In this document: in pieces, positions 1 through 64,000 of the stretch
Layout: each line of letters opens with the position of its first letter
Numbering within the stretch: the stretch's first letter is position 1
Source: Chitinophagaceae bacterium
GTDB lineage: Bacteria; Bacteroidota; Bacteroidia; Chitinophagales; Chitinophagaceae
DNA: 64,000 bases
Assembly (NCBI GenBank): GCA_025449935.1
Contig: JANWIJ010000045.1
Span: 40,201-104,200 of the forward strand
Reading direction: 5' to 3'
Notes under the pieces: model-generated
What the model saw: only the letters and a program-made list of their open reading frames with translations
Databases searched by the model: none
Told to the model about the DNA's origin: nothing
Made by a program: the position numbers and the translations under genes

Positions 1-32
1 GTTCCAACAACTGCGATTTTCATACACCAGGT

Positions 33-1178
33 TTATTGATTTATATACTCCAGAATTTTCGTTGTAATATAAGTAAGCTGCTCTTCGTCCAGTTCAGTGT
101 GGATCGGCAAGGAAATCACCCGCTCCGTCAACCAGTCTGTGACCGGCAGTGACTGGGAAGCCACCCCAAATTGTTCAAACATTTTTTGTTTATGACCCGG
201 CACGGGATAATAAATCATGGCCGGTATTTTATTTTCCGACAGGAACTGGTTTAACCCGTCACGGTCAACTCCTTCCAGTATCAAAGTGTATTGATGAAAT
301 ACATGATGACAATAAGAAGCCCTGAAAGGTATTCTTATGCCCGGCTGACCGCCAAAAGCCTGGTCATAATAATCCGCCGCCTTTCTCCTGGCAGTGATGT
401 ATTCATCCAGGTGCTTCAGCTTTATATCGAGGATCGCTGCCTGCATCGTATCAAGCCGGCTGTTGCAACCCACCAGGTCATGATAATACCGGGTACGCTG
501 GCCATGGTTCGCAATCATCTTCATTTTTACAGCGAGTTCATCATCATTCGTGAAAATAGCACCACCGTCACCAAAAGCACCCAGGTTCTTGGAGGGATAA
601 AAGGAGGTCGTCCCTATATGCCCGATCGACCCTGTTTTCTTTTTTACTCCATCCGAAAAAATATAATCGCACCCGATGGCCTGGGCATTGTCTTCGATTA
701 CATAGAGGTTATGTTTTTTGGCGATCTCCATGATGTCTTCCATGGGTGCAGCCTGCCCATACAGGTGAACGGGCACAATCGCTTTTGTTTTTGTGGTAAT
801 GGCTTTTTCCAGCTGGACAGGGTCCATACAAAAAGTGCGGGGATCCACATCGGTAAAAACCGGTGTCAGGTTCAGCAAAGCGATTACTTCGGTAGTGGCT
901 ATATAGGTAAAAGAAGGTGTGATGACTTCATCGCCAGGCTGAAAACCAAGCGCCATCATAGCGATCTGCAAAGCATCTGATCCGTTGGCACAGGGAATCG
1001 TATGCTTCACACCGAGGTAAGCAGAAAGATTGGCGGCAAAATCCCGGACTGGCTGACCATTGATAAATGCTGAACTTTCCATGACGTCCAGGACAGCTTT
1101 ATCCACGTCCGGTTTTATTTTGTGATACTGTGTCCTCGTATCCACCATCTGTATCGGTCGCATTGATTCTTTTCCCAT
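33..1178 (-). CDS. DegT/DnrJ/EryC1/StrS family PLP-dependent aminotransferase
   Basis: 381 aa ORF; motifs ANGSDALQIAMMALGFQPGDEVITPSFTYIATTEVI, VIEDNAQAIG, SFYPSKNLGAFGDGGAIFT (PLP Lys) typical of the family. Confidence 0.95.
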   Translation of the reverse strand: MGKESMRPIQMVDTRTQYHKIKPDVDKAVLDVMESSAFINGQPVRDFAANLSAYLGVKHTIPCANGSDALQIAMMALGFQPGDEVITPSFTYIATTEVIALLNLTPVFTDVDPRTFCMDPVQLEKAITTKTKAIVPVHLYGQAAPMEDIMEIAKKHNLYVIEDNAQAIGCDYIFSDGVKKKTGSIGHIGTTSFYPSKNLGAFGDGGAIFTNDDELAVKMKMIANHGQRTRYYHDLVGCNSRLDTMQAAILDIKLKHLDEYITARRKAADYYDQAFGGQPGIRIPFRASYCHHVFHQYTLILEGVDRDGLNQFLSENKIPAMIYYPVPGHKQKMFEQFGVASQSLPVTDWLTERVISLPIHTELDEEQLTYITTKILEYINQ

Positions 1179-1189
1179 TAAAAGTGCCG

Positions 1190-1197
1190 CAAAAATA
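1190..1197 (-). promoter_or_regulatory. Bacteroidota -7 box (TATTTTTG on minus strand) for the aminotransferase gene
   Basis: CAAAAATA on + strand, matches TAnnTTTG consensus just upstream of the start; no convincing -33 box. Confidence 0.4.
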
Positions 1198-1258
1198 GTA
1201 AAATACAGGTAGTTTACCAGTTTGCTTTTACATTTGTTGTTTATTTAAAATCAGCAAT

Positions 1259-2533
1259 TTGGCCGTCATATTCTACAATATATTCCTCCTGCTTTTCAGG
1301 ACCGGAACCCACCTGGCTTCGCTATTTAATGCCAAGGCAAAAAAATGGGTGCAGGGCAGAAAAAATATTTTTAAACGGCTGCAGGATGCCATTCCCCGGG
1401 ATCAGAAAATTGTGTGGGTACATTGTGCGTCGCTCGGTGAGTTTGAACAGGGACGACCCGTAATTGAGCAATTAAAGATCAACTGGCCCGGCCACCGGGT
1501 ATTGCTTACCTTTTTCTCTCCTTCGGGTTATGAAGCACAAAAAAATTATAAGGATGCCGACTGGGTCTTTTACTTACCCATGGATGGAGCGAACAATGCC
1601 AGGCGTTTCCTGGAAATAGTTAAGCCGGTGTTGGTCATATTTGTAAAATATGAGTTCTGGTATTATTACCTTAAAAAAATAAAATACCGCGGGATACCGC
1701 TGCTGCTTGTGTCGGCCTTATTCCGTAAGGATATGTCTTTTTTTAAATGGTATGGTGGCTTGCAACGTAAAATGCTCTCCCGCTTTGATCATTTGTTTGT
1801 ACAGAACCAGTCTTCTAAAAACCTGATCGATGAAATCGGTTTACCAGGTATCTGCACTGTGTCGGGTGATACCCGGTTTGACCGGGTTGCTGAAATCGCG
1901 GCACAACCTGGTTCCCTCCCGGTAATTGAACAGTTTATTGGTCAAAGTAAAACCCTGGTGGCAGGCAGTACCTGGCCCGAAGATGAAGAGGTGTTGCAAA
2001 ATGCATTTACCGTTGTCACTGATCCCATGCTGAAACTTATTATTGCACCGCATGAAATCAATGAAAAACGCCTGGTGGCTATCCGGGAGCTTTTCCCGGC
2101 TGCTGTTTTGTTCTCCGGGCTTGCCTCCGGCAACCCCGCCCAAATAAACCGCAACTGCCTGATCATTGATAATATCGGGATGCTCTCGCGGCTTTATCAA
2201 TATGCCTTCGTCACGTATATCGGCGGGGGTTTGAGAACAAACGGGGTTCATAATGTTCTTGAAGCGGCCGTGTACGACAAACCTGTTCTCTTTGGACCTT
2301 ATTATCACAAATATTCCGAAGCGGTAGGGTTAGTAAAATCCGGTGGGGGAATATCGTTCGTTGATGAAAAAAGGAATGGGATAATGTTAAAAGAATTAAT
2401 TAATGTGCTGCTGGAAAATAAACAGGAGTACCTGACCCGGAGTAAAGAGGCGGGCGATTTTGTTCGTTCCCACCAGGGAGCGACGCAAAAAATAATTCAA
2501 TTCATTCAGGTAAAACGTCTTTTGACCAGCTGA
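1259..2533 (+). CDS. waaA: 3-deoxy-D-manno-octulosonic acid (KDO) transferase
   Basis: 424 aa; VWVHCASLGEFEQGRPVIE, HDLFVQNQ-like FDHLFVQNQ, SGDTRFDRV, AGSTWPEDEE, YIGGGLRTNGVHNVLEAAVYDKPVLFGP; apparent TTG start. Confidence 0.93.
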   Translation: MAVIFYNIFLLLFRTGTHLASLFNAKAKKWVQGRKNIFKRLQDAIPRDQKIVWVHCASLGEFEQGRPVIEQLKINWPGHRVLLTFFSPSGYEAQKNYKDADWVFYLPMDGANNARRFLEIVKPVLVIFVKYEFWYYYLKKIKYRGIPLLLVSALFRKDMSFFKWYGGLQRKMLSRFDHLFVQNQSSKNLIDEIGLPGICTVSGDTRFDRVAEIAAQPGSLPVIEQFIGQSKTLVAGSTWPEDEEVLQNAFTVVTDPMLKLIIAPHEINEKRLVAIRELFPAAVLFSGLASGNPAQINRNCLIIDNIGMLSRLYQYAFVTYIGGGLRTNGVHNVLEAAVYDKPVLFGPYYHKYSEAVGLVKSGGGISFVDEKRNGIMLKELINVLLENKQEYLTRSKEAGDFVRSHQGATQKIIQFIQVKRLLTS

Positions 2534-3207
2534 TCAAAATGCTGGACTGAAGGGTGATCATTATGCCAGCCTAATTTCACTTTCAGTTCACGGCTGATCC
2601 AGTACTCGGCCTCGGCATAGATATTGAAACTATTGATCGTTTTGATACTTCGCTCATAAGTACTTTCATCACCCCGGAAAAGATCATTGATAAACAAGAA
2701 CCTGTCGTTAATGCCGATGGCTTTGCGAAGATCCTTTACGGGTGTTTCTTTTAATACCTCAACCAGCTCTGTTTTCCCCTGTTTTAATTTCTCATTGATC
2801 GATTCGCCCTGCTGGGATGAATCATTCAGCTCTTTAGGCTGGTGAGAAAGTGTGGGTATTTCTGTCATGGGGTCAAACACCATATCCAGCTGGCCGTTTT
2901 TTTGGACCACGGATACGGAGCCCTCATCTACCAGTAAAGTTTCTTTTACTTCCTTTATCGCCGGCTGCTTTTCTAGGGGCTGGGGCGCATATTGCTGGTA
3001 TTGCTCCAACCCGGATTCTGCCACCTGGTTTGCAACCCTGGGAAGCATCACCGCCACTTTTGCAGTACCGAGGGTCTGGTGCTCGTTTGACTTCAGTTTG
3101 GTGAGTTCAAATTGCAATAATTGCACCGTACCGAGCATCAGGTTCGGGTCGGCATTTTGCTCAAATTGCTCTTTTAATTTGTGAACCAGGAATTCAATTC
3201 GTTCCAT
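2506..3207 (-). CDS. conserved hypothetical protein (probable start MERIEFLVHKLKEQ)
   Basis: ORF track 2506..3264; M at 3207 is the more natural start; 3' end overlaps the convergent waaA gene by 28 bp. Confidence 0.75.
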   Translation of the reverse strand: MERIEFLVHKLKEQFEQNADPNLMLGTVQLLQFELTKLKSNEHQTLGTAKVAVMLPRVANQVAESGLEQYQQYAPQPLEKQPAIKEVKETLLVDEGSVSVVQKNGQLDMVFDPMTEIPTLSHQPKELNDSSQQGESINEKLKQGKTELVEVLKETPVKDLRKAIGINDRFLFINDLFRGDESTYERSIKTINSFNIYAEAEYWISRELKVKLGWHNDHPSVQHFDQLVKRRFT

Positions 3208-3340
3208 TATGGTATTTTTGATCGCTGATGAAAAAGAAGAGATGTTAACAGGAAAACTTACCAACGTAACTAAGTGTTCTAAAATTACAAACAGTTTGCC
3301 AATAAAGCCAACGCAATACCCGAATACCTAAATCTTAACA

Positions 3341-3910
3341 ATGTTTATTGAACCCAATACCAGCGGTGAACGCCGGGGAAGTATAGAAGTGATCTGTGGC
3401 TCCATGTTCAGCGGGAAGACAGAAGAACTGATCCGCCGCCTGAAAAGAGTAAAGATTGCCAACCTGAAGGCAGAAATATTCAAACCAGCCATTGATGTGA
3501 GGTATGATGAGGTTAAGATCGTGTCACATGATGCCACTGCCATTCAATCTACCCCCATTGACAATTCCCAGAAGATCCTGCTGATGGCCCAGCAGGATGT
3601 GGATGTGATCGGTATTGATGAAGCCCAGTTTTTTGATGCAGAGATCGCCAACGTGTGTGATGAACTGGCTTTCCGTGGAATCCGGGTAATCGTGGCGGGC
3701 CTGGACATGGATTACCTTGGTAATCCCTTTGGCCAGATGCCTTATATCATGGCCAAGGCTGATTATGTGACCAAACTGCACGCTATCTGTATGCAATGCG
3801 GCAATATTGCTAATTATTCCTACCGTAAAACCCCCAATGAGGAGCAGGTAATGCTGGGTGCAACAGATGCCTACGAACCCAGGTGCAGGAAATGTTATAA
3901 TAAAAAGTAA
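3341..3910 (+). CDS. tdk: thymidine kinase
   Basis: [17 protein letters not shown] Walker [23 protein letters not shown], zinc-binding C..C near C-term (CMQCG, CRKC). Confidence 0.97.
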
Positions 3911-3931
3911 TAAACTCCGCCGGAGCTTTTC

Positions 3932-4852
3932 TTATTGGCGTACTTTCCCTTTGATCTTGCTTTTGGTTTTCATTTCAAACGACTTTCCTTCTTTACCGCT
4001 CTTCAGCGTCATGTCCTGGTCAGCATTCACGACCAGCCCGGACCTGCTGTCTATCACGATCGTCCCGGTTATGTCACCGTCCATATTTACCCCTTCAGCA
4101 TTTGTCTCAATTTTACTTTTTTCCTCCAGGGTCACCATATCACCTTCTATTTCCGTGACCGTATAATTAGAAATATATTTTCCTCCAGCTACCCCACCGC
4201 CCGGTGTGGTGGTTTTCTGCCAGGTGTCGCCAATCTTCACTTGCTTATTGGGAAAAATGTACAGGATTCTTTCAAACTGGTCCTTAATGGATTGCTCATT
4301 GAATTGCTGGTTAAGTCCCTGGATCATTTCCTTTTTCTTGTTTTCATCCAGGTCAAGCGAATCAACCATTGACCTGGCCATATCTTCAAAACCTTTCACC
4401 TCCAGGATCTTCCCCTCCTGGTTTACTTTCATAATAAATTTTCTTCCTTTAATAGCCCCTAGGAGTCCGCTTAGCACTTTCATTCCTTTTTCTTTACCAG
4501 CGCCACCCGGTCCAAAATCTGGCAAGGGTTTATCCGAATCGACTTCAAGATTCATACCTCCCGCGGCCATATTCATTTTAAATCTTTCAAAGGTCGTTGT
4601 AATGGTTTTTATTCCCCCCTCCTCAGCTGTTACCTCCATTGAATAATAATTTGTCATATCCATCTGCATTTTCTGCCCACTGATCTCCTGGTCCATATTC
4701 ATGATCATTTCATAATCATACCCCCTGCCCTTTTCAAAATTGAACTGGAGCATTTTTGTCGCCGTGGATGATTTTGTTGACTGGCAGGAAGGGATAACTA
4801 TAACAGCACCAAAGATGACGGCGGCTACAAGCAGGGAAGCAAAAGTTTTCAT
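3932..4852 (-). CDS. DUF6263-like lipoprotein
   Basis: 306 aa; lipobox VIPSC; YDYEMIMNMDQEISGQKMQM and GDTWQKTTTPGG signatures. Confidence 0.7.
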   Translation of the reverse strand: MKTFASLLVAAVIFGAVIVIPSCQSTKSSTATKMLQFNFEKGRGYDYEMIMNMDQEISGQKMQMDMTNYYSMEVTAEEGGIKTITTTFERFKMNMAAGGMNLEVDSDKPLPDFGPGGAGKEKGMKVLSGLLGAIKGRKFIMKVNQEGKILEVKGFEDMARSMVDSLDLDENKKKEMIQGLNQQFNEQSIKDQFERILYIFPNKQVKIGDTWQKTTTPGGGVAGGKYISNYTVTEIEGDMVTLEEKSKIETNAEGVNMDGDITGTIVIDSRSGLVVNADQDMTLKSGKEGKSFEMKTKSKIKGKVRQ

Positions 4853-4937
4853 GCAAAATTATTTTGGCCAAATTAGAACTTTAAACCCAGACATAAACTG
4901 TCCGTAAGTAGTATTTTCGCGGTTAAACACAGAAACC

Positions 4938-5594
4938 ATTCCTTCTGGCCGCCACATACTGACCCTCTTTAAAAAAGACCTGCTGCTGGAAATAAGACAG
5001 CAGTACAGTTTTTACGGAATACTGTTATACATCGGAGCCACCATTTTTGTGCTTTACATGTCCCTCGACGAACCCGAAAGTAATGTATGGAATGGCCTGT
5101 TCTGGGTGATACAACTCTTTATATGCATTAATGCCGTAGCTAAAAGTTTCCTGCAGGAGAACAAAGGACGGATGCTCTACTTTTATTCTATCTCCGGACC
5201 GGCCAGTTTTGTTTTAGCCAAGCTCCTGTTTAATTCGCTGCTGATGCTGGTAATGAGTTTGCTGAGCTTATTACTTTTTACACTTTTTTTAGGCAATCCC
5301 ATGCATAAAGCAGGGTCCTTTATTGGTTTGGTACTGCTGGGCGGGTGGAGCTTAAGCCTGGTCTTTACTTTTTTAGCCGCCATCGCAGCCAAAGCCCAGC
5401 AAAACGCAGCCATCATGGCTGTATTGGGGTTCCCCATCATCATACCCCAGTTGCTGTTGCTGATGCAGCTATCCAAAGCTGCCTTTGCACCCTTGCTTAC
5501 AATTCCGGCCAGCACGGTTCTTTTACTGGTTGCATTGGATGCAATGGTTGTATTACTGGCCGTCATACTCTTTCCGTTTCTCTGGAAAGATTAG
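4938..5594 (+). CDS. ccmB: heme exporter protein CcmB (cytochrome c biogenesis ABC permease); start codon uncertain
   Basis: Track ORF starts at internal ATG 5049, but the same frame is open upstream to 4908 and encodes RHILTLFKKDLLLEIRQQYSFYGILLYIGATIFVLYMSLDE, typical of a CcmB N-terminus; no ATG/GTG/TTG upstream, ATT at 4938 is one candidate. Confidence 0.8.
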   Translation: MPSGRHILTLFKKDLLLEIRQQYSFYGILLYIGATIFVLYMSLDEPESNVWNGLFWVIQLFICINAVAKSFLQENKGRMLYFYSISGPASFVLAKLLFNSLLMLVMSLLSLLLFTLFLGNPMHKAGSFIGLVLLGGWSLSLVFTFLAAIAAKAQQNAAIMAVLGFPIIIPQLLLLMQLSKAAFAPLLTIPASTVLLLVALDAMVVLLAVILFPFLWKD

Positions 5595-5710
5595 TCGAAC
5601 ATTCGGCCAGCAACAGCCAATAAACTCCTTACTCAATTTTTCCATCAGCATGTTTTCCGTTTCCGGAATTCCGCTTATTTTTTGCTTTTACCAGTTAATT
5701 CTTTTCCCCT

Positions 5711-5718
5711 TAATTTTG
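5711..5718 (+). promoter_or_regulatory. possible -7 box (TAATTTTG) upstream of ccmC
   Basis: matches TAnnTTTG; nearest TTTG upstream is at 26 nt spacing, longer than expected. Confidence 0.3.
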
Positions 5719-5760
5719 CCCCCACATTCAACAGGCCGGCAGTCCTTACCGGCCACGTGA

Positions 5761-6479
5761 TGACCGACGATAAAAACTATATGCACAAGTCCTGGTGGAA
5801 GATTGCAAGCGTTGTCTTGCTGGTTTACACTTTTGTCGCAGGCTTTTTATGGGATGTTCCCCGCCTGCCTTTGCTGCAGGAAACGATCCGCAACCTGTAT
5901 TTCCATGTCTGTATGTGGTTTGCCATGATGATCCTTTTTACGGTTTCAGTGGTTAATGCTATCCGTTATTTGCGGACATTTAACCTGAAATACGATATCT
6001 ATGCCCGCCAGTTTGCCGTTGTGGCGATCGTATTTGGTGTGTTGGGATATTCGACAGGTGCTATCTGGGCTTCTTATACCTGGGCCGATCCCAATAAACC
6101 TGCCTACAATTCCTTCAGCACCATCGCCCGGGATCCAAAACTCATTGGGGCGGCTATCGCACTGCTGGTTTATTTCGCCTACCTGATTTTGCGGGATTCA
6201 ATCCAGGATATGGACAAAAGAGCACGGATCAGTGCGGTGTACAATATTTTCGCATATGCTATTTTATTTCCCTCGATCTGGATATTGCCAAGAATATTAC
6301 CAAGCCTGCACCCCGGGAATGAAGATAATCCCGCGCTGGATGTGAAAAACGATATCAGCGGAACCATGCGGGTTGTTTTTTACCCGGCCATAATTGGGTG
6401 GACCCTGCTGGGATTATGGATCACTACGCTGAAAATACGATTGGCCCTGGTCAAAGAAAAAATGATGACACATGAATAG
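5761..6479 (+). CDS. ccmC: cytochrome c biogenesis protein CcmC (heme transporter, CcsA/CcmC family)
   Basis: multi-TM; Trp-rich GAIWASYTWADPNK (WWD-like) segment; likely start ATG 5761 (track ORF begins 5682). Confidence 0.9.
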
Positions 6480-6687
6480 TATTAAAAAGATCATAGGAAC
6501 CCTGCTTATCTTAATGATGCCTGTCCTTCTTTTCGCACAGGATGACAAAGTAGATATGGCAGATGTGATGCGGGACAATGGAAGAATTTATGTGGTAGTG
6601 GCCGTGTTATTGACTATCCTGGCGGGGCTTATTCTCTATATAATCAGGCTTGACCGGAAGATCAGTAAACTGGAAAGAGAAAAATAA
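6472..6687 (+). CDS. ccmD: CcmD-like small membrane protein
   Basis: 71 aa, signal/TM plus [37 protein letters not shown]; overlaps ccmC by 8 nt. Confidence 0.75.
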
Positions 6688-6769
6688 AATTAACGGATTA
6701 CCGGAGCGGGCTGATACCGCTTCCGCTTTCTGCTCATCAATAACGATTGCTCAACAAAAAAACGAAATC

Positions 6770-8188
6770 ATGTCAGACAGTAATTACAGTTTTTTCGACG
6801 ACGTTGGAAAAAGTTTCGATAAAGCTGCCAAACACACGAAATGGGATGCCGGTGTACTTGAACAGATAAAAGCCTGTAATGCGGTGTACCGGATGCGTTT
6901 TCCTGTAAAAAGGGATGACGGCAGTATTGAAGTAATTGAAGCTTACCGCGTGCAGCATTCCCACCACAAAACACCCTGCAAAGGCGGAATCCGTTTTGCA
7001 GCAGAAGTAAACCAGGATGAAGTAATGGCACTGGCTGCCCTAATGACCTATAAATGCGCCATCGTAAACGTTCCTTTTGGAGGTGGTAAAGGCGGGATTA
7101 AGATCAATCCTAAAAAATATTCACCCTACGAGCTGGAAAAGATTACGCGCCGCTATACTGCTGAACTGATCAAGAAAAATTTTATCGGTCCTGGTACGGA
7201 TGTGCCGGCCCCGGATTACGGAACCGGTGAAAGGGAAATGGCCTGGATACTGGATACCTACAGCGCCATGCACCCGGGAGAAATCGATGCAGCGGGTTGT
7301 GTAACCGGCAAACCCGTGACACAGGGTGGTGTTCGCGGACGACGTGAAGCAACAGGACTGGGGGTTTTCTTTGGCTTGCGTGAGGTCTGCAATATTCCCG
7401 ATGTAATGGACAAGCTCGGAATGCCTACCGGTGTGGAAGGCAAAAGAGTTGTCGTGCAGGGCCTGGGTAACGTGGGTTATCACAGTGCAAAATTCTTCCA
7501 GGATGCGGGAGCAAAAGTAATTGGCCTCGCCGAGTATGAAGGAGCTATCTGGAGTGATAAAGGATTAGACATTGATGAAGTGTTCAATCACCGGAAAAAT
7601 ACCGGGTCTATATTAAATTTCCCGGGAGCAACCAATTTTCAAAAAAATTCGGAGGCATTGGAAATGGATTGTGATATTCTGATACCCGCGGCGCTTGAAA
7701 ATGTTATCAATGGAGAAAATGCGCCCCGCGTAAAAGCAAAAATTATCGGTGAAGCGGCGAATGGTCCGCTGACGCCGGATGCTGATGATGTTTTTGCAAA
7801 AAAAGGAGTGCTGGTAGTACCGGATATGTACCTGAATGCGGGTGGGGTTACAGTTTCTTATTTCGAGTGGCTGAAAAACCTGAGCCATGTACGCTATGGC
7901 CGGCTGGAAAAACGATTTACTGAAAACCTCAATGCGCATATACTGGGACAAATGGAAGAACTCAGCGGTAAAAAAGTGAAACCAACGGAAAGAGAATTTA
8001 TCATGCACGGGCCCGATGAAGTAGACCTTGTATACAGTGGGTTGGAAGAAACCATGATCACGGCCACGCATGAGATCATGAATGTCTGGAAAGCAAACCC
8101 TGCTATTCCTGATATGCGTACTGCCGCTTACGTGGTGGCGATCAATAAAGTGGCGACCAGTTATGCAGAACTTGGCATTTTCCCTTAG
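6770..8188 (+). CDS. Glu/Leu/Phe/Val dehydrogenase
   Basis: [52 protein letters not shown]-binding [17 protein letters not shown] at 6770 is likely start (track 6650). Confidence 0.96.
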
Positions 8189-8213
8189 ACCACATAAACC
8201 AATTGCTTATTTC

Positions 8214-8247
8214 AATCCCGTTTACTTTTGTAAATGGGATTTTTTAT
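8214..8247 (+). terminator. Rho-independent terminator after Glu/Leu dehydrogenase
   Basis: AATCCCGTTTAC-TTTTG-TAAATGGGATT followed by T-run. Confidence 0.75.
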
Positions 8248-8313
8248 GTTGCAAAGGTTATCATCGGGTTCGCATAAATTTGAAAGCATGCCCCCGGCAA
8301 CAAAACATATATA

Positions 8314-8763
8314 ATGTCATTCACCTTCAAAGCAAGAATTTATAAAGTGGGAATCAATCCCTGTGTGAAAGTGCCTTTATCCATTACCGGGAAAATGCAG
8401 GCGGCCAGGGGTTATATACCCGTGACAGGAACCATGGAAGATCATTTCTTCCGGCAAACCCTGGTACCGGTGAAGGATGACAACTACCGGCTTTTCGTGA
8501 ATGGACCCATGCTGAAAGCCACCAGTAAAAAAGTTGGCGATGCGGCGAAGTTCACTATAGAACAGGACAAGGCTATTAAAGCTTTGCGGATTCCTGAACC
8601 ATTGCGGGCTAAACTTAACGAGCATCGCCTGTTGGCGGCCTTTAAAAAACTAACGCCTTACCGCCAAAAGGAAATTATCCGTTACCTCAGCAACCTGAAA
8701 ACGGTAGGAGCATTGAACAGGAATATCGGGAAGGTAATCAACCAGTTAATAAGGATAGAATAG
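8314..8763 (+). CDS. YdeI/OmpD-associated family protein with DUF1905-like N-terminus
   Basis: FKARIYKVGINPCVKVP... GYIPVTGTMEDHFFRQTLVPV...; C-term LTPYRQKEIIRYLSNLKTVGALNRNIGKVI. Confidence 0.8.
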   Translation: MSFTFKARIYKVGINPCVKVPLSITGKMQAARGYIPVTGTMEDHFFRQTLVPVKDDNYRLFVNGPMLKATSKKVGDAAKFTIEQDKAIKALRIPEPLRAKLNEHRLLAAFKKLTPYRQKEIIRYLSNLKTVGALNRNIGKVINQLIRIE

Positions 8764-8779
8764 TAAAGATGACAAAAAT

Positions 8780-9764
8780 TTATACCATGACAGCTACCGG
8801 ATTGTATTTATTCCTGTACTCAATGGGCGACAGGCCTGTAATTCTCTTAAACACGTTGCGGAATGCCTTGGTATCAGAATAGCCGACGTCATACATAACC
8901 TCATTGATATTTTTCCGCCCGCTTTCGAGTTTCTTTTTCGCCGCTTCGACCTTTACCCGTTGCATATATTCAACCACTGTATTGGCAGTCGCTTTTTTGA
9001 ACCGGCGTTCCAGGTTCCTTCGTCCGATACATAACTGGGCGGCCAGTTCATCCACGGTCATTTTATCCTGGAACTTAGCCTCAATCAGTTCCTGGGCTTT
9101 TCGTATCGGTTCATCATCATGTGCTTTTTGCCCGGAGAAAATAATAAAAGGTGATTGGCTGCTACGGTCTATATCAATCATAAATGCTTTGGCAATCAGG
9201 ATAGCCATATCCCTACCCGCATATTTTTCTATGAGGTAAGCGATGAGATTGAGAAAACAATAGGCTCCCCCGCTGGTATATAGTCCATCATCTTCTGTCA
9301 TGATCTTATCATCTACCAGGTCCACGTCGGGAAACATAGCTCTGAAATCGTTGGCAGCAATCCAGTGGGTAGCACATTTTTTTCCTTTCAACAACCCGGT
9401 GGCCGCGAGGAAGAAAGAACCGATACAAAAACTGGCCACCTCCGCTCCTGCCTGGTGATGCTGTATAATCCAGGGAATAAAATCCTTGTTCAGCTCCATA
9501 GCTTTATGCATATCACCGTGCATAGCAGGAATAATGATCAGGTCTGTTTGTTTTACATCACCCGTCAGGCAATCGGGTACAATGGTGTATAACCCGTTGC
9601 GTTGAACGATCTCGTGGGAAAGGCCCACCAGCTGGAGCTTAAATGCCGGCGGTTTCCCCATACCGGCACAGAACTTATTCGCTTCAGAAAATATCTGGTG
9701 AGTGCCGTCTATATTCGGCAAGCTGCTATGCCCCAGCGGAACAATTATTGATATGCTTTTCATA
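8780..9764 (-). CDS. GlxA-like transcriptional regulator (DJ-1/PfpI domain + AraC HTH)
   Basis: MKSISIIVPLGHSS..., AEVASFCIGSFFLAATGLLKGKKCATHW, C-terminal AraC HTH (VDELAAQLCIGRRNLERRFKKATANTVVEYMQRVKVEAAKKKLE); start reset from 9979 to 9764. Confidence 0.92.
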
Positions 9765-9872
9765 GTATAAATGTAGGAGATTTCGCTGTCGCAATCAACC
9801 CCGCAGATTGCCGTATTTGCACCCTTTAAATGCTGCCCGGAGATTCTAGATTTGCTGACAGCACGAAAAAAT

Positions 9873-10400
9873 ATGAGCGGAGATATTTTATATAAAAAGG
9901 AAGCGTTACAGCAATCCCTTGATAAAACTATCCTGTGCGTGCAACAGGCAGTAAAATCCTTTGGTAATGAACTCATCAATAAAGTGCCTTTTACAGGAAG
10001 CTGGACGGCAGCCCAGGTAGCCGATCATATCACCAGGTCAAACAATTCTATTTCAAAAGCCCTGATGCTGAAGGGCTCGTCAATTAACAGGGACCCGGGT
10101 GAAAGGATACCGGAACTGAAAGAAATTTTTTTGGACTTCACCACCAAACTAAACGCCCCGGAATTTATTTTACCGGACCGTGGGGACTATACAGAAGAAT
10201 CGGTCCTAGCCAGGCTGGGCCAGTCGTTTACTAAAATAAAGGGATTAAGCAACCGGGCTGAGCTGTCTGAAATAATCAACCACCCGGCCTTTGGCGATAT
10301 TACCAAATTTGAGATCCTTTATTTTGTATTGTACCACACACAACGGCATATTCATCAACTGGAGAATATTTATCACAGCCTGAAACATAGTTCGTCTTGA
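9873..10400 (+). CDS. DinB family protein
   Basis: WTAAQVADHITRSN, YFVLYHTQRHIHQLENI metal-binding His pattern; start ATG 9873. Confidence 0.85.
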   Translation: MSGDILYKKEALQQSLDKTILCVQQAVKSFGNELINKVPFTGSWTAAQVADHITRSNNSISKALMLKGSSINRDPGERIPELKEIFLDFTTKLNAPEFILPDRGDYTEESVLARLGQSFTKIKGLSNRAELSEIINHPAFGDITKFEILYFVLYHTQRHIHQLENIYHSLKHSSS

Positions 10401-10421
10401 ATTTTAACAAACTAAAACCAT

Positions 10422-10832
10422 ATGACAAACAGGTTACTGAGCTACGGGTCATTAAATACGGATATAGCCGCCCTTTTACTCCGGTTAATCTTCGGGGGAT
10501 TATTTGTTTACTACGGATACAATAAGATTGTATCATACGACCAGATACTTCCCATGTTTGGTGATATTATCGGCATTGGCTCAACTCTTTCCTTTAACCT
10601 GGTGATCTTTGCAGAATTTTTCTGCGGGCTGCTGGTGACAATCGGCCTCGTAACGCGCCTGTCTGTGATCCCGGTTTTTATAACCATGATCGTGACCTAT
10701 TTTGTGGCGCATGCCAATGATGCCTTCCAGGTAAAGAACCTCGCCTTTGTGTTCCTGTGTTTGTGCCCGGTGGTTTTTGTGCTGGGAAGCGGGAAGTATT
10801 CTGCAGATAAACTGCTATTTAAAAACAACTAA
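10422..10832 (+). CDS. DoxX family membrane protein
   Basis: LLLRLIFGGLFVYYGYNKI, AEFFCGLLVTIGLVTRLSVIPVFITMIVTYF. Confidence 0.92.
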   Translation: MTNRLLSYGSLNTDIAALLLRLIFGGLFVYYGYNKIVSYDQILPMFGDIIGIGSTLSFNLVIFAEFFCGLLVTIGLVTRLSVIPVFITMIVTYFVAHANDAFQVKNLAFVFLCLCPVVFVLGSGKYSADKLLFKNN

Positions 10833-10987
10833 CCAAACTGGTATGAAAACAACAACAGCCAGCAACAGGATGCTCTCCGGGATAATGCTGTAACTTAAAG
10901 ATCCAAACGTTCCCTCCATGAAAACCAGCTGCATCACTATGACCTTCCTGATGAATCAAAAAAAATATTTCATTTCAAAAGATCAAT

Positions 10988-11767
10988 ATGGCAACAACTT
11001 CAAAGAATGAGCCGGTAAGAACCATGGACCAGTATATTGCCGGTTTTCCCAAACCCATCCAGGTTGTCCTGGGAAAACTCAGGAACACCATCAGGAAGGC
11101 CGCCCCCGGCGCGGAAGAGACAATCAGTTACGCCATACCAACATTCACGCTTGAGGGAAATCTTGTCCATTTTGCTGCTTTCCAAAATCATATCGGTTTT
11201 TATCCCGCTCCTTCAGGAATTAAGGCATTCAGCAAAGAGTTGTCAGCCTATGAAGGAGCAAAAGGATCCATAAAATTTCCAAACGGCAAACCGATTCCAT
11301 TAAACCTTGTAACCAGGATTGTAAAATTCAGGGTGAAAGAAAACCTGGCAAAGTCTAAGGATAAATGGGTTAAGAACAAGAGCAAACCGGTTAAATCAAA
11401 AAAGCCTTCAGATGATGAACAGGTCACTGCCTGGCTGAATAAACTTGACCCGCAGGTGAAAAGTGAAATTCAGGGTGTCAGGAAAATCATTAAAGATGCC
11501 AGCACTAAACTAAATGAACGAATCAAGTGGAATGCTCCCAGCTATTATTACCAGGACGATATACTTACTTTTGGCCCATACAAACAGGACAAGATCCTGC
11601 TTGTTTTTCATCACCCGGGTGTGGTAAAAATAAAATCCAGCCTGCTCGAAGGCGACTACAAAGACAGGCGGCTCATCTATTTCAGGAACAAATCAGCCGC
11701 AGCAAAAAACAAAAAGCAACTAAAACGGATCATCAATGAAATAATAAAACTGATTGATAACAAATAA
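10988..11767 (+). CDS. DUF1801-domain protein, two tandem copies
   Basis: PVRTMDQYIAGFPKPIQVVLGKLRNTIRKAAPGAEETISYAIPTF plus second copy (WLNKLDPQVKSEIQGVRKIIKDASTKLNERIKWNAPSYYYQ). Confidence 0.85.
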   Translation: MATTSKNEPVRTMDQYIAGFPKPIQVVLGKLRNTIRKAAPGAEETISYAIPTFTLEGNLVHFAAFQNHIGFYPAPSGIKAFSKELSAYEGAKGSIKFPNGKPIPLNLVTRIVKFRVKENLAKSKDKWVKNKSKPVKSKKPSDDEQVTAWLNKLDPQVKSEIQGVRKIIKDASTKLNERIKWNAPSYYYQDDILTFGPYKQDKILLVFHHPGVVKIKSSLLEGDYKDRRLIYFRNKSAAAKNKKQLKRIINEIIKLIDNK

Positions 11768-11778
11768 AAACAAACCAT

Positions 11779-12219
11779 ATGCAAAAGATTAATTTCTCCG
11801 CCAGTATCAATGCTCCCCGGGAAAAAGTATGGAAAACACTTTGGGAAGATGCTTCTTACAGGAAATGGACCAGTGCTTTTGCGGAAGACTCCCATGTTGT
11901 TACAGACAACTGGAAGGAAGGGAGCAAGGTGTTGTTCCTCGATGGGAAAGGCTCCGGTATGGTCAGTAAAGTGGCTGCCAACAAACCCAATGAGTACATG
12001 TCGTTCGAACACCTGGGTGAAGTAAAAGACGGCGTTGAAGATACAACCAGTGATAAAGTAAAGCAATGGGCGGGGAGTCATGAAAATTATAGCCTCCGGG
12101 ATGCAGGGGGAAAAACAGCATTAACTGTAGAAATGGATATCACGGATGACTTTAAAGATTATTTCATGAATACCTGGCCGAAGGCATTGGAAAAATTAAA
12201 GGAATTGGCTGAAAATTAA
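11779..12219 (+). CDS. SRPBCC (START-like / AHSA1-like) domain protein
   Basis: INAPREKVWKTLWEDASYRKWTSAFAEDSHVV; helix-grip pattern, C-term amphipathic helix. Confidence 0.88.
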   Translation: MQKINFSASINAPREKVWKTLWEDASYRKWTSAFAEDSHVVTDNWKEGSKVLFLDGKGSGMVSKVAANKPNEYMSFEHLGEVKDGVEDTTSDKVKQWAGSHENYSLRDAGGKTALTVEMDITDDFKDYFMNTWPKALEKLKELAEN

Positions 12220-12287
12220 GGGTGCTTTGAATACCCCATTTAAGAACCGGAGTTAGCATTTGGAGGAAAATAATCCTGTCCTGATTG

Positions 12288-12725
12288 CTATACCCCGGCG
12301 GGAATTTCAGTAAGCATTTCCAGGTTATTATCTTTTCGCCGCCAGCCATATGTCCGCTGACCGTTCGTCACAACAATGTATTCTACCGGTACACTTATGT
12401 TATACCGGAGGGCCTGCTCCAGGGTGCTGTCATCGAGTTTTACTTCGATTGCCTTACATTCAACCATCATCCATGGCTGGTGATTACTGTCATACACTAA
12501 AATATCAAACCGCTTTCTTAATTCCCCCAGTTTTATTTCTTTTTCCACCGCGACCAGGGACGCCGGGTAATGTTTGACCTGCAAAAGGTATTGGATAAAA
12601 TTTTGGCGGACCCATTCTTCCGGGGTCAGGAGGATCCACTTCTTCCGGAATACATCAAAAATAAAATCCTTCCCCGCTTTCTTTTTAAACCGAAAACCCG
12701 GCTCGGGAAAACTGATAACCACCAT
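12288..12725 (-). CDS. Standalone type I restriction R-subunit N-terminal-like (HSDR_N_2) putative nuclease-fold protein
   Basis: RFDILVYDSNHQPWMMVECKAIEVKLDDSTLEQALRYNISVPVEYIVVTNGQRTYGW: PD-(D/E)XK-like D...ECK core. Confidence 0.8.
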   Translation of the reverse strand: MVVISFPEPGFRFKKKAGKDFIFDVFRKKWILLTPEEWVRQNFIQYLLQVKHYPASLVAVEKEIKLGELRKRFDILVYDSNHQPWMMVECKAIEVKLDDSTLEQALRYNISVPVEYIVVTNGQRTYGWRRKDNNLEMLTEIPAGV

Positions 12726-12756
12726 GCTTCAAAAGTAAATGATTAAATTCGCAGGC

Positions 12757-13527
12757 ATGAAGTCAAAAGAAGAAATAGTACAGAATTGGCTGCCCCGTTA
12801 TACCGGTGAACAACTGGAAAATTTTGGGGAGTATGTTTTACTGACCAATTTCAGTAATTACGTAACCATGTTTGCTGAATGGAACAACGTGCAGGTGGTG
12901 GGTATTGGGAAACCCATGCAGTGTGCTACCGCCAATAATATCAGTATCATTAATTTCGGGATGGGCAGCCCAACAGCAGCAACCGTCATGGACCTCCTGT
13001 CCGCGATCCACCCCAAGGCAGTATTATTTTTAGGAAAATGCGGCGGTTTGAAAAAACGCAATAAGCTTGGTGACCTGATCCTGCCGATAGCGGCTATCCG
13101 GGGAGAGGGAACTTCCAATGATTATTTTCCTGCCGAAGTTCCGGCGCTGCCTGCCTTCGCTTTGCAAAAAGCAGTTTCAACCACTATCCGGGATTATGCC
13201 GTGGATTACTGGACAGGAACAGTGTACACAACAAACCGGCGTGTATGGGAGCATGATGAACCGTTTAAGGAATACCTCCAAAAAATCAGGGCTTATGCCA
13301 TTGATATGGAAACAGCTACGATTTTCACGGTGGGATTTTACAATAAAATTCCCACCGGGGCTTTACTCCTGGTCAGCGACCAGCCCATGATCCCGGAAGG
13401 TGTGAAAACAGAGGAGAGTGATAAAAATATTACGGCACTTTATGTGGAGAACCATTTGAAAATCGGGATCGATTCGTTAAAACAATTAATGAACGATGGA
13501 ATGACGGTCAGGCACTTGAAATTTTAA
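12757..13527 (+). CDS. amn: AMP nucleosidase
   Basis: GIGKPMQCATANNISIINFGMGSPTAATVMDLL, FLGKCGGLKKRNKLGDLILPIAAIRGEGTSNDYFP, IDMETATIFTVG; start ATG 12757. Confidence 0.93.
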   Translation: MKSKEEIVQNWLPRYTGEQLENFGEYVLLTNFSNYVTMFAEWNNVQVVGIGKPMQCATANNISIINFGMGSPTAATVMDLLSAIHPKAVLFLGKCGGLKKRNKLGDLILPIAAIRGEGTSNDYFPAEVPALPAFALQKAVSTTIRDYAVDYWTGTVYTTNRRVWEHDEPFKEYLQKIRAYAIDMETATIFTVGFYNKIPTGALLLVSDQPMIPEGVKTEESDKNITALYVENHLKIGIDSLKQLMNDGMTVRHLKF

Positions 13528-13537
13528 CTATACAAAC

Positions 13538-13906
13538 ATGAAATCATTCATCCTGTTAGCTGTAGTATCCATTCTCTGCGTTTCGGCGGGGGATTGCGGG
13601 AAAAAACAAGCCACGTATAAAGGCAGGCTGGAGATAAAAGCCATGTGCATGAATTACACCATTGCTGTTACCGAAGGGAATATGGATACTTCACTTATAG
13701 TTGCTGACTGGAAGGACGAAAACACCGGCAAAGCCTATAAAAATGTGTTCAAACTGGGAAGCCCCTGTACTTTTCCTTCCACGATCAACCCGGGTGATGA
13801 ATTTTATTTTAAGATTGACACATCTTCCGTGCAGAATTGTATGGTCTGCATGGCTTATTACCCGACACCTCCCAAAACGCTTACGATAAAGGTGGTCGAA
13901 AAATAG
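13538..13906 (+). CDS. small secreted hypothetical protein (paralog A of tandem pair)
   Basis: 122 aa, N-terminal signal, conserved CMNYTIAVTEGNMDTSLIVADW...YKNVFKLGSPC...NCMVCMAYYPTP. Confidence 0.7.
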   Translation: MKSFILLAVVSILCVSAGDCGKKQATYKGRLEIKAMCMNYTIAVTEGNMDTSLIVADWKDENTGKAYKNVFKLGSPCTFPSTINPGDEFYFKIDTSSVQNCMVCMAYYPTPPKTLTIKVVEK

Positions 13907-13967
13907 TTGACCTGGCCAGGGCAGGCAGCATTAAGGCCGCGATAATTGTCAAAAAAGAAAAAGAAAA

Positions 13968-14354
13968 GTGAAAAAAATTAACCTGGTTGTCATATTATTC
14001 ACGGTTTGCGCCATAACCGGCTTTCAATGCAAAAAAGACTTTTTCCTTACTGGTTGTCTGCAGGGAAAAGTGATTGATAACTATTGTGCGGATATCATCA
14101 TCCAGGTAACGGGTGGAACCTATGACCCTTCCCTGGTGATTGCTTCCTGGCAGGATCCTGCATCGGGCATCACCTATTCAAACGTTTTTGCTGTTGAGAA
14201 TTATTGTGAAATACAAAAAGCCGGCATTATGACAGGCAGCGACATCTCTTTCCGGATCGGCGGGTACGCTACCATTAATGATTGCATAACCTGTCTTGGC
14301 ATCAGGCCAACCCCGGCCAAAAAGAATATAATAAAGCTGGCCTCCTGCCCGTAA
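13968..14354 (+). CDS. small secreted hypothetical protein (paralog B of tandem pair, GTG start)
   Basis: 128 aa; GKVIDNYCADIIIQVTGGTYDPSLVIASWQDPASGITYSNVFAVENYC...DCITCLGIRPTP aligns with upstream gene. Confidence 0.7.
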   Translation: MKKINLVVILFTVCAITGFQCKKDFFLTGCLQGKVIDNYCADIIIQVTGGTYDPSLVIASWQDPASGITYSNVFAVENYCEIQKAGIMTGSDISFRIGGYATINDCITCLGIRPTPAKKNIIKLASCP

Positions 14355-14403
14355 AGCATTTCCCGCGACAGTATAATAATGATTGCTATCTTAGACAGGC
14401 TGT

Positions 14404-16113
14404 ATGTTACCTCTCCTGCAAATAAATAATCTTTGTGTTGATTTTGTTTCCGGAACAGATACCACCTCTGCCTTAAAGAATATATCCGTCTCCGTAAACC
14501 GGGGTGAGATAGTTGCGCTGGTCGGAGAATCAGGATCCGGAAAATCGGTGACCGCACTTTCCATACTACAACTGGTTCCCTCTCCCCCGGCAAAATATTT
14601 GTCCGGGGAAATTCTTTTTTCAGAAAATGGGAAAGAAGTCACTGACCTCCTGCAAAGGAACCGTTATGAGATGCAGGATATCAGGGGCAATAAGATCGGC
14701 ATTATCTTCCAGGAGCCCATGACCTCCTTAAACCCCGTACTTACCTGCGGTGAACAGGTGATGGAAGGCATCCTCCTGCATAAAAAAGTATCCAAAGCCG
14801 ATGCAAAAAAACAAACGATCCGTTGGTTCGAACAGGTAAAACTTCCGGACCCGGAAGCTATGTTTTCCCGTTACCCGCATCAACTGAGTGGAGGCCAGAA
14901 GCAACGGGTGATGATTGCAATTGCGATGTGTTGCGGACCCTCGCTGCTGATCTGTGATGAACCCACTACCGCGCTCGATGTGACCGTTCAAAAAACCATC
15001 CTCCGGCTGATCAGGGAATTACAGGAGCAATCAGGCATGGGTGTTATTTTTATTACGCATGATCTGGGTGTAGTAGCTGAAATAGCAGATAAAGCCGTTG
15101 TCATGTACCAGGGTGAAATCGTAGAACAAAATTCCGTAAAGGAAATTTTTGCTGCCCCACGGCATCCTTATACTAAGGCCCTGCTGGCTTGCCGGCCCGT
15201 CAATCATAAGAGAGGTGAAAGATTACCAGTGGTGAGTGATTTCCTGGAAGCCGCATCAGGGGTAAAAATCCAGGAGCCCCGGGTGACGGAAGTGGTGCCT
15301 GTTATCCCGCCAAAAAATCCCGTGCTGCTCCGGGTTGAGCATCTCTCCGTTTTGTTCCCCGCGAAAAAAACATTTTTCGGCAAAGTCCTTTCTTATACCA
15401 GGGCGGTTGATGATGTCAGTTTTGAAGTCTGTCAGGGAGAAACACTGGGTCTTGTGGGGGAAAGCGGTTGTGGCAAAACCACGCTTGGCCGAACCCTGCT
15501 CCGGCTGATTGATCCAACAAATGGAAAGATCACGTACGATGGAATTGACCTTACTGCGAAAAAAAGAGAGGAGCTTTTATCGCTGCGTAAAGAGATACAG
15601 ATTGTATTCCAGGACCCTTATTCTTCACTGAATCCCCGGATCACCATCGGGGCAGCGATAGCTGAGCCCATGAAAGTGCATGGGCTGTTGCCGACAGGCA
15701 GGCAACGAAAGGATAAAGTGATGGAGTTGCTGGAAAAAGTTAATCTGAAAGCGGAGCATTTTAACCGTTACCCGCACGAGTTTTCCGGAGGGCAACGGCA
15801 ACGGATTGTTATCGCAAGAGCCCTGGCGCTGGGCCCATCTTTCATTGTGTGTGATGAATCCGTTTCAGCATTGGATGTAAGTGTGCAGGCACAGGTACTC
15901 AACTTATTAAATGACCTGAAAAAAGAATTTGGCTTTACGGTTATTTTCATCTCGCATGATCTCTCCGTGGTGCGTTATATCAGTAACCGCATCATGGTAA
16001 TGAACAAAGGGAAAATAGTGGAAAGCGGCTATGCCGATGATATCTATTTTAACCCCCAATCTGAATATACCAGGAAACTGATCTCGTCAGTACCCGGGAG
16101 CATCGTTGCTTAG
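14404..16113 (+). CDS. oligo/dipeptide ABC transporter, fused dual ATP-binding protein
   Basis: two complete NBDs: GESGSGKSV / LSGGQKQRVMIA / DEPTTALD and GESGCGKTT / FSGGQRQRIVIA / CDESVSALD. Confidence 0.95.
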   Translation: MLPLLQINNLCVDFVSGTDTTSALKNISVSVNRGEIVALVGESGSGKSVTALSILQLVPSPPAKYLSGEILFSENGKEVTDLLQRNRYEMQDIRGNKIGIIFQEPMTSLNPVLTCGEQVMEGILLHKKVSKADAKKQTIRWFEQVKLPDPEAMFSRYPHQLSGGQKQRVMIAIAMCCGPSLLICDEPTTALDVTVQKTILRLIRELQEQSGMGVIFITHDLGVVAEIADKAVVMYQGEIVEQNSVKEIFAAPRHPYTKALLACRPVNHKRGERLPVVSDFLEAASGVKIQEPRVTEVVPVIPPKNPVLLRVEHLSVLFPAKKTFFGKVLSYTRAVDDVSFEVCQGETLGLVGESGCGKTTLGRTLLRLIDPTNGKITYDGIDLTAKKREELLSLRKEIQIVFQDPYSSLNPRITIGAAIAEPMKVHGLLPTGRQRKDKVMELLEKVNLKAEHFNRYPHEFSGGQRQRIVIARALALGPSFIVCDESVSALDVSVQAQVLNLLNDLKKEFGFTVIFISHDLSVVRYISNRIMVMNKGKIVESGYADDIYFNPQSEYTRKLISSVPGSIVA

Positions 16114-19100
16114 TCCGAATAACTCATACTCTCAGGCCTGCTGCCTGTTTCATCATAGAATTCTTTCCCGCTGTTCCTGCGGGAATAAAGCATTTTTTTC
16201 AAGGCTAAACTTAACTGGCGTTGAAGTGGTTCATCTTCCCGGATCTTTGTTTCGGTAAAGGCAGTAAAATCAAAACTGTTGTATTTATCAAAATTGAACA
16301 AATTGTATACATACGCCGGGAGATTAACTTTAGCCGTGTCTGCAAATTCGAAGTCCGCCGGGTTTTCGGGCACCAGCCCAACGGAAGCAAGTTTCCAGGT
16401 GAGATCATCCTTTTTTTCTTTATACCTGAAAAAATAAACATATCCTTTTTTGCCCTTATAGCTTGCTTTCAGCCGGTCTATGTAAACGACCGAGTCAGGC
16501 TTCTCATAATCTTTTTTATCCAATAGCGCACTCCGCCCCAGGTCAAGATGGTTATTATAGACAGGCGGGAATTTATTCGATTTTTTTAACCGCTTCAGGT
16601 CGGCATACAGTTCATACCTGTAATCATCCAGGCCGGCAAAATAGGTTAACAGGGTATCCGGGTAAGGACGGTTATTCTTAATCATCAATAACAGGGTACG
16701 GTATTTCAATCGCTTGTCATTTGAGTTCAGCATTTGGCGGATCAACGGCTGCACCGAAGGGTTCGATTCCCAGAAAGGGAGCAACAACGTAGCGTATAAA
16801 CTCAGGTTTTCGTTGCCAAAATCTTTTTCTTTACCGGCACCTGTATACAAAACCAGTTTCTCCTCCAGTTTGTTCTCTTCCGCCTTATCAATAGCTTTTT
16901 TCTTTTCCGCAATTGATTGCTTTTTTAATTCCTGTTTTGCTTCGATCAAAAATTTACTGAAATATATTTCGTAGTCGGCTTGCTTTACCAACTGGCTGTC
17001 GATCATCCGCCCCAGCAACCTCATCATACTTGTTTTATAGTCTTCCAGGTTCAATAGCGGTAACAGGTCCCGTAAGATGGTCCTGGTCAGTGGCAACGAA
17101 TCATATAATTCATCCAGGAACTTACCGTCGGTATAGTGATAATCCGGGCGATAGAGACTCAGGAGGCTGGATGGACTCTCTGGCGAATAACCAGAACCCG
17201 TAAAATCCAGCACGGGAGGTTCTGTATTGATAATATCACGGAATATTCCGTAGGCATATAAATTCTTTTGTTGCAATAAATTTTCTAATACCGGGTACTG
17301 GAGCTGAATGGTATCATCCAGGGCATAATAAAGCTGTTTAAGATAGTCAGCCGCTGCCCTGGTTTTCATACTTCCCAGCTTATTAATTAATGCCTCTTTG
17401 GTATCCAGGTATTTTTTTTCACGCCAGTTTAGCCCGGAGATCATTTTCTTAAGTTGCGGGAAATCGGATGAATCCAGGTCAATCGTGGAAATATGTTTTA
17501 CTGCCCTTTTGTGAAGGGAGCTGTCGCTGCTCCAGAAATCTTCAAAGAAAATAGTTGATTTTTTGACAAACGGGTTGATCCCTTTCAGGGTGTCGGCAGG
17601 GGTGAATGTCTCGTAAAATGTTTTAATAAACTCGCTGGGTGCTGTCAGCGTATCAGACTGCGTGGTCAATGAAAAATTGATCCCGTCTTTATAGAAGGTC
17701 TTACCCCAGATAGTCCGGCTGCTGCCGCTGTCCGTAAGGATTGTTTCCCAAACCCGCATATTATTGGGGAGGGTTGTTTTTTTCCTGAATTTGACGATCC
17801 AGGTTGTATCGCCCATAAATGACACCTGCTTTTCTTTTTCAAGCAGACTGCTGTCCCGGGTATAATAGTATCGCGGGGACCGGTAGAATGATATATATAT
17901 TTTTTCCCCGGTCGTATCATTGCTGACTATCTTGTTTCGGAAAGCCCCTGCTTCCAGCAGGTCATTCTCCGACTCTTCTTCCTCCTGCCCTCCGGATCCC
18001 GTATAATCAAATTGAGGAATGCCCAGTTTGATCTTTTTATCTTCTGTATACACCGGTGTCTTCACCGAGTAGTACAGCGATGTATCCGTGTCCGTTTTCG
18101 CAGGCCCGTATTTAAAAGGCCTGATCTCGAAAGAATCCAGGAATTTGGACATCGCCGGTTTTTCCTCTTTGGCATGCGTGACCAGTGTATAGTAATGAGG
18201 ACCCTGGAGAATGAAGCGGGTAAGATAAACTGAACCATTCTTCCCCCTGTATTTGCTTTCCAGTGCCGGGTATCCATTGTGATTGCTGTACCGGCGTACC
18301 AGTTGCGTGTCAATAAAATCCGACGCGGCGAAACTTTCATCCATCAGCCCAAGGTCAAAACTGTCTTCTTCGGCGAAACGATAGTTATGTATATCAGTCC
18401 TGATGATACGGTAATGGATACCGGTGGCTTTATCTTCCGCATCATAGATCCAGCTGCCGTCATTGCCTTCATAGGGCTGATGGGGCAAATCCACCGCAAA
18501 ACCGCCATGAGCCGGCGAAAACTTTTTCCATCCCGGGGCGACATGTTCAGTAATGTTTTTGTACTCCATTAACTGGATACTTCCAAAAAAACGTTTTGCC
18601 TCTTCTCCCGCTTTTACATAATCACCCGTACCGCTCATTTTAAAAAACAATATCTCGAACGGGGTAATAAAAATATTATACCGCTGTATATCGCCACGGC
18701 GGGTACGGTTTGAAATATCAAATCCCCGGTACCCGTTTTTCGTGATAGCCGTCCTCGAAATTATTTTGCCGGGTACGTTTTCGTATAAAAGGCTGTCAAT
18801 GGTTTTATAAACATTCTCCGCAGAGTGATCCCACATCCACGCATTGGTCATAATGCGGGTAACCATGTAATAGCTTCCATTCGCCATGTCAGCATACTGT
18901 TTCTGGTCGAGCGCGGGGTCGTCTCCGAATTTGTAGAATTTCCCGGGGATATCCACTTTGTAGAACCCGTCTTCTGCAGGTGCGGGCTGGAAACTAACCG
19001 GTACCCGTATTTTATCCACCATCTCCTTTTGCCGGCTGGCCCGTTCTCCCATTTTTACTGGTCGCAACCGGTACCCTCTCCTCCTCAATATTTCAATAAC

Positions 19101-19949
19101 TCCCCTTTCTCCCGGCAAGTGAGCAGCCCCTACCCCTACAAAGAGGCTGGAGCCTGATCGTAAGATGGAGTCAATTGACAGCGCCTGTATTTTGTTTCTC
19201 TCGTAAAGAAATTTTTCATCAAAAGCCGCCGAAACACTGTTGTATTTATTAATGGAATCCAGCAAATCCAGGTTACCCGTCCGGTAGGCTTCCTGCAGCT
19301 TATCCGCTGAATAATCATCGTCAGTATCATCATAACTTCTTTGCCGCCTGTTCTTGTCATTGGCAGCATCGCGGTAAGCCTCAGCCATCAGTTTCATGCT
19401 CTCCCCGTAATTTTCCACGCCGGCCACTCTTTTCCCCCATTTCTTTCCGCATTGATAAATATACATGTCCAGGTAAGTATCTTCTTCAAAATCACTCGTC
19501 TCATTTCCATAGGTGCGGTATAACAGGTTATTGATGGTGGAAGGATTGCTGTACAGGGCTCTTTCTATTTTCGTATCGTATTTATAAAATTTAAGCGTGT
19601 TGATGTTGAGGTAATCCGCGGGCATTGAAGTATAACCATTGTACCCGCTATTAAAAGAATAATAATTTTCACCCCCGATGTCATACTTGCTCATATCCTC
19701 CTGCCAGGTCTCCGGATTGGTTTCAAGGGCTACGACCTGTGCATTTCTTACAGCAATGTAAAAGGAGTCAGGCAGGTTAAATGCCAGCTTACTGCTTACA
19801 TGCATGGTTCCAATCAGGTAAGAAGGTTTGCTGATGCCATTCCCGGTTATCTCCCATAACAGGCTGGGATATTTTTTCTCCCTGATCTTTAACTGGGCAT
19901 GGGATTGAAAAAAAACGAGAATCAAAAGAAAACCAAGGCTTCGCTTCAT
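16110..19949 (-). CDS. TraB/GumN-family N-terminal domain with very long C-terminal extension (1279 aa), secreted
   Basis: signal peptide; SLLWEITGNGISKPSYLIGTMHVSSKLAF, VVALETNPETW, LFVGVGAAHLPGERGVIEILRRRGYRLRPV. Confidence 0.85.
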   Translation of the reverse strand: MKRSLGFLLILVFFQSHAQLKIREKKYPSLLWEITGNGISKPSYLIGTMHVSSKLAFNLPDSFYIAVRNAQVVALETNPETWQEDMSKYDIGGENYYSFNSGYNGYTSMPADYLNINTLKFYKYDTKIERALYSNPSTINNLLYRTYGNETSDFEEDTYLDMYIYQCGKKWGKRVAGVENYGESMKLMAEAYRDAANDKNRRQRSYDDTDDDYSADKLQEAYRTGNLDLLDSINKYNSVSAAFDEKFLYERNKIQALSIDSILRSGSSLFVGVGAAHLPGERGVIEILRRRGYRLRPVKMGERASRQKEMVDKIRVPVSFQPAPAEDGFYKVDIPGKFYKFGDDPALDQKQYADMANGSYYMVTRIMTNAWMWDHSAENVYKTIDSLLYENVPGKIISRTAITKNGYRGFDISNRTRRGDIQRYNIFITPFEILFFKMSGTGDYVKAGEEAKRFFGSIQLMEYKNITEHVAPGWKKFSPAHGGFAVDLPHQPYEGNDGSWIYDAEDKATGIHYRIIRTDIHNYRFAEEDSFDLGLMDESFAASDFIDTQLVRRYSNHNGYPALESKYRGKNGSVYLTRFILQGPHYYTLVTHAKEEKPAMSKFLDSFEIRPFKYGPAKTDTDTSLYYSVKTPVYTEDKKIKLGIPQFDYTGSGGQEEEESENDLLEAGAFRNKIVSNDTTGEKIYISFYRSPRYYYTRDSSLLEKEKQVSFMGDTTWIVKFRKKTTLPNNMRVWETILTDSGSSRTIWGKTFYKDGINFSLTTQSDTLTAPSEFIKTFYETFTPADTLKGINPFVKKSTIFFEDFWSSDSSLHKRAVKHISTIDLDSSDFPQLKKMISGLNWREKKYLDTKEALINKLGSMKTRAAADYLKQLYYALDDTIQLQYPVLENLLQQKNLYAYGIFRDIINTEPPVLDFTGSGYSPESPSSLLSLYRPDYHYTDGKFLDELYDSLPLTRTILRDLLPLLNLEDYKTSMMRLLGRMIDSQLVKQADYEIYFSKFLIEAKQELKKQSIAEKKKAIDKAEENKLEEKLVLYTGAGKEKDFGNENLSLYATLLLPFWESNPSVQPLIRQMLNSNDKRLKYRTLLLMIKNNRPYPDTLLTYFAGLDDYRYELYADLKRLKKSNKFPPVYNNHLDLGRSALLDKKDYEKPDSVVYIDRLKASYKGKKGYVYFFRYKEKKDDLTWKLASVGLVPENPADFEFADTAKVNLPAYVYNLFNFDKYNSFDFTAFTETKIREDEPLQRQLSLALKKMLYSRRNSGKEFYDETGSRPESMSYSD

Positions 19950-20125
19950 AACGGTATTTATCGTGGCAGACCGGGTGGGCCGGGTTTAACAAAATTAAGC
20001 TGCTGCATTCACTACAAAAGCATAAAATTATTCTGAAAACCAATGTTTTGGCCGTTTAAAAGCTCCTGTGGCGGATGCATGCAAAGAATGTGAAGAATAA
20101 AACGCCTTTTTGCCCCGGAATAGTG

Positions 20126-20133
20126 TACTTTTG
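20126..20133 (+). promoter_or_regulatory. possible -7 box (TACTTTTG) upstream of queA
   Basis: matches TAnnTTTG; -33 box not at expected spacing. Confidence 0.3.
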
Positions 20134-20253
20134 CCCGCTTTAAAAGCAGTCAATTTTGGCCAAACCCGGCGCCGTAAGGCCGGATTCGGATCATCCCGGC
20201 TACCTGCCTGGTTTGCGTCATGAGACTTTTTGATAAAAACCCCCTATTTACTC

Positions 20254-21303
20254 ATGAAGCTTTCACAATTCCGATTCGACCTTCCCTTAAATCTTATTGC
20301 TCAAAATCCGGCCAAAAGACGTGAAGATGCCCGTATGATGGTGGTACACCGCCATACTGGTGAAATTGAGAATAAACATTTCCGTGATATTATTGATTAT
20401 TTCGACGACAAGGACGCTTTTGTGGTGAACAACACCAAAGTATTTCCCGCCCGCATGTATGGCCGCAAAGAAAAAACCGGTGCGAAGATTGAAGTGTTTC
20501 TTCTCCGTGAGCTGAATAAACCGAACCGTCTCTGGGATGTGATCGTTGATCCGGCCCGGAAAATCCGTGTAGGTAATAAACTTTACTTCGGCGACCAGGA
20601 AGACCTCGTAGCGGAAGTAATTGACAATACCACCAGCCGTGGCCGTACTATCCGTTTTTTATGGGAAGGAAGTGAAGAGGATTTCCGTGCACAACTGGAA
20701 AAACTGGGTGAAACCCCTTTGCCAAAATATATCAAGCGCAAGCCTGATGAAGAAGATAAGGAGCGTTACCAAACGGTTTATGCAAAGCATGAAGGAGCCG
20801 TGGCAGCTCCTACAGCCGGTTTACACTTCAGCCGCGAACTGATCAAACGACTTGAAATAAAAGGGATTCGTTTTGCGGAAGTCACGCTGCATACGGGGCT
20901 GGGTACATTTCGTCCGATTGAAGTGGAAGACCTCAGCAAACATAAAATGGATGCTGAATATTATCATATTGACGAAACCGCCTGTAAAATTGTAAACCGG
21001 GCCAAGGAGTATGGGCATCGCATCTGTTCTGTAGGCACAACCACGATGAGAGCCCTTGAATCATCTTTTACAGCACAGAAATTATTAAAACCTTCAGAAG
21101 GCTGGACCAATATGTTTATTCACCCGCCTTATGAATTTAATATTGCCGATTCATTAGTTACCAACTTTCATTTACCAAAAACCAGCCTGCTGATCATGAC
21201 CTGCGCTTTTGCAGGGTATGAGCTGGCGATGGAAGCGTACAAAAAAGCCATTAAGGATAAATACAGGTTCTTCAGTTATGGAGACGCATTACTGATCATC
21301 TAA
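20254..21303 (+). CDS. queA: S-adenosylmethionine:tRNA ribosyltransferase-isomerase
   Basis: [81 protein letters not shown] 20254 likely start. Confidence 0.97.
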
Positions 21304-21320
21304 GCAATTCTTATACAAAA

Positions 21321-21349
21321 AATGCCCTGCACCTGCGGGGTATTTTTTT
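21321..21349 (+). terminator. Rho-independent terminator after queA
   Basis: AATGCCCTGC-ACCT-GCGGGGTATT followed by T-run. Confidence 0.75.
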
Positions 21350-21362
21350 GCCCTTCCTGGTC

Positions 21363-22568
21363 CTATTTGATCTTCAGGTTCAAAGAAATAATATCGGATT
21401 TCATACCATTGGTCCGGGTGTAATGACCATAGCGCAATTCAAGCATATTCAAATGGCGGAAACCAAATACTCCTTTGGGTGGAGCGATGCGGAAACCCGC
21501 CCCGTAAAAATTTGTGTTGAACTTTGAAAGGTCATAATTACTGGTATAATAGGAATCCGCTGCTGTATGTGTCCTGTACGGAGCAAAATAATCAGCTGCT
21601 GTCTGGGTATAATACCGGTAAAAAGGTGTGAACGAAAAGAAAGGCGTGATCTTCACCGCTGTTTCCAGTTGCAGCGTATGTGCCGATATTCCCCAGTCAT
21701 CCTGGTAATACCGGTAAAAACTTCTCAGGATGACCTTGTCGCCTATAAAATAATTGGCCCTGAAACCCAGGGGGATCTTCAACCGGTTATCCGGGAGGTT
21801 CTCTACATGGTCTGAGTTATCCGCAAAATACACCCGGTGAAATGGCAAGCCGAGATATCCCTGTTGTTTGACCAACTCTGCAATAAACATTAATTGCAGG
21901 CGCTGGTTGATGATTTGCGAATAGGACAATGTACCACTGAATGAATTACGGGAAGCATGTTCATAATCATCATCTTCCTCCCCGCCGCTCCCACCTCCGG
22001 CCCGGAGTTCTATTGGGTAGATCAAACTCACCTGGTCAAGATAGACCTGCGCCCTGGCCGTAAACTCGCCGTTGCGGTTCTTTGTTTTTTGAGAAAAGCT
22101 CAGGTTCGCACCAATGGACTGGTAATCAAATTCACTGGAAAAAGAAATCCCTGCCCCTATGGTGTTGCCCTTCCTGGGATTTTCCATGGACCAATTAGCG
22201 GAAGGATATATCCTGGTATCAGCATAAGAAGCAGAGGAGATCGTATTGGGATCAACTTTATCGGAAGAGGCAGAAGTGTAATGATCGATACCTGCTTCCA
22301 GGTCGAAGCTGTGTTTCCTGTCCTTTTTATCCCATTTAGTTAATTTGACATCAATACCTGCCGAATAATCACTGAGTTTTTCGGTGCCGATACCACCGGT
22401 CACCGCGGAATTGTTTCCGTCCTGCCGGTAATAGCTGGTCACCAGGTTGGCTTCTTCAAATGTGAGTTTACGGCTTTTATAGCCGAGCGAATCCTTCGGG
22501 GCGGATTGAGCATAGGAACTGAAAATGGTTAGGAAGATTCCTACGACTGATAAACAAATTCTTTTCAT
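21363..22568 (-). CDS. DUF3570-like outer-membrane/beta-rich protein
   Basis: signal peptide MKRICLSVVGIFLTIFSSYAQS; many alternating aromatic/hydrophobic beta segments, C-terminal GHYTRTNGMKSDIISLNLKIK; genomic neighbours DUF4266/ApbE/thioredoxin. Confidence 0.82.
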   Translation of the reverse strand: MKRICLSVVGIFLTIFSSYAQSAPKDSLGYKSRKLTFEEANLVTSYYRQDGNNSAVTGGIGTEKLSDYSAGIDVKLTKWDKKDRKHSFDLEAGIDHYTSASSDKVDPNTISSASYADTRIYPSANWSMENPRKGNTIGAGISFSSEFDYQSIGANLSFSQKTKNRNGEFTARAQVYLDQVSLIYPIELRAGGGSGGEEDDDYEHASRNSFSGTLSYSQIINQRLQLMFIAELVKQQGYLGLPFHRVYFADNSDHVENLPDNRLKIPLGFRANYFIGDKVILRSFYRYYQDDWGISAHTLQLETAVKITPFFSFTPFYRYYTQTAADYFAPYRTHTAADSYYTSNYDLSKFNTNFYGAGFRIAPPKGVFGFRHLNMLELRYGHYTRTNGMKSDIISLNLKIK

Positions 22569-22597
22569 GAAAAGCGTTGATGTGGGTGAATAATGGA

Positions 22598-22834
22598 TCA
22601 ATTACAGCCGCAGCCACCGCCGGTCTTACCGCCGTTGGCACCCGAGGCCCCTTCCCGGTAGGTTTGAAAACTCATTTCGGTTTTTTCGATCTTACGGGCT
22701 CCCAATCCCATCTCACCATCATTCAGTTTATTTTTCTGATATTCCTTTACCGTGGTGCAGGACGCCATGAAAATCAGAAATCCAAGACAGGTAAGAATAA
22801 TTCCCCCGGCCTGGCCCTTGTTTTTTAGGTTCAT
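22598..22834 (-). CDS. DUF4266-like small lipoprotein
   Basis: 78 aa; lipobox FMASC; C-terminus GASGANGGKTGGGCGCN. Confidence 0.82.
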   Translation of the reverse strand: MNLKNKGQAGGIILTCLGFLIFMASCTTVKEYQKNKLNDGEMGLGARKIEKTEMSFQTYREGASGANGGKTGGGCGCN

Positions 22835-23787
22835 GATTGCAGGTTTATATTTTTGGATGTGTAAATCTTACCGCTGTCGTCAACAATTATGCAGCCAATT
22901 CCTTTCAGTTGGTTGATCATATTCAATCCTACTCTTACACCCATAATCATTACGGGTGTAGCCATAGCATCCGCTATTTCGGCATCCGGGCTTATAATGG
23001 TAACACTTTTAATACCCCTTACCGGTAAGCCGGTCTTAGGGTCAATGGTATGAGAATACTTTTTGCCATCGATCATAATGAATTTCTCATAATTACCTGA
23101 CGTCGCGATCGCCATTCCCGTAATGGAGAGATAAGAAAAAGGGTGATGAGCTGAGTCAGGATCTGCAATGCCAATCGTCCATTCTTTCCCGTTCGGCTGG
23201 CATCCCCAGGCTGTCAGGTCGCCTGCTGCATTGACGATTCCACTCTCAATGCCCCGTTGCCGCAGAATATACTTGGCTCTTTCCGCAGCGTATCCTTTAC
23301 CGATTCCGCCAAAACCGATCCGCATTCCCTTCTCTTTCAGGAAAACCGTGCAATTCTTTTCATCGAGCAATACATTCCTGTAATTAATCAGGTGAACCGC
23401 TTTCTTAGCGGTGGCCGCATCCGGCAAAGAGGTCATAGTCTTGTCGAAATTCCAGAGTTTTTTGTCCACCGATCCGTAAGTAATATCAAAAGCCCCCTGT
23501 GTAATATCCGATATCCTTTTTGACCGCTGGATAATGTCAAATACTTCCCGGTCAACTTTTACCGGAGCTATCCCCGCATTCCGGTTGATCAGACTGGCCT
23601 GGCTTGTTTCACTGAATGTAGTCAGCAGCTTTTCGATGCGGCTTATTTCCGCTATGGCGTCATTGATCCTGGTCATTGCCTCTTCTGCGTTATCCCATAC
23701 CACTGTAATCTCAAAACGATTGCCCATCAGCTTCAGGACTTTCCGGTGAAGCTTTAGCTCTTTAACCAGTGTATCAGTTGCGGGCAT
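22831..23787 (-). CDS. apbE: FAD:protein FMN transferase (ApbE)
   Basis: MGNRFEITV, GGIGKGYAAERAKYILRQRGIESGIVNAAGDL, YSHTIDPKTGLPV, IADAMATPVMIMG. Confidence 0.95.
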   Translation of the reverse strand: MPATDTLVKELKLHRKVLKLMGNRFEITVVWDNAEEAMTRINDAIAEISRIEKLLTTFSETSQASLINRNAGIAPVKVDREVFDIIQRSKRISDITQGAFDITYGSVDKKLWNFDKTMTSLPDAATAKKAVHLINYRNVLLDEKNCTVFLKEKGMRIGFGGIGKGYAAERAKYILRQRGIESGIVNAAGDLTAWGCQPNGKEWTIGIADPDSAHHPFSYLSITGMAIATSGNYEKFIMIDGKKYSHTIDPKTGLPVRGIKSVTIISPDAEIADAMATPVMIMGVRVGLNMINQLKGIGCIIVDDSGKIYTSKNINLQS

Positions 23788-24214
23788 TAATAGCCGTATT
23801 TATTTGACGGGTAAATTCTTCAGCTGTAGCATTCGGCAATCCTTCCCAGGATCTTAGCAGTTTCCCCTCAGCATTTAATAATACAGTATAAGGGAAGATC
23901 CCATCCCGGTCGTATTGGTCCGCAAGCTTGTCATTCTTTTTCTGGACCTCTTTCGGTAATTGATTTTTCCTGAGCCGGGGAAAATCCGCATTGACAAGGA
24001 CCAGGTTATTGTCCGCATAGTCTTTGAACACGGTTGTTTCGAATACCTGGTCATTAAGCCGGATACAGGGACCGCACCAGTCAGAACCCGAAAAATTCAG
24101 GAGAATGAACTTATGCTCCTTCTCCGCTTTCTTTTTAGCCTCCTCGAAATCTGTATCCCAGCCGGTAACGGAAACAAAAAGGATACCTGCCAGTAAAACT
24201 GAAAATAATCGCAT
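23774..24214 (-). CDS. thioredoxin-like family protein, exported
   Basis: signal peptide; FILLNFSGSDWCGPCIRLNDQVFE. Confidence 0.92.
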   Translation of the reverse strand: MRLFSVLLAGILFVSVTGWDTDFEEAKKKAEKEHKFILLNFSGSDWCGPCIRLNDQVFETTVFKDYADNNLVLVNADFPRLRKNQLPKEVQKKNDKLADQYDRDGIFPYTVLLNAEGKLLRSWEGLPNATAEEFTRQINTAINARN

Positions 24215-24400
24215 ACCGTGAATTTATTTTCAAAACTAACGGGACTAGAATAAAAATAGTATGATTTATATCACATTAACAAAGCATTACTAATAAAGAA
24301 CCGCCACCACCGGCATTCCGGGCATAATTTTTCCATAGCTTATCAGAAGATTCTTAACTATATCCTAACGGCCATTTGCAGTAAATTACAGCAGGAGGAA

Positions 24401-24874
24401 ATGGTTATGAAAAAGATATTTCTTATCCTGTTGGCAGGTTTGGTTACGATGCCTGCTTTTTCCCAGGTTTATTCAGGCCAGGCGGCCACCAAAACACCCG
24501 AACAAAAATTGAATGATGAGTACTGCTCGGGTATATTTCATTCTTCTGAAGGCAAGATCTTAGATGTGGCTTCCAGCACCAGTGTGCTGAGCTATATCAA
24601 TATTCTTGACTGGTTGCAGGGCCGCGTGGCAGGATTGCAGGTGTATACTTCGCGGACAGGGACCAGCATACCCGTGATGCGGGGTGGTGTGCCCGCCATA
24701 TATATTGATGAGTTACCTGTAAGCGCCGGCCAACTGAACATGATCAGTGTAAATGATATTGCCATCGTGAAAGTGATCAGGGGTCCGTTCTTTGGCGGTT
24801 TCAACAGCAGTTACGGAGCAATAGCCATCTATACTTTTGGTGGCGAAGAAGAGGAAGAAGAGGATGCAGATTAA
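24401..24874 (+). CDS. stand-alone TonB-dependent receptor plug-like secreted protein
   Basis: 157 aa with signal peptide; LDWLQGRVAGLQVYT...IPVMRGGVPAIYIDELPVSAGQLNMISVNDIAIVKVIRGPFFGGFNSSYGAIAIYT; ends in acidic tail, no barrel. Confidence 0.75.
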   Translation: MVMKKIFLILLAGLVTMPAFSQVYSGQAATKTPEQKLNDEYCSGIFHSSEGKILDVASSTSVLSYINILDWLQGRVAGLQVYTSRTGTSIPVMRGGVPAIYIDELPVSAGQLNMISVNDIAIVKVIRGPFFGGFNSSYGAIAIYTFGGEEEEEEDAD

Positions 24875-24875
24875 A

Positions 24876-26198
24876 TCAGTCAAGCCCGAACATTCCTTTA
24901 TTCAGCTGTTGTAATATCTGTCCTTTATACTCAGCCGGTACCAATAATGAAATATTGTGCGGGCTTCCTCCATAAGAAACCATCCGCACCGGGATATTCA
25001 TGATGGAACCGAAAAGCTTTTTGACCATTGCTTCTGTTTGCGATATTTCATTCCCGACCACTGAAATGATCGCCTGATTTTCGTCCACCTCGATGGTTCC
25101 GAATGGCTCCAGTTCCTTTAAGATCTCTTTCAGGTAAACAGCATTGTCTATCGTCAATGAAACCGCCACTTCCGAGGTGGTGATCATATCAATAGGAGTC
25201 CGGAATTTTTCAAACACCTCGAATATTTTCCGCAGGAAACCATACGCCAGCAGCATGCGGCTGCTCTTGATGCGGATCGCGATAATGTTATCTTTCGCTG
25301 CCACGGCCTTGACACCTACACTGCCTGCTTTTTCCGTGATAAGTGTCCCCTTCGCCAGTGGCTGCATAGTATTCAACAGCCGGACGGGTATATTATAGGT
25401 TTGTGCCGGCCAGATCGAAGCCGGGTGCAGAATTTTAGCGCCGAAATAAGCCAGCTCCGCTGCTTCATCAAAACTCATCTGTTCTACCGGTATTGTTTTT
25501 TTGACGATCCGGGGATCATTATTGTGCATGCCGTCTATATCTGTCCATATTTCACACACTGACGCATTGATGGCGGCTGCGATCAGCGAGGCACTGTAAT
25601 CACTCCCTCCCCTTTTTAAATTATCCACTTCTCCCCTCGCATTCTTGCAAATATATCCCTGGGTAACAAACAAGGGGGTGTCTTTATGCTGCTGCAGGAT
25701 CTGGGATAGTTTAACTTTTATACTTCCGATCTGCGGTTCATCATATGAATCGATGGTCATAAATTCCAGGGCAGGTAATAACATATGATTGATGCCCTGC
25801 TCTTCCAGGTAAACAGAAAACAGTTTTGTAGAAAGTAATTCTCCCTGCGCCAGGATGTCTTTGCTCAGCGCCTCACTAAAGGATATCTTCAGGATGATGT
25901 TGAGGAATTCAAAATGTTCGGCTACGATGGCTTTTGCCCGGTCAATGGCTTCAGGTTTTGTAACCAGGTGTGCAATAAAGTCCAGGTAATGAGCTTCGAG
26001 TTTACCAATCGCCGCTTTCGCTGCCTGCCGGTCTCCTTTGGAAATTAGGCCTCCTATCTCTATTAACGAATTAGTGGTTCCGGATAAAGCAGATAATACA
26101 ACAATTACCGGTTCGGTTTCTTTGGTTACCAGGGATGCGATGTGATGCATCCTTTCCGGTTTGCCCACACTGGTACCGCCAAACTTCATTACTTTCAT
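24876..26198 (-). CDS. aspartate kinase
   Basis: MKVMKFGGTSVGKPERM, NLKRGGSDYSASLIAAAI, C-terminal ACT domains; monofunctional length 440 aa. Confidence 0.95.
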   Translation of the reverse strand: MKVMKFGGTSVGKPERMHHIASLVTKETEPVIVVLSALSGTTNSLIEIGGLISKGDRQAAKAAIGKLEAHYLDFIAHLVTKPEAIDRAKAIVAEHFEFLNIILKISFSEALSKDILAQGELLSTKLFSVYLEEQGINHMLLPALEFMTIDSYDEPQIGSIKVKLSQILQQHKDTPLFVTQGYICKNARGEVDNLKRGGSDYSASLIAAAINASVCEIWTDIDGMHNNDPRIVKKTIPVEQMSFDEAAELAYFGAKILHPASIWPAQTYNIPVRLLNTMQPLAKGTLITEKAGSVGVKAVAAKDNIIAIRIKSSRMLLAYGFLRKIFEVFEKFRTPIDMITTSEVAVSLTIDNAVYLKEILKELEPFGTIEVDENQAIISVVGNEISQTEAMVKKLFGSIMNIPVRMVSYGGSPHNISLLVPAEYKGQILQQLNKGMFGLD

Positions 26199-26270
26199 TT
26201 GTTCCCCCTCCCGAAATTTTTAGGATGATAAAAAGAAGTGCAAAGATAGGCTTGCAGGCAATAAAAATCG

Positions 26271-27359
26271 TTAGGACAATGATATGCCGAACCTTGTTCC
26301 CAATTGTTCAAGGTCTTTACTTACAGCTTCCATCAGGGGAATCCCGTTGCTGATTCTTTGGGCTTCCATTTCCCGCTCAGGATCGCCGGGCACTAATACT
26401 TTTTCTTCACCCGGAATCGTTTTGCAGGAGCGAAAACCGTGGATCCAATGGTCCATGCTTTTTTTGAACTCATCTGCATGGCGGAAAGCATCTATCCGCA
26501 TAGCACCTAGAAAATGCCCGATTCCTTTTCCGGGCTGCAAAGCGGGCATCGGAACATAGGCAGGAAATGGTGGTACCCAGGGCGCGTAATTCGCCCCGCT
26601 TAATAACCCGGAAAAAATATCAACGATTGCTCCCAGTGCATATCCCTTATGAGAACCATGTTCCCGGTCACCACCAAGTGGCAATAAAGCTCCCCCATTT
26701 TTCAAAACATGAGCATCATTGGATGGATGGCCTTCCGCATCCTGCACCCAACCGTCCGGTGTTTGTAAGTTTTTACGTTGCAGGATTTCCAGTTTTCCAT
26801 TGGCTGCCGTAGTGGTGGAAAAATCAGCGACAAATGGGGGTTCCTTTCCGGCAGGAGCAGCTACGCAGACAGGGTTTGTTCCCAACATTTTGTCAATTGA
26901 AAAAGTTGGAACTACCAGCGGACTTGCATTGGTCATCGCCATACCGATCATATCATGTTCCAATGCCAGCATGGCATGATGTGCTGCAATACCAAAATGA
27001 TTACTGTTTTGAACACTAACCCAGCCTGTTCCCACCTGCTTTGCTTTTTCAATAGCTACCTGCATAGCAAATGGGGCAATCACCAACCCAAGACCGCTAT
27101 CTCCGTCCACGACAGCAGTTGATGCTGTTTCGTGAATCACTTTTATAGCGGGTGTTGCATTCACTCTTTTTACTTCCCATAGGCGAACATACCCGGTTAG
27201 TCTTGCCACACCATGAGAGTCGATACCCCGGAGGTCAGCGGACAACAACGAGCCGGCGGCAGTCCTTGCATGTTCCTCACTGCAACCGATCTTTTCGAAA
27301 ATAGTTTTTGTAAAATCAAAAAGCTGCTGGTAGGAAAATATATTTGCTGGCATGCGCAA
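26271..27359 (-). CDS. Ldh family (malate/L-lactate dehydrogenase, type 2) oxidoreductase
   Basis: SADLRGIDSHGVARL, VQNSNHFGIAAHHAMLAL, GTNPVCVAAPAGKEPPFVADFSTT, GSHKGYALGAIVDIFSGLLSGA. Confidence 0.93.
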   Translation of the reverse strand: MRMPANIFSYQQLFDFTKTIFEKIGCSEEHARTAAGSLLSADLRGIDSHGVARLTGYVRLWEVKRVNATPAIKVIHETASTAVVDGDSGLGLVIAPFAMQVAIEKAKQVGTGWVSVQNSNHFGIAAHHAMLALEHDMIGMAMTNASPLVVPTFSIDKMLGTNPVCVAAPAGKEPPFVADFSTTTAANGKLEILQRKNLQTPDGWVQDAEGHPSNDAHVLKNGGALLPLGGDREHGSHKGYALGAIVDIFSGLLSGANYAPWVPPFPAYVPMPALQPGKGIGHFLGAMRIDAFRHADEFKKSMDHWIHGFRSCKTIPGEEKVLVPGDPEREMEAQRISNGIPLMEAVSKDLEQLGTRFGISLS

Positions 27360-27372
27360 AGAAACAAATAAA

Positions 27373-27398
27373 AATGCCCCGGTAAAAATCGGGGCATT
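27373..27398 (-). terminator. Rho-independent terminator after ssb (minus strand)
   Basis: AATGCCCCG-GTAAAAAT-CGGGGCATT perfect 9-bp stem followed by T-rich on minus strand. Confidence 0.75.
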
Positions 27399-27420
27399 AT
27401 AAACAAAATCGCCTGGATCA

Positions 27421-27864
27421 TTAAAACGGTAAATCGTCTACCGGTTCTGTAATTTCATTTGCCGAAGGAACACTGCTCCCCGAAGCTGAACTTGCTGCCG
27501 CGGTGCCGGCCTGGTAAGAACCACTGGCGTTGTTGTCACTTTTTCCCCCTAATAACTGGACTTCTCTTACCCGGAGTGAAAGGGAAGAACCGGGAGTTCC
27601 GTCGTTACGCTGGAACGATCTTGCTTCCGGCTGGCCTTCTACATAGACCTGGGTTCCTTTTTGAAGATACGGGGCTACCGCAGTTCTGTCTGTCCAATAC
27701 GCACAATCCACCCAGGTAGTCTTTTCCTGGAGTGTGCCCTGGCTGTCCTTGTACTTTTCTGAATGTGCAACCGTGAAGTTGATAACATTTTTCCCATTTA
27801 CTGTGTTTACTACACAGTCTTTGCCTAAGCGTCCGATAACTTGCATTTTAATCATAGTGCTCAA
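27421..27864 (-). CDS. ssb: single-stranded DNA-binding protein
   Basis: OB-fold MQVIGRLGKDCVVNTVNGKNVINFTVAHSEKY...TTWVDCAYW; acidic tip EPVDDLPF. Confidence 0.96.
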   Translation of the reverse strand: MSTMIKMQVIGRLGKDCVVNTVNGKNVINFTVAHSEKYKDSQGTLQEKTTWVDCAYWTDRTAVAPYLQKGTQVYVEGQPEARSFQRNDGTPGSSLSLRVREVQLLGGKSDNNASGSYQAGTAAASSASGSSVPSANEITEPVDDLPF

Positions 27865-28091
27865 ATTTTAATTGACGTATTATTTAAATAACGAAGCGGC
27901 AAGTTAGCACTATTCCCGCGCCTATAAATGCGTACTGCTTGTTTTCGCTTACTGAATGACGGCTTGTGAATAAGTTGTGCGTACCTTACCGCTTCGTTAC
28001 TGCTACTGGTGCAATATCGGTCACGCACAAGGCCCAACCCAAGGGAAAAACATCAATTGTGGGTGTTTTATAGCGGTAAAATAATCGTCAT

Positions 28092-30665
28092 TTATTCTGT
28101 TGTTCTCCCGCTTGCTGCATCAATGATCCGCCCAAAAAAGATAGCATTCATAAATAATTTGCTGCCTCCCAGCCAGAAGGCACGGAAGTTGGGATTATCT
28201 GCAATATTAATCACCCTGCCTGTTCCAACTGTGTTTACAATAACCGCGGCTGAATTCTTAATGGCATCCCCATTCTCCTTACTCACCCAACCACTTTGTA
28301 AGGGTTTATTACCATAATAATAAGGTGTAGCGTAGGGGTTTTTGCTTTTTTCCATAACCACACGGTTGGCTTTAAATAAACTTACTGTCTTTTGCTCATA
28401 ACCATAAGCTAACGGGTGTGCCAAATCAACATCAGCTCCAAAAATAGCTCCCTGAACCTGCTGTGCCCCGTCAATCTGTTCCCGGTCGGTGTAGGATAAT
28501 TTTTGCGTGCTGTCAACAGCTGCTTTTACTTTTTTAAATTTTACTTCACTGATTCCATTCTGTGCAGCCCAGCTGACAGCTTCTTCCGTCAGGATCAACG
28601 TGCCCCCGTTCTGCACCCATGTTTTTAATTTGTCCTTGTTGATTTCATTGTAGGTTCCACCCACCATGATCAACGTGTTATATTTATTCAAATCAACACG
28701 GTTAAAAATGTTGGGTTCCAGGTGAACTGCTGGGATATTCATCCGCTGGTCCAGCAGATGCCATACTTCCCCTGCATCCGTTGCATTTACACCCGGCCCC
28801 GTTATCATGGCCAGCGATGGCCTGGTTATATTGACAAACCGGCTACTTCCAAGATCCACACCAGACACAGCAGCCCCGCTTTGAACGGCATCAATGGAAA
28901 CAGCATATTTATTGGCTATGTTTTGCATCATGTTTTTCAACTGCACCGCATCTACCGATTGCATTTGAACGGGGATCATGATCGTTCCCCGCCTGAAATC
29001 TTTTGTACGCCCTTCAATGACGGTTGCAAAATTTCCCGTGGCAACTTTGGCATAAAGTCCTTTCTCCAATATTTCGTACAACGCACCGGGTGCCAACAAC
29101 TCCTCCCATTGGATCAGGTATGCATAGGCAGGACTATTGCCCATCACGGTAATTTTTGGTATGGCTGTCACCAGTTCATTACCCAAACCAGCCTGGCCCA
29201 GTTGTGAAGCCCCTAACTCGTCAGCATTTATTCCAAAGGCCAGCGGCATGGTCCAGGAAGTAATATCATAAAACAAACTGTCCTTATATTCTGCAGTTTT
29301 TGAGAAAATAGTTTTGATCAGTTTATACTGTGGTTGGTTCAGGGGGACAATCCAGGAAGACTGCGGATCGTACGTATTGCCTGAAAGCGTTAGCCCATTT
29401 TTAAAAGAATAAATTTTTATACGGTGCCGGCCGAGCATGGTTACAAATTCATCCAGGGTCTTATCATCGTCCTTTTTCCCTATTACATATCCTCTCAGCG
29501 GATCAGCAGCGGCTTCGGCAACGGCTGTCTTATAAAATTCCCTTTGCCAGTTGAGAAATTCCTTCCGTAAGACTTTGGCTCCTTCCAGCGTGGAAAGCGC
29601 AGTGACAAACTGGTTACGAATGGTAAATGGAAAGCTTAGCAAGCCATTATTCGTTTGTTGAAGGTGACCTCTTGATGAGGCCTGTTCAAACAAAATTCCG
29701 ATGGCACCGTTTATATCCGGGTAAGTAGAGCCTTTCCCATAATAAAAATCATCATAAGCTTCTTTCGTAAAGTATAATGAGCCGATACGATCTAAGAACC
29801 GGGCATGAAATTTTCCCAGCTTAGCCGTTAATTCCTGGTTCCGGGCGGGCGTCAGCGGGTTCACCCTGGAGGGAACGCCCGGTTGAAAAAAGAAAGTAGC
29901 ATTACTGCCCTGCTCATGGTGGTCCGTTAAAATATTTGGTTGCCATTGATGAAACCATTTCAAACGATTTTGACTTTCGACATGGACAGCCGGCAACCAG
30001 TCGCGGTTCAGATCGAACCAGTAATGGTTGAACCGTCCCCCAGGCCATACCTCGTTAAATTCCCTTGAATTAGGATCACTGACCAGGTTCTTGCTTTTAT
30101 GCTGGTTCGCCCAGGTAGAGAAACGTTGCAGCCCATCGGGGTTGAAGGAAGGATCGAAGAGAATCACAACATTTTCCAGCAACTCATCAATTTGCTTTCC
30201 CCGGGCTGCAGCCAGGTAATAGGCACTCACTAAAGATGCATTCGCCCCACTGGGCTCGTTGCCATGGATCGAATGCCCAATCCACACCACGACAGGCATA
30301 TCGTCAACATTCACAGAAGCAGATTGTGACGGGTCCGCCAGTTTTAGGTGCTGCAGTCTTATTTCTTCTAACCGCTGATGATTTTTCGGTGAGGTAATGA
30401 TGAGCAACAACTGCGGGCGATTTTCATAAGTAAGTCCCATCGTTTCGAGTTTCACCCGGCCGGGTGCGGCTGCGGCCACCGCCTTCATATAATTGACCAG
30501 CCGGTCATGCGTCACATGCCATTCCCCTACCTCGTGGTAAATAATATCTTTTGGTTTTGGTATCGCTGGATCATACGAAACGGAATCAGGCAGGAAATAA
30601 GAGATATCCTGTGCGTGTAATGAATATTGCAATACTAATAAGGAAAGCAGCAGCAGTTTTTTCAT
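28092..30665 (-). CDS. M14 family metallopeptidase (zinc carboxypeptidase) with C-terminal glutamine-amidotransferase-like domain
   Basis: signal peptide; IGHSIHGNEPSGA, DPSFNPDGLQRF, HHEQGSNATFFFQPG; C-term GGTYNEINKDKLKTWVQNGGTLILTEEA. Confidence 0.9.
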   Translation of the reverse strand: MKKLLLLSLLVLQYSLHAQDISYFLPDSVSYDPAIPKPKDIIYHEVGEWHVTHDRLVNYMKAVAAAAPGRVKLETMGLTYENRPQLLLIITSPKNHQRLEEIRLQHLKLADPSQSASVNVDDMPVVVWIGHSIHGNEPSGANASLVSAYYLAAARGKQIDELLENVVILFDPSFNPDGLQRFSTWANQHKSKNLVSDPNSREFNEVWPGGRFNHYWFDLNRDWLPAVHVESQNRLKWFHQWQPNILTDHHEQGSNATFFFQPGVPSRVNPLTPARNQELTAKLGKFHARFLDRIGSLYFTKEAYDDFYYGKGSTYPDINGAIGILFEQASSRGHLQQTNNGLLSFPFTIRNQFVTALSTLEGAKVLRKEFLNWQREFYKTAVAEAAADPLRGYVIGKKDDDKTLDEFVTMLGRHRIKIYSFKNGLTLSGNTYDPQSSWIVPLNQPQYKLIKTIFSKTAEYKDSLFYDITSWTMPLAFGINADELGASQLGQAGLGNELVTAIPKITVMGNSPAYAYLIQWEELLAPGALYEILEKGLYAKVATGNFATVIEGRTKDFRRGTIMIPVQMQSVDAVQLKNMMQNIANKYAVSIDAVQSGAAVSGVDLGSSRFVNITRPSLAMITGPGVNATDAGEVWHLLDQRMNIPAVHLEPNIFNRVDLNKYNTLIMVGGTYNEINKDKLKTWVQNGGTLILTEEAVSWAAQNGISEVKFKKVKAAVDSTQKLSYTDREQIDGAQQVQGAIFGADVDLAHPLAYGYEQKTVSLFKANRVVMEKSKNPYATPYYYGNKPLQSGWVSKENGDAIKNSAAVIVNTVGTGRVINIADNPNFRAFWLGGSKLFMNAIFFGRIIDAASGRTTE

Positions 30666-30833
30666 GATGGTTGTATGAGCATGGAAATTACGGAATCAGG
30701 ACCAATCGGGTCGCAGACACTTTATGATGAACACCAGGTTGTCCAATCACAGAAGAATGATCCGGTAAAAAGTAAAACAGGAAATCCAGATTTCCCATTT
30801 CGGCGGGGCTTCCTATTTTTGTAAAAACGACCG

Positions 30834-31568
30834 ATGAAAAGAAACTTCAGCATTTTTTGTATCCCTATTGCCGCTCTTTTTTGGCTGGGCTCCTGTAAGA
30901 AAAACGGTGGAGACTCAACTTATATGAAAGCAACAATTAACGGGGTTGCCTGGAAAGCAGGGAGTGTAAATGTTACCACCGTGCCCGGCCCGGGGGGCAC
31001 CGAGCCTGCAATTATCACCGGTTACCTCAACAACGAAATCATTTCGGTACGACTGACGAATCTTGCACCGGGCGCTTATCCTTTTAAAGAAAGCCGGATC
31101 AACCCGGTTGTACTGGTAAGTTTTACTGTTGAATATTTTGAATCCTCCCAACTGGTAAAATGGTCAACCGGTACAGAAATGAATGTCAGTGGTTTTAACC
31201 TTGAAGCCTCGCCGGATGGAATTAACTGGAGCCTGGTTTCTTCAACGGGTCCAACGGGATCGGGTAGCAACTACCAGGTAGTTATCGATAATAACTTTCC
31301 GTTGAATTCAAATTCATATTATCGTTTGAAGGTTATTGATACCAATGGCAGTTTTGCTTATTCACAGGTACGGGTGATCTCTGGAAGTTATCCCGCTTAT
31401 TATACCCCACCAGGGGGTTTAGAACGACGGGGTTATGATGGTGTTTTAGAGATCATTTCGGCAGATCTCAATAGCCAGACTGTTTCCGGCCGGTTCAGTT
31501 TTAAAGCAAAAACAGCAGCTGGCCAGGTATATACCATAGCCAGTGGAGAATTTAGGGCAAGTTATTGA
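30834..31568 (+). CDS. DUF6252-like lipoprotein interrupted by a fibronectin-III-like/T9SS-associated repeat segment
   Basis: lipobox LGSC; MKATINGVAWKAG..., inserted VEYFESSQLVKWSTGTEMNVSGFNLEASPDGINWSLV...YYRLKVIDTNGSFAYS, resumes ...VSGRFSFKAKTAAGQVYTIASGEF. Confidence 0.65.
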   Translation: MKRNFSIFCIPIAALFWLGSCKKNGGDSTYMKATINGVAWKAGSVNVTTVPGPGGTEPAIITGYLNNEIISVRLTNLAPGAYPFKESRINPVVLVSFTVEYFESSQLVKWSTGTEMNVSGFNLEASPDGINWSLVSSTGPTGSGSNYQVVIDNNFPLNSNSYYRLKVIDTNGSFAYSQVRVISGSYPAYYTPPGGLERRGYDGVLEIISADLNSQTVSGRFSFKAKTAAGQVYTIASGEFRASY

Positions 31569-31632
31569 TTGTTTGCGGCTTACTTATATTGACAAGTCCC
31601 ATTTAGCTCATTTTTAACCCATTTTTTAATTG

Positions 31633-31640
31633 TATATTTG
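31633..31640 (+). promoter_or_regulatory. probable -7 box (TATATTTG) for mnmA
   Basis: exact TAnnTTTG match 55 nt upstream of the ATG at 31695. Confidence 0.45.
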
Positions 31641-31694
31641 CGGCTTGCCCGAAAAATCCAGGAGGTATCCGGACTAAGGAGCTTTAATTTAATT

Positions 31695-32801
31695 ATGAGT
31701 CGTAAAGGAAAAGTGCTGGTGGCAATGAGCGGTGGTATTGATAGTACCATTACTGCCCTGATGCTGCATGATGAAGGCTACGAAGTGGTGGGGATCACCA
31801 TGAAAACATGGGACTATAGCAGCAGCGGTGGCGGCAAAAAAGAAACCGGTTGCTGCAACGTGGATTCCTTTAATGATGCCCGGCAGGCAGCTGTTGAACA
31901 TGGCTTTGCCCATTACATTTTAGATATCAGGGAAGAGTTCGGCGATTTTGTGATTGAGAATTTTGTGGATGAATACCTGGCCGGGAGAACACCCAACCCC
32001 TGTGTGCTTTGCAATACACATATCAAGTGGAGAGCATTGCTGAAAAGAGCTGATGCCCTGGGTTGCGAATTCATTGCAACCGGCCACTATGCCAAAATCC
32101 GTCAGCATGATAACGGGCGCTTTGTAGTAAGCAAAGCTATTGATGATACCAAGGACCAGAGTTATGTACTGTGGGGATTACAGCAGGATTTGCTTAGCCG
32201 CACATTATTGCCGTTGGCCCCTTACCGTAAAACAGAGATCCGGCAAATGGCTTTGGATTATGGTTATCCTGAACTGGCAAAAAAAAGCGAGAGTTATGAA
32301 ATCTGTTTTGTTCCCGATAATGACTACCGTGGTTTTTTGAAACGCCGGGTAGAAGGACTCGAAGAAAAAGTTGCCGGTGGAAATTTCGTTGACAAAGACG
32401 GGAATATCCTGGGACAACATAAAGGCTATCCATTTTATACTATCGGTCAAAGGAAAGGCCTCGACATGGCCTTTGGAAAACCTGTTTTTGTCACTAAAAT
32501 TGATCCCGACAATAATACGGTGATGCTGGGTGACGAAGAAGACCTTGACCAGAATGAAATGATTGTCGGCAAGCTGAACCTGGTAAAATATGATCGTATT
32601 ACACCTGGCATGGAAGCGGTAACAAAAATCCGTTACAAAGACAAAGGAAGTCTTTCGAATATCTACCCTGAAAATGGAACCGTGAAAGTTCGTTTCTACG
32701 AAAACGCCAAAGGCATAGCCCCCGGCCAAAGCGCGGTATTTTATGAAGGAGATGACGTAATTGGCGGAGGCATTATTCAATCAGGAGTTCTGCTTCCTTA
32801 A
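31695..32801 (+). CDS. mnmA: tRNA 2-thiouridine(34) synthase MnmA
   Basis: VLVAMSGGIDSTITALML, NPCVLCNTHIKW, ATGHYAKI, DQSYVLWGL, ESYEICFVPDNDY, FYTIGQRKGL; start ATG 31695. Confidence 0.97.
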   Translation: MSRKGKVLVAMSGGIDSTITALMLHDEGYEVVGITMKTWDYSSSGGGKKETGCCNVDSFNDARQAAVEHGFAHYILDIREEFGDFVIENFVDEYLAGRTPNPCVLCNTHIKWRALLKRADALGCEFIATGHYAKIRQHDNGRFVVSKAIDDTKDQSYVLWGLQQDLLSRTLLPLAPYRKTEIRQMALDYGYPELAKKSESYEICFVPDNDYRGFLKRRVEGLEEKVAGGNFVDKDGNILGQHKGYPFYTIGQRKGLDMAFGKPVFVTKIDPDNNTVMLGDEEDLDQNEMIVGKLNLVKYDRITPGMEAVTKIRYKDKGSLSNIYPENGTVKVRFYENAKGIAPGQSAVFYEGDDVIGGGIIQSGVLLP

Positions 32802-33016
32802 CCAGGAGTTTCCCCCGTCAGAAACCTGTATTAGCATTCACCAAGGTTCATTGATTACCGGCTGGTTTTCAGGCAATAAAGCCTAAAAAGCTGCGTTTTA
32901 AAGCCGGGAGTTATTATTCCCCGTTTTTTGTTTGTAGTTTTAAGCAGCCATGAACCCGTGAGAATAGTCTTAAACTCAACAAAAACTTTGTATCCGTGAA
33001 CTTAGAAAAACCTCTT

Positions 33017-33787
33017 ATGAGATTCTTTTCAATTCCCCGTTTCGGCCTTTTGGCCCTTTTTGTTTCTGCCCTTTTTTCCTGTAATGAAAAAGAAGAATTC
33101 ACCTCTGAAGCGTTGCAGGATTATATGCCCCTCGCTGTGGGGAAATTTATCAGTTACCGGCTCGACTCCATGGTCTTTACCAACTTTGGAAGAAACACAG
33201 AAATACACTCCTACCAGGAGAAACATGTAATCGACGCTGAAATTACCGATAACCTTGGCAATACAAGTTACCGGGTAAATGTTTTCCAGAGAGATTCCGC
33301 AGGTCTGCAATCCTGGCAACCCACCACGACCACTTATTTTATTACTCCCTTTTCCGACCAGGTAGAAGTGGTGTATGATAATCTCCGGTTCATTTCCATG
33401 CATTTACCGCTGAAGGATGGTTACAGCTGGAAAGGAAATAAATACCTGTCTAATAACCCCTACGAAACATTGTTTACGTTTAGTAACGATGACAATATGA
33501 TTGACTGGGATTATTATTATGACGGGGCTCCCTCCACTTTCAGTTACCGGGGGAATAATTATTCAGAGGTCTTCACAGTAGAGCAGGCCGATGAGTCCTA
33601 TAATGTTCCTATTACTGATCCCAATGCTTATGCCGCACGGTCAAGATCTGTAGAAAAATATTCAAAAAATACGGGCCTCATCTACAAGCAATACGAATTA
33701 TGGGAATACCAGCCTAACCCGGGTGGTCCCGGTGGTCCCTACAAAACAGGCTTTGGCATTACCATGTGGATGATTGATCACAACTAA
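33017..33787 (+). CDS. hypothetical lipoprotein
   Basis: lipobox SALFSC; 257 aa; no recognised domain. Confidence 0.7.
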   Translation: MRFFSIPRFGLLALFVSALFSCNEKEEFTSEALQDYMPLAVGKFISYRLDSMVFTNFGRNTEIHSYQEKHVIDAEITDNLGNTSYRVNVFQRDSAGLQSWQPTTTTYFITPFSDQVEVVYDNLRFISMHLPLKDGYSWKGNKYLSNNPYETLFTFSNDDNMIDWDYYYDGAPSTFSYRGNNYSEVFTVEQADESYNVPITDPNAYAARSRSVEKYSKNTGLIYKQYELWEYQPNPGGPGGPYKTGFGITMWMIDHN

Positions 33788-33836
33788 AACATCGATATAA
33801 TCCGTAAATTTGAAGGATGGCCCAAAGCCTGTATCG

Positions 33837-35846
33837 ATGAAAAAACAATTACTCTTCCTCTTTTTGCTCAGCGTGCTTACCTGTGAATTGCAGGCCCAGT
33901 TTACCCGTTATGTAGTCAGGCTAAAAAATAAGGGAGGAACGCCTTTTACTTTTTCCAATCCGCAGGCTTACCTGGCCCAGCGATCTATTGACAGAAGAAC
34001 AAGGTATGGGATTGTCATAGACAGTACCGACCTGCCCGTTACACCATCTTATATTACCCAGATCAGTAATGTACCAAACGTAACTATCCTGAACGTTTCC
34101 AAATGGCTGAATTCTGTATCAATACTAACATCGGATGCCGGTGCTGTTACCACCATCAGCGGTTTTGCATTTGTTCAAAGCGTATCCGGTCTCGCGGCAA
34201 GACCAGACGCCGGTGGACAAACAATGCGCAATAAGTTTGCAACCGAGGAAATTATTGGTCCCCTGCCGCTCCCGGAGCGAACAGAAGATATAAATGCTGA
34301 CTTTTTCAATTATGGCACCGGGTCATACAACGAGATTCATCTTCACCAGGGAGAGTTCCTCCATAATATCGGGTTGCGTGGTCAGGGAATGCAGGTGGCT
34401 GTACTGGATGGGGGATTCCAGAACTATACAACACTGGATGCATTTGACAGCGTAAATACAAACGGGCAAATTCTTAGCACCTGGGATTTTGTTTCACGGC
34501 ATGCAAGTGTTGCAGAAGATCACCCGCACGGGATGCAATGTCTGTCAACAATAGCCGCTAATATACCGGGTCAGTTTATTGGCAAGGCCCCTAAGGCAAG
34601 TTTTCATTTATTCCGCACCGAAGATGTAGCTTCTGAATATCCCATTGAAGAACATAACTGGGTATGTGGTGCAGAGAGAGCGGATAGCATCGGGTCGGAT
34701 ATTATCAGCTCTTCACTTGGCTACTTTGATTTTGATAACCCTGTATTTAATTACACATACGCCAATATGAATGGCAATACCACGATGGCTGCCATCGGTG
34801 CGGATCTCGCCGCAAAGAAAGGATTGATTGTTTTTAATTCTGTGGGCAATGAAGGGGGAAGCAGCTGGCATTTCCTGGCTACCCCGTCTGACGGTGACAG
34901 TGTAGTTGCTGTCGGTGCAGTAAGTGTCTTAGGAACTGTCGGCGGGTTTTCAAGTTATGGACCTTCGGCAGACGGTCAGGTTAAACCAGATATGGCATCT
35001 GTCGGTGTTGCCGCTATGATACAAACCACCAGCAATACAGTTGCTACAGGTAATGGAACTTCCTTTGCCTGCCCGAATATGGCGGGCCTGGGCACCTGCC
35101 TTTGGCAGGGATTCCCTGAATACAATAATATAAAAATCATCCGGGCCCTGCAGCTGGCCGGGCATAAGTCTGCGGCTCCCGATGACCGGGTGGGCTATGG
35201 TATTCCGAATATGAAAACGGCATTTTCTATCCTCTTGGCTGAGTATGCTACTTCTTCATCGTCGGTAACCGGTTGCCGGGTAACTGTTAGCTGGAACAGT
35301 AAAGACATTGCTGCGATGAAATATGAAATTGAAAGAAAAGCTCCGGGCGAAACAGGTTTTACAAAAATCGGGGAGCTCAGCCCGCAGGCGGGAGTATTAT
35401 TAGCGAACAGGAGTTACCAGTTCAATAACGATCTTACCAGCGGGTCAACAGGTATCTTTTCTTATCGAATCCGCCAGATAATTGATACGACTGCCGCAGG
35501 TTTTTATGCCGCTTATATAGATACCACCACCATAAATATATCAACCGGCTGTATTGTAACCGGCACCCCCAACCCTGATCCAACTAAAGAAATGGTATTG
35601 GTTCAGCCAAACCCTGTATCCGGAAGTAATGTTACACTGGTTGTTGAAACACCTTATGCGATTGACCGCATGCCTGTTGCAATACATGATGGAAAAGGAA
35701 GACTGGTGATGCAGCTAAACTTCACTAAGGGAACCGGTAAAAAAACATTTGATCTCAATATCAGCAGGCTGTCAAAGGGGAAATATTATATCACCGTCTA
35801 TAACAGTCAAAAATCAATTGGCACCGCAGAACTGATCCGGTTATAG
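33837..35846 (+). CDS. S8 family subtilisin-like serine peptidase with T9SS type A C-terminal sorting domain
   Basis: VAVLDGGFQNY (Asp), HPHGMQCLSTIAAN (His), GTSFACPNMAG (Ser); C-terminal VQPNPVSGSNVTL...GKGRLVMQLNF...GKYYITVYNSQKSIGTAELIRL. Confidence 0.93.
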   Translation: MKKQLLFLFLLSVLTCELQAQFTRYVVRLKNKGGTPFTFSNPQAYLAQRSIDRRTRYGIVIDSTDLPVTPSYITQISNVPNVTILNVSKWLNSVSILTSDAGAVTTISGFAFVQSVSGLAARPDAGGQTMRNKFATEEIIGPLPLPERTEDINADFFNYGTGSYNEIHLHQGEFLHNIGLRGQGMQVAVLDGGFQNYTTLDAFDSVNTNGQILSTWDFVSRHASVAEDHPHGMQCLSTIAANIPGQFIGKAPKASFHLFRTEDVASEYPIEEHNWVCGAERADSIGSDIISSSLGYFDFDNPVFNYTYANMNGNTTMAAIGADLAAKKGLIVFNSVGNEGGSSWHFLATPSDGDSVVAVGAVSVLGTVGGFSSYGPSADGQVKPDMASVGVAAMIQTTSNTVATGNGTSFACPNMAGLGTCLWQGFPEYNNIKIIRALQLAGHKSAAPDDRVGYGIPNMKTAFSILLAEYATSSSSVTGCRVTVSWNSKDIAAMKYEIERKAPGETGFTKIGELSPQAGVLLANRSYQFNNDLTSGSTGIFSYRIRQIIDTTAAGFYAAYIDTTTINISTGCIVTGTPNPDPTKEMVLVQPNPVSGSNVTLVVETPYAIDRMPVAIHDGKGRLVMQLNFTKGTGKKTFDLNISRLSKGKYYITVYNSQKSIGTAELIRL

Positions 35847-37001
35847 AGATTTCTGCAGCAAAGCCCCGAATAAGGTATCTGCTTTTTTATCATACCCTTT
35901 CAGGATTTCCATCCGGAGTAATTGCAGTTGAAGATTATCTTTCATAAAATCAACCTGCTCCTCATTTTCCTGTTTAAATACCGAACAAGTGATATAGAGT
36001 AAGTAACCGTCCGGGGCCATTTGCGTTACCACCCGGGAGAGTATCTTTCGCTGAAGAGCAGCATACTCCTTTATTTTCTCCGAATCAAAATAATAAAGTT
36101 GCTCGGGCGTACGGCTCCAGGTGCCACTGCCGGTACAGGGCAAATCAGCAATCACCAGGTCAAACAGTCCAGGGTCAGTTATTTTGCCGGGGCCGGAGAG
36201 GTCTGCCTTAAAAACTTTGTAAGTATTAATTCCCGCCGATGCGAATCTTTTTTTGAGGTTGACCAGTATGGATTCTCTCAGATCAGAGACGGTCAGGTCT
36301 ATTTTTCCTAAAATATCCTTTGCCAAAATAGATTTTCCGCCACTGGCGGCACAACATTCCCATACCCTTTCTGACGGCCTGGCCTGCAACAAGAATTCCC
36401 CAACGCGCTGTGAACTGTAATCCTGTACGACGGCTTCTTTGTCCATTTCAATAAACTGGTCAACTTTCGACGTATTGGGCAAAGCAAGGCAAGTTTCAGA
36501 GAGCGATTCAAAACCAATTGACGCCTGCTGTAATTTTCTTTTCACCGATTCCTTTTTCCCCGGGCGGATGCGCAGGAACAGATCGGGTTGCGTAAAAAAA
36601 GATTCCGTAAATCTTTCGAAGTCGATTCCCGGGCTCAGCTGGTCTATCCAGGGGAAAATAGTATTTACCGGAAAGTCGTGGCTTGCAATTTGCCATTTTT
36701 CAGGAAAGGACAGTGACACGCCTTCATTCCATTGAGGTTTTACCAGCTGCAGCAGTTCATTGTATTCCTTTGAGCATAAGAATAGCGATGCCAGGACACG
36801 TTCCTGCATGGGCATTTTTTGCCAGGCTTTTCCGGGCCTGAAATAACAATAACAAAGTTGACTGACCCATTTCCTGTCCGTTGAGCCAAATTTTTTATAC
36901 TGTGAAAAGAATTTTTTCAGGAAAGCAGCAAAGGGCTCGTCTCCCCGGTAATTACTCAGAATTTCAACAGCAGAGTTCAGGTATGAATAGTAGCGGCTCA
37001 C
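35841..37001 (-). CDS. RsmB/NOP family class I SAM-dependent RNA methyltransferase
   Basis: ERVWECCAASGGKSILAKDIL, DLVIADLPCTGSGTWSRTPEQLYY, YLLYITCSVFKQENEEQV. Confidence 0.92.
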   Translation of the reverse strand: MSRYYSYLNSAVEILSNYRGDEPFAAFLKKFFSQYKKFGSTDRKWVSQLCYCYFRPGKAWQKMPMQERVLASLFLCSKEYNELLQLVKPQWNEGVSLSFPEKWQIASHDFPVNTIFPWIDQLSPGIDFERFTESFFTQPDLFLRIRPGKKESVKRKLQQASIGFESLSETCLALPNTSKVDQFIEMDKEAVVQDYSSQRVGEFLLQARPSERVWECCAASGGKSILAKDILGKIDLTVSDLRESILVNLKKRFASAGINTYKVFKADLSGPGKITDPGLFDLVIADLPCTGSGTWSRTPEQLYYFDSEKIKEYAALQRKILSRVVTQMAPDGYLLYITCSVFKQENEEQVDFMKDNLQLQLLRMEILKGYDKKADTLFGALLQKSL

Positions 37002-37068
37002 GTTGCAAGATTAATAACAAAAAAGCCAGATACAATACCTGACTTTACTACCTGTTACATTCATTCGT

Positions 37069-38316
37069 TTATACTTCCAGCAATGTCTTCACCGGGTCCT
37101 TGCCGATCAGCAATTGTTCCGGGTTTTCCAGGAGTTCTTTAACCCTTACCAGGAAGCTTACCGATTCCCGGCCGTCAATAATCCGGTGATCGTAGCTTAA
37201 TGCCAGGTACATCATGGGCTTGATCACCACCTGCCCCCCAATCACCATAGGTCTGTCCTGAATTTTATGCATCCCGAGAATGGCACTTTGGGGAATATTA
37301 ATTATGGGTGTGCTCATTAATGAACCAAAAACACCTCCGTTGGTAATCGTAAACGTACCGCCGGTTAGTTCATCCGCTGTTAATTTGCTGTCTCTGGCTT
37401 TCGTGGCCACTTCGATCACCTTTTTTTCAATGTCTGCCATGCTGAGACTCTCCACATTCCTGATCACCGGTACTGTCAGCCCTCTTGGTGTACTGACCGC
37501 AATACTGATGTCTGCATAATCATGATAGATCAGCTGGTCACCATCAATATAAGCATTCACGGATGGCCATTCTGCCAGTGCAACCGAACAGGCTTTGGCA
37601 AAAAAACTCATGAATCCCAGCCCCACGCCATGTGTTTCTTTGAACTTTTCTTTGTACTTCGTTCTGATCTCCATGATACTGCTCATATCCACTTCATTAA
37701 AAGTGGTGAGCATCGCTGTCGTATTCTTTGCTTCGACCAATCTCCGGCTGATCGTTTTCCGGAGGTTGCTCATTTTCTCTGTTCTTTCATTCCGGCTGAA
37801 CAACTCTCCACCTGCAAAGGCTTTTTTACCGGGGTTCGATAAGGCCGAGAGCACATCCTCTTTTAGTATTTTTCCCTGGGGACCACTTGCTTTTACCGAT
37901 TTTGGATCCAGTTTTTTATCAGCGATCATAGCAGATGCTACGGGCGAAGCTTTTATATCTTCCGCTGCAGGAGCAGCAATTGGCGCTTTGGCCTCTTTGG
38001 TTTCTTTGGTTTCTTTGGTCTTTTCTTTTTTGGGTTCATCTTTCTTTTCTGCTACCGGTGTTCCATTCCCGGCCGGTTTATTCGCGGTTTCATCTATGCT
38101 GGCAAGCAGGTCCCCGATTTTCAAGGTATCTCCTTCATGAACAGAAGTTTTCAGCAACCCTGCCTGTTCAGCATTTACCTCGAAAGTGGCTTTTTCACTT
38201 TCCAGTTCGGCAATCACTTCATCTCTTTCAACATACTCACCATCTTTCTTAGTCCATTTCAGTAAGGTTACCTCGTTGATGGATTCACCGACCGTGGGAA
38301 CTTTGATATCTATCAT
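37069..38316 (-). CDS. odhB: 2-oxoglutarate dehydrogenase E2 (dihydrolipoyllysine-residue succinyltransferase)
   Basis: lipoyl domain [12 protein letters not shown], peripheral-subunit binding [31 protein letters not shown], catalytic [20 protein letters not shown]; next to E1. Confidence 0.96.
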
Positions 38317-38336
38317 AGAATTTTATTGAGTCAAAT

Positions 38337-41093
38337 TTATATACTAAATGCCGTATCAATGATCTCTGCCTGTTCCTGCTGGTGTATTTTATTATACCCG
38401 GTGGCGGTGGATGCAGAGGGCTGCCGGCTGATTGTTCCGAAATTGACCGTCTTCAGGTTCATCTGGAGAAAGGAAGCTGCTCCCATATTCAGGGGCTCTT
38501 CCTGTACCCAGAACCAGGTCGCCTTACTGTATTTTTTTTGTAATGCTTCCAGCTGGCCGGATGGCAAAGGGTATACCTGCTCGAGCCGCACCAGGGCAAT
38601 ATCAGCCCGGTTCTCTTTTTGCCGGCGTTCGGCCAGGTCGAAATATATTTTACCACTGCAGAATAAAACTTTTTTCACTTTATTAATCTCTGCGGTTGTA
38701 TCGTCTATTACTTCCTTAAAGCCCCCCCGGGTAAATTCATCCAGGCCCGAATAACTGCCGGGATGACGAAGATTAGCTTTTGGTGAAAAAATGATCAATG
38801 GCTTGCGGAAAGGCCAGGCAAGCTGCCTTCGTAAGGCATGAAAGAAGTTGGCTGCCGTAGTGATATTGGCGACAACCATGTTCTGTTCAGCACATAACTG
38901 GAGAAATCGTTCGAGTCGCGCACTGCTGTGCTCGGGGCCCTGTCCTTCGTAACCATGAGGCAATAAAAGTGTAACCCCGTTCATCCTGTTCCATTTTTGT
39001 TCGCCCGCAGCAATAAACTGGTCGATCATCGTCTGCGCACCATTGGCAAAATCACCAAACTGGGCTTCCCATAAAACAAGTGTGTTTGGGTTGGCCATTG
39101 CATATCCATATTCAAAACCCAGTACAGCAAATTCACTGAGCAGCGAATTATAAATCCTGAATTTACCTTTGGCCCCGGGAATATGGCTCAACCGGTTATA
39201 TGGTTTATCACTCACTTCATCCCGTAAGATGGCATGACGATGTGAAAAAGTGCCCCGGCTTACATCCTGCCCGCTCATGCGGACATTCTTATCCTCCAGC
39301 AACAAACTGCCATAAGCCAATAATTCTCCTGTTGCCCAATCTACCTTCCGTTCGTTCTCAAATAGTTTTATTTTATCCTGTAATATCTTCTCCACTTTTC
39401 TCAATGGTTTGAAACCCTCTGGCCATGTCATGAGGGCATCAAATACCTTCTTAAAATTATCCCCGCTAATGGCAGTAACCGGCGATTGATCAAAATCACC
39501 GTTCGAGGCTCTCCTCAAACTTTTCCACCACAACTCGGGCTGCTGGTAATGATAGGGTAATGGATTTTGCTTCACTTCATCCAGCCTCTCCTGGAGGTCA
39601 GCCCAGAATTTCTTCTCCATTTCTTTGGCCAGCTCCTTTGCATCCGGTTCGCCATTCTCCAGTAAATACTTTATATAGACTTCCCGGGGGTTGGGGTGTT
39701 TGTCGATCAGGGCATATAAATGCGGTTGCGTAAACTTGGGATCGTCGCCTTCATTATGGCCATGCCTGCGGTAGCAGACCATATCAATAAATACATCACT
39801 GTTAAATTCCTGGCGATAGCGTGTAGCGATCTCAACACATTTTACCACTGCTTCGGGATCATCCCCATTTACATGAAATACCGGGGCCTGTATGGCAGCG
39901 GCAAGCGATGTACAATAATCCGAGCTCCTGGCATCATCAAAATCTGTGGTAAAGCCAATCTGGTTATTAATAACAAAATGCAGGGTGCCCCCCGTGTAAT
40001 ACCCTTTGAGGTAGCTCATCTGCAACACTTCGTACACTACGCCCTGCCCGGCCAGTGAAGCGTCGCCATGAATAAGTACAGGCAGTATTTTGTCAAAATC
40101 ACTTGTATACATCACATCGGCTTTGGCCCTCGCGAAACCAACCACTACAGGATCTACAGCTTCCAGGTGAGAGGGATTTGGCATGAGCTTCAGGTGGATG
40201 GTCTTATCATCGATTGTTTGAACTTCGCTTCCATATCCCATGTGATATTTTACATCACCGCTGCCCATGGTCTGGTCCAGCTTGGCAGTTCCTTCAAACT
40301 CGCTGAAGATCTGCTCATAGGTTTTTCCCATAATGTTGGCCAGCACATTCAATCTTCCCCGGTGAGCCATACCGATCACCACTTCGTGTACGTCGTTTCC
40401 CGCTGCCGTATTGATGATGGCATCCAGCGCGGCGATCGTCGTTTCACCTCCTTCGAGGGAAAATCTTTTCTGCCCCACGTATTTTGTATGGAGGAATTTT
40501 TCGAACATGACCCCCTGGTTTAGTTTTTCCAGTATTCTTTTCTTTTTAACCAGCGAGAGCGGTTCAAGCATCTCCTTTTCAACCGCCCGGGTTAACCAGT
40601 CGATTTTCTTTTGTTCACTGATATATTTGAATTCAATGCCTACATGCGACGCATAACATTTCTCTAAATGACCAAGGATATTACGGAGTGAGGTTTTACC
40701 CAAACCCAGCAATTGCCCGGCGTGAAAATCTTTTTCAAGTTCAGCTTCACTAAATCCATAAAAGGAAATATCAATATTGGCTCCGCGGTCTTTCCTGGTA
40801 CGGATCGGGTTTGTTTTTGCAATCAGGTGCCCCTTATTCCGGTATCCAAGTATAAGCCGGTAGACCCTTAGTTCACTCATCCAGTCCACTTCGGGGGCGG
40901 CAGTCTTATCTGGTGGCGGTGAAGCAATTTCCTTTCCATTTCCGTTTACGGCTTTACTGTTGACAGCAAAATCAAATCCTTCAAAGAATTTTTTAAGCTC
41001 GGGATCAATGCTTTCGGGGTTGTTGATAAAGTCCCGGTATAAATTTTCTATAAAGGCGGGGGAAGAATTTGTTATGTATGAAAAATCCTTCAT
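38337..41093 (-). CDS. sucA: 2-oxoglutarate dehydrogenase E1
   Basis: 918 aa; GMAHRGRLNVLANIMGK, VHGDASLAGQGVVYE-type, NQIGFTT, RRHGHNEGDDPKFTQP, LLPHGYEGQGPEHSSARLERFLQL. Confidence 0.97.
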   Translation of the reverse strand: MKDFSYITNSSPAFIENLYRDFINNPESIDPELKKFFEGFDFAVNSKAVNGNGKEIASPPPDKTAAPEVDWMSELRVYRLILGYRNKGHLIAKTNPIRTRKDRGANIDISFYGFSEAELEKDFHAGQLLGLGKTSLRNILGHLEKCYASHVGIEFKYISEQKKIDWLTRAVEKEMLEPLSLVKKKRILEKLNQGVMFEKFLHTKYVGQKRFSLEGGETTIAALDAIINTAAGNDVHEVVIGMAHRGRLNVLANIMGKTYEQIFSEFEGTAKLDQTMGSGDVKYHMGYGSEVQTIDDKTIHLKLMPNPSHLEAVDPVVVGFARAKADVMYTSDFDKILPVLIHGDASLAGQGVVYEVLQMSYLKGYYTGGTLHFVINNQIGFTTDFDDARSSDYCTSLAAAIQAPVFHVNGDDPEAVVKCVEIATRYRQEFNSDVFIDMVCYRRHGHNEGDDPKFTQPHLYALIDKHPNPREVYIKYLLENGEPDAKELAKEMEKKFWADLQERLDEVKQNPLPYHYQQPELWWKSLRRASNGDFDQSPVTAISGDNFKKVFDALMTWPEGFKPLRKVEKILQDKIKLFENERKVDWATGELLAYGSLLLEDKNVRMSGQDVSRGTFSHRHAILRDEVSDKPYNRLSHIPGAKGKFRIYNSLLSEFAVLGFEYGYAMANPNTLVLWEAQFGDFANGAQTMIDQFIAAGEQKWNRMNGVTLLLPHGYEGQGPEHSSARLERFLQLCAEQNMVVANITTAANFFHALRRQLAWPFRKPLIIFSPKANLRHPGSYSGLDEFTRGGFKEVIDDTTAEINKVKKVLFCSGKIYFDLAERRQKENRADIALVRLEQVYPLPSGQLEALQKKYSKATWFWVQEEPLNMGAASFLQMNLKTVNFGTISRQPSASTATGYNKIHQQEQAEIIDTAFSI

Positions 41094-41290
41094 GTGGAGG
41101 AAATTTGAATTTTTGCCCCTTCATTTTGTCAAAAGAGACAGGGAGGGGCTGTAAATATCGTTGAAAAAAGCGAAAATTAAGCCTCATTTTGAGGGATTTA
41201 CACAATCATTACCCAGCCAAAGGCCTCTGTTTTAATTGAAGTCCTGCCGGGCAGCAGCACCTGGAAAAGACAGAATTAAATAGTTGAAAA

Positions 41291-41322
41291 TTTGGTGATT
41301 AAGGCTTGCAGGCTTACCTTTG
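41291..41322 (+). promoter_or_regulatory. Bacteroidota-type promoter for rpsT (TTTG-N20-TACCTTTG)
   Basis: TTTG 41291-41294, 20-nt spacer, TACCTTTG 41315-41322; matches TTTG-N19-21-TAnnTTTG. Confidence 0.7.
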
Positions 41323-41344
41323 CCCTCCCTAAAAATCAATAAGA

Positions 41345-41596
41345 ATGGCTAATCACAGTGCTACCAAGAAAGACGCCCGCCAGGCAGCTAAACGTCGCGA
41401 AAGGAATAAGTATAATGGGAAAACAACCCGGAATGCTATCCGTGACCTGAAAGCTACCACCGGCAAGGAAATGGGTGAAAAACTTCCTAATGTGGAAAGC
41501 ATGATTGACAAACTGGCTAAGCGCGGAGTGATCCATAAGAATAAAGCCGCGAACCTGAAAAGTAAGCTGGCAAGAAAAGCAAATGCTGTAAAATAA
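41345..41596 (+). CDS. rpsT: 30S ribosomal protein S20
   Basis: MANHSATKKDARQAAKRRERNKYNGKTTRNAIRDLKA...LAKRGVIHKNKAANLKSKLARKANA. Confidence 0.97.
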   Translation: MANHSATKKDARQAAKRRERNKYNGKTTRNAIRDLKATTGKEMGEKLPNVESMIDKLAKRGVIHKNKAANLKSKLARKANAVK

Positions 41597-41620
41597 TTTA
41601 CCCGATACTTCTTTTAAGAA

Positions 41621-41646
41621 AGCACCCTGGTGGTGCTTTTTTTATT
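41621..41646 (+). terminator. Rho-independent terminator after rpsT
   Basis: AGCACC-CTG-GTGGTGCT followed by T-run. Confidence 0.75.
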
Positions 41647-41722
41647 CCCCGTTATGAACGCTTAATAACAAAAACAGCGGAATACTTCGCGGGTAATTTA
41701 TCGCATCTTCTTATTTTTAAGG

Positions 41723-43450
41723 ATGAAAAGATTCATGCTGCCCGTTGTTCTCCTGTTGTTTTATACCGGGATAACGCAAACTATTTCTACCCGGTTTGAA
41801 CAATCAAAAGGCACCCAGACACCCACCTATTTCGAGATCATTGACTGGTGGCAGAAGCTCGACCAGCAATCCGGCAAAGTAAAAATGCTGACCATGGGTA
41901 TGACCGACGCCGGCTACCCGCTTCATCTTATCGTGGTGGCCAATAACGGTGATAATAATTTTGAGAACATCCGGAAGAATAACAAACGGATCATCCTGGT
42001 CAATAACGGGATTCATCCCGGTGAACCCGATGGAATCGACGCAAGCATGCTCCTGGTAAGAGATATTGTCGCAAATAAATATAGAATACCCGACAACATT
42101 GTTTTGGCGATCATTCCTGTTTATAATATTGGGGGTTGCCTGGACCGCAGCAGCAACTACCGCGTAGATCAGAATGGACCGGAAGAATTTGGTTTCCGGG
42201 GGAATTCCCAGAATCTTGACCTGAACAGGGATTTCATAAAATGTGACTCGAAAGATGCACGGGCATTTACGGAGATCTTTCATCTTACTGATCCGGATGT
42301 TTTTGTAGATAACCATGTAAGTAACGGTGCCGATTACCAGCACGTCATGACCCTCCTCACTACACAGCACACTCAGCTCGGCGGTGTAATGGGAGAATTT
42401 CTCAGCAGCCAGTTTGAACCGGCCCTGTATGCCTCCATGAAACAAAAGGGTTTTGATCTTATTCCCTATGTAAATTCTTTTGGCGATACTCCCGAGAATG
42501 GCTGGCCGGAATACTGGGACAGCCCGCGCTATGCCAGTGGTTATGCAGCACTCTGGCATACGTTCGCTTTTGTCCCCGAAACGCATATGCTGAAAACCTA
42601 TGACCAGCGGGTGAAAGCCACGCATGCCCTGATGCAGTCATTCATTGAGTCTACTGCTAAAAACAGTGAGACGATCAGGACCCTGCGCAATCAAACCAGG
42701 TTATCCGTACAAACAGCGACTGAATTCCCCCTCAGCTGGGCACTTGACCGTTCAAAATTCAAAGAGGTATTGTATAAAGGTTATGAAGGAGGCCGTAAGC
42801 CAAGCGAAGTTTCGGGATTACCCAGGTTATATTATGACCGCAATAAACCCTTTGAAAAAATGATAAAAATATTCAATTACTTCCCGGTTAAGAGTTCTGT
42901 GGCAAAACCAAAAGCATATATTATCCCGCAGGGCTGGTGGAAAGTCGTTGAGTTGCTGAAGTTGAATAAAGTGAAGATGACCCAATTAAAAAAAGACACA
43001 ACGATAGAGGTGGAGGTTTACAAAATTGAAGACTATAAAACCCTGCCCCGCCAGTATGAAATGCATCATCTTAACAGCGACGTGAAAACCAGCTCCAGCC
43101 TGCAATCCATCGCTTTTAAAAAAGGAGACTGGTATATCCCGATGAACCAGGCCGCCAACCGTTTCCTGGCAGAAACACTTGAGCCATCAGCCGAAGACTC
43201 TTATTTTGCCTGGAATTATTTTGATGCCGTTCTCGGGCAGAAAGAAGGTTATTCAGGTTATGCGTTTGAAGATATTGCTGCTGAGTATCTAAAGAATAAC
43301 CCCTCGTTAAAAAATAAGCTGGAGCAACAAAAAACCACAGATACGGCTTTTGCAAAAAATGCAAGGGCACAGTTGAATTTCGTTTACCAGAACTCTCCCT
43401 GGTATGAACCGGCACACATGCGTTATCCCGTGTACCGCATCATTCGATGA
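41723..43450 (+). CDS. M14 family metallopeptidase (second, shorter paralog)
   Basis: signal peptide; NNGIHPGEPDGIDASMLL, DLNRDFIKCDSKDARAF, DNHVSNGADYQHVMTLL. Confidence 0.9.
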   Translation: MKRFMLPVVLLLFYTGITQTISTRFEQSKGTQTPTYFEIIDWWQKLDQQSGKVKMLTMGMTDAGYPLHLIVVANNGDNNFENIRKNNKRIILVNNGIHPGEPDGIDASMLLVRDIVANKYRIPDNIVLAIIPVYNIGGCLDRSSNYRVDQNGPEEFGFRGNSQNLDLNRDFIKCDSKDARAFTEIFHLTDPDVFVDNHVSNGADYQHVMTLLTTQHTQLGGVMGEFLSSQFEPALYASMKQKGFDLIPYVNSFGDTPENGWPEYWDSPRYASGYAALWHTFAFVPETHMLKTYDQRVKATHALMQSFIESTAKNSETIRTLRNQTRLSVQTATEFPLSWALDRSKFKEVLYKGYEGGRKPSEVSGLPRLYYDRNKPFEKMIKIFNYFPVKSSVAKPKAYIIPQGWWKVVELLKLNKVKMTQLKKDTTIEVEVYKIEDYKTLPRQYEMHHLNSDVKTSSSLQSIAFKKGDWYIPMNQAANRFLAETLEPSAEDSYFAWNYFDAVLGQKEGYSGYAFEDIAAEYLKNNPSLKNKLEQQKTTDTAFAKNARAQLNFVYQNSPWYEPAHMRYPVYRIIR

Positions 43451-44708
43451 TGGAGGAAGCAGGATTGGCCACCAGTTCATCTTCAAGTGCCGTGGCTTCT
43501 TCAGTTGGTGAAGATTGCCGGGCGTCGAGCCGGGCAAAAATGTACCTGCCGTAAAGCAAGGTTCCGGCAAGCACTAAAATACTTAAGTATCCTACCCATT
43601 CATAATGGAGAATACGTCCTGATTTCTCTGTCACCACGATCGTTCCGGCGCACATAGCAGCGATGCCACTGCCAAGCTGCTGAATGCTTCCGTTAATGCT
43701 CATAAAACTACCCCGTTGGGCGGCGGGCACCACCTGGCTGATCATGGCCTGGGCCGTAACGATGCGACCGGTGGCAACAGTGAACCAGATGGCAAAGAAT
43801 AAGAGTACGACGCCAAAGGAAACATTTGGCATCCTGGTAATGATCAGCACCATGAAAAGGGAAAAAATAACGGAAAGCGTGAACACCGACAACTTGCCAG
43901 TCTTATCAGAAAGTTTGCCCAGGTATATGGCCGCGAATAAGGATGCGATACCGCCGGCCAGGTAAATCATGGGAGTCTGATCTTTTGAAAACCCTTTATT
44001 GAATTCAAGATATGGATTGATAAACGGGATGATCAGGAAATGGCCCATCATCAGCAACCCGGAGAATACGAGTGCGGCTCGTTGCACGGGAACTTTTGAC
44101 ACGGTTAACAGGGCAGCAAATGGTGAAGTTTGTTTTTCGTATTCACGGATATGGCCCTTCATGGAGGGGACAAACCGGATCACCAGCGGGATCAGGAGGA
44201 TGCCCAGGCCACCGATGAGCAGGAACGGGATATGCCAGTTCTGTTTGAATATATTGGTGAGGTAAAGCGAAATGGGTACACCGAGGATGGAGGCCGCTGC
44301 AAAACCGCTCATGACCGCTCCCATAGCACGGCCTCTTTTCTCGTAAGCAAACATATCAGCAACAATAGCCAGTACTTGTGCTCCGATGATCCCGCCAAAC
44401 AATCCGGCGACGATGCGTGCGGCCAGCAACAATCCATAAGTGGGTGCTATACCGCAGGCGAGTGTACCCAGGACAAACCCCGCATAAGCGAGGAGCAATG
44501 ATTTCTTACGGTCGAACCGGTCGATAAACAGGGCGATGGCCAGGCCGGAAAAGAAAGCGCTGATTGAATAGGAAGCTACGAGTGCACTGAACTTGAAACC
44601 CGACAACAACATGTAATTGTTGAGTGGCATCATGATCATAAAGTCGAGGATATGGGTAAAATTAAGCGCTGCCAGGAGGAATAGTATGACTCTTTCGCTT
44701 TTTGTCAT
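43440..44708 (-). CDS. MFS transporter
   Basis: 12-TM hydrophobic pattern; FIDRFDRKKSLLLAYAGFVLGTL (motif A-like), YEKRGRAMGAVMSGFAAASILGVPISLYL. Confidence 0.93.
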   Translation of the reverse strand: MTKSERVILFLLAALNFTHILDFMIMMPLNNYMLLSGFKFSALVASYSISAFFSGLAIALFIDRFDRKKSLLLAYAGFVLGTLACGIAPTYGLLLAARIVAGLFGGIIGAQVLAIVADMFAYEKRGRAMGAVMSGFAAASILGVPISLYLTNIFKQNWHIPFLLIGGLGILLIPLVIRFVPSMKGHIREYEKQTSPFAALLTVSKVPVQRAALVFSGLLMMGHFLIIPFINPYLEFNKGFSKDQTPMIYLAGGIASLFAAIYLGKLSDKTGKLSVFTLSVIFSLFMVLIITRMPNVSFGVVLLFFAIWFTVATGRIVTAQAMISQVVPAAQRGSFMSINGSIQQLGSGIAAMCAGTIVVTEKSGRILHYEWVGYLSILVLAGTLLYGRYIFARLDARQSSPTEEATALEDELVANPASSIIE

Positions 44709-44722
44709 TGATCTTAAACGGG

Positions 44723-44754
44723 CAAAGATAGGCTAAACTAATGGGTGTAGCCAA
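44723..44754 (-). promoter_or_regulatory. probable Bacteroidota promoter for the MFS gene (minus: TTGG-N20-TATCTTTG)
   Basis: CAAAGATA 44723-44730 and CCAA 44751-44754 on + strand. Confidence 0.4.
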
Positions 44755-44930
44755 TACCTGCAAGCCAGCTTCACCCATTAATTCTGTATGTCTGCCAACA
44801 AAACTGCCCTTTGCACCCATTCTGGCTTTCAACAGGGTCCGGTTGAATATATTTTCGGTTATCTGAATGCCGTTCTTTTCGTAACTTCTTCCACCCACTA
44901 AAAACTTAAAACCGGCATAAGGATTCTATT

Positions 44931-47624
44931 ATGAGAAAATATTTTATAATACCTGGCCTGTTTCTGATCATCTCAGCTTTAGTAAACGCGCAGACAAATG
45001 ATAGTATAGCATGGGTAAAAGTGAACAGCATTAATAAAGATCTCAAAACAGCTACCCGGGGAAAAAGGGTCGATTGCTATAACCTGCTTGCCGAGTGTTA
45101 CCTGTGGATCTGGGATGACAATGATAAACATTTGGACACTTCCTGTATGTACGCGAACAAGGCCTACGAAGAAGCTAAAAAACTAAATTATAAACCCGGT
45201 ATTGCCTATGCAAAAGCAGGCCTCGCATTTTGTGCCCTAAGTGAAGTCGAAAGGGACAGAAGTAACAAAAACAATAACGATAAAAAACCTGCTTATACCA
45301 GGGCTTATAAACTTGCAGAGGAGTCATTAATCATGGCAGAACAAATTAAAGATGATTACTTGTCAGGGCTTATATTCTATCACTTTGCATGGTTCGAAAA
45401 ATGGTGGGGGTTGCAGGATAAATTCAAGGCAAACACCGAAAAAGCAATCCTTTATTTTGACAAAGTAAAAAGAGAAGATTTCAATAATAGCTACAAGCCA
45501 CTATTCTTATTCAACTGTGCCGACTGCAAGGGCACAGAGGCAGTACTTGCCCACCTGCACCATGACCTGGCTGCTATATATGTAACAGAAAATAATCCGC
45601 TTGCAAAAGCTGAACTCGACCTGACTGTTCACTATCACAACATCATCGGGAAAAGAGTTTCACTCGGATATGCTTATGCATTGCTGGCAAACAGATATTA
45701 CCAGGCAAAGGATTACAAATTATCTGAAAAAGCGTATTTAGAATCTATTAAGTCTTATCATGATGCGGGAATGATAGAGGAAGAATTGCAGGTACGCAAT
45801 GAACTGTGTAAAATATATGAAATCTATGGAGAATTTGAAAAAGGTATATCAACTTTAAAGACAAGTATATCTATGATCGAGGAATATTTTAAGAATAAAC
45901 CTGCCGGTAGTGCAACAAGAAGATCCGCGGGCCAGGCATACTTCTGGATGTCGAGACTCTACAAAATAGCGGGGGACTATGAAGGAGCATTGCAGGTTAC
46001 ACGTCATGGTCGTCAATATTATCCAGCTACTTTTGATTCAGTTTCAAGTGCCCACTGGAAAGCAGAAATCGGGGATATACACCGGCTGCTCGGAAACTAT
46101 GATTCGGCCATGTATTACCTGAAAGATTTTCAGACTACGAATAACAATCCGAACAATTTTGGAAAAATGCATTTAGGCCACCTCTACCTTGATATGAAAG
46201 ATTATACAAAAGCCCTCTCCCTTATTCTACCCTATTACCTTAACCTGAAAAATATCAACCGGATAACCCCACCCATCGCACAAACCCTGATTATTGCAGG
46301 CAATGCATCCTTTGGCGAGAAAAAATATGAGAAAGCGTTACAGTACGCTAAAGAAGCTCAAACCTATCTGAAACAAATCGATGGCCGTGTACTCATGATC
46401 AGCAATTATAAATTACTTTCCGATATTTATTCCAAACTCAATGCTCCTGACAGCGCTTATGCCTACCTTAAACAATACACCAGGCTGAAAGATTCACTTA
46501 TTAACCGGCAGTTTTATTTTAAACTCAATAGCTTAAGAACAGAAGCCGAAGAACAAAAAAAGACCGGCTTAATACAATTGCTGCAGAAAGATAATCAGCT
46601 TACGCAACAGTTATTGATCAGGGAATCGCTGCTAAAGGAACAAAAAGATGCGGAACTTGCATTACTGGATAAAGAAAACGAAGTCAAGGACCAGCAAATT
46701 CTATTGCGGGAACAGGATTTGAAAGAACAGGATTTGTTACGTGAAAAAAATAAGGCCCGGCTCAACCTGCTGGACAATGAAAATAAACTAAAGGACCAGC
46801 GACTGGAACAACAAGCCTTTATTCGCAACGCCCTCCTTGGAGGGCTTTTGCTGTTTTTATTGTTGGGTATTTTTATTTTCAGAAGTCTTGCACTGAAAAG
46901 AAAAAATGAAAGGCTCTCCACTGAAAAAGGCCAGGCGGAGCTCCAGCAAAAAGTAGCGGAGCTGGAAATGCAGGCCCTGCGGGCACAGATGAACCCTCAC
47001 TTCATCTTTAACTGTCTCAGTTCCATTAATCGCTTCATTTTTAAAAACGATAATAAGGTGGCATCGGATTATCTCACCCGTTTTTCCCGCCTGATTCGCA
47101 TGGTGCTTATCCACTCACAGAAAAAACTGGTTTCCCTGGAAGACGAACTCGAAATGATCCGGATCTACCTTGACCTGGAACGATTACGTTTCAAAGATGC
47201 ATTTGATTACAGTATCACCACCACCAATATTGTCGATCCGGGTACCATCTTCATCCCGCCAATGTTGCTGCAGCCGTTTTGTGAAAACGCCGTATGGCAT
47301 GGGTTGATGCACAAAGAAACCAAAGGACATTTGAATGTCATCCTCAGCGAAATGGTCCATGATAGTCAAAAAACGCTCCTCTGTGTGATCGAAGACGATG
47401 GTGTTGGAAGGGAAAAAGCAGCAGGTATGTTCAGCAAATCAGCCGGCAAAGAAAAATCGATGGGTTTGAAAATTACAACAGAACGGCTCGCGCTCCTGAA
47501 CCGGGAGAAAAATTTTACCTCATTTTATAAGATTGAGGATATCCTGAACGACGAAAAGGAAGTGAGCGGCACCAGGATTCATCTTAAAATAAAACATATA
47601 GAAACTACGGAAGAGTATGCCTGA
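44931..47624 (+). CDS. TPR-repeat sensor histidine kinase, LytS/YehU (His_kinase) type
   Basis: signal peptide, TPRs, long coiled coil, TM, MQALRAQMNPHFIFNCLSSINRFI, PPMLLQPFCENAVWHGL, DDGVGREKAA. Confidence 0.93.
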   Translation: MRKYFIIPGLFLIISALVNAQTNDSIAWVKVNSINKDLKTATRGKRVDCYNLLAECYLWIWDDNDKHLDTSCMYANKAYEEAKKLNYKPGIAYAKAGLAFCALSEVERDRSNKNNNDKKPAYTRAYKLAEESLIMAEQIKDDYLSGLIFYHFAWFEKWWGLQDKFKANTEKAILYFDKVKREDFNNSYKPLFLFNCADCKGTEAVLAHLHHDLAAIYVTENNPLAKAELDLTVHYHNIIGKRVSLGYAYALLANRYYQAKDYKLSEKAYLESIKSYHDAGMIEEELQVRNELCKIYEIYGEFEKGISTLKTSISMIEEYFKNKPAGSATRRSAGQAYFWMSRLYKIAGDYEGALQVTRHGRQYYPATFDSVSSAHWKAEIGDIHRLLGNYDSAMYYLKDFQTTNNNPNNFGKMHLGHLYLDMKDYTKALSLILPYYLNLKNINRITPPIAQTLIIAGNASFGEKKYEKALQYAKEAQTYLKQIDGRVLMISNYKLLSDIYSKLNAPDSAYAYLKQYTRLKDSLINRQFYFKLNSLRTEAEEQKKTGLIQLLQKDNQLTQQLLIRESLLKEQKDAELALLDKENEVKDQQILLREQDLKEQDLLREKNKARLNLLDNENKLKDQRLEQQAFIRNALLGGLLLFLLLGIFIFRSLALKRKNERLSTEKGQAELQQKVAELEMQALRAQMNPHFIFNCLSSINRFIFKNDNKVASDYLTRFSRLIRMVLIHSQKKLVSLEDELEMIRIYLDLERLRFKDAFDYSITTTNIVDPGTIFIPPMLLQPFCENAVWHGLMHKETKGHLNVILSEMVHDSQKTLLCVIEDDGVGREKAAGMFSKSAGKEKSMGLKITTERLALLNREKNFTSFYKIEDILNDEKEVSGTRIHLKIKHIETTEEYA

Positions 47625-48387
47625 AAGCAGAAATATACTGAAAGCGGTCATTGTCGACGATGAACCCTATTGTTGTGAAGTTTTAGCAGCCATGCTGGAA
47701 GCAGATTGTCCTGAAGTCAACGTTTTACATATTTGCAATAGCGGATCCGAAGCCCTGGACGCTATCCACCGGTACTCCCCCGATATTGTATTCCTGGATG
47801 TGGAAATGCCCCGGATGAATGGGTTTGAAATGCTTGAACAGATTCACAGCATCCGTTTCCACCTCATTTTCACTACGAGTTATGACCAGTACGCCTTAAA
47901 AGCCATCCGTTTCAGCGCCATAGACTATTTACTTAAGCCTGTTGACCGGGAAGAATTGAAGAAATCGGTTCAAAAGGTTAAAGAACGAATCCAGGCTCCA
48001 GTACCGCAACAACTAGAGATACTAATCCAAAAACTTAGAAATCCTTCCCACGCAGTCAACAAAATTGCCTTGCCTACGCTGGAAGGGTTACAAATGATAC
48101 CGGTTGAAATTATCATTAGTTGCGAATCAGATGATAACTACACCAACCTTCAGCTAAAGAGCAGGAAAAAAATCCTGGTCACACGTTCACTAAAAGACAT
48201 GGAGGAGTTGCTCGAGCAACATTCTTTTATCCGGGTGCACCGGTATTATATCGTAAACCTGAATGAAATTGAGAAATACATCAAGGGCGAAGGTGGCTAC
48301 CTGGTAATGAGCGATGGATCAACGATAGATGTGGCTAAAAACAAAAAGGAAGTATTGTTGAAAAAGTTGTTGCCCTATAAAGAGTGA
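47617..48387 (+). CDS. LytTR-family response regulator
   Basis: receiver VIVDDEPYCCEVL...DIVFLDVEMPRMNGFEML...FTTSYDQYALKAIRFSAIDYLLKPV; LytTR C-term; 8-nt overlap with kinase. Confidence 0.95.
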   Translation: MPESRNILKAVIVDDEPYCCEVLAAMLEADCPEVNVLHICNSGSEALDAIHRYSPDIVFLDVEMPRMNGFEMLEQIHSIRFHLIFTTSYDQYALKAIRFSAIDYLLKPVDREELKKSVQKVKERIQAPVPQQLEILIQKLRNPSHAVNKIALPTLEGLQMIPVEIIISCESDDNYTNLQLKSRKKILVTRSLKDMEELLEQHSFIRVHRYYIVNLNEIEKYIKGEGGYLVMSDGSTIDVAKNKKEVLLKKLLPYKE

Positions 48388-48440
48388 TATTCCTCCTAAT
48401 TTACCCCGGATGGTGTAAAAAAAACCAGACAAAAATTGTC

Positions 48441-48548
48441 AGGGTTTTCAACGCAGGCATCAACGGCATCACAGGAACGAAAAGTTATGAAACCTGGCAG
48501 AATACTTATGATGCTGCCGGATCTCTAACTCTAAACACCACACCTTAA
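48441..48548 (+). pseudogene. possible orphan coding fragment (C-terminal tail of an unknown protein)
   Basis: frame reads RVFNAGINGITGTKSYETWQNTYDAAGSLTLNTTP* with no start codon, abutting the next gene. Confidence 0.35.
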
Positions 48549-50318
48549 TTAATATTCCAACTTCCACACCCGGTCGGATAACAACCCATTTACATTACCC
48601 CCTGCCACATATATTGTGTTGTTGACAGCGATAACGGATGCCCCATATATATTCACCGGCAAAACGCCAACGGACCACTTGTCAGATGGAATATCATAAA
48701 TGTCGAATTTATTTAAAACCCGGGGGGCTTCGGGCCAGCCGGTTAAATCAATACCCGAGGTAAAGAATACAATCTGGCTGTTCTTCTGAACCGCCGTAAA
48801 AAAAGCATTGGGTTGAAACAAGCATCCAAAACTGGACGTGCCGGTACTCATATCCCGAATTTCCACCAGGTTGGTAAACGGCCCATATGTCATTTGTGGC
48901 TGACTGTATAATCCCCCCGCCCAATAATTCTTATTTCCAACGGCAATACCTGCCATAAATCCACGGGCAATACTCAGGTCTGTAGTTGTCCAGTTGCCGG
49001 TAGTTGTTTCATATATATTTATCGTTGAAGTTATTGACCCAAAATCCCAGGCAAACCAATCGCTGGCGTTACCGGCGAAAAATATTTTTGTTCCTATCAC
49101 CGTGGCCGTAATTCCTGCATCGCCGAGCATAGCTGCTGTTGGCCTGTTTCGTAAACTATCGGTAGTCCAGGTATTGGCAGTTGCATCATATATATCAACC
49201 GGTGGGGCTGACCAACCGGGACCAAAAAAATCAAACCCTCCTGCAAATACTACTTTATTCCCTGCTGCTGCCGCGGTGATCAAAGTCCTGGCAACCGAAA
49301 GTTCCCTCGTAGTCCAGCTATTGGCTGCAACATCATAAATATCCACGCGGGAAGAAGGATTAATACCCGTGCCACCTCCCGCGAAAAAGATTTTATTCCC
49401 CAATACGACTGCGGCGACGCCAGTCCTTGCCTGGCTTAATTCTGCTGTTGTCCACGAATTCGTAGGTATATCATAAATATCAACCCGCGAAGAAACCACT
49501 CCACTGGACGGAATAAACCCCCCGGCAAATAATATCTTACTTCCTGCTGATGCTACGGCCATACTTTCCCGGGTTTGAGAAAGGAAACCTGCAGAAATTA
49601 ACTGCGCGTTGATCTCGGGCCGGGTGATACCATTACAGTCCACTATTATAACCCCCGATTCAACGGACACTTTAACTGTATCTGTAGAAAATAACAAACC
49701 CGCATCGGTCACTTTCAATTCAAACTGGTAAATACCCTGTACAAGGTTGCTTACCTGTGTTTGTACTGTATTTGCACTGGCGATTGTGAATGTTGAAGGT
49801 CCTTCAATTTTTGTCCATGTATAAATGATAATATTATTATCCGGGTCGGAAGACGCACTACCATCAAGATTCACCGTATTTACGGGTAATGTAATGGCCT
49901 GGTCCGGTCCTGCGTTGGCTACCGGCGGCTGATTTATGAAAGGATCATCAACCAGTACCTGCATGGTATCTGACGCTGATAAACCACCATTATCGGTGAC
50001 CGTTAACGCGAACCGGTAAACCCCTGCTACCAGGTTTTTTACAATCGTTTTTGGTGCTGAGGAAGTGCTGATCGCATACGAAGCAGGACCGGAGACTTTT
50101 ACCCATGAAAAACTGCTGATGGTCCCATCCGGGTCGCTAGAGGCGCTTCCGTCCAGCGTTAAACTATCGGTGGGCAGGCTGGTGGACTGGTCAGGCCCTG
50201 CGTTGGCAACGGGTGGTTTGTTGGCACATCCCTCGCAGGAGTACTCTTTTTTGCAGGAGACAAAAAATATTGCTCCGCTAAAAAATACCATCAATAAGAG
50301 AACAAAGTTTTTTTTCAT
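48549..50318 (-). CDS. Kelch-repeat lipoprotein with two PKD-like domains (paralog 1)
   Basis: lipobox FVSC; PPVANAGPDQSTSLPTDSLTLDGSASSDPDGTI x2; repeated GNKIFFAGG...SRVDIYDVAANSWTTxELSxAR. Confidence 0.9.
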   Translation of the reverse strand: MKKNFVLLLMVFFSGAIFFVSCKKEYSCEGCANKPPVANAGPDQSTSLPTDSLTLDGSASSDPDGTISSFSWVKVSGPASYAISTSSAPKTIVKNLVAGVYRFALTVTDNGGLSASDTMQVLVDDPFINQPPVANAGPDQAITLPVNTVNLDGSASSDPDNNIIIYTWTKIEGPSTFTIASANTVQTQVSNLVQGIYQFELKVTDAGLLFSTDTVKVSVESGVIIVDCNGITRPEINAQLISAGFLSQTRESMAVASAGSKILFAGGFIPSSGVVSSRVDIYDIPTNSWTTAELSQARTGVAAVVLGNKIFFAGGGTGINPSSRVDIYDVAANSWTTRELSVARTLITAAAAGNKVVFAGGFDFFGPGWSAPPVDIYDATANTWTTDSLRNRPTAAMLGDAGITATVIGTKIFFAGNASDWFAWDFGSITSTINIYETTTGNWTTTDLSIARGFMAGIAVGNKNYWAGGLYSQPQMTYGPFTNLVEIRDMSTGTSSFGCLFQPNAFFTAVQKNSQIVFFTSGIDLTGWPEAPRVLNKFDIYDIPSDKWSVGVLPVNIYGASVIAVNNTIYVAGGNVNGLLSDRVWKLEY

Positions 50319-50341
50319 AAACCCGGTTGATGATTATAGGT

Positions 50342-51913
50342 CTAAAACTGAAACTTCCAGACTCCACAAGTGAAATGGTAGTTATTGGACCCCGAAATTC
50401 TCACCGTTCCACCACCTAAATAAACCTCATTATTTATTGTGACCGGGAAAGAATTGAAGGGATAGTTTAATTCCAACGCTGACACCGTATTTCCAGCCGC
50501 ATCGAATATACTCCAATGCGGGGAAGGAAGCCCTTCAACGTTAACAAGCATCAGCATTTTATTCCCTATTCCTGCGAATGATAAAACAGCTCCGGGCCGC
50601 AGCAATTCTGACGTGGTCCAACTATTTGTTGTTGCATCATAAATATCGATCCTGCCGGAGGCTATTTGGCGGCGATCGCCTGCTAACAACAGTTTATTAC
50701 CCACTACAATTGGCCGGGGGAGCCACCTCGAAACACTTAGCGGCGCCGTTGACCAGTTACCGGTACTGATATCGTAAATCGCAACACGGTCGTATATATT
50801 TTCAAAGGTAAAAAACACTTTGTTGGCTATGGCCGCTGCTTCACCCCCAAATGCCGGAAAAGGAAGGTTCGTCATTGACCAGGTATTGGTAGCCATGTCA
50901 AAAATATCTACTCTTGAAGATGGATCATCCGGATAATCTATCGGGTTCCATTTTTTATAACCGCCAACAAAAAATATTTTATTACCGGTCGAAATAGTAT
51001 TTATAAAGGTGCGACCCTCGCTCAAAGTTGCTGTAGACCAGCTGTTGGCGGCCACGTCGTAAATATCAATTCTTGAAGAAGCACTGTCATTCGTAATTAA
51101 TCCACCGGCAAAAAAGACTTTATTCCCTTCCGCAGTTACCGTTGGGCCGCGCTCAAATATGCTCTGATCGACCGGGAATTGGGACCAGGTGTTTGATGCG
51201 GCATCATAAATATCATACCCGGTTGGATTCTGAAAGAACATTTTGTTCCCTGCAGTCATACTGTAAATTACCGGTTGACTCAATATTATGTTGGACCAGG
51301 CATTTGTTGACAGGTTATAGATATCGACATGATTTGAATAAGCGTTATAAAGATAACCCCCGCCAAAAACAACCTTATCTGCCGCCACGGCGGGTACAAC
51401 TGACCTGGCCTGGGAAAGCAATCCAAACGGTGTGATTGTTCCCGGTCCGCTTACAATGCCAAGAGGTAATTGAAAGCAAACACCGGTGCCCAGGTCAAGC
51501 CTTACATCAATAGTTGCTGTATCTTTTGCCATCAACCCACCCGTATCTGTTACGATTAATTCAAATTTATATATTCCCTCCAAAAGGTTTCTTACCAATG
51601 ATTGTGCAGCATTTGCATTGAAGATTGTAAAGGAAGCAGGCCCTGAGATCTTTGACCATTGATAACTGCTGATAGATCCCTCGGGATCACGCGACTGGGT
51701 GCCGTCGAGTAATGCACTGTCTTGTGGTAAGACAATTACCTGGTAAGGACCCGCATTGGCAACAGGAGGTTTGTTGATGGATGAGGGTGGTGGCAGCGGC
51801 GTTGAAGGATTTGTATCATACTTCCTGCAGGAAGGAAGCAGCACTACCGCGGCAAGCGACCCCCAGGCTATTAAGAATATAATCTTTTTCATAAAATTAA
51901 TTTTTGTAACCAT
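50342..51913 (-). CDS. Kelch-repeat lipoprotein with one PKD-like domain (paralog 2)
   Basis: lipobox LPSC; PPVANAGPYQVIVLPQDSALLDGTQSRDPEGSI; Kelch blades GNKVFFAGG...SRIDIYDVAANSWSTATLSEGR. Confidence 0.9.
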   Translation of the reverse strand: MVTKINFMKKIIFLIAWGSLAAVVLLPSCRKYDTNPSTPLPPPSSINKPPVANAGPYQVIVLPQDSALLDGTQSRDPEGSISSYQWSKISGPASFTIFNANAAQSLVRNLLEGIYKFELIVTDTGGLMAKDTATIDVRLDLGTGVCFQLPLGIVSGPGTITPFGLLSQARSVVPAVAADKVVFGGGYLYNAYSNHVDIYNLSTNAWSNIILSQPVIYSMTAGNKMFFQNPTGYDIYDAASNTWSQFPVDQSIFERGPTVTAEGNKVFFAGGLITNDSASSRIDIYDVAANSWSTATLSEGRTFINTISTGNKIFFVGGYKKWNPIDYPDDPSSRVDIFDMATNTWSMTNLPFPAFGGEAAAIANKVFFTFENIYDRVAIYDISTGNWSTAPLSVSRWLPRPIVVGNKLLLAGDRRQIASGRIDIYDATTNSWTTSELLRPGAVLSFAGIGNKMLMLVNVEGLPSPHWSIFDAAGNTVSALELNYPFNSFPVTINNEVYLGGGTVRISGSNNYHFTCGVWKFQF

Positions 51914-52169
51914 TCATTTCTTTATGCATGAGGCAACCGGTCCGGTGCTTAATATGCACTGCTTTTACCCCGGGTTAGCTATCCGTTGATCGCAGGGGGC
52001 CCCTACCAGGGCATACACGGAAAAGCAGGTTCTCTTTTTCATAAAATAATTTTTAGAATACTTAGTGAATTATCCATTTCCCATTGGGTGGATTATCAAG
52101 ACGGTTTCGTCAGGGGAGGCAGACTCAAATAAGACAAGTCCAAATTAGGCTTACCCCCCTGTCTAAACA

Positions 52170-52227
52170 ATGGCATAAACATGCTGTTTTTAAAAATGAA
52201 CTATCCTCAACAGCATGAATATGCTAT
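52170..52227. repeat. imperfect inverted repeat upstream of the central sensor kinase
   Basis: ATGGCATAAACATGCTGTT (52170-52188) vs AACAGCATGAATATGCTAT (52209-52227), 16/19 complementary, 20-nt gap. Confidence 0.65.
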
Positions 52228-52335
52228 TTTCTTACAACCGATATTTTGTTTAATTTGAATAAGATTCTACCCCTTCTCTACAAGGTATCTGTTGCCCTGA
52301 CCGCCGGATTATTTTACGCAAAAAACCAACATAGC

Positions 52336-54681
52336 ATGCCGGGGAGATTTGACCTTTTAAAATATTTTTTCCTGCTTACCTGCGGTTTGGCACATTTTGA
52401 ATTCTGCCTGGCTCAGCAGGACCAGCGAACCGATTCTTTACTGCGTATCCTGAAGAATCAACCGGGGGATACCGCAAGGGTGAACACATTAAATGCTGTG
52501 AGCAGAAGGTATTTCCAGATGGGTGATGACAGCCTTTCCTGCTTGTATGCCCGGGAGGCCATAAAGCTGGGGGAAAAACTCAACTTCAACAAGGGCTGCA
52601 TGCTGGGTCATACGAACCTCGGGTTAAATTATGAAGCCCTGGGACGCTACCCCGAAGCGATGACCGAATTGGAAAAGGCACTTGATTATGCGCAGAAGGA
52701 CCGGGATAAAAGAAGTATCGCCATAGCTTATAATAATATAGGGTTGGTTCATGGCGACCAGGGCAATCATAAGGAAGCCATCCTTTATTACACAAAGGCA
52801 GCCGACATGAGCGGGCAGGCCGGTGATAAACGGAGCCAGGCCAATGCTTATTACAACCTTGGCAATACCTATTATTCGCCTGTTTCAGATTTTACTGAAG
52901 CCATCAAAGCCCACACGAAATCTCTTCAGCTAAGCAAAGAAATCAATGACAAGCCAAGGGTATCCTTCCGGTATATTGATATCGGGAATTGTTACGAGAG
53001 CCTGGGTAACTATCCTGAAGCAATAAGAAATTACCTGTCTGCACTAAAATTATCCGAAGAACTCGGCAATAAAGCAAATATGGGCAGCGCCTATAATAAT
53101 ATTGGCGAGGTCTATAAAAACCAGGGGAACAATGCAGCGGCGCTGAAAAATTACCTGACAGGGCTTAGGTTCTTTGAAGAGGCTAAACACAAATATGGCA
53201 TCTGTGTATCGTACGATAATATCGGTGAAATATATCAGAGACAGGGCAAATATGCTGAGGCCCTGGCGAATCATTTAGCCGCCCTTAAGCTGGGGGAAGA
53301 AATGAATTATACGTATGGAATGGCTTATACCTACCGGAATATCGGAACGGCCCACTTTCTTCAATTGAATTATGCCAACGCCCTTACCAACTATCAATCC
53401 TCGTTGAAACTTTTTCAACAAATTGAGGAGAAAGAAGGGATGGCAAAAATCAATATAAATATCGGTGATACGTATTTCAGGATGAAGAACCTTCCTGAAG
53501 CCAGGAAATACCTGAACCAGGCTTTATTGGCTGCCAAAGAATTCCAGGGAAAAAAGATCATAAAGGAAACCTATGAAAGTCTCGCCCGGCTGGATAGTGC
53601 CACCGGGAACTGGGAGGAAGCCTACCGGGACCAAAAACTATTTGCCCGCTACCGCGACAGCCTGCTCAACGAGGAGAATTCAAATAAAATCACGGAAAAC
53701 ATGATGAGGTATGAGTTTGGCAAAAAGGAAGACTCAATACTATACCAGCAGATCTTAAGCAACGAAAAACTCAAACAGCAAACCTTACTAACCCAGCAGC
53801 AGCGGCAGGCGCTGCTGCTGCAGGAAAAAGACCTTGCCCTGGTCAGCAATGAAAAGAAAATGCAGTATTTGCAAATGCAGCAAGACAGTGCCCAACATGC
53901 TATACAGCGGGGCGAAACTGATAAGAAACAGGGACAACTGGAATTATTAAATAAAGAAAAAGCCATCCAGTTCCTGGAGCTGAACAAACAAAAGCAAGTA
54001 AAGAAATACCTGCTGGCCGGTTTTGCCTTAGTTCTTTTGCTTGGATTTCTTTTGTACCGGAATTATCGTAACCGCCAGCAATTAAAGCTCCAGGTACTGC
54101 GGAATAAGATTGCTTCCGACCTGCATGATGATATCGGAAGCACGCTGAGCAGCATTTCTATTTTTTCCCAAATGGCGCAACAGCAATCAAAAGAAGTGAT
54201 CCCACTGCTGGAAACCATTGGCGAAAATTCACGTAAGATGCTTGATGCTATGGCGGATATTGTATGGACGATTAATCCAGAAAATGACCAGTTTGAAAAG
54301 ATTATTTTACGTATGCGCAGCTTTGCCTATGAACTCCTGGGAGCCAAAAAAATTGATTTTGAATTTAACGCCGATGATGAGGTTTCAAAAATGAAGCTAT
54401 CGATGAATGTGCGCAGAAACCTTTATCTTATTTTTAAGGAAGCTACCAACAATATGGTAAAGTATTCCGGTGCAAACAAAGCGATATTTAATATCAAGGG
54501 AGAAAAAAATCGCTTAACTATGCTGATCCGGGATAATGGCAGGGGATTTGATACCCGGCAAACAACTTTAGGCAACGGACTGAAGAATATGAAAAAGCGT
54601 GCCGAAGAAATTGGTGCGCAATTCCTGATTGAATCCGGCTCGGGTAAAGGAACAACCGTCGAATTAAGAGTAGCTGTATAA
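52336..54681 (+). CDS. TPR-repeat sensor histidine kinase, NarX/DegS-like (HisKA_3-type) class
   Basis: signal peptide from ATG 52336 (track begins 52246); at least six TPRs; TM; KIASDLHDDIGSTLSSISIFSQMA, DNGRGFDTRQTTLGNGLKNMKKRAEEIGA. Confidence 0.92.
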   Translation: MPGRFDLLKYFFLLTCGLAHFEFCLAQQDQRTDSLLRILKNQPGDTARVNTLNAVSRRYFQMGDDSLSCLYAREAIKLGEKLNFNKGCMLGHTNLGLNYEALGRYPEAMTELEKALDYAQKDRDKRSIAIAYNNIGLVHGDQGNHKEAILYYTKAADMSGQAGDKRSQANAYYNLGNTYYSPVSDFTEAIKAHTKSLQLSKEINDKPRVSFRYIDIGNCYESLGNYPEAIRNYLSALKLSEELGNKANMGSAYNNIGEVYKNQGNNAAALKNYLTGLRFFEEAKHKYGICVSYDNIGEIYQRQGKYAEALANHLAALKLGEEMNYTYGMAYTYRNIGTAHFLQLNYANALTNYQSSLKLFQQIEEKEGMAKININIGDTYFRMKNLPEARKYLNQALLAAKEFQGKKIIKETYESLARLDSATGNWEEAYRDQKLFARYRDSLLNEENSNKITENMMRYEFGKKEDSILYQQILSNEKLKQQTLLTQQQRQALLLQEKDLALVSNEKKMQYLQMQQDSAQHAIQRGETDKKQGQLELLNKEKAIQFLELNKQKQVKKYLLAGFALVLLLGFLLYRNYRNRQQLKLQVLRNKIASDLHDDIGSTLSSISIFSQMAQQQSKEVIPLLETIGENSRKMLDAMADIVWTINPENDQFEKIILRMRSFAYELLGAKKIDFEFNADDEVSKMKLSMNVRRNLYLIFKEATNNMVKYSGANKAIFNIKGEKNRLTMLIRDNGRGFDTRQTTLGNGLKNMKKRAEEIGAQFLIESGSGKGTTVELRVAV

Positions 54682-54698
54682 TTAAACCGCTTGCTAAA

Positions 54699-55337
54699 AT
54701 GAATATCAAGGTTGCCATCTTTGAAGACAATAAAAGCCTGCGGCAGGGACTTTACCAATTGATAAATGGCAGCGAAGGGTTTCAATGTACCGGGGCTTTT
54801 GAAGACTGCCTGAATCTTATCCGGGATATTGAATCCGCAAAACCGGATGTGGTGCTGATGGACATCCAGATGCCCGGTATCAATGGCATCGAAGCTGTGG
54901 GTATACTGCGCGATAAGTATCCCGGGTTAAAAATCCTGATGCAGACTATTTTCGAGGAGAGCGAAAAGATATTTCAATCCATACTTGCCGGGGCTTGCGG
55001 TTATATCCTGAAAAATACCTCCCCGGCCAGGATACTGGACTTCATAAAAGAAACCTATGAAGGTGGCGCCCCGATGAGTCCTTCCGTTGCGACCAAGGTT
55101 TTGAAAATGGTGGTATCGCAGTCTCCTTCCCATCATGTGAATACCTTCAATCTTTCCGAAAGAGAAAAAGAAATTCTTTCCTGCATGGTAAAAGGCATGA
55201 GTTACAAACTGATCGCGGATGCCTGCAGTATCAGTATCGATACGGTGCGGGGGCATATCCGGAGCATTTACGAGAAGCTGCATGTACATTCCAAGAGCGA
55301 GGCGGTGGCAAAAGCCATCCGGAGTAATCTTGATTAG
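54699..55337 (+). CDS. NarL/FixJ (LuxR-HTH) response regulator
   Basis: receiver DVVLMDIQMPGINGIEAV; HTH LSEREKEILSCMVKGMSYKLIADACSISIDTVRGHIRSIYEKLHVHSKSEAVAKAI. Confidence 0.95.
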   Translation: MNIKVAIFEDNKSLRQGLYQLINGSEGFQCTGAFEDCLNLIRDIESAKPDVVLMDIQMPGINGIEAVGILRDKYPGLKILMQTIFEESEKIFQSILAGACGYILKNTSPARILDFIKETYEGGAPMSPSVATKVLKMVVSQSPSHHVNTFNLSEREKEILSCMVKGMSYKLIADACSISIDTVRGHIRSIYEKLHVHSKSEAVAKAIRSNLD

Positions 55338-55370
55338 CGGGTGAAAGTGGCCGGTACCGAAATTAAAAAA

Positions 55371-55391
55371 GCCCCCGGAAAACCGGAGGGC
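55371..55391 (-). terminator. Rho-independent terminator for the minus-strand Kelch genes
   Basis: GCCCTCCGG-TTTT-CCGGGGGC + TTTTTT on minus strand. Confidence 0.75.
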
Positions 55392-55426
55392 AAACAAGAT
55401 TTATTACGGGCTTCATGCCTGGATTT

Positions 55427-57199
55427 TTAAAACGCCAGTTTATACAGTTTATCGAAAATAAAACCAGGAGTAGTAGGAGAACCGCCCACCGCATACACTT
55501 CATTATTTACAGTAATAAACCACGAGAGATGGACTATCTGCGGAAGATTACTGATTGACCAGGTATTGGTTGACAAATCGTAAATATCAAAATGAGTAAG
55601 CCTGTAGTTTAATGTATATTGCGGGATTCTCGATACCGGGAAAATTAATTTATTGCCGTTCCTGACTGGAGGCTTGGATAATGTACCGGACAAACAATCA
55701 TAAGTGGTTGCCTGGGTTACTTCATCCCTTATCTCAACAATGTTTCCGCCCGCCCAGTATTCGCCGGTTACCCGGTAGTTTTTATTGCCGGCTGCTACGC
55801 CTGAAAACAAAGACCCCCCATTTTGAGCCATGTAATTTTCATTTGACCATGTATTGGTGACGGCATCATAAATGTCAATCCTGTTTGTAGAACAATCCTG
55901 CAGTATGTTACAGCTTCCACCGGAAAAAAAGATCTTGTTCCCTACTACAGTTACGGTTATTTTTTCCAGATCGTTTATACAATACCGCCCTTCACTTAAC
56001 GATGCGGTTGACAGCGAGTTGGTAGTGGCATCATAAATATCCACACGATCTACTAATTGCTGGTTATAATAACCGCCCCCGACAGGAACCCAAATCGTGC
56101 CGCCGACAAAAAAAACCTTGTTCCCTATTGCCCCACCTGCAATGCCTCCCCTTGCCTGGCTTAATTGGGTTATGCTCCATGTGTTGGTGGAAACATCGTA
56201 AATATCCACTGTTGTTCCCGGGGTATTACCGTAGCCTCCGCCAAAGAAAATTTTATTGCCAAGTACTGCGACCGCACCAATTACACGGGATTCTGATAAC
56301 TGGGTAATTGCCCATTGACCGGTAGTGATGTCATAAATATCCACCCTGCTGGAAAAATCAGCAGGGTTGTCACCTGTATAACTTCTAAAACCACCAGCTA
56401 TTAATATTTTATTACCGGCAGTGGCAACTGTAATACCATACCTCGCTTCGGGAAGTTGGCCAGAAAATGGAAAGCTGGCAGTACTGACTGGCCTGTTTGC
56501 CGTATCACAATTTTGAGGGGGAGGACCTGTTGCCTGAACAATTATTCGAACGGTGTCTTTCGCAGACAATCCGCCCGCATCAGTTACTTTCAATTCAAAC
56601 TGGTAAATGCCCTGCAGAAGAGCCGTCACCTGCGTTTGTATTGTATTAGGAGTAGCTATAGTGAATGTTGATGGGCCGGAGAATTTCGTCCATTGATAAC
56701 TGGTGATATTATTGTCCGGATCAGTTGAGCCGCTGCCATCGAGGTTACTGGTATTTACTGGTAAAGTAATTACCTGGTCTGCTCCTGCATCAGCAATGGG
56801 AGGATGGTTTGTTGTTATTACAGCATCAACTGTAACCCGCAATGTATCCTTAGCAGAAAAGCCACCATTGTCTGTTACTTTCAATTCAAACTGGTACACC
56901 CCTGCTATAAGATCCTTTACAACAGTTATTGTTCCTGATGGATCGTAAATAGTAAAAGAAGCAGGGCCGGTAATCTTTGTCCATTGAAAACTGCCTATGG
57001 TACCATCCGGGTCGCTTGAACTGCTGCCATCCAGCGAAACGCTGTCGGTTGGCAAAGCGATGACCTGGTCCGGTCCTGCATTGGCTATTGGTGGTTTATT
57101 AACATTGCATCCCTCACAGGAATATTCCTTTTTGCAGGAGAGGTGAAATAATAATCCAATCCAAAAAAGAAAAACAAGTAGTCCCCGGATAGGTTTCAT
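55427..57199 (-). CDS. Kelch-repeat lipoprotein with two PKD-like domains (paralog 3)
   Basis: lipobox HLSC followed by KKEYSCEGC as in paralog 1; PPIANAGPDQVIALPTDSVSLDGSSSSDPDGTI x2; Kelch blades. Confidence 0.9.
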   Translation of the reverse strand: MKPIRGLLVFLFWIGLLFHLSCKKEYSCEGCNVNKPPIANAGPDQVIALPTDSVSLDGSSSSDPDGTIGSFQWTKITGPASFTIYDPSGTITVVKDLIAGVYQFELKVTDNGGFSAKDTLRVTVDAVITTNHPPIADAGADQVITLPVNTSNLDGSGSTDPDNNITSYQWTKFSGPSTFTIATPNTIQTQVTALLQGIYQFELKVTDAGGLSAKDTVRIIVQATGPPPQNCDTANRPVSTASFPFSGQLPEARYGITVATAGNKILIAGGFRSYTGDNPADFSSRVDIYDITTGQWAITQLSESRVIGAVAVLGNKIFFGGGYGNTPGTTVDIYDVSTNTWSITQLSQARGGIAGGAIGNKVFFVGGTIWVPVGGGYYNQQLVDRVDIYDATTNSLSTASLSEGRYCINDLEKITVTVVGNKIFFSGGSCNILQDCSTNRIDIYDAVTNTWSNENYMAQNGGSLFSGVAAGNKNYRVTGEYWAGGNIVEIRDEVTQATTYDCLSGTLSKPPVRNGNKLIFPVSRIPQYTLNYRLTHFDIYDLSTNTWSISNLPQIVHLSWFITVNNEVYAVGGSPTTPGFIFDKLYKLAF

Positions 57200-57210
57200 T
57201 TTATAAGTTC

Positions 57211-58407
57211 TTAAAGCGTCAATCTCCAGATTTTATTTGTTTGATAACCGTATTGATATGAGACCTCACCTCCTGCAAAGTAAACATAGTTGCCAACTCC
57301 TATAATACCAGGCCAGTTCAATTCCTGGTCAAGGGTTATGGCGGACCATGAATTGGTCAAAGCATTATACATATTACCCTTTCTTCCATACAGTATCAGG
57401 CACTTGTTATTTAGTGAGACGGATTTCAAATACAGGCCCATGATATTTACTTCCTCAACGGTCCAGGTCCCCGTTGAGTTGTCGTATATGTCTACCTTAC
57501 GAGAAGAAGGAGTTGCAAACCCTGTGATACCACCTGCAAAAAAAGCCTTCGAACTAATAGAAAATGCTGCCGGAGAAGATCTTGCTTCACTTAAACTTGT
57601 CATTGACCAGGCATTGGTTGTTGAATTATAAATATCTATCCGGTTTGACACAGGCGCCCAGCCAAAATAATTGCCCCCGGCAAATATTACTTTATCACCG
57701 GCAATTGCAGCTGCTATACCGGTTCTTGCTTCACTCAGCGTTGCGGTTGACAATCCGTTGGAAGCAACATCATAGATATCTACTTTATTGGAAACAACAA
57801 CATTTTGAAAACCCAGGGCTTTGATACCCCCTGCAAAAAACACTTTGCTGCCAAGCGACGTTACGGCAACGCCGGCCCTTGCCTCACTTAGTTGGAGGAT
57901 TGACCATGCGTTTGCCGAAGCGTCGTAAACATCCACTTTATCAGACCATGAACGATCAGCAGTGTCTACACCTCCTGCAAAAAATATTTTGTCACCCACC
58001 GTTACGGAGGACGTTCCTACATAGTATCTGCCTAATTCATGTATTGACCAGCTATTAGTGCTTGTATCGTAAATATCCACCCTCGTTGATTCACTTATGC
58101 AAAGTGATGCCATTGAGTCACCATAATCACCGCCGGGAACAAAACACTCCTTGCCATACTTCCCTCCGGCAAAAAGTATTTTATTACCCGCTGCTCCTGT
58201 CACTACACTGTACCTGGCCTGGGAAAGCGTGTCAAAAAAAGTGAGGTGCAAATCAATAATGGATGGGGGTGGCGGAGGTGGCGGGGGTGGTGGGGGTGGC
58301 TGGCTGATAACAGAAGTCACAGGTTTATCTTTTTTACAGGCTATAAAGGCAACTGTATTTACCAGAAACAGATAAGCGGCAATCTTTAGTATCGGTTTCA
58401 TAACCAA
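57211..58407 (-). CDS. Kelch-repeat lipoprotein with poly-proline linker and no PKD domain (paralog 4)
   Basis: lipobox FIAC; 12 consecutive prolines; blades GDKIFFAGG...DKVDVYDASANAWSILQLSEARAGVAV. Confidence 0.9.
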   Translation of the reverse strand: MVMKPILKIAAYLFLVNTVAFIACKKDKPVTSVISQPPPPPPPPPPPPSIIDLHLTFFDTLSQARYSVVTGAAGNKILFAGGKYGKECFVPGGDYGDSMASLCISESTRVDIYDTSTNSWSIHELGRYYVGTSSVTVGDKIFFAGGVDTADRSWSDKVDVYDASANAWSILQLSEARAGVAVTSLGSKVFFAGGIKALGFQNVVVSNKVDIYDVASNGLSTATLSEARTGIAAAIAGDKVIFAGGNYFGWAPVSNRIDIYNSTTNAWSMTSLSEARSSPAAFSISSKAFFAGGITGFATPSSRKVDIYDNSTGTWTVEEVNIMGLYLKSVSLNNKCLILYGRKGNMYNALTNSWSAITLDQELNWPGIIGVGNYVYFAGGEVSYQYGYQTNKIWRLTL

Positions 58408-58506
58408 ACCATTATTGTTTCAAAAAAAAATGATTTCCACCTGATCACCCGGAACTACAATCTCCTAATTTATCCCTCGTTCTTTAATAGCGGTTGTCGA
58501 GAAAAT

Positions 58507-58538
58507 AATCCAACAAAAGACAAATCTTTTGTTGGATT
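58507..58538 (-). terminator. perfect stem-loop after the haloperoxidase gene
   Basis: AATCCAACAAAAGA-CAAA-TCTTTTGTTGGATT, 14-bp perfect stem, 4-nt loop; T-rich tract follows on minus strand. Confidence 0.6.
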
Positions 58539-58561
58539 TGTATCAATCAAACTTCATCTGG

Positions 58562-59968
58562 TCAGTTACCTTTTTTAAACTTGATTTTGGAAAGAACTTT
58601 TTCTGCAATTTTTTTGCCTTGCACCCTGCTTTTATCCTGTGTGGCCTGGTAGTGAAGCCCCCCAAATACCCTGCTGTTCGACATTTCTATGCTCATCTCC
58701 TCCCATGAGTCATAACTGCGGGGAGGATAGCCGAGATAATCATAGGTATGAAGGGTGAGTTGAAAATTGGCGCCAAACATATCAGCAAGCATGGTTGTTG
58801 CCGCTGAGTTGATGGTGGCATGACCTGATGGAAACTCAGGGTGGTTAGGTACAGCAATAAAGGTGGTCCAGGCAGGGTCTATGTATTGTTTAACGTAGGT
58901 AACAGGGCGCACCAGGTTAAAGACGTATTTGTCAGTGAAACATATAATGGTAGCGTCACTCTGAGCTATCCCGATCTTTGCATAGGCTAATGCAGCTACA
59001 TCAAGCATGGGTTTAGCTTTGTTGAGGGTTTGCGTTAAAATGGAAACAAAATTTCCACCTGGAGAATAGCCGGGAACATCCCGGTGGTAAATAGCGGAAG
59101 CCTGTTGATCGGGGGTCGCATTATTTCGCTTGTCATAAACATCTTTTGCCATGTTCCAAAAATCTGAGCCGGGAACAATGGAATAGGTTGGCGGCGGCGG
59201 TAGTGCAGTGCCATTTGCTACACCAGGCACCAGGAGCCTGCGCTGCCATGCATATGGATTCACAATCGGAGCTGGTGGAGGTGACGTTGGTACCCAATAC
59301 CAGGGATGGATAGGCGTGGGTGGTGGCGCAATATATGGAGGATTTACATTTGCCGACCCATCGGAAGCAGCCCATACAAAAACCCTGGCAGCTACTTCTT
59401 TTCCAAAAGCGATGGAGCGTTGCAATGTTGCAACAGCCACTTCACCTGCATAGGTTGCCTGCAAGGTATTTTCAAGGCTTTCCATTTTTATTTTGTTTTC
59501 AGCGGATGTTGTTGGAAACAGTTTCCGGTTCATTTCTGCAAGCGCTGCATTGGCACTGGCTGCCCAATGATAGGCTTTACCAGGCTCAGTTGCCGGCATC
59601 GCAGGAAAAGCGGTGAGCTGACCATGTAAGGATTGATAGGCAGGCATACCCGGTACTACCGATTCGTAAAGTGCAATACCGCAATAGGCCTGGCATCGTT
59701 CTGTACTCTGGCTACCCGTACCGATGGGAAGCGGAACCTTCAGCATATCCAACTGCATATTAAGCCATTGAATAACTACTTCAGAAGAAAAAGTTTTGGT
59801 TTGCGTTAAATGACCGTTGTCTTTGTCGCCTTTGGCTGTTGGTTCTCCGGCCACATAGTCGCTGGAAGCTGGTTGGTCAATATACTTTTTACAGGCAAAT
59901 AAGCTACCTGTACCCATAAACAAAAGAAGCAGCCACCTTGAAGCAGCCGTCATGTTGTAAGGTTTCAT
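58562..59968 (-). CDS. vanadium-dependent haloperoxidase-like / PAP2-superfamily lipoprotein
   Basis: lipobox LFAC; FPSGHATINSAATTMLADMFG and SRVFGGLHYQATQDKS (PAP2 signature blocks), RPVTYVKQY; start reset to MKPYNMTAASRW at 59968. Confidence 0.88.
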   Translation of the reverse strand: MKPYNMTAASRWLLLLFMGTGSLFACKKYIDQPASSDYVAGEPTAKGDKDNGHLTQTKTFSSEVVIQWLNMQLDMLKVPLPIGTGSQSTERCQAYCGIALYESVVPGMPAYQSLHGQLTAFPAMPATEPGKAYHWAASANAALAEMNRKLFPTTSAENKIKMESLENTLQATYAGEVAVATLQRSIAFGKEVAARVFVWAASDGSANVNPPYIAPPPTPIHPWYWVPTSPPPAPIVNPYAWQRRLLVPGVANGTALPPPPTYSIVPGSDFWNMAKDVYDKRNNATPDQQASAIYHRDVPGYSPGGNFVSILTQTLNKAKPMLDVAALAYAKIGIAQSDATIICFTDKYVFNLVRPVTYVKQYIDPAWTTFIAVPNHPEFPSGHATINSAATTMLADMFGANFQLTLHTYDYLGYPPRSYDSWEEMSIEMSNSRVFGGLHYQATQDKSRVQGKKIAEKVLSKIKFKKGN

Positions 59969-60150
59969 ATTGAAATAATTTAGTTGAAAAAATTTTGCCT
60001 TTGCAATGTGCCCCCCGCAAAAAGCCGCATTTTTCATTTGGCAAACAGGCATTGCTGACAATATGAAAATATCACACTGAGAAGGGTGACCCCAGAGCCA
60101 TTGAGTGAACGACACAATAGGGGGGTGATCTGCGAAAATGGATGGAAGTT

Positions 60151-60891
60151 TCAGAAAAGCTTCAACAAGGCTTCTTTGCGACTGCGGGAAACATTGACAG
60201 AAGTACCATCACTCATAACAAGGTAACCGCCTTCACCACGGACATATCTTGTTACTTCATTTAAATTCACCAGGTAGGAATTATGAACCCGTACAAAAAA
60301 GGGAAATCCCTGCAATTGTTCCTCAATTTCTTTCAGGGTCCTGCAGGCAATTATTTTAGTTCTGTTTTTCAGGGAGAAATGCGTGTAATTGTCACTTGCT
60401 TCACAACATATAACTTGTTCTGCGTAGATCAGCTCAAAACCCTCTGCGGTAGGAACGGCTATTTTACTAAACCCGCCGCCTTTACCTTGCAGTTGATTTA
60501 ATAAAATCTGAAACTGTTCCGCGAAGGGTAAATGACGCTCTTCCTGAACTTTTTTCACCGCACTGACCAATTCTTTCGGATCAATTGGTTTTAATAAATA
60601 ATCCAATGCACTAAAACGAATTGCTTTCATGGCATACTGGTCGTAGCTGGTAGTGAAAATGACGGCAAAGGAAATAGTTGATAATTGTTCCAGCAGTTCA
60701 AACCCATTCATCACGGGCATTTCAATATCAAGGAATACAAGGTCGGGTTTAAATTTCTCAATAGTTTCTAATCCCTTTTTGGCAGAATGACATTGTCCGA
60801 TCAGTTGAACGTCGGGGCAATAATCTTTTAGCAAAAGAGTCAATGATTCAAGACAATGCAGTTCATCATCAATAATTATTGCTTTAATCAT
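60151..60891 (-). CDS. LytTR-family response regulator
   Basis: AIIIDDELHCLESLTLLLKDYCPDVQL...DLVFLDIEMPVMNGFELLEQL; LytTR tail YVRGEGGYLVMSDGTSVNVSRSRKEALLKLF. Confidence 0.95.
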   Translation of the reverse strand: MIKAIIIDDELHCLESLTLLLKDYCPDVQLIGQCHSAKKGLETIEKFKPDLVFLDIEMPVMNGFELLEQLSTISFAVIFTTSYDQYAMKAIRFSALDYLLKPIDPKELVSAVKKVQEERHLPFAEQFQILLNQLQGKGGGFSKIAVPTAEGFELIYAEQVICCEASDNYTHFSLKNRTKIIACRTLKEIEEQLQGFPFFVRVHNSYLVNLNEVTRYVRGEGGYLVMSDGTSVNVSRSRKEALLKLF

Positions 60892-63040
60892 AATACAAAG
60901 GGATTTTCAGTAATACTTCTGTACCCCCGGCGCTTCCATCGGGCAAAATAAGGTCTTTTATTTTTATTTGCGTGGTGGGTTCGTTTACCTTTTGCAGCAA
61001 CGCAATCCTGTCAGCGGTTATCTGCATCCCCAGGGACTTGTGTGTAGAAACAGACTTACTTTTTAGTTCTGCAGCTTTCTTTCTTCCGATGCCATCATCC
61101 GTAATTTTGCAACAAAGCCAATTTTCCTCCTCAAACAATTCGATCTGCAAATCCCCTTTTTCTTCCTTGTGCATTAATCCATGCCATATGGCATTTTCGG
61201 CATATGGCTGAATGATAAGCGGTGGTACTTTTACTGCTGACACATCCAAACCCTCACCAATACTAATAGCAAAATGAAAATGATGATTAAACCTTACTGC
61301 TTCTAACTCAAGGTATAATTGTAATGCTTCCAGTTCACTTTCCAGGGTTATCAAGGGCGCCTGGGAATTCTGCAAAATTAAACGAACCAGCCTTGAAAAC
61401 TTGGTAAGATCCTCAGAAGCCTGCGTCCTGTTATTTTGCAAAATAAAACGGTTGATAGAATTAAGTGAATTAAAAATAAAATGCGGGTTCATCTGTGCCC
61501 GGAGGACCTGCATCTCAAGCTCTGTGGTTTGTTGCTGCAGCTCTGCTTTTCTTTTTTCACTTTCTATTTTTTGCAATTCCAGCTTATGCTCCAGCCGCTG
61601 CTTGTCATTCCGGCGTTTAAGCGTAATGTTTCTGAATATTATTATTCCAAGTACCAAAAAAAATACAAGACTGGCTATAAGAATGTTTTTCAGGATCGAA
61701 GCCTTTTCTATTTGCTTCTGTTTGATCTTCATTTCCTGTTTCCCTATAAGATTCTCCTTTAAAAGCAACGATGCATCCTGTAATTGCTTATCCAGTTCGT
61801 TTTGGATCTGGACCAATGACAGCTTTCTTTTATACTCCTCCGTTGCCAATAGGTTGCTGGTCGATTTAAACAACTGATCGTAATAATAGGCCTTTGAATA
61901 AATTTTCTTTATCTCATAAATCCGGCTCAGTGTACCTGCGGCACTTTTAATTTCATATAACGCCTGGATACTTTTGCCAATTTGTAAGGCATGGAGCGCA
62001 TAATGCATGGCCTTTTTATGATCATTCAAGAGCAAATACGTTTTCGCTAACTCATTCGCATTTTGTGCCAGTACAATTTTATACTGGTTTCCTGATGCCG
62101 TATTTAAGCCCTTGGTGAAATAAGGCAACGCTTTTTCATACTGCTTTTGTGCCACATAAAGTCGTCCGTAAAATAAATTATCATTCGCATTCTGATCCTT
62201 TAAAGGAATTTGAATAACCTTTTCCATCGCCAGGGCCGAGTCCAGTTTATTCATTTGCAAAAAAGCATCGGCCCCAATTCTCAGGGCTGTGGGTAAGGGC
62301 CATGGAAGATTCGCCCGACTTGTTACGCGGGAGTAAAGCCCCCTGATTCTATGCACAAAATCAATGGCTATCTCGGGCAGACCGGCAGCAAGGAATAAAT
62401 TGGCAAAGTTGACAAGAACAAAAGCATGAAGGGTGGTATCTCTTTTGGGTAATTCGTTAAGCGCCTGCTGTCCTTTTTTGTAAGCTTCTTCATAATTACC
62501 CAGGTCGTGGTAACAGCGCATAACATTAACCACCGACCATACCGCACTGGAACTATCCTTCATCGCCAGGTAAAGCTGGCGGGCAGAATCGCTATAGGAA
62601 GGAGCCGTTATATTATCGCCAATGCCGCGTGTAGTATATCCCAGGAAATCATAGGTTGCAACTATGCCGTATAGGTCCTTACTTTCTTTTAACAAGGGCA
62701 TAGCCTCCCGGAGGAACGGCAAAGATTTATTATAATGCTCATTCAATGATGCTTCAATTCCTTTGTTCAACAATGCATTTCCGATCCCTTTATGATAATT
62801 GATTTTTCTTGACAATTCGAGGGCCTCCTCTATATATTGCATCGTGGTTCTGTTTGGTAATGAACCTAACTGAAACATCATCCTCCTTGAAAGCAGGTTC
62901 AGTGTATTGATGCGGGTAGTATCCTTTGCAGTCAGTAACACCGCCTTCATGCTGTCAATGTTGAGACTGGCAACATATTCCTGCGACAGACCATGAATAT
63001 TTGAATAAATAAAGAATAATATCAGGATAAATCTTCTCAC
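60884..63040 (-). CDS. TPR-type sensor histidine kinase, LytS/YehU family
   Basis: signal peptide, TPR-like repeats, TM, MQVLRAQMNPHFIFNSLNSINRFIL, PPLIIQPYAENAIWHGLMHKEEKG; 8-nt overlap with regulator. Confidence 0.93.
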   Translation of the reverse strand: MRRFILILFFIYSNIHGLSQEYVASLNIDSMKAVLLTAKDTTRINTLNLLSRRMMFQLGSLPNRTTMQYIEEALELSRKINYHKGIGNALLNKGIEASLNEHYNKSLPFLREAMPLLKESKDLYGIVATYDFLGYTTRGIGDNITAPSYSDSARQLYLAMKDSSSAVWSVVNVMRCYHDLGNYEEAYKKGQQALNELPKRDTTLHAFVLVNFANLFLAAGLPEIAIDFVHRIRGLYSRVTSRANLPWPLPTALRIGADAFLQMNKLDSALAMEKVIQIPLKDQNANDNLFYGRLYVAQKQYEKALPYFTKGLNTASGNQYKIVLAQNANELAKTYLLLNDHKKAMHYALHALQIGKSIQALYEIKSAAGTLSRIYEIKKIYSKAYYYDQLFKSTSNLLATEEYKRKLSLVQIQNELDKQLQDASLLLKENLIGKQEMKIKQKQIEKASILKNILIASLVFFLVLGIIIFRNITLKRRNDKQRLEHKLELQKIESEKRKAELQQQTTELEMQVLRAQMNPHFIFNSLNSINRFILQNNRTQASEDLTKFSRLVRLILQNSQAPLITLESELEALQLYLELEAVRFNHHFHFAISIGEGLDVSAVKVPPLIIQPYAENAIWHGLMHKEEKGDLQIELFEEENWLCCKITDDGIGRKKAAELKSKSVSTHKSLGMQITADRIALLQKVNEPTTQIKIKDLILPDGSAGGTEVLLKIPLYYD

Positions 63041-63353
63041 TGCCGGTATTACTTTATTGCAGATGTATTTTAACTATCCGCGCTGCTCCTGCAAGAATGA
63101 TATCAATTCCTTGCTGAATCCTCTAACCTAAGCTTTCTATTTAGTCCATATAAATCATAATGAGCCATTGACTGTTTTAAAGGGTAATTCACCAAAGCCA
63201 GGTTGGATCAGCAGTCAAAAAAGTATTATTATCTTAAAGATAATCTTTACCTAAAATACTAAAGCAAAAGGCCTATATAAAAGCCGGTACACTGCTTCCT
63301 GCTCCAGACAATAGAATCAGTTTGCGAAGTCTTTGCTGATATTTAAGTCGTAA

Positions 63354-63503
63354 TGGAAACAGGCGAACGGTGAAGGCAGTTACTGGCCCATGAGCGAAGA
63401 GACGACGACCGATGTGGCGAAGTATAAGAAAAAGTTGCTGTTGAAGAAATTGCTGTCCTATAAAGAATACTATTCGCCGGTACATTTTCCGGGATACCGG
63501 TAA
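63354..63503 (+). pseudogene. decayed C-terminal fragment of a LytTR response regulator
   Basis: frame WKQANGEGSYWPMSEETTTDVAKYKKKLLLKKLLSYKEYYSPVHFPGYR* aligns with KGEGGYLVMSDGSTIDVAKNKKEVLLKKLLPYKE of the 47617-48387 regulator. Confidence 0.75.
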
Positions 63504-63509
63504 AAAAAA

Positions 63510-63531
63510 GCCCCCCGGAAAACCGGAGGGC
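63510..63531 (-). terminator. rRNA operon terminator (minus strand)
   Basis: GCCCTCCGG-TTTT-CCGGGGGGC + T8 immediately downstream of 5S rRNA. Confidence 0.8.
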
Positions 63532-63541
63532 TCAATAAATA

Positions 63542-63650
63542 TGGCAGCTACCTACTCTCCCGCATTGTTGTGCAGTACCATCGGCCATGAGGGACTTAAC
63601 TTCTCTGTTCGGTATGGGAAGAGGTGAACACCCTCGGCAAAACCACCATA
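63542..63650 (-). rRNA. rrf: 5S ribosomal RNA
   Basis: reverse complement TATGGTGGTTTTGCCGAGGGTGTTCACCTCTTCCCATACCGAACAGAGAAGTTAAGTCCCTCATGGCCGATGGTACTGCACAACAATGCGGGAGAGTAGGTAGCTGCCA. Confidence 0.95.
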
Positions 63651-63791
63651 AGAAATTCAAGCTGTTAACTTTAAGCTTATAGCTGTCAGACTGGCTAACG
63701 GCTACTGGCTAAATGCTAAAAGCCAATAATGTGACATATCGGGAATGTTAGAAGTAATCTAATACCTCTTATTTTTAGAAAATAAGAAAAA

Positions 63792-64000
63792 AATTAAAGC
63801 GTACAGGCAATTAGTACTACTCGGCTTTACTGTTACCAGTTTTACACCTGTAGCCTATCAACGTCATAGTCTCTGACGGCCTTTAAAAGTAAACTCATCT
63901 TGAGGAAGGTTTCACGCTTAGATGCTTTCAGCGTTTATCCTGTCCGTACATAGCTACTCAGCATTGCACCTGGCGGCAAGGCTTCAAAGCGTCCCAACTA
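63792..64000 (-). rRNA. rrl: 23S ribosomal RNA, 3' end (truncated by window end)
   Basis: reverse complement contains the conserved 23S 3' terminal region (...AAGCATCTAAGCGTGAAACCTTCCTCAAGATGAGTTTACTTTTAAAGGCCGTCAGAGACTATGACGTTGATAGGCTACAGGTGTAAAACTGG...AGTACTAATTGCC). Confidence 0.93.

Follow-up and report, generated by a model that had tools for sequence, protein, structure and literature searches.

Operon structure and linkage of the four genes

The minus strand of the window (the whole stretch of 64,000 nucleotides of Chitinophagaceae DNA analysed here) carries a four-gene operon with an ApbE, and the question is which partner protein would receive FMN, and on which side of the membrane. 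All four reading frames were found where the original prediction had placed them, in the order Trx-ApbE-DUF4266-DUF3570. They encode a secreted thioredoxin-like protein (Trx, Thioredoxin_7; 23774..24214, minus strand) with a signal peptide and the active site DWCGPC; an ApbE FAD:protein FMN transferase of 318 aa without signal peptide (22831..23787, minus strand), identified by Pfam and by alignment to FmnB; a small DUF4266 lipoprotein of 78 aa with the lipobox Cys26 and the C-terminus GGGCGCN (22598..22834, minus strand); and a DUF3570 protein of 401 aa with a signal peptide and a predicted 16-strand outer-membrane beta barrel (21363..22568, minus strand). The family names were upheld, with Pfam matches above the cut-off for all four (Thioredoxin_7 5e-13, ApbE 2.9e-82, DUF4266 7.8e-17, DUF3570 1.4e-32), as were the overlaps of 14 nt between Trx and ApbE (23774-23787) and 4 nt between ApbE and DUF4266 (22831-22834), but the predicted overlap of DUF3570 with DUF4266 was not. 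Like its relatives (MK[KR]...), DUF3570 should start at the ATG at 22568 with MKRICLSVVGIFLTIFSSYAQ, a signal peptide, and a start there leaves a gap of 29 nt behind DUF4266. On the upstream side of the operon, a putative Bacteroidota-type -7 promoter-like element, TAGTTTTG, was noted by eye (24231..24238, minus strand). A divergent gene (24401-24874, plus strand) encodes a secreted protein of 157 aa that has no domain besides a TonB plug, ends in an acidic tail and lacks a barrel; similar genes lie near the same operon at loci L076 and L108.

Linkage was surveyed with the 78-aa DUF4266 as the only seed, and the best 80 of 518 loci were fetched. DUF3570 was found in 79 of the 80, ApbE in 73 and Trx in 66; the single locus lacking DUF3570 (L105) ends at a contig edge, and one of the seven loci with no adjoining ApbE is cut by a contig end. 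DUF4266-DUF3570 loci without an adjacent ApbE are L030, L043, L054, L067, L069 and L098, and duplicated DUF3570 or DUF4266-DUF3570 units occur inside single operons at L038, L050, L077 and L082. Across 61 genera of Chitinophagaceae, the DUF3570-positive and DUF4266-positive genomes were the same 24 (chance ~10^-17), and ApbE was present in all 24 of them versus 12 of the 37 others (P-value = 2e-8, Fisher test). The linkage of the four genes is far above chance. A co-occurrence survey had been proposed along with the original prediction of a redox module, which now has strong support from linkage and had already been put forward in published work (PMC8238504). In Chlorobia the same families occur in a different order (Trx-DUF4266-DUF3570-ApbE). 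Several DUF3570 copies, some in tandem, were also seen there (e.g. at G257:C45:32295-40488), with one ORF of 832 aa containing two DUF3570 domains.

The operon is of a published kind, and the original prediction was in large part already known. Meheust et al. (2021, eLife, PMC8238504) described 285 DsbD clusters, 227 with DUF3570 and 221 with DUF4266, and 316 four-gene clusters that lack DsbD; electrons were proposed to take a hybrid path over thiols and flavin. In the open literature searched, with preprints and closed papers outside its scope, DUF3570 and DUF4266 were named solely in that paper; a description of DUF3570 as a barrel may exist in other publications. The window operon contains all four families and no DsbD in the cluster; the genome has a DsbD_TM match on contig C52, and the operon lies on contig C45.

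The probable flavin acceptor and its proposed thiol partners

The earlier statement that the role of DUF3570 and DUF4266 is not established is outdated as regards DUF3570 flavinylation: the DUF3570 protein of Chlorobium luteolum, co-expressed with its own ApbE in E. coli, was flavinylated on the serines of two [S/T]GA[S/T] motifs (PMC8238504). The original prediction had offered the small lipoprotein and/or the DUF3570 protein as ApbE targets, and this experiment supports the second. The first fails for lack of a motif, since [S/T]GA[S/T] occurs in just 2 of the 103 distinct DUF4266 sequences from Bacteroidia and in none of the 20 from Chlorobia, and the conserved stretch E-[GAS]-[AS]-S-G leaves the required [S/T] position unfilled. 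DUF4266 therefore resembles a thiol component. Its C-terminus reads GG-C-x-C-N in all 150 sequences, the window's included, across two classes. The Asn after C-x-C is the invariant last residue of the protein (150/150). An AlphaFold model of DUF4266 had a pLDDT of 58. The Trx has a CGPC active site, and its best solved relative is the Chlamydia thioredoxin disulfide isomerase 2ju5 (E 1.4e-19). Gene linkage and the conserved cysteines suggest that electrons would pass from Trx to DUF4266 and on to FMN.

Cellular location of ApbE

The window protein has the ApbE fold with catalytic Ser, His and Asp: S230, H246 and D273 align with the catalytic S257, H273 and D301 of Listeria FmnB (7esa), and the catalytic Ser and His are retained in every linked ApbE. 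In 18 of 18 linked Chlorobia ApbEs the column of the window's D273 holds Gly, which may reflect an alignment shift. The original prediction had made ApbE extracytoplasmic, which the reading frame contradicts: it reads IRLLMPATDTLVKELKLHRKVLKLMGNRF..., with a stop upstream and nothing between, so that there is no space for a signal peptide. By a hydropathy test, not SignalP, the protein has neither a signal peptide nor a lipobox. An upstream start that would supply a signal peptide was ruled out, as none is in frame. By the same test, only 3 of 86 linked Bacteroidia ApbEs were flagged, and two of these are genuine (L084 and L100, both Bacteroidales members), the third (L094) being a core strand. 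Signal peptides were likewise found on 0 of 18 linked Chlorobia ApbEs versus 15 of 15 unlinked ones, and the positive controls were called in 80 of 81 Trx, 149 of 151 DUF3570 and 116 of 125 DUF4266 proteins. In the ApbE tree, the 89 Bacteroidia sequences that lack a signal peptide group in a single clade (support 0.97), the closest relatives of this clade possess one, and the Chlorobia ApbEs form a separate clade; loss of the signal peptide in Bacteroidia is the simplest reading of a tree whose deep support is weak.

The published model keeps flavinylation outside the cytosol, which here would require ApbE to reach the periplasm by a non-classical route, with electrons flowing from DsbD to Trx. 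We consider it unlikely. It agrees with the periplasmic location of most ApbEs, with the placement of such clusters alongside DsbD systems by Meheust et al. (PMC8238504) and with the two Bacteroidales operon members whose ApbE has a signal peptide; against it, neither the window nor ~100 relatives offer a frame that could encode a signal peptide on ApbE, and export by a Trx-ApbE frameshift fusion is ruled out by the many loci in which ApbE does not lie behind Trx. DsbD was present in 44 of 44 genomes, the window's included, as the model expects; being universal in this sample, it is uninformative as a discriminating partner. A second, periplasmic ApbE as the modifier was ruled out in ten genomes: the linked ApbE without signal peptide is the sole ApbE in 10 of 24 genomes, that of the window among them. 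An ApbE without signal peptide is expected to act in the cytosol, and the window's enzyme seems, from its sequence, to work there ahead of export of its target. The C. luteolum protein came mostly from the pellet and was purified denatured (PMC8238504), which implies that ApbE accepted a poorly soluble, unexported form; this is in keeping with a chain being modified while it is unfolded and not exported.

Predicted barrel and candidate FMN sites of DUF3570

An AlphaFold2 model built from 78 sequences (pLDDT 89.4, pTM 0.81), in which 16 long strands were counted, confidently depicts DUF3570 as a 16-strand outer-membrane beta barrel. Most of the gaps that follow an odd strand are long (14, 17, 2, 20, 29, 4, 27, 4) and those that follow an even strand short (5, 4, 5, 4, 3, 2, 11), which fits an outer-membrane barrel with both ends in the periplasm. 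Amphipathic alternation in the strands was 1.96 versus 1.12 for shuffled sequences. A signal peptide, an even number of amphipathic strands closing the barrel and a C-terminal strand are all present, as judged from the model only. The top PDB matches of the model were all outer-membrane barrels (OccK, OprD, AlgE, FadL and OmpG; Foldseek, E ~1e-11); a sequence search of the PDB gave no chain related to DUF3570, a streptavidin match at E 0.86 being noise.

Two candidate FMN sites lie in the loop between beta3 and beta4: site 1 at residues 95-101, DHYTSAS, with Ser101 as the predicted acceptor (22266..22286, minus strand), and site 2 at residues 111-114, SSAS, with Ser114 (22227..22238, minus strand). 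Loop lengths and the even-strand rule place both serines on the extracellular side of the modelled barrel. The neighbouring loop 1 (GNNSAVTGGIGTEK) is strongly conserved too.

The flavinylation rule is D-x-x-[S/T]-G-A-[S/T] (reviewed in PMC12052999); the published [S/T]GA[S/T] motif was derived from a sequence logo and did not serve as a criterion for cluster membership (PMC8238504). The window DUF3570 has no [S/T]GA[S/T], its aligned positions reading TSAS and SSAS. The full rule matched 32 of 32 Chlorobia and 0 of 78 sampled Bacteroidia DUF3570 sequences, the latter taken from the best DUF4266 matches. At site 1, 76 of the 78 instead read D-x-x-[S/T]-[S/A]-A-S, with A100 and S101 conserved in all 78 and D95 in 76. 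A non-canonical site 1 common to all sampled Bacteroidia argues for a motif variant rather than a stray protein. Site 2, which aligns with the second SGAS of Chlorobia, reads SSAS, SGAS, GASK or is lost among Bacteroidia, and is degenerate in some Sphingobacteriales, including several Mucilaginibacter. In Klebsiella fumarate reductase, a G-to-A change in the motif leaves ~50% flavinylation (PMC12052999). With the classical Gly absent, and labelling halved elsewhere by such a change, flavinylation of the window DUF3570 is uncertain; the G-to-[S/A] shift can be tolerated but is not proven to be functional.

Flavinylation might even have been lost from the Bacteroidia barrel, the shifted site being inert and ApbE serving another, unrecognised cytosolic protein. 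The absence of the canonical motif from all 78 sequences and the decay of site 2 in several Mucilaginibacter speak for such a loss; we judge it improbable, given that Ala and Ser at site 1 are invariant despite a flexible loop tip, that ApbE is kept in 73 of the best 80 of 518 loci and in 24 of 24 genomes, and that no FMN_bind protein was found in any DUF3570-positive genome (61 genera searched).

Proposed mechanism and significance

Most likely, the operon specifies an outer-membrane pore protein with covalently attached flavin, together with thiol electron donors. More specifically, we give about even odds to a scheme in which ApbE, acting in the cytosol, attaches FMN to the barrel precursor before export, and Trx and DUF4266 exchange electrons with this FMN. 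With FAD as the donor, ApbE would place FMN on Ser101 of the DUF3570 precursor, and perhaps on Ser114 as well. Sec would then export the precursor and BAM would fold it into the 16-strand barrel, so that FMN would sit in the beta3-beta4 loop, which would face outward. On the periplasmic side, the secreted Trx would exchange electrons with the C-G-C at the C-terminus of the DUF4266 lipoprotein, and this dithiol with the FMN of the barrel. In this way redox equivalents might get to or through the outer membrane with no heme involved, and their final partner would be extracellular Fe(III) or another acceptor. The operon, its linkage, the ApbE without signal peptide, the barrel model and the conserved motif form the sequence and model basis from which we infer flavinylation in the window organism, modification before export, the loop orientation, the electron path and the final partner. 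Taken as a whole, a heme-free outer-membrane conduit, in which a dedicated ApbE without signal peptide labels the barrel in the cytosol with covalent FMN at a shifted motif and the barrel is exported with its flavin, exposes it at the surface and is fed by Trx and the Cys-Gly-Cys-Asn lipoprotein, is a tentative proposal, probably wrong in one or another part.

Among the best 80 of 518 loci, recurrent neighbours were cytochrome b561 (at 11 loci), VIT1 (at 6) and a haem-binding protein (at 4), none of which adjoins the operon in the window; as hints they point to redox or iron, but they are not decisive. Metal handling, in which the barrel would serve as a channel or receptor for metal and the C-x-C-N lipoprotein as a metal chaperone, and flavin and Trx would keep iron or copper reduced, draws on the VIT1 iron transporter near those 6 loci, on heavy-metal efflux genes near a few and on 25 published VIT1 clusters (PMC8238504), and appears improbable with neighbour genes differing widely among genomes and no metal gene adjoining the window operon.

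In the prevailing view, exported flavinylated proteins are modified outside the cytosol. If ApbE is cytosolic and its target an outer-membrane barrel, the FMN-bearing chain must pass Sec and BAM, for which this analysis found no precedent in Sec export, and export of FAD would be unnecessary. If true, Bacteroidota and green sulfur bacteria would gain flavin-based electron movement at the outer membrane, and scans demanding [S/T]GA[S/T] or an ApbE signal peptide would overlook such systems. Taken together, the variant target motif, the predicted cytosolic location of ApbE and the modelled barrel amount to a sharper, testable hypothesis than the original prediction.

Comparison with known systems

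The published ApbE-DUF3570-Trx-DUF4266 clusters (PMC8238504) share with the window the same four families and the C-terminal C-x-C of DUF4266, and include the one experimentally flavinylated DUF3570; the window differs in that its cluster lacks DsbD, its DUF3570 has no [S/T]GA[S/T], its ApbE is without signal peptide and its gene order is not that of Chlorobia. Klebsiella pneumoniae has a cytosolic ApbE, and trypanosomatid fumarate reductase an ApbE domain, that likewise lack a signal peptide (PMC12052999), but their targets remain intracellular, whereas the presumed target in the window is an exported outer-membrane protein. The secreted thioredoxin-like fold of the window Trx is common to the Chlamydia isomerase 2ju5; the window protein has CGPC, and its presumed partner is DUF4266. 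The OccK/OprD, AlgE and FadL channels have the barrel fold of the DUF3570 model (TM ~0.42), but are channels without flavin, with identities of ~7-11% and no sequence relation to DUF3570. Moving electrons at or through the outer membrane by way of a beta barrel would be a trait in common with porin-cytochrome conduits such as MtrCAB. Unlike these, the window operon encodes no heme proteins, and the barrel itself would carry the cofactor as covalently bound FMN.
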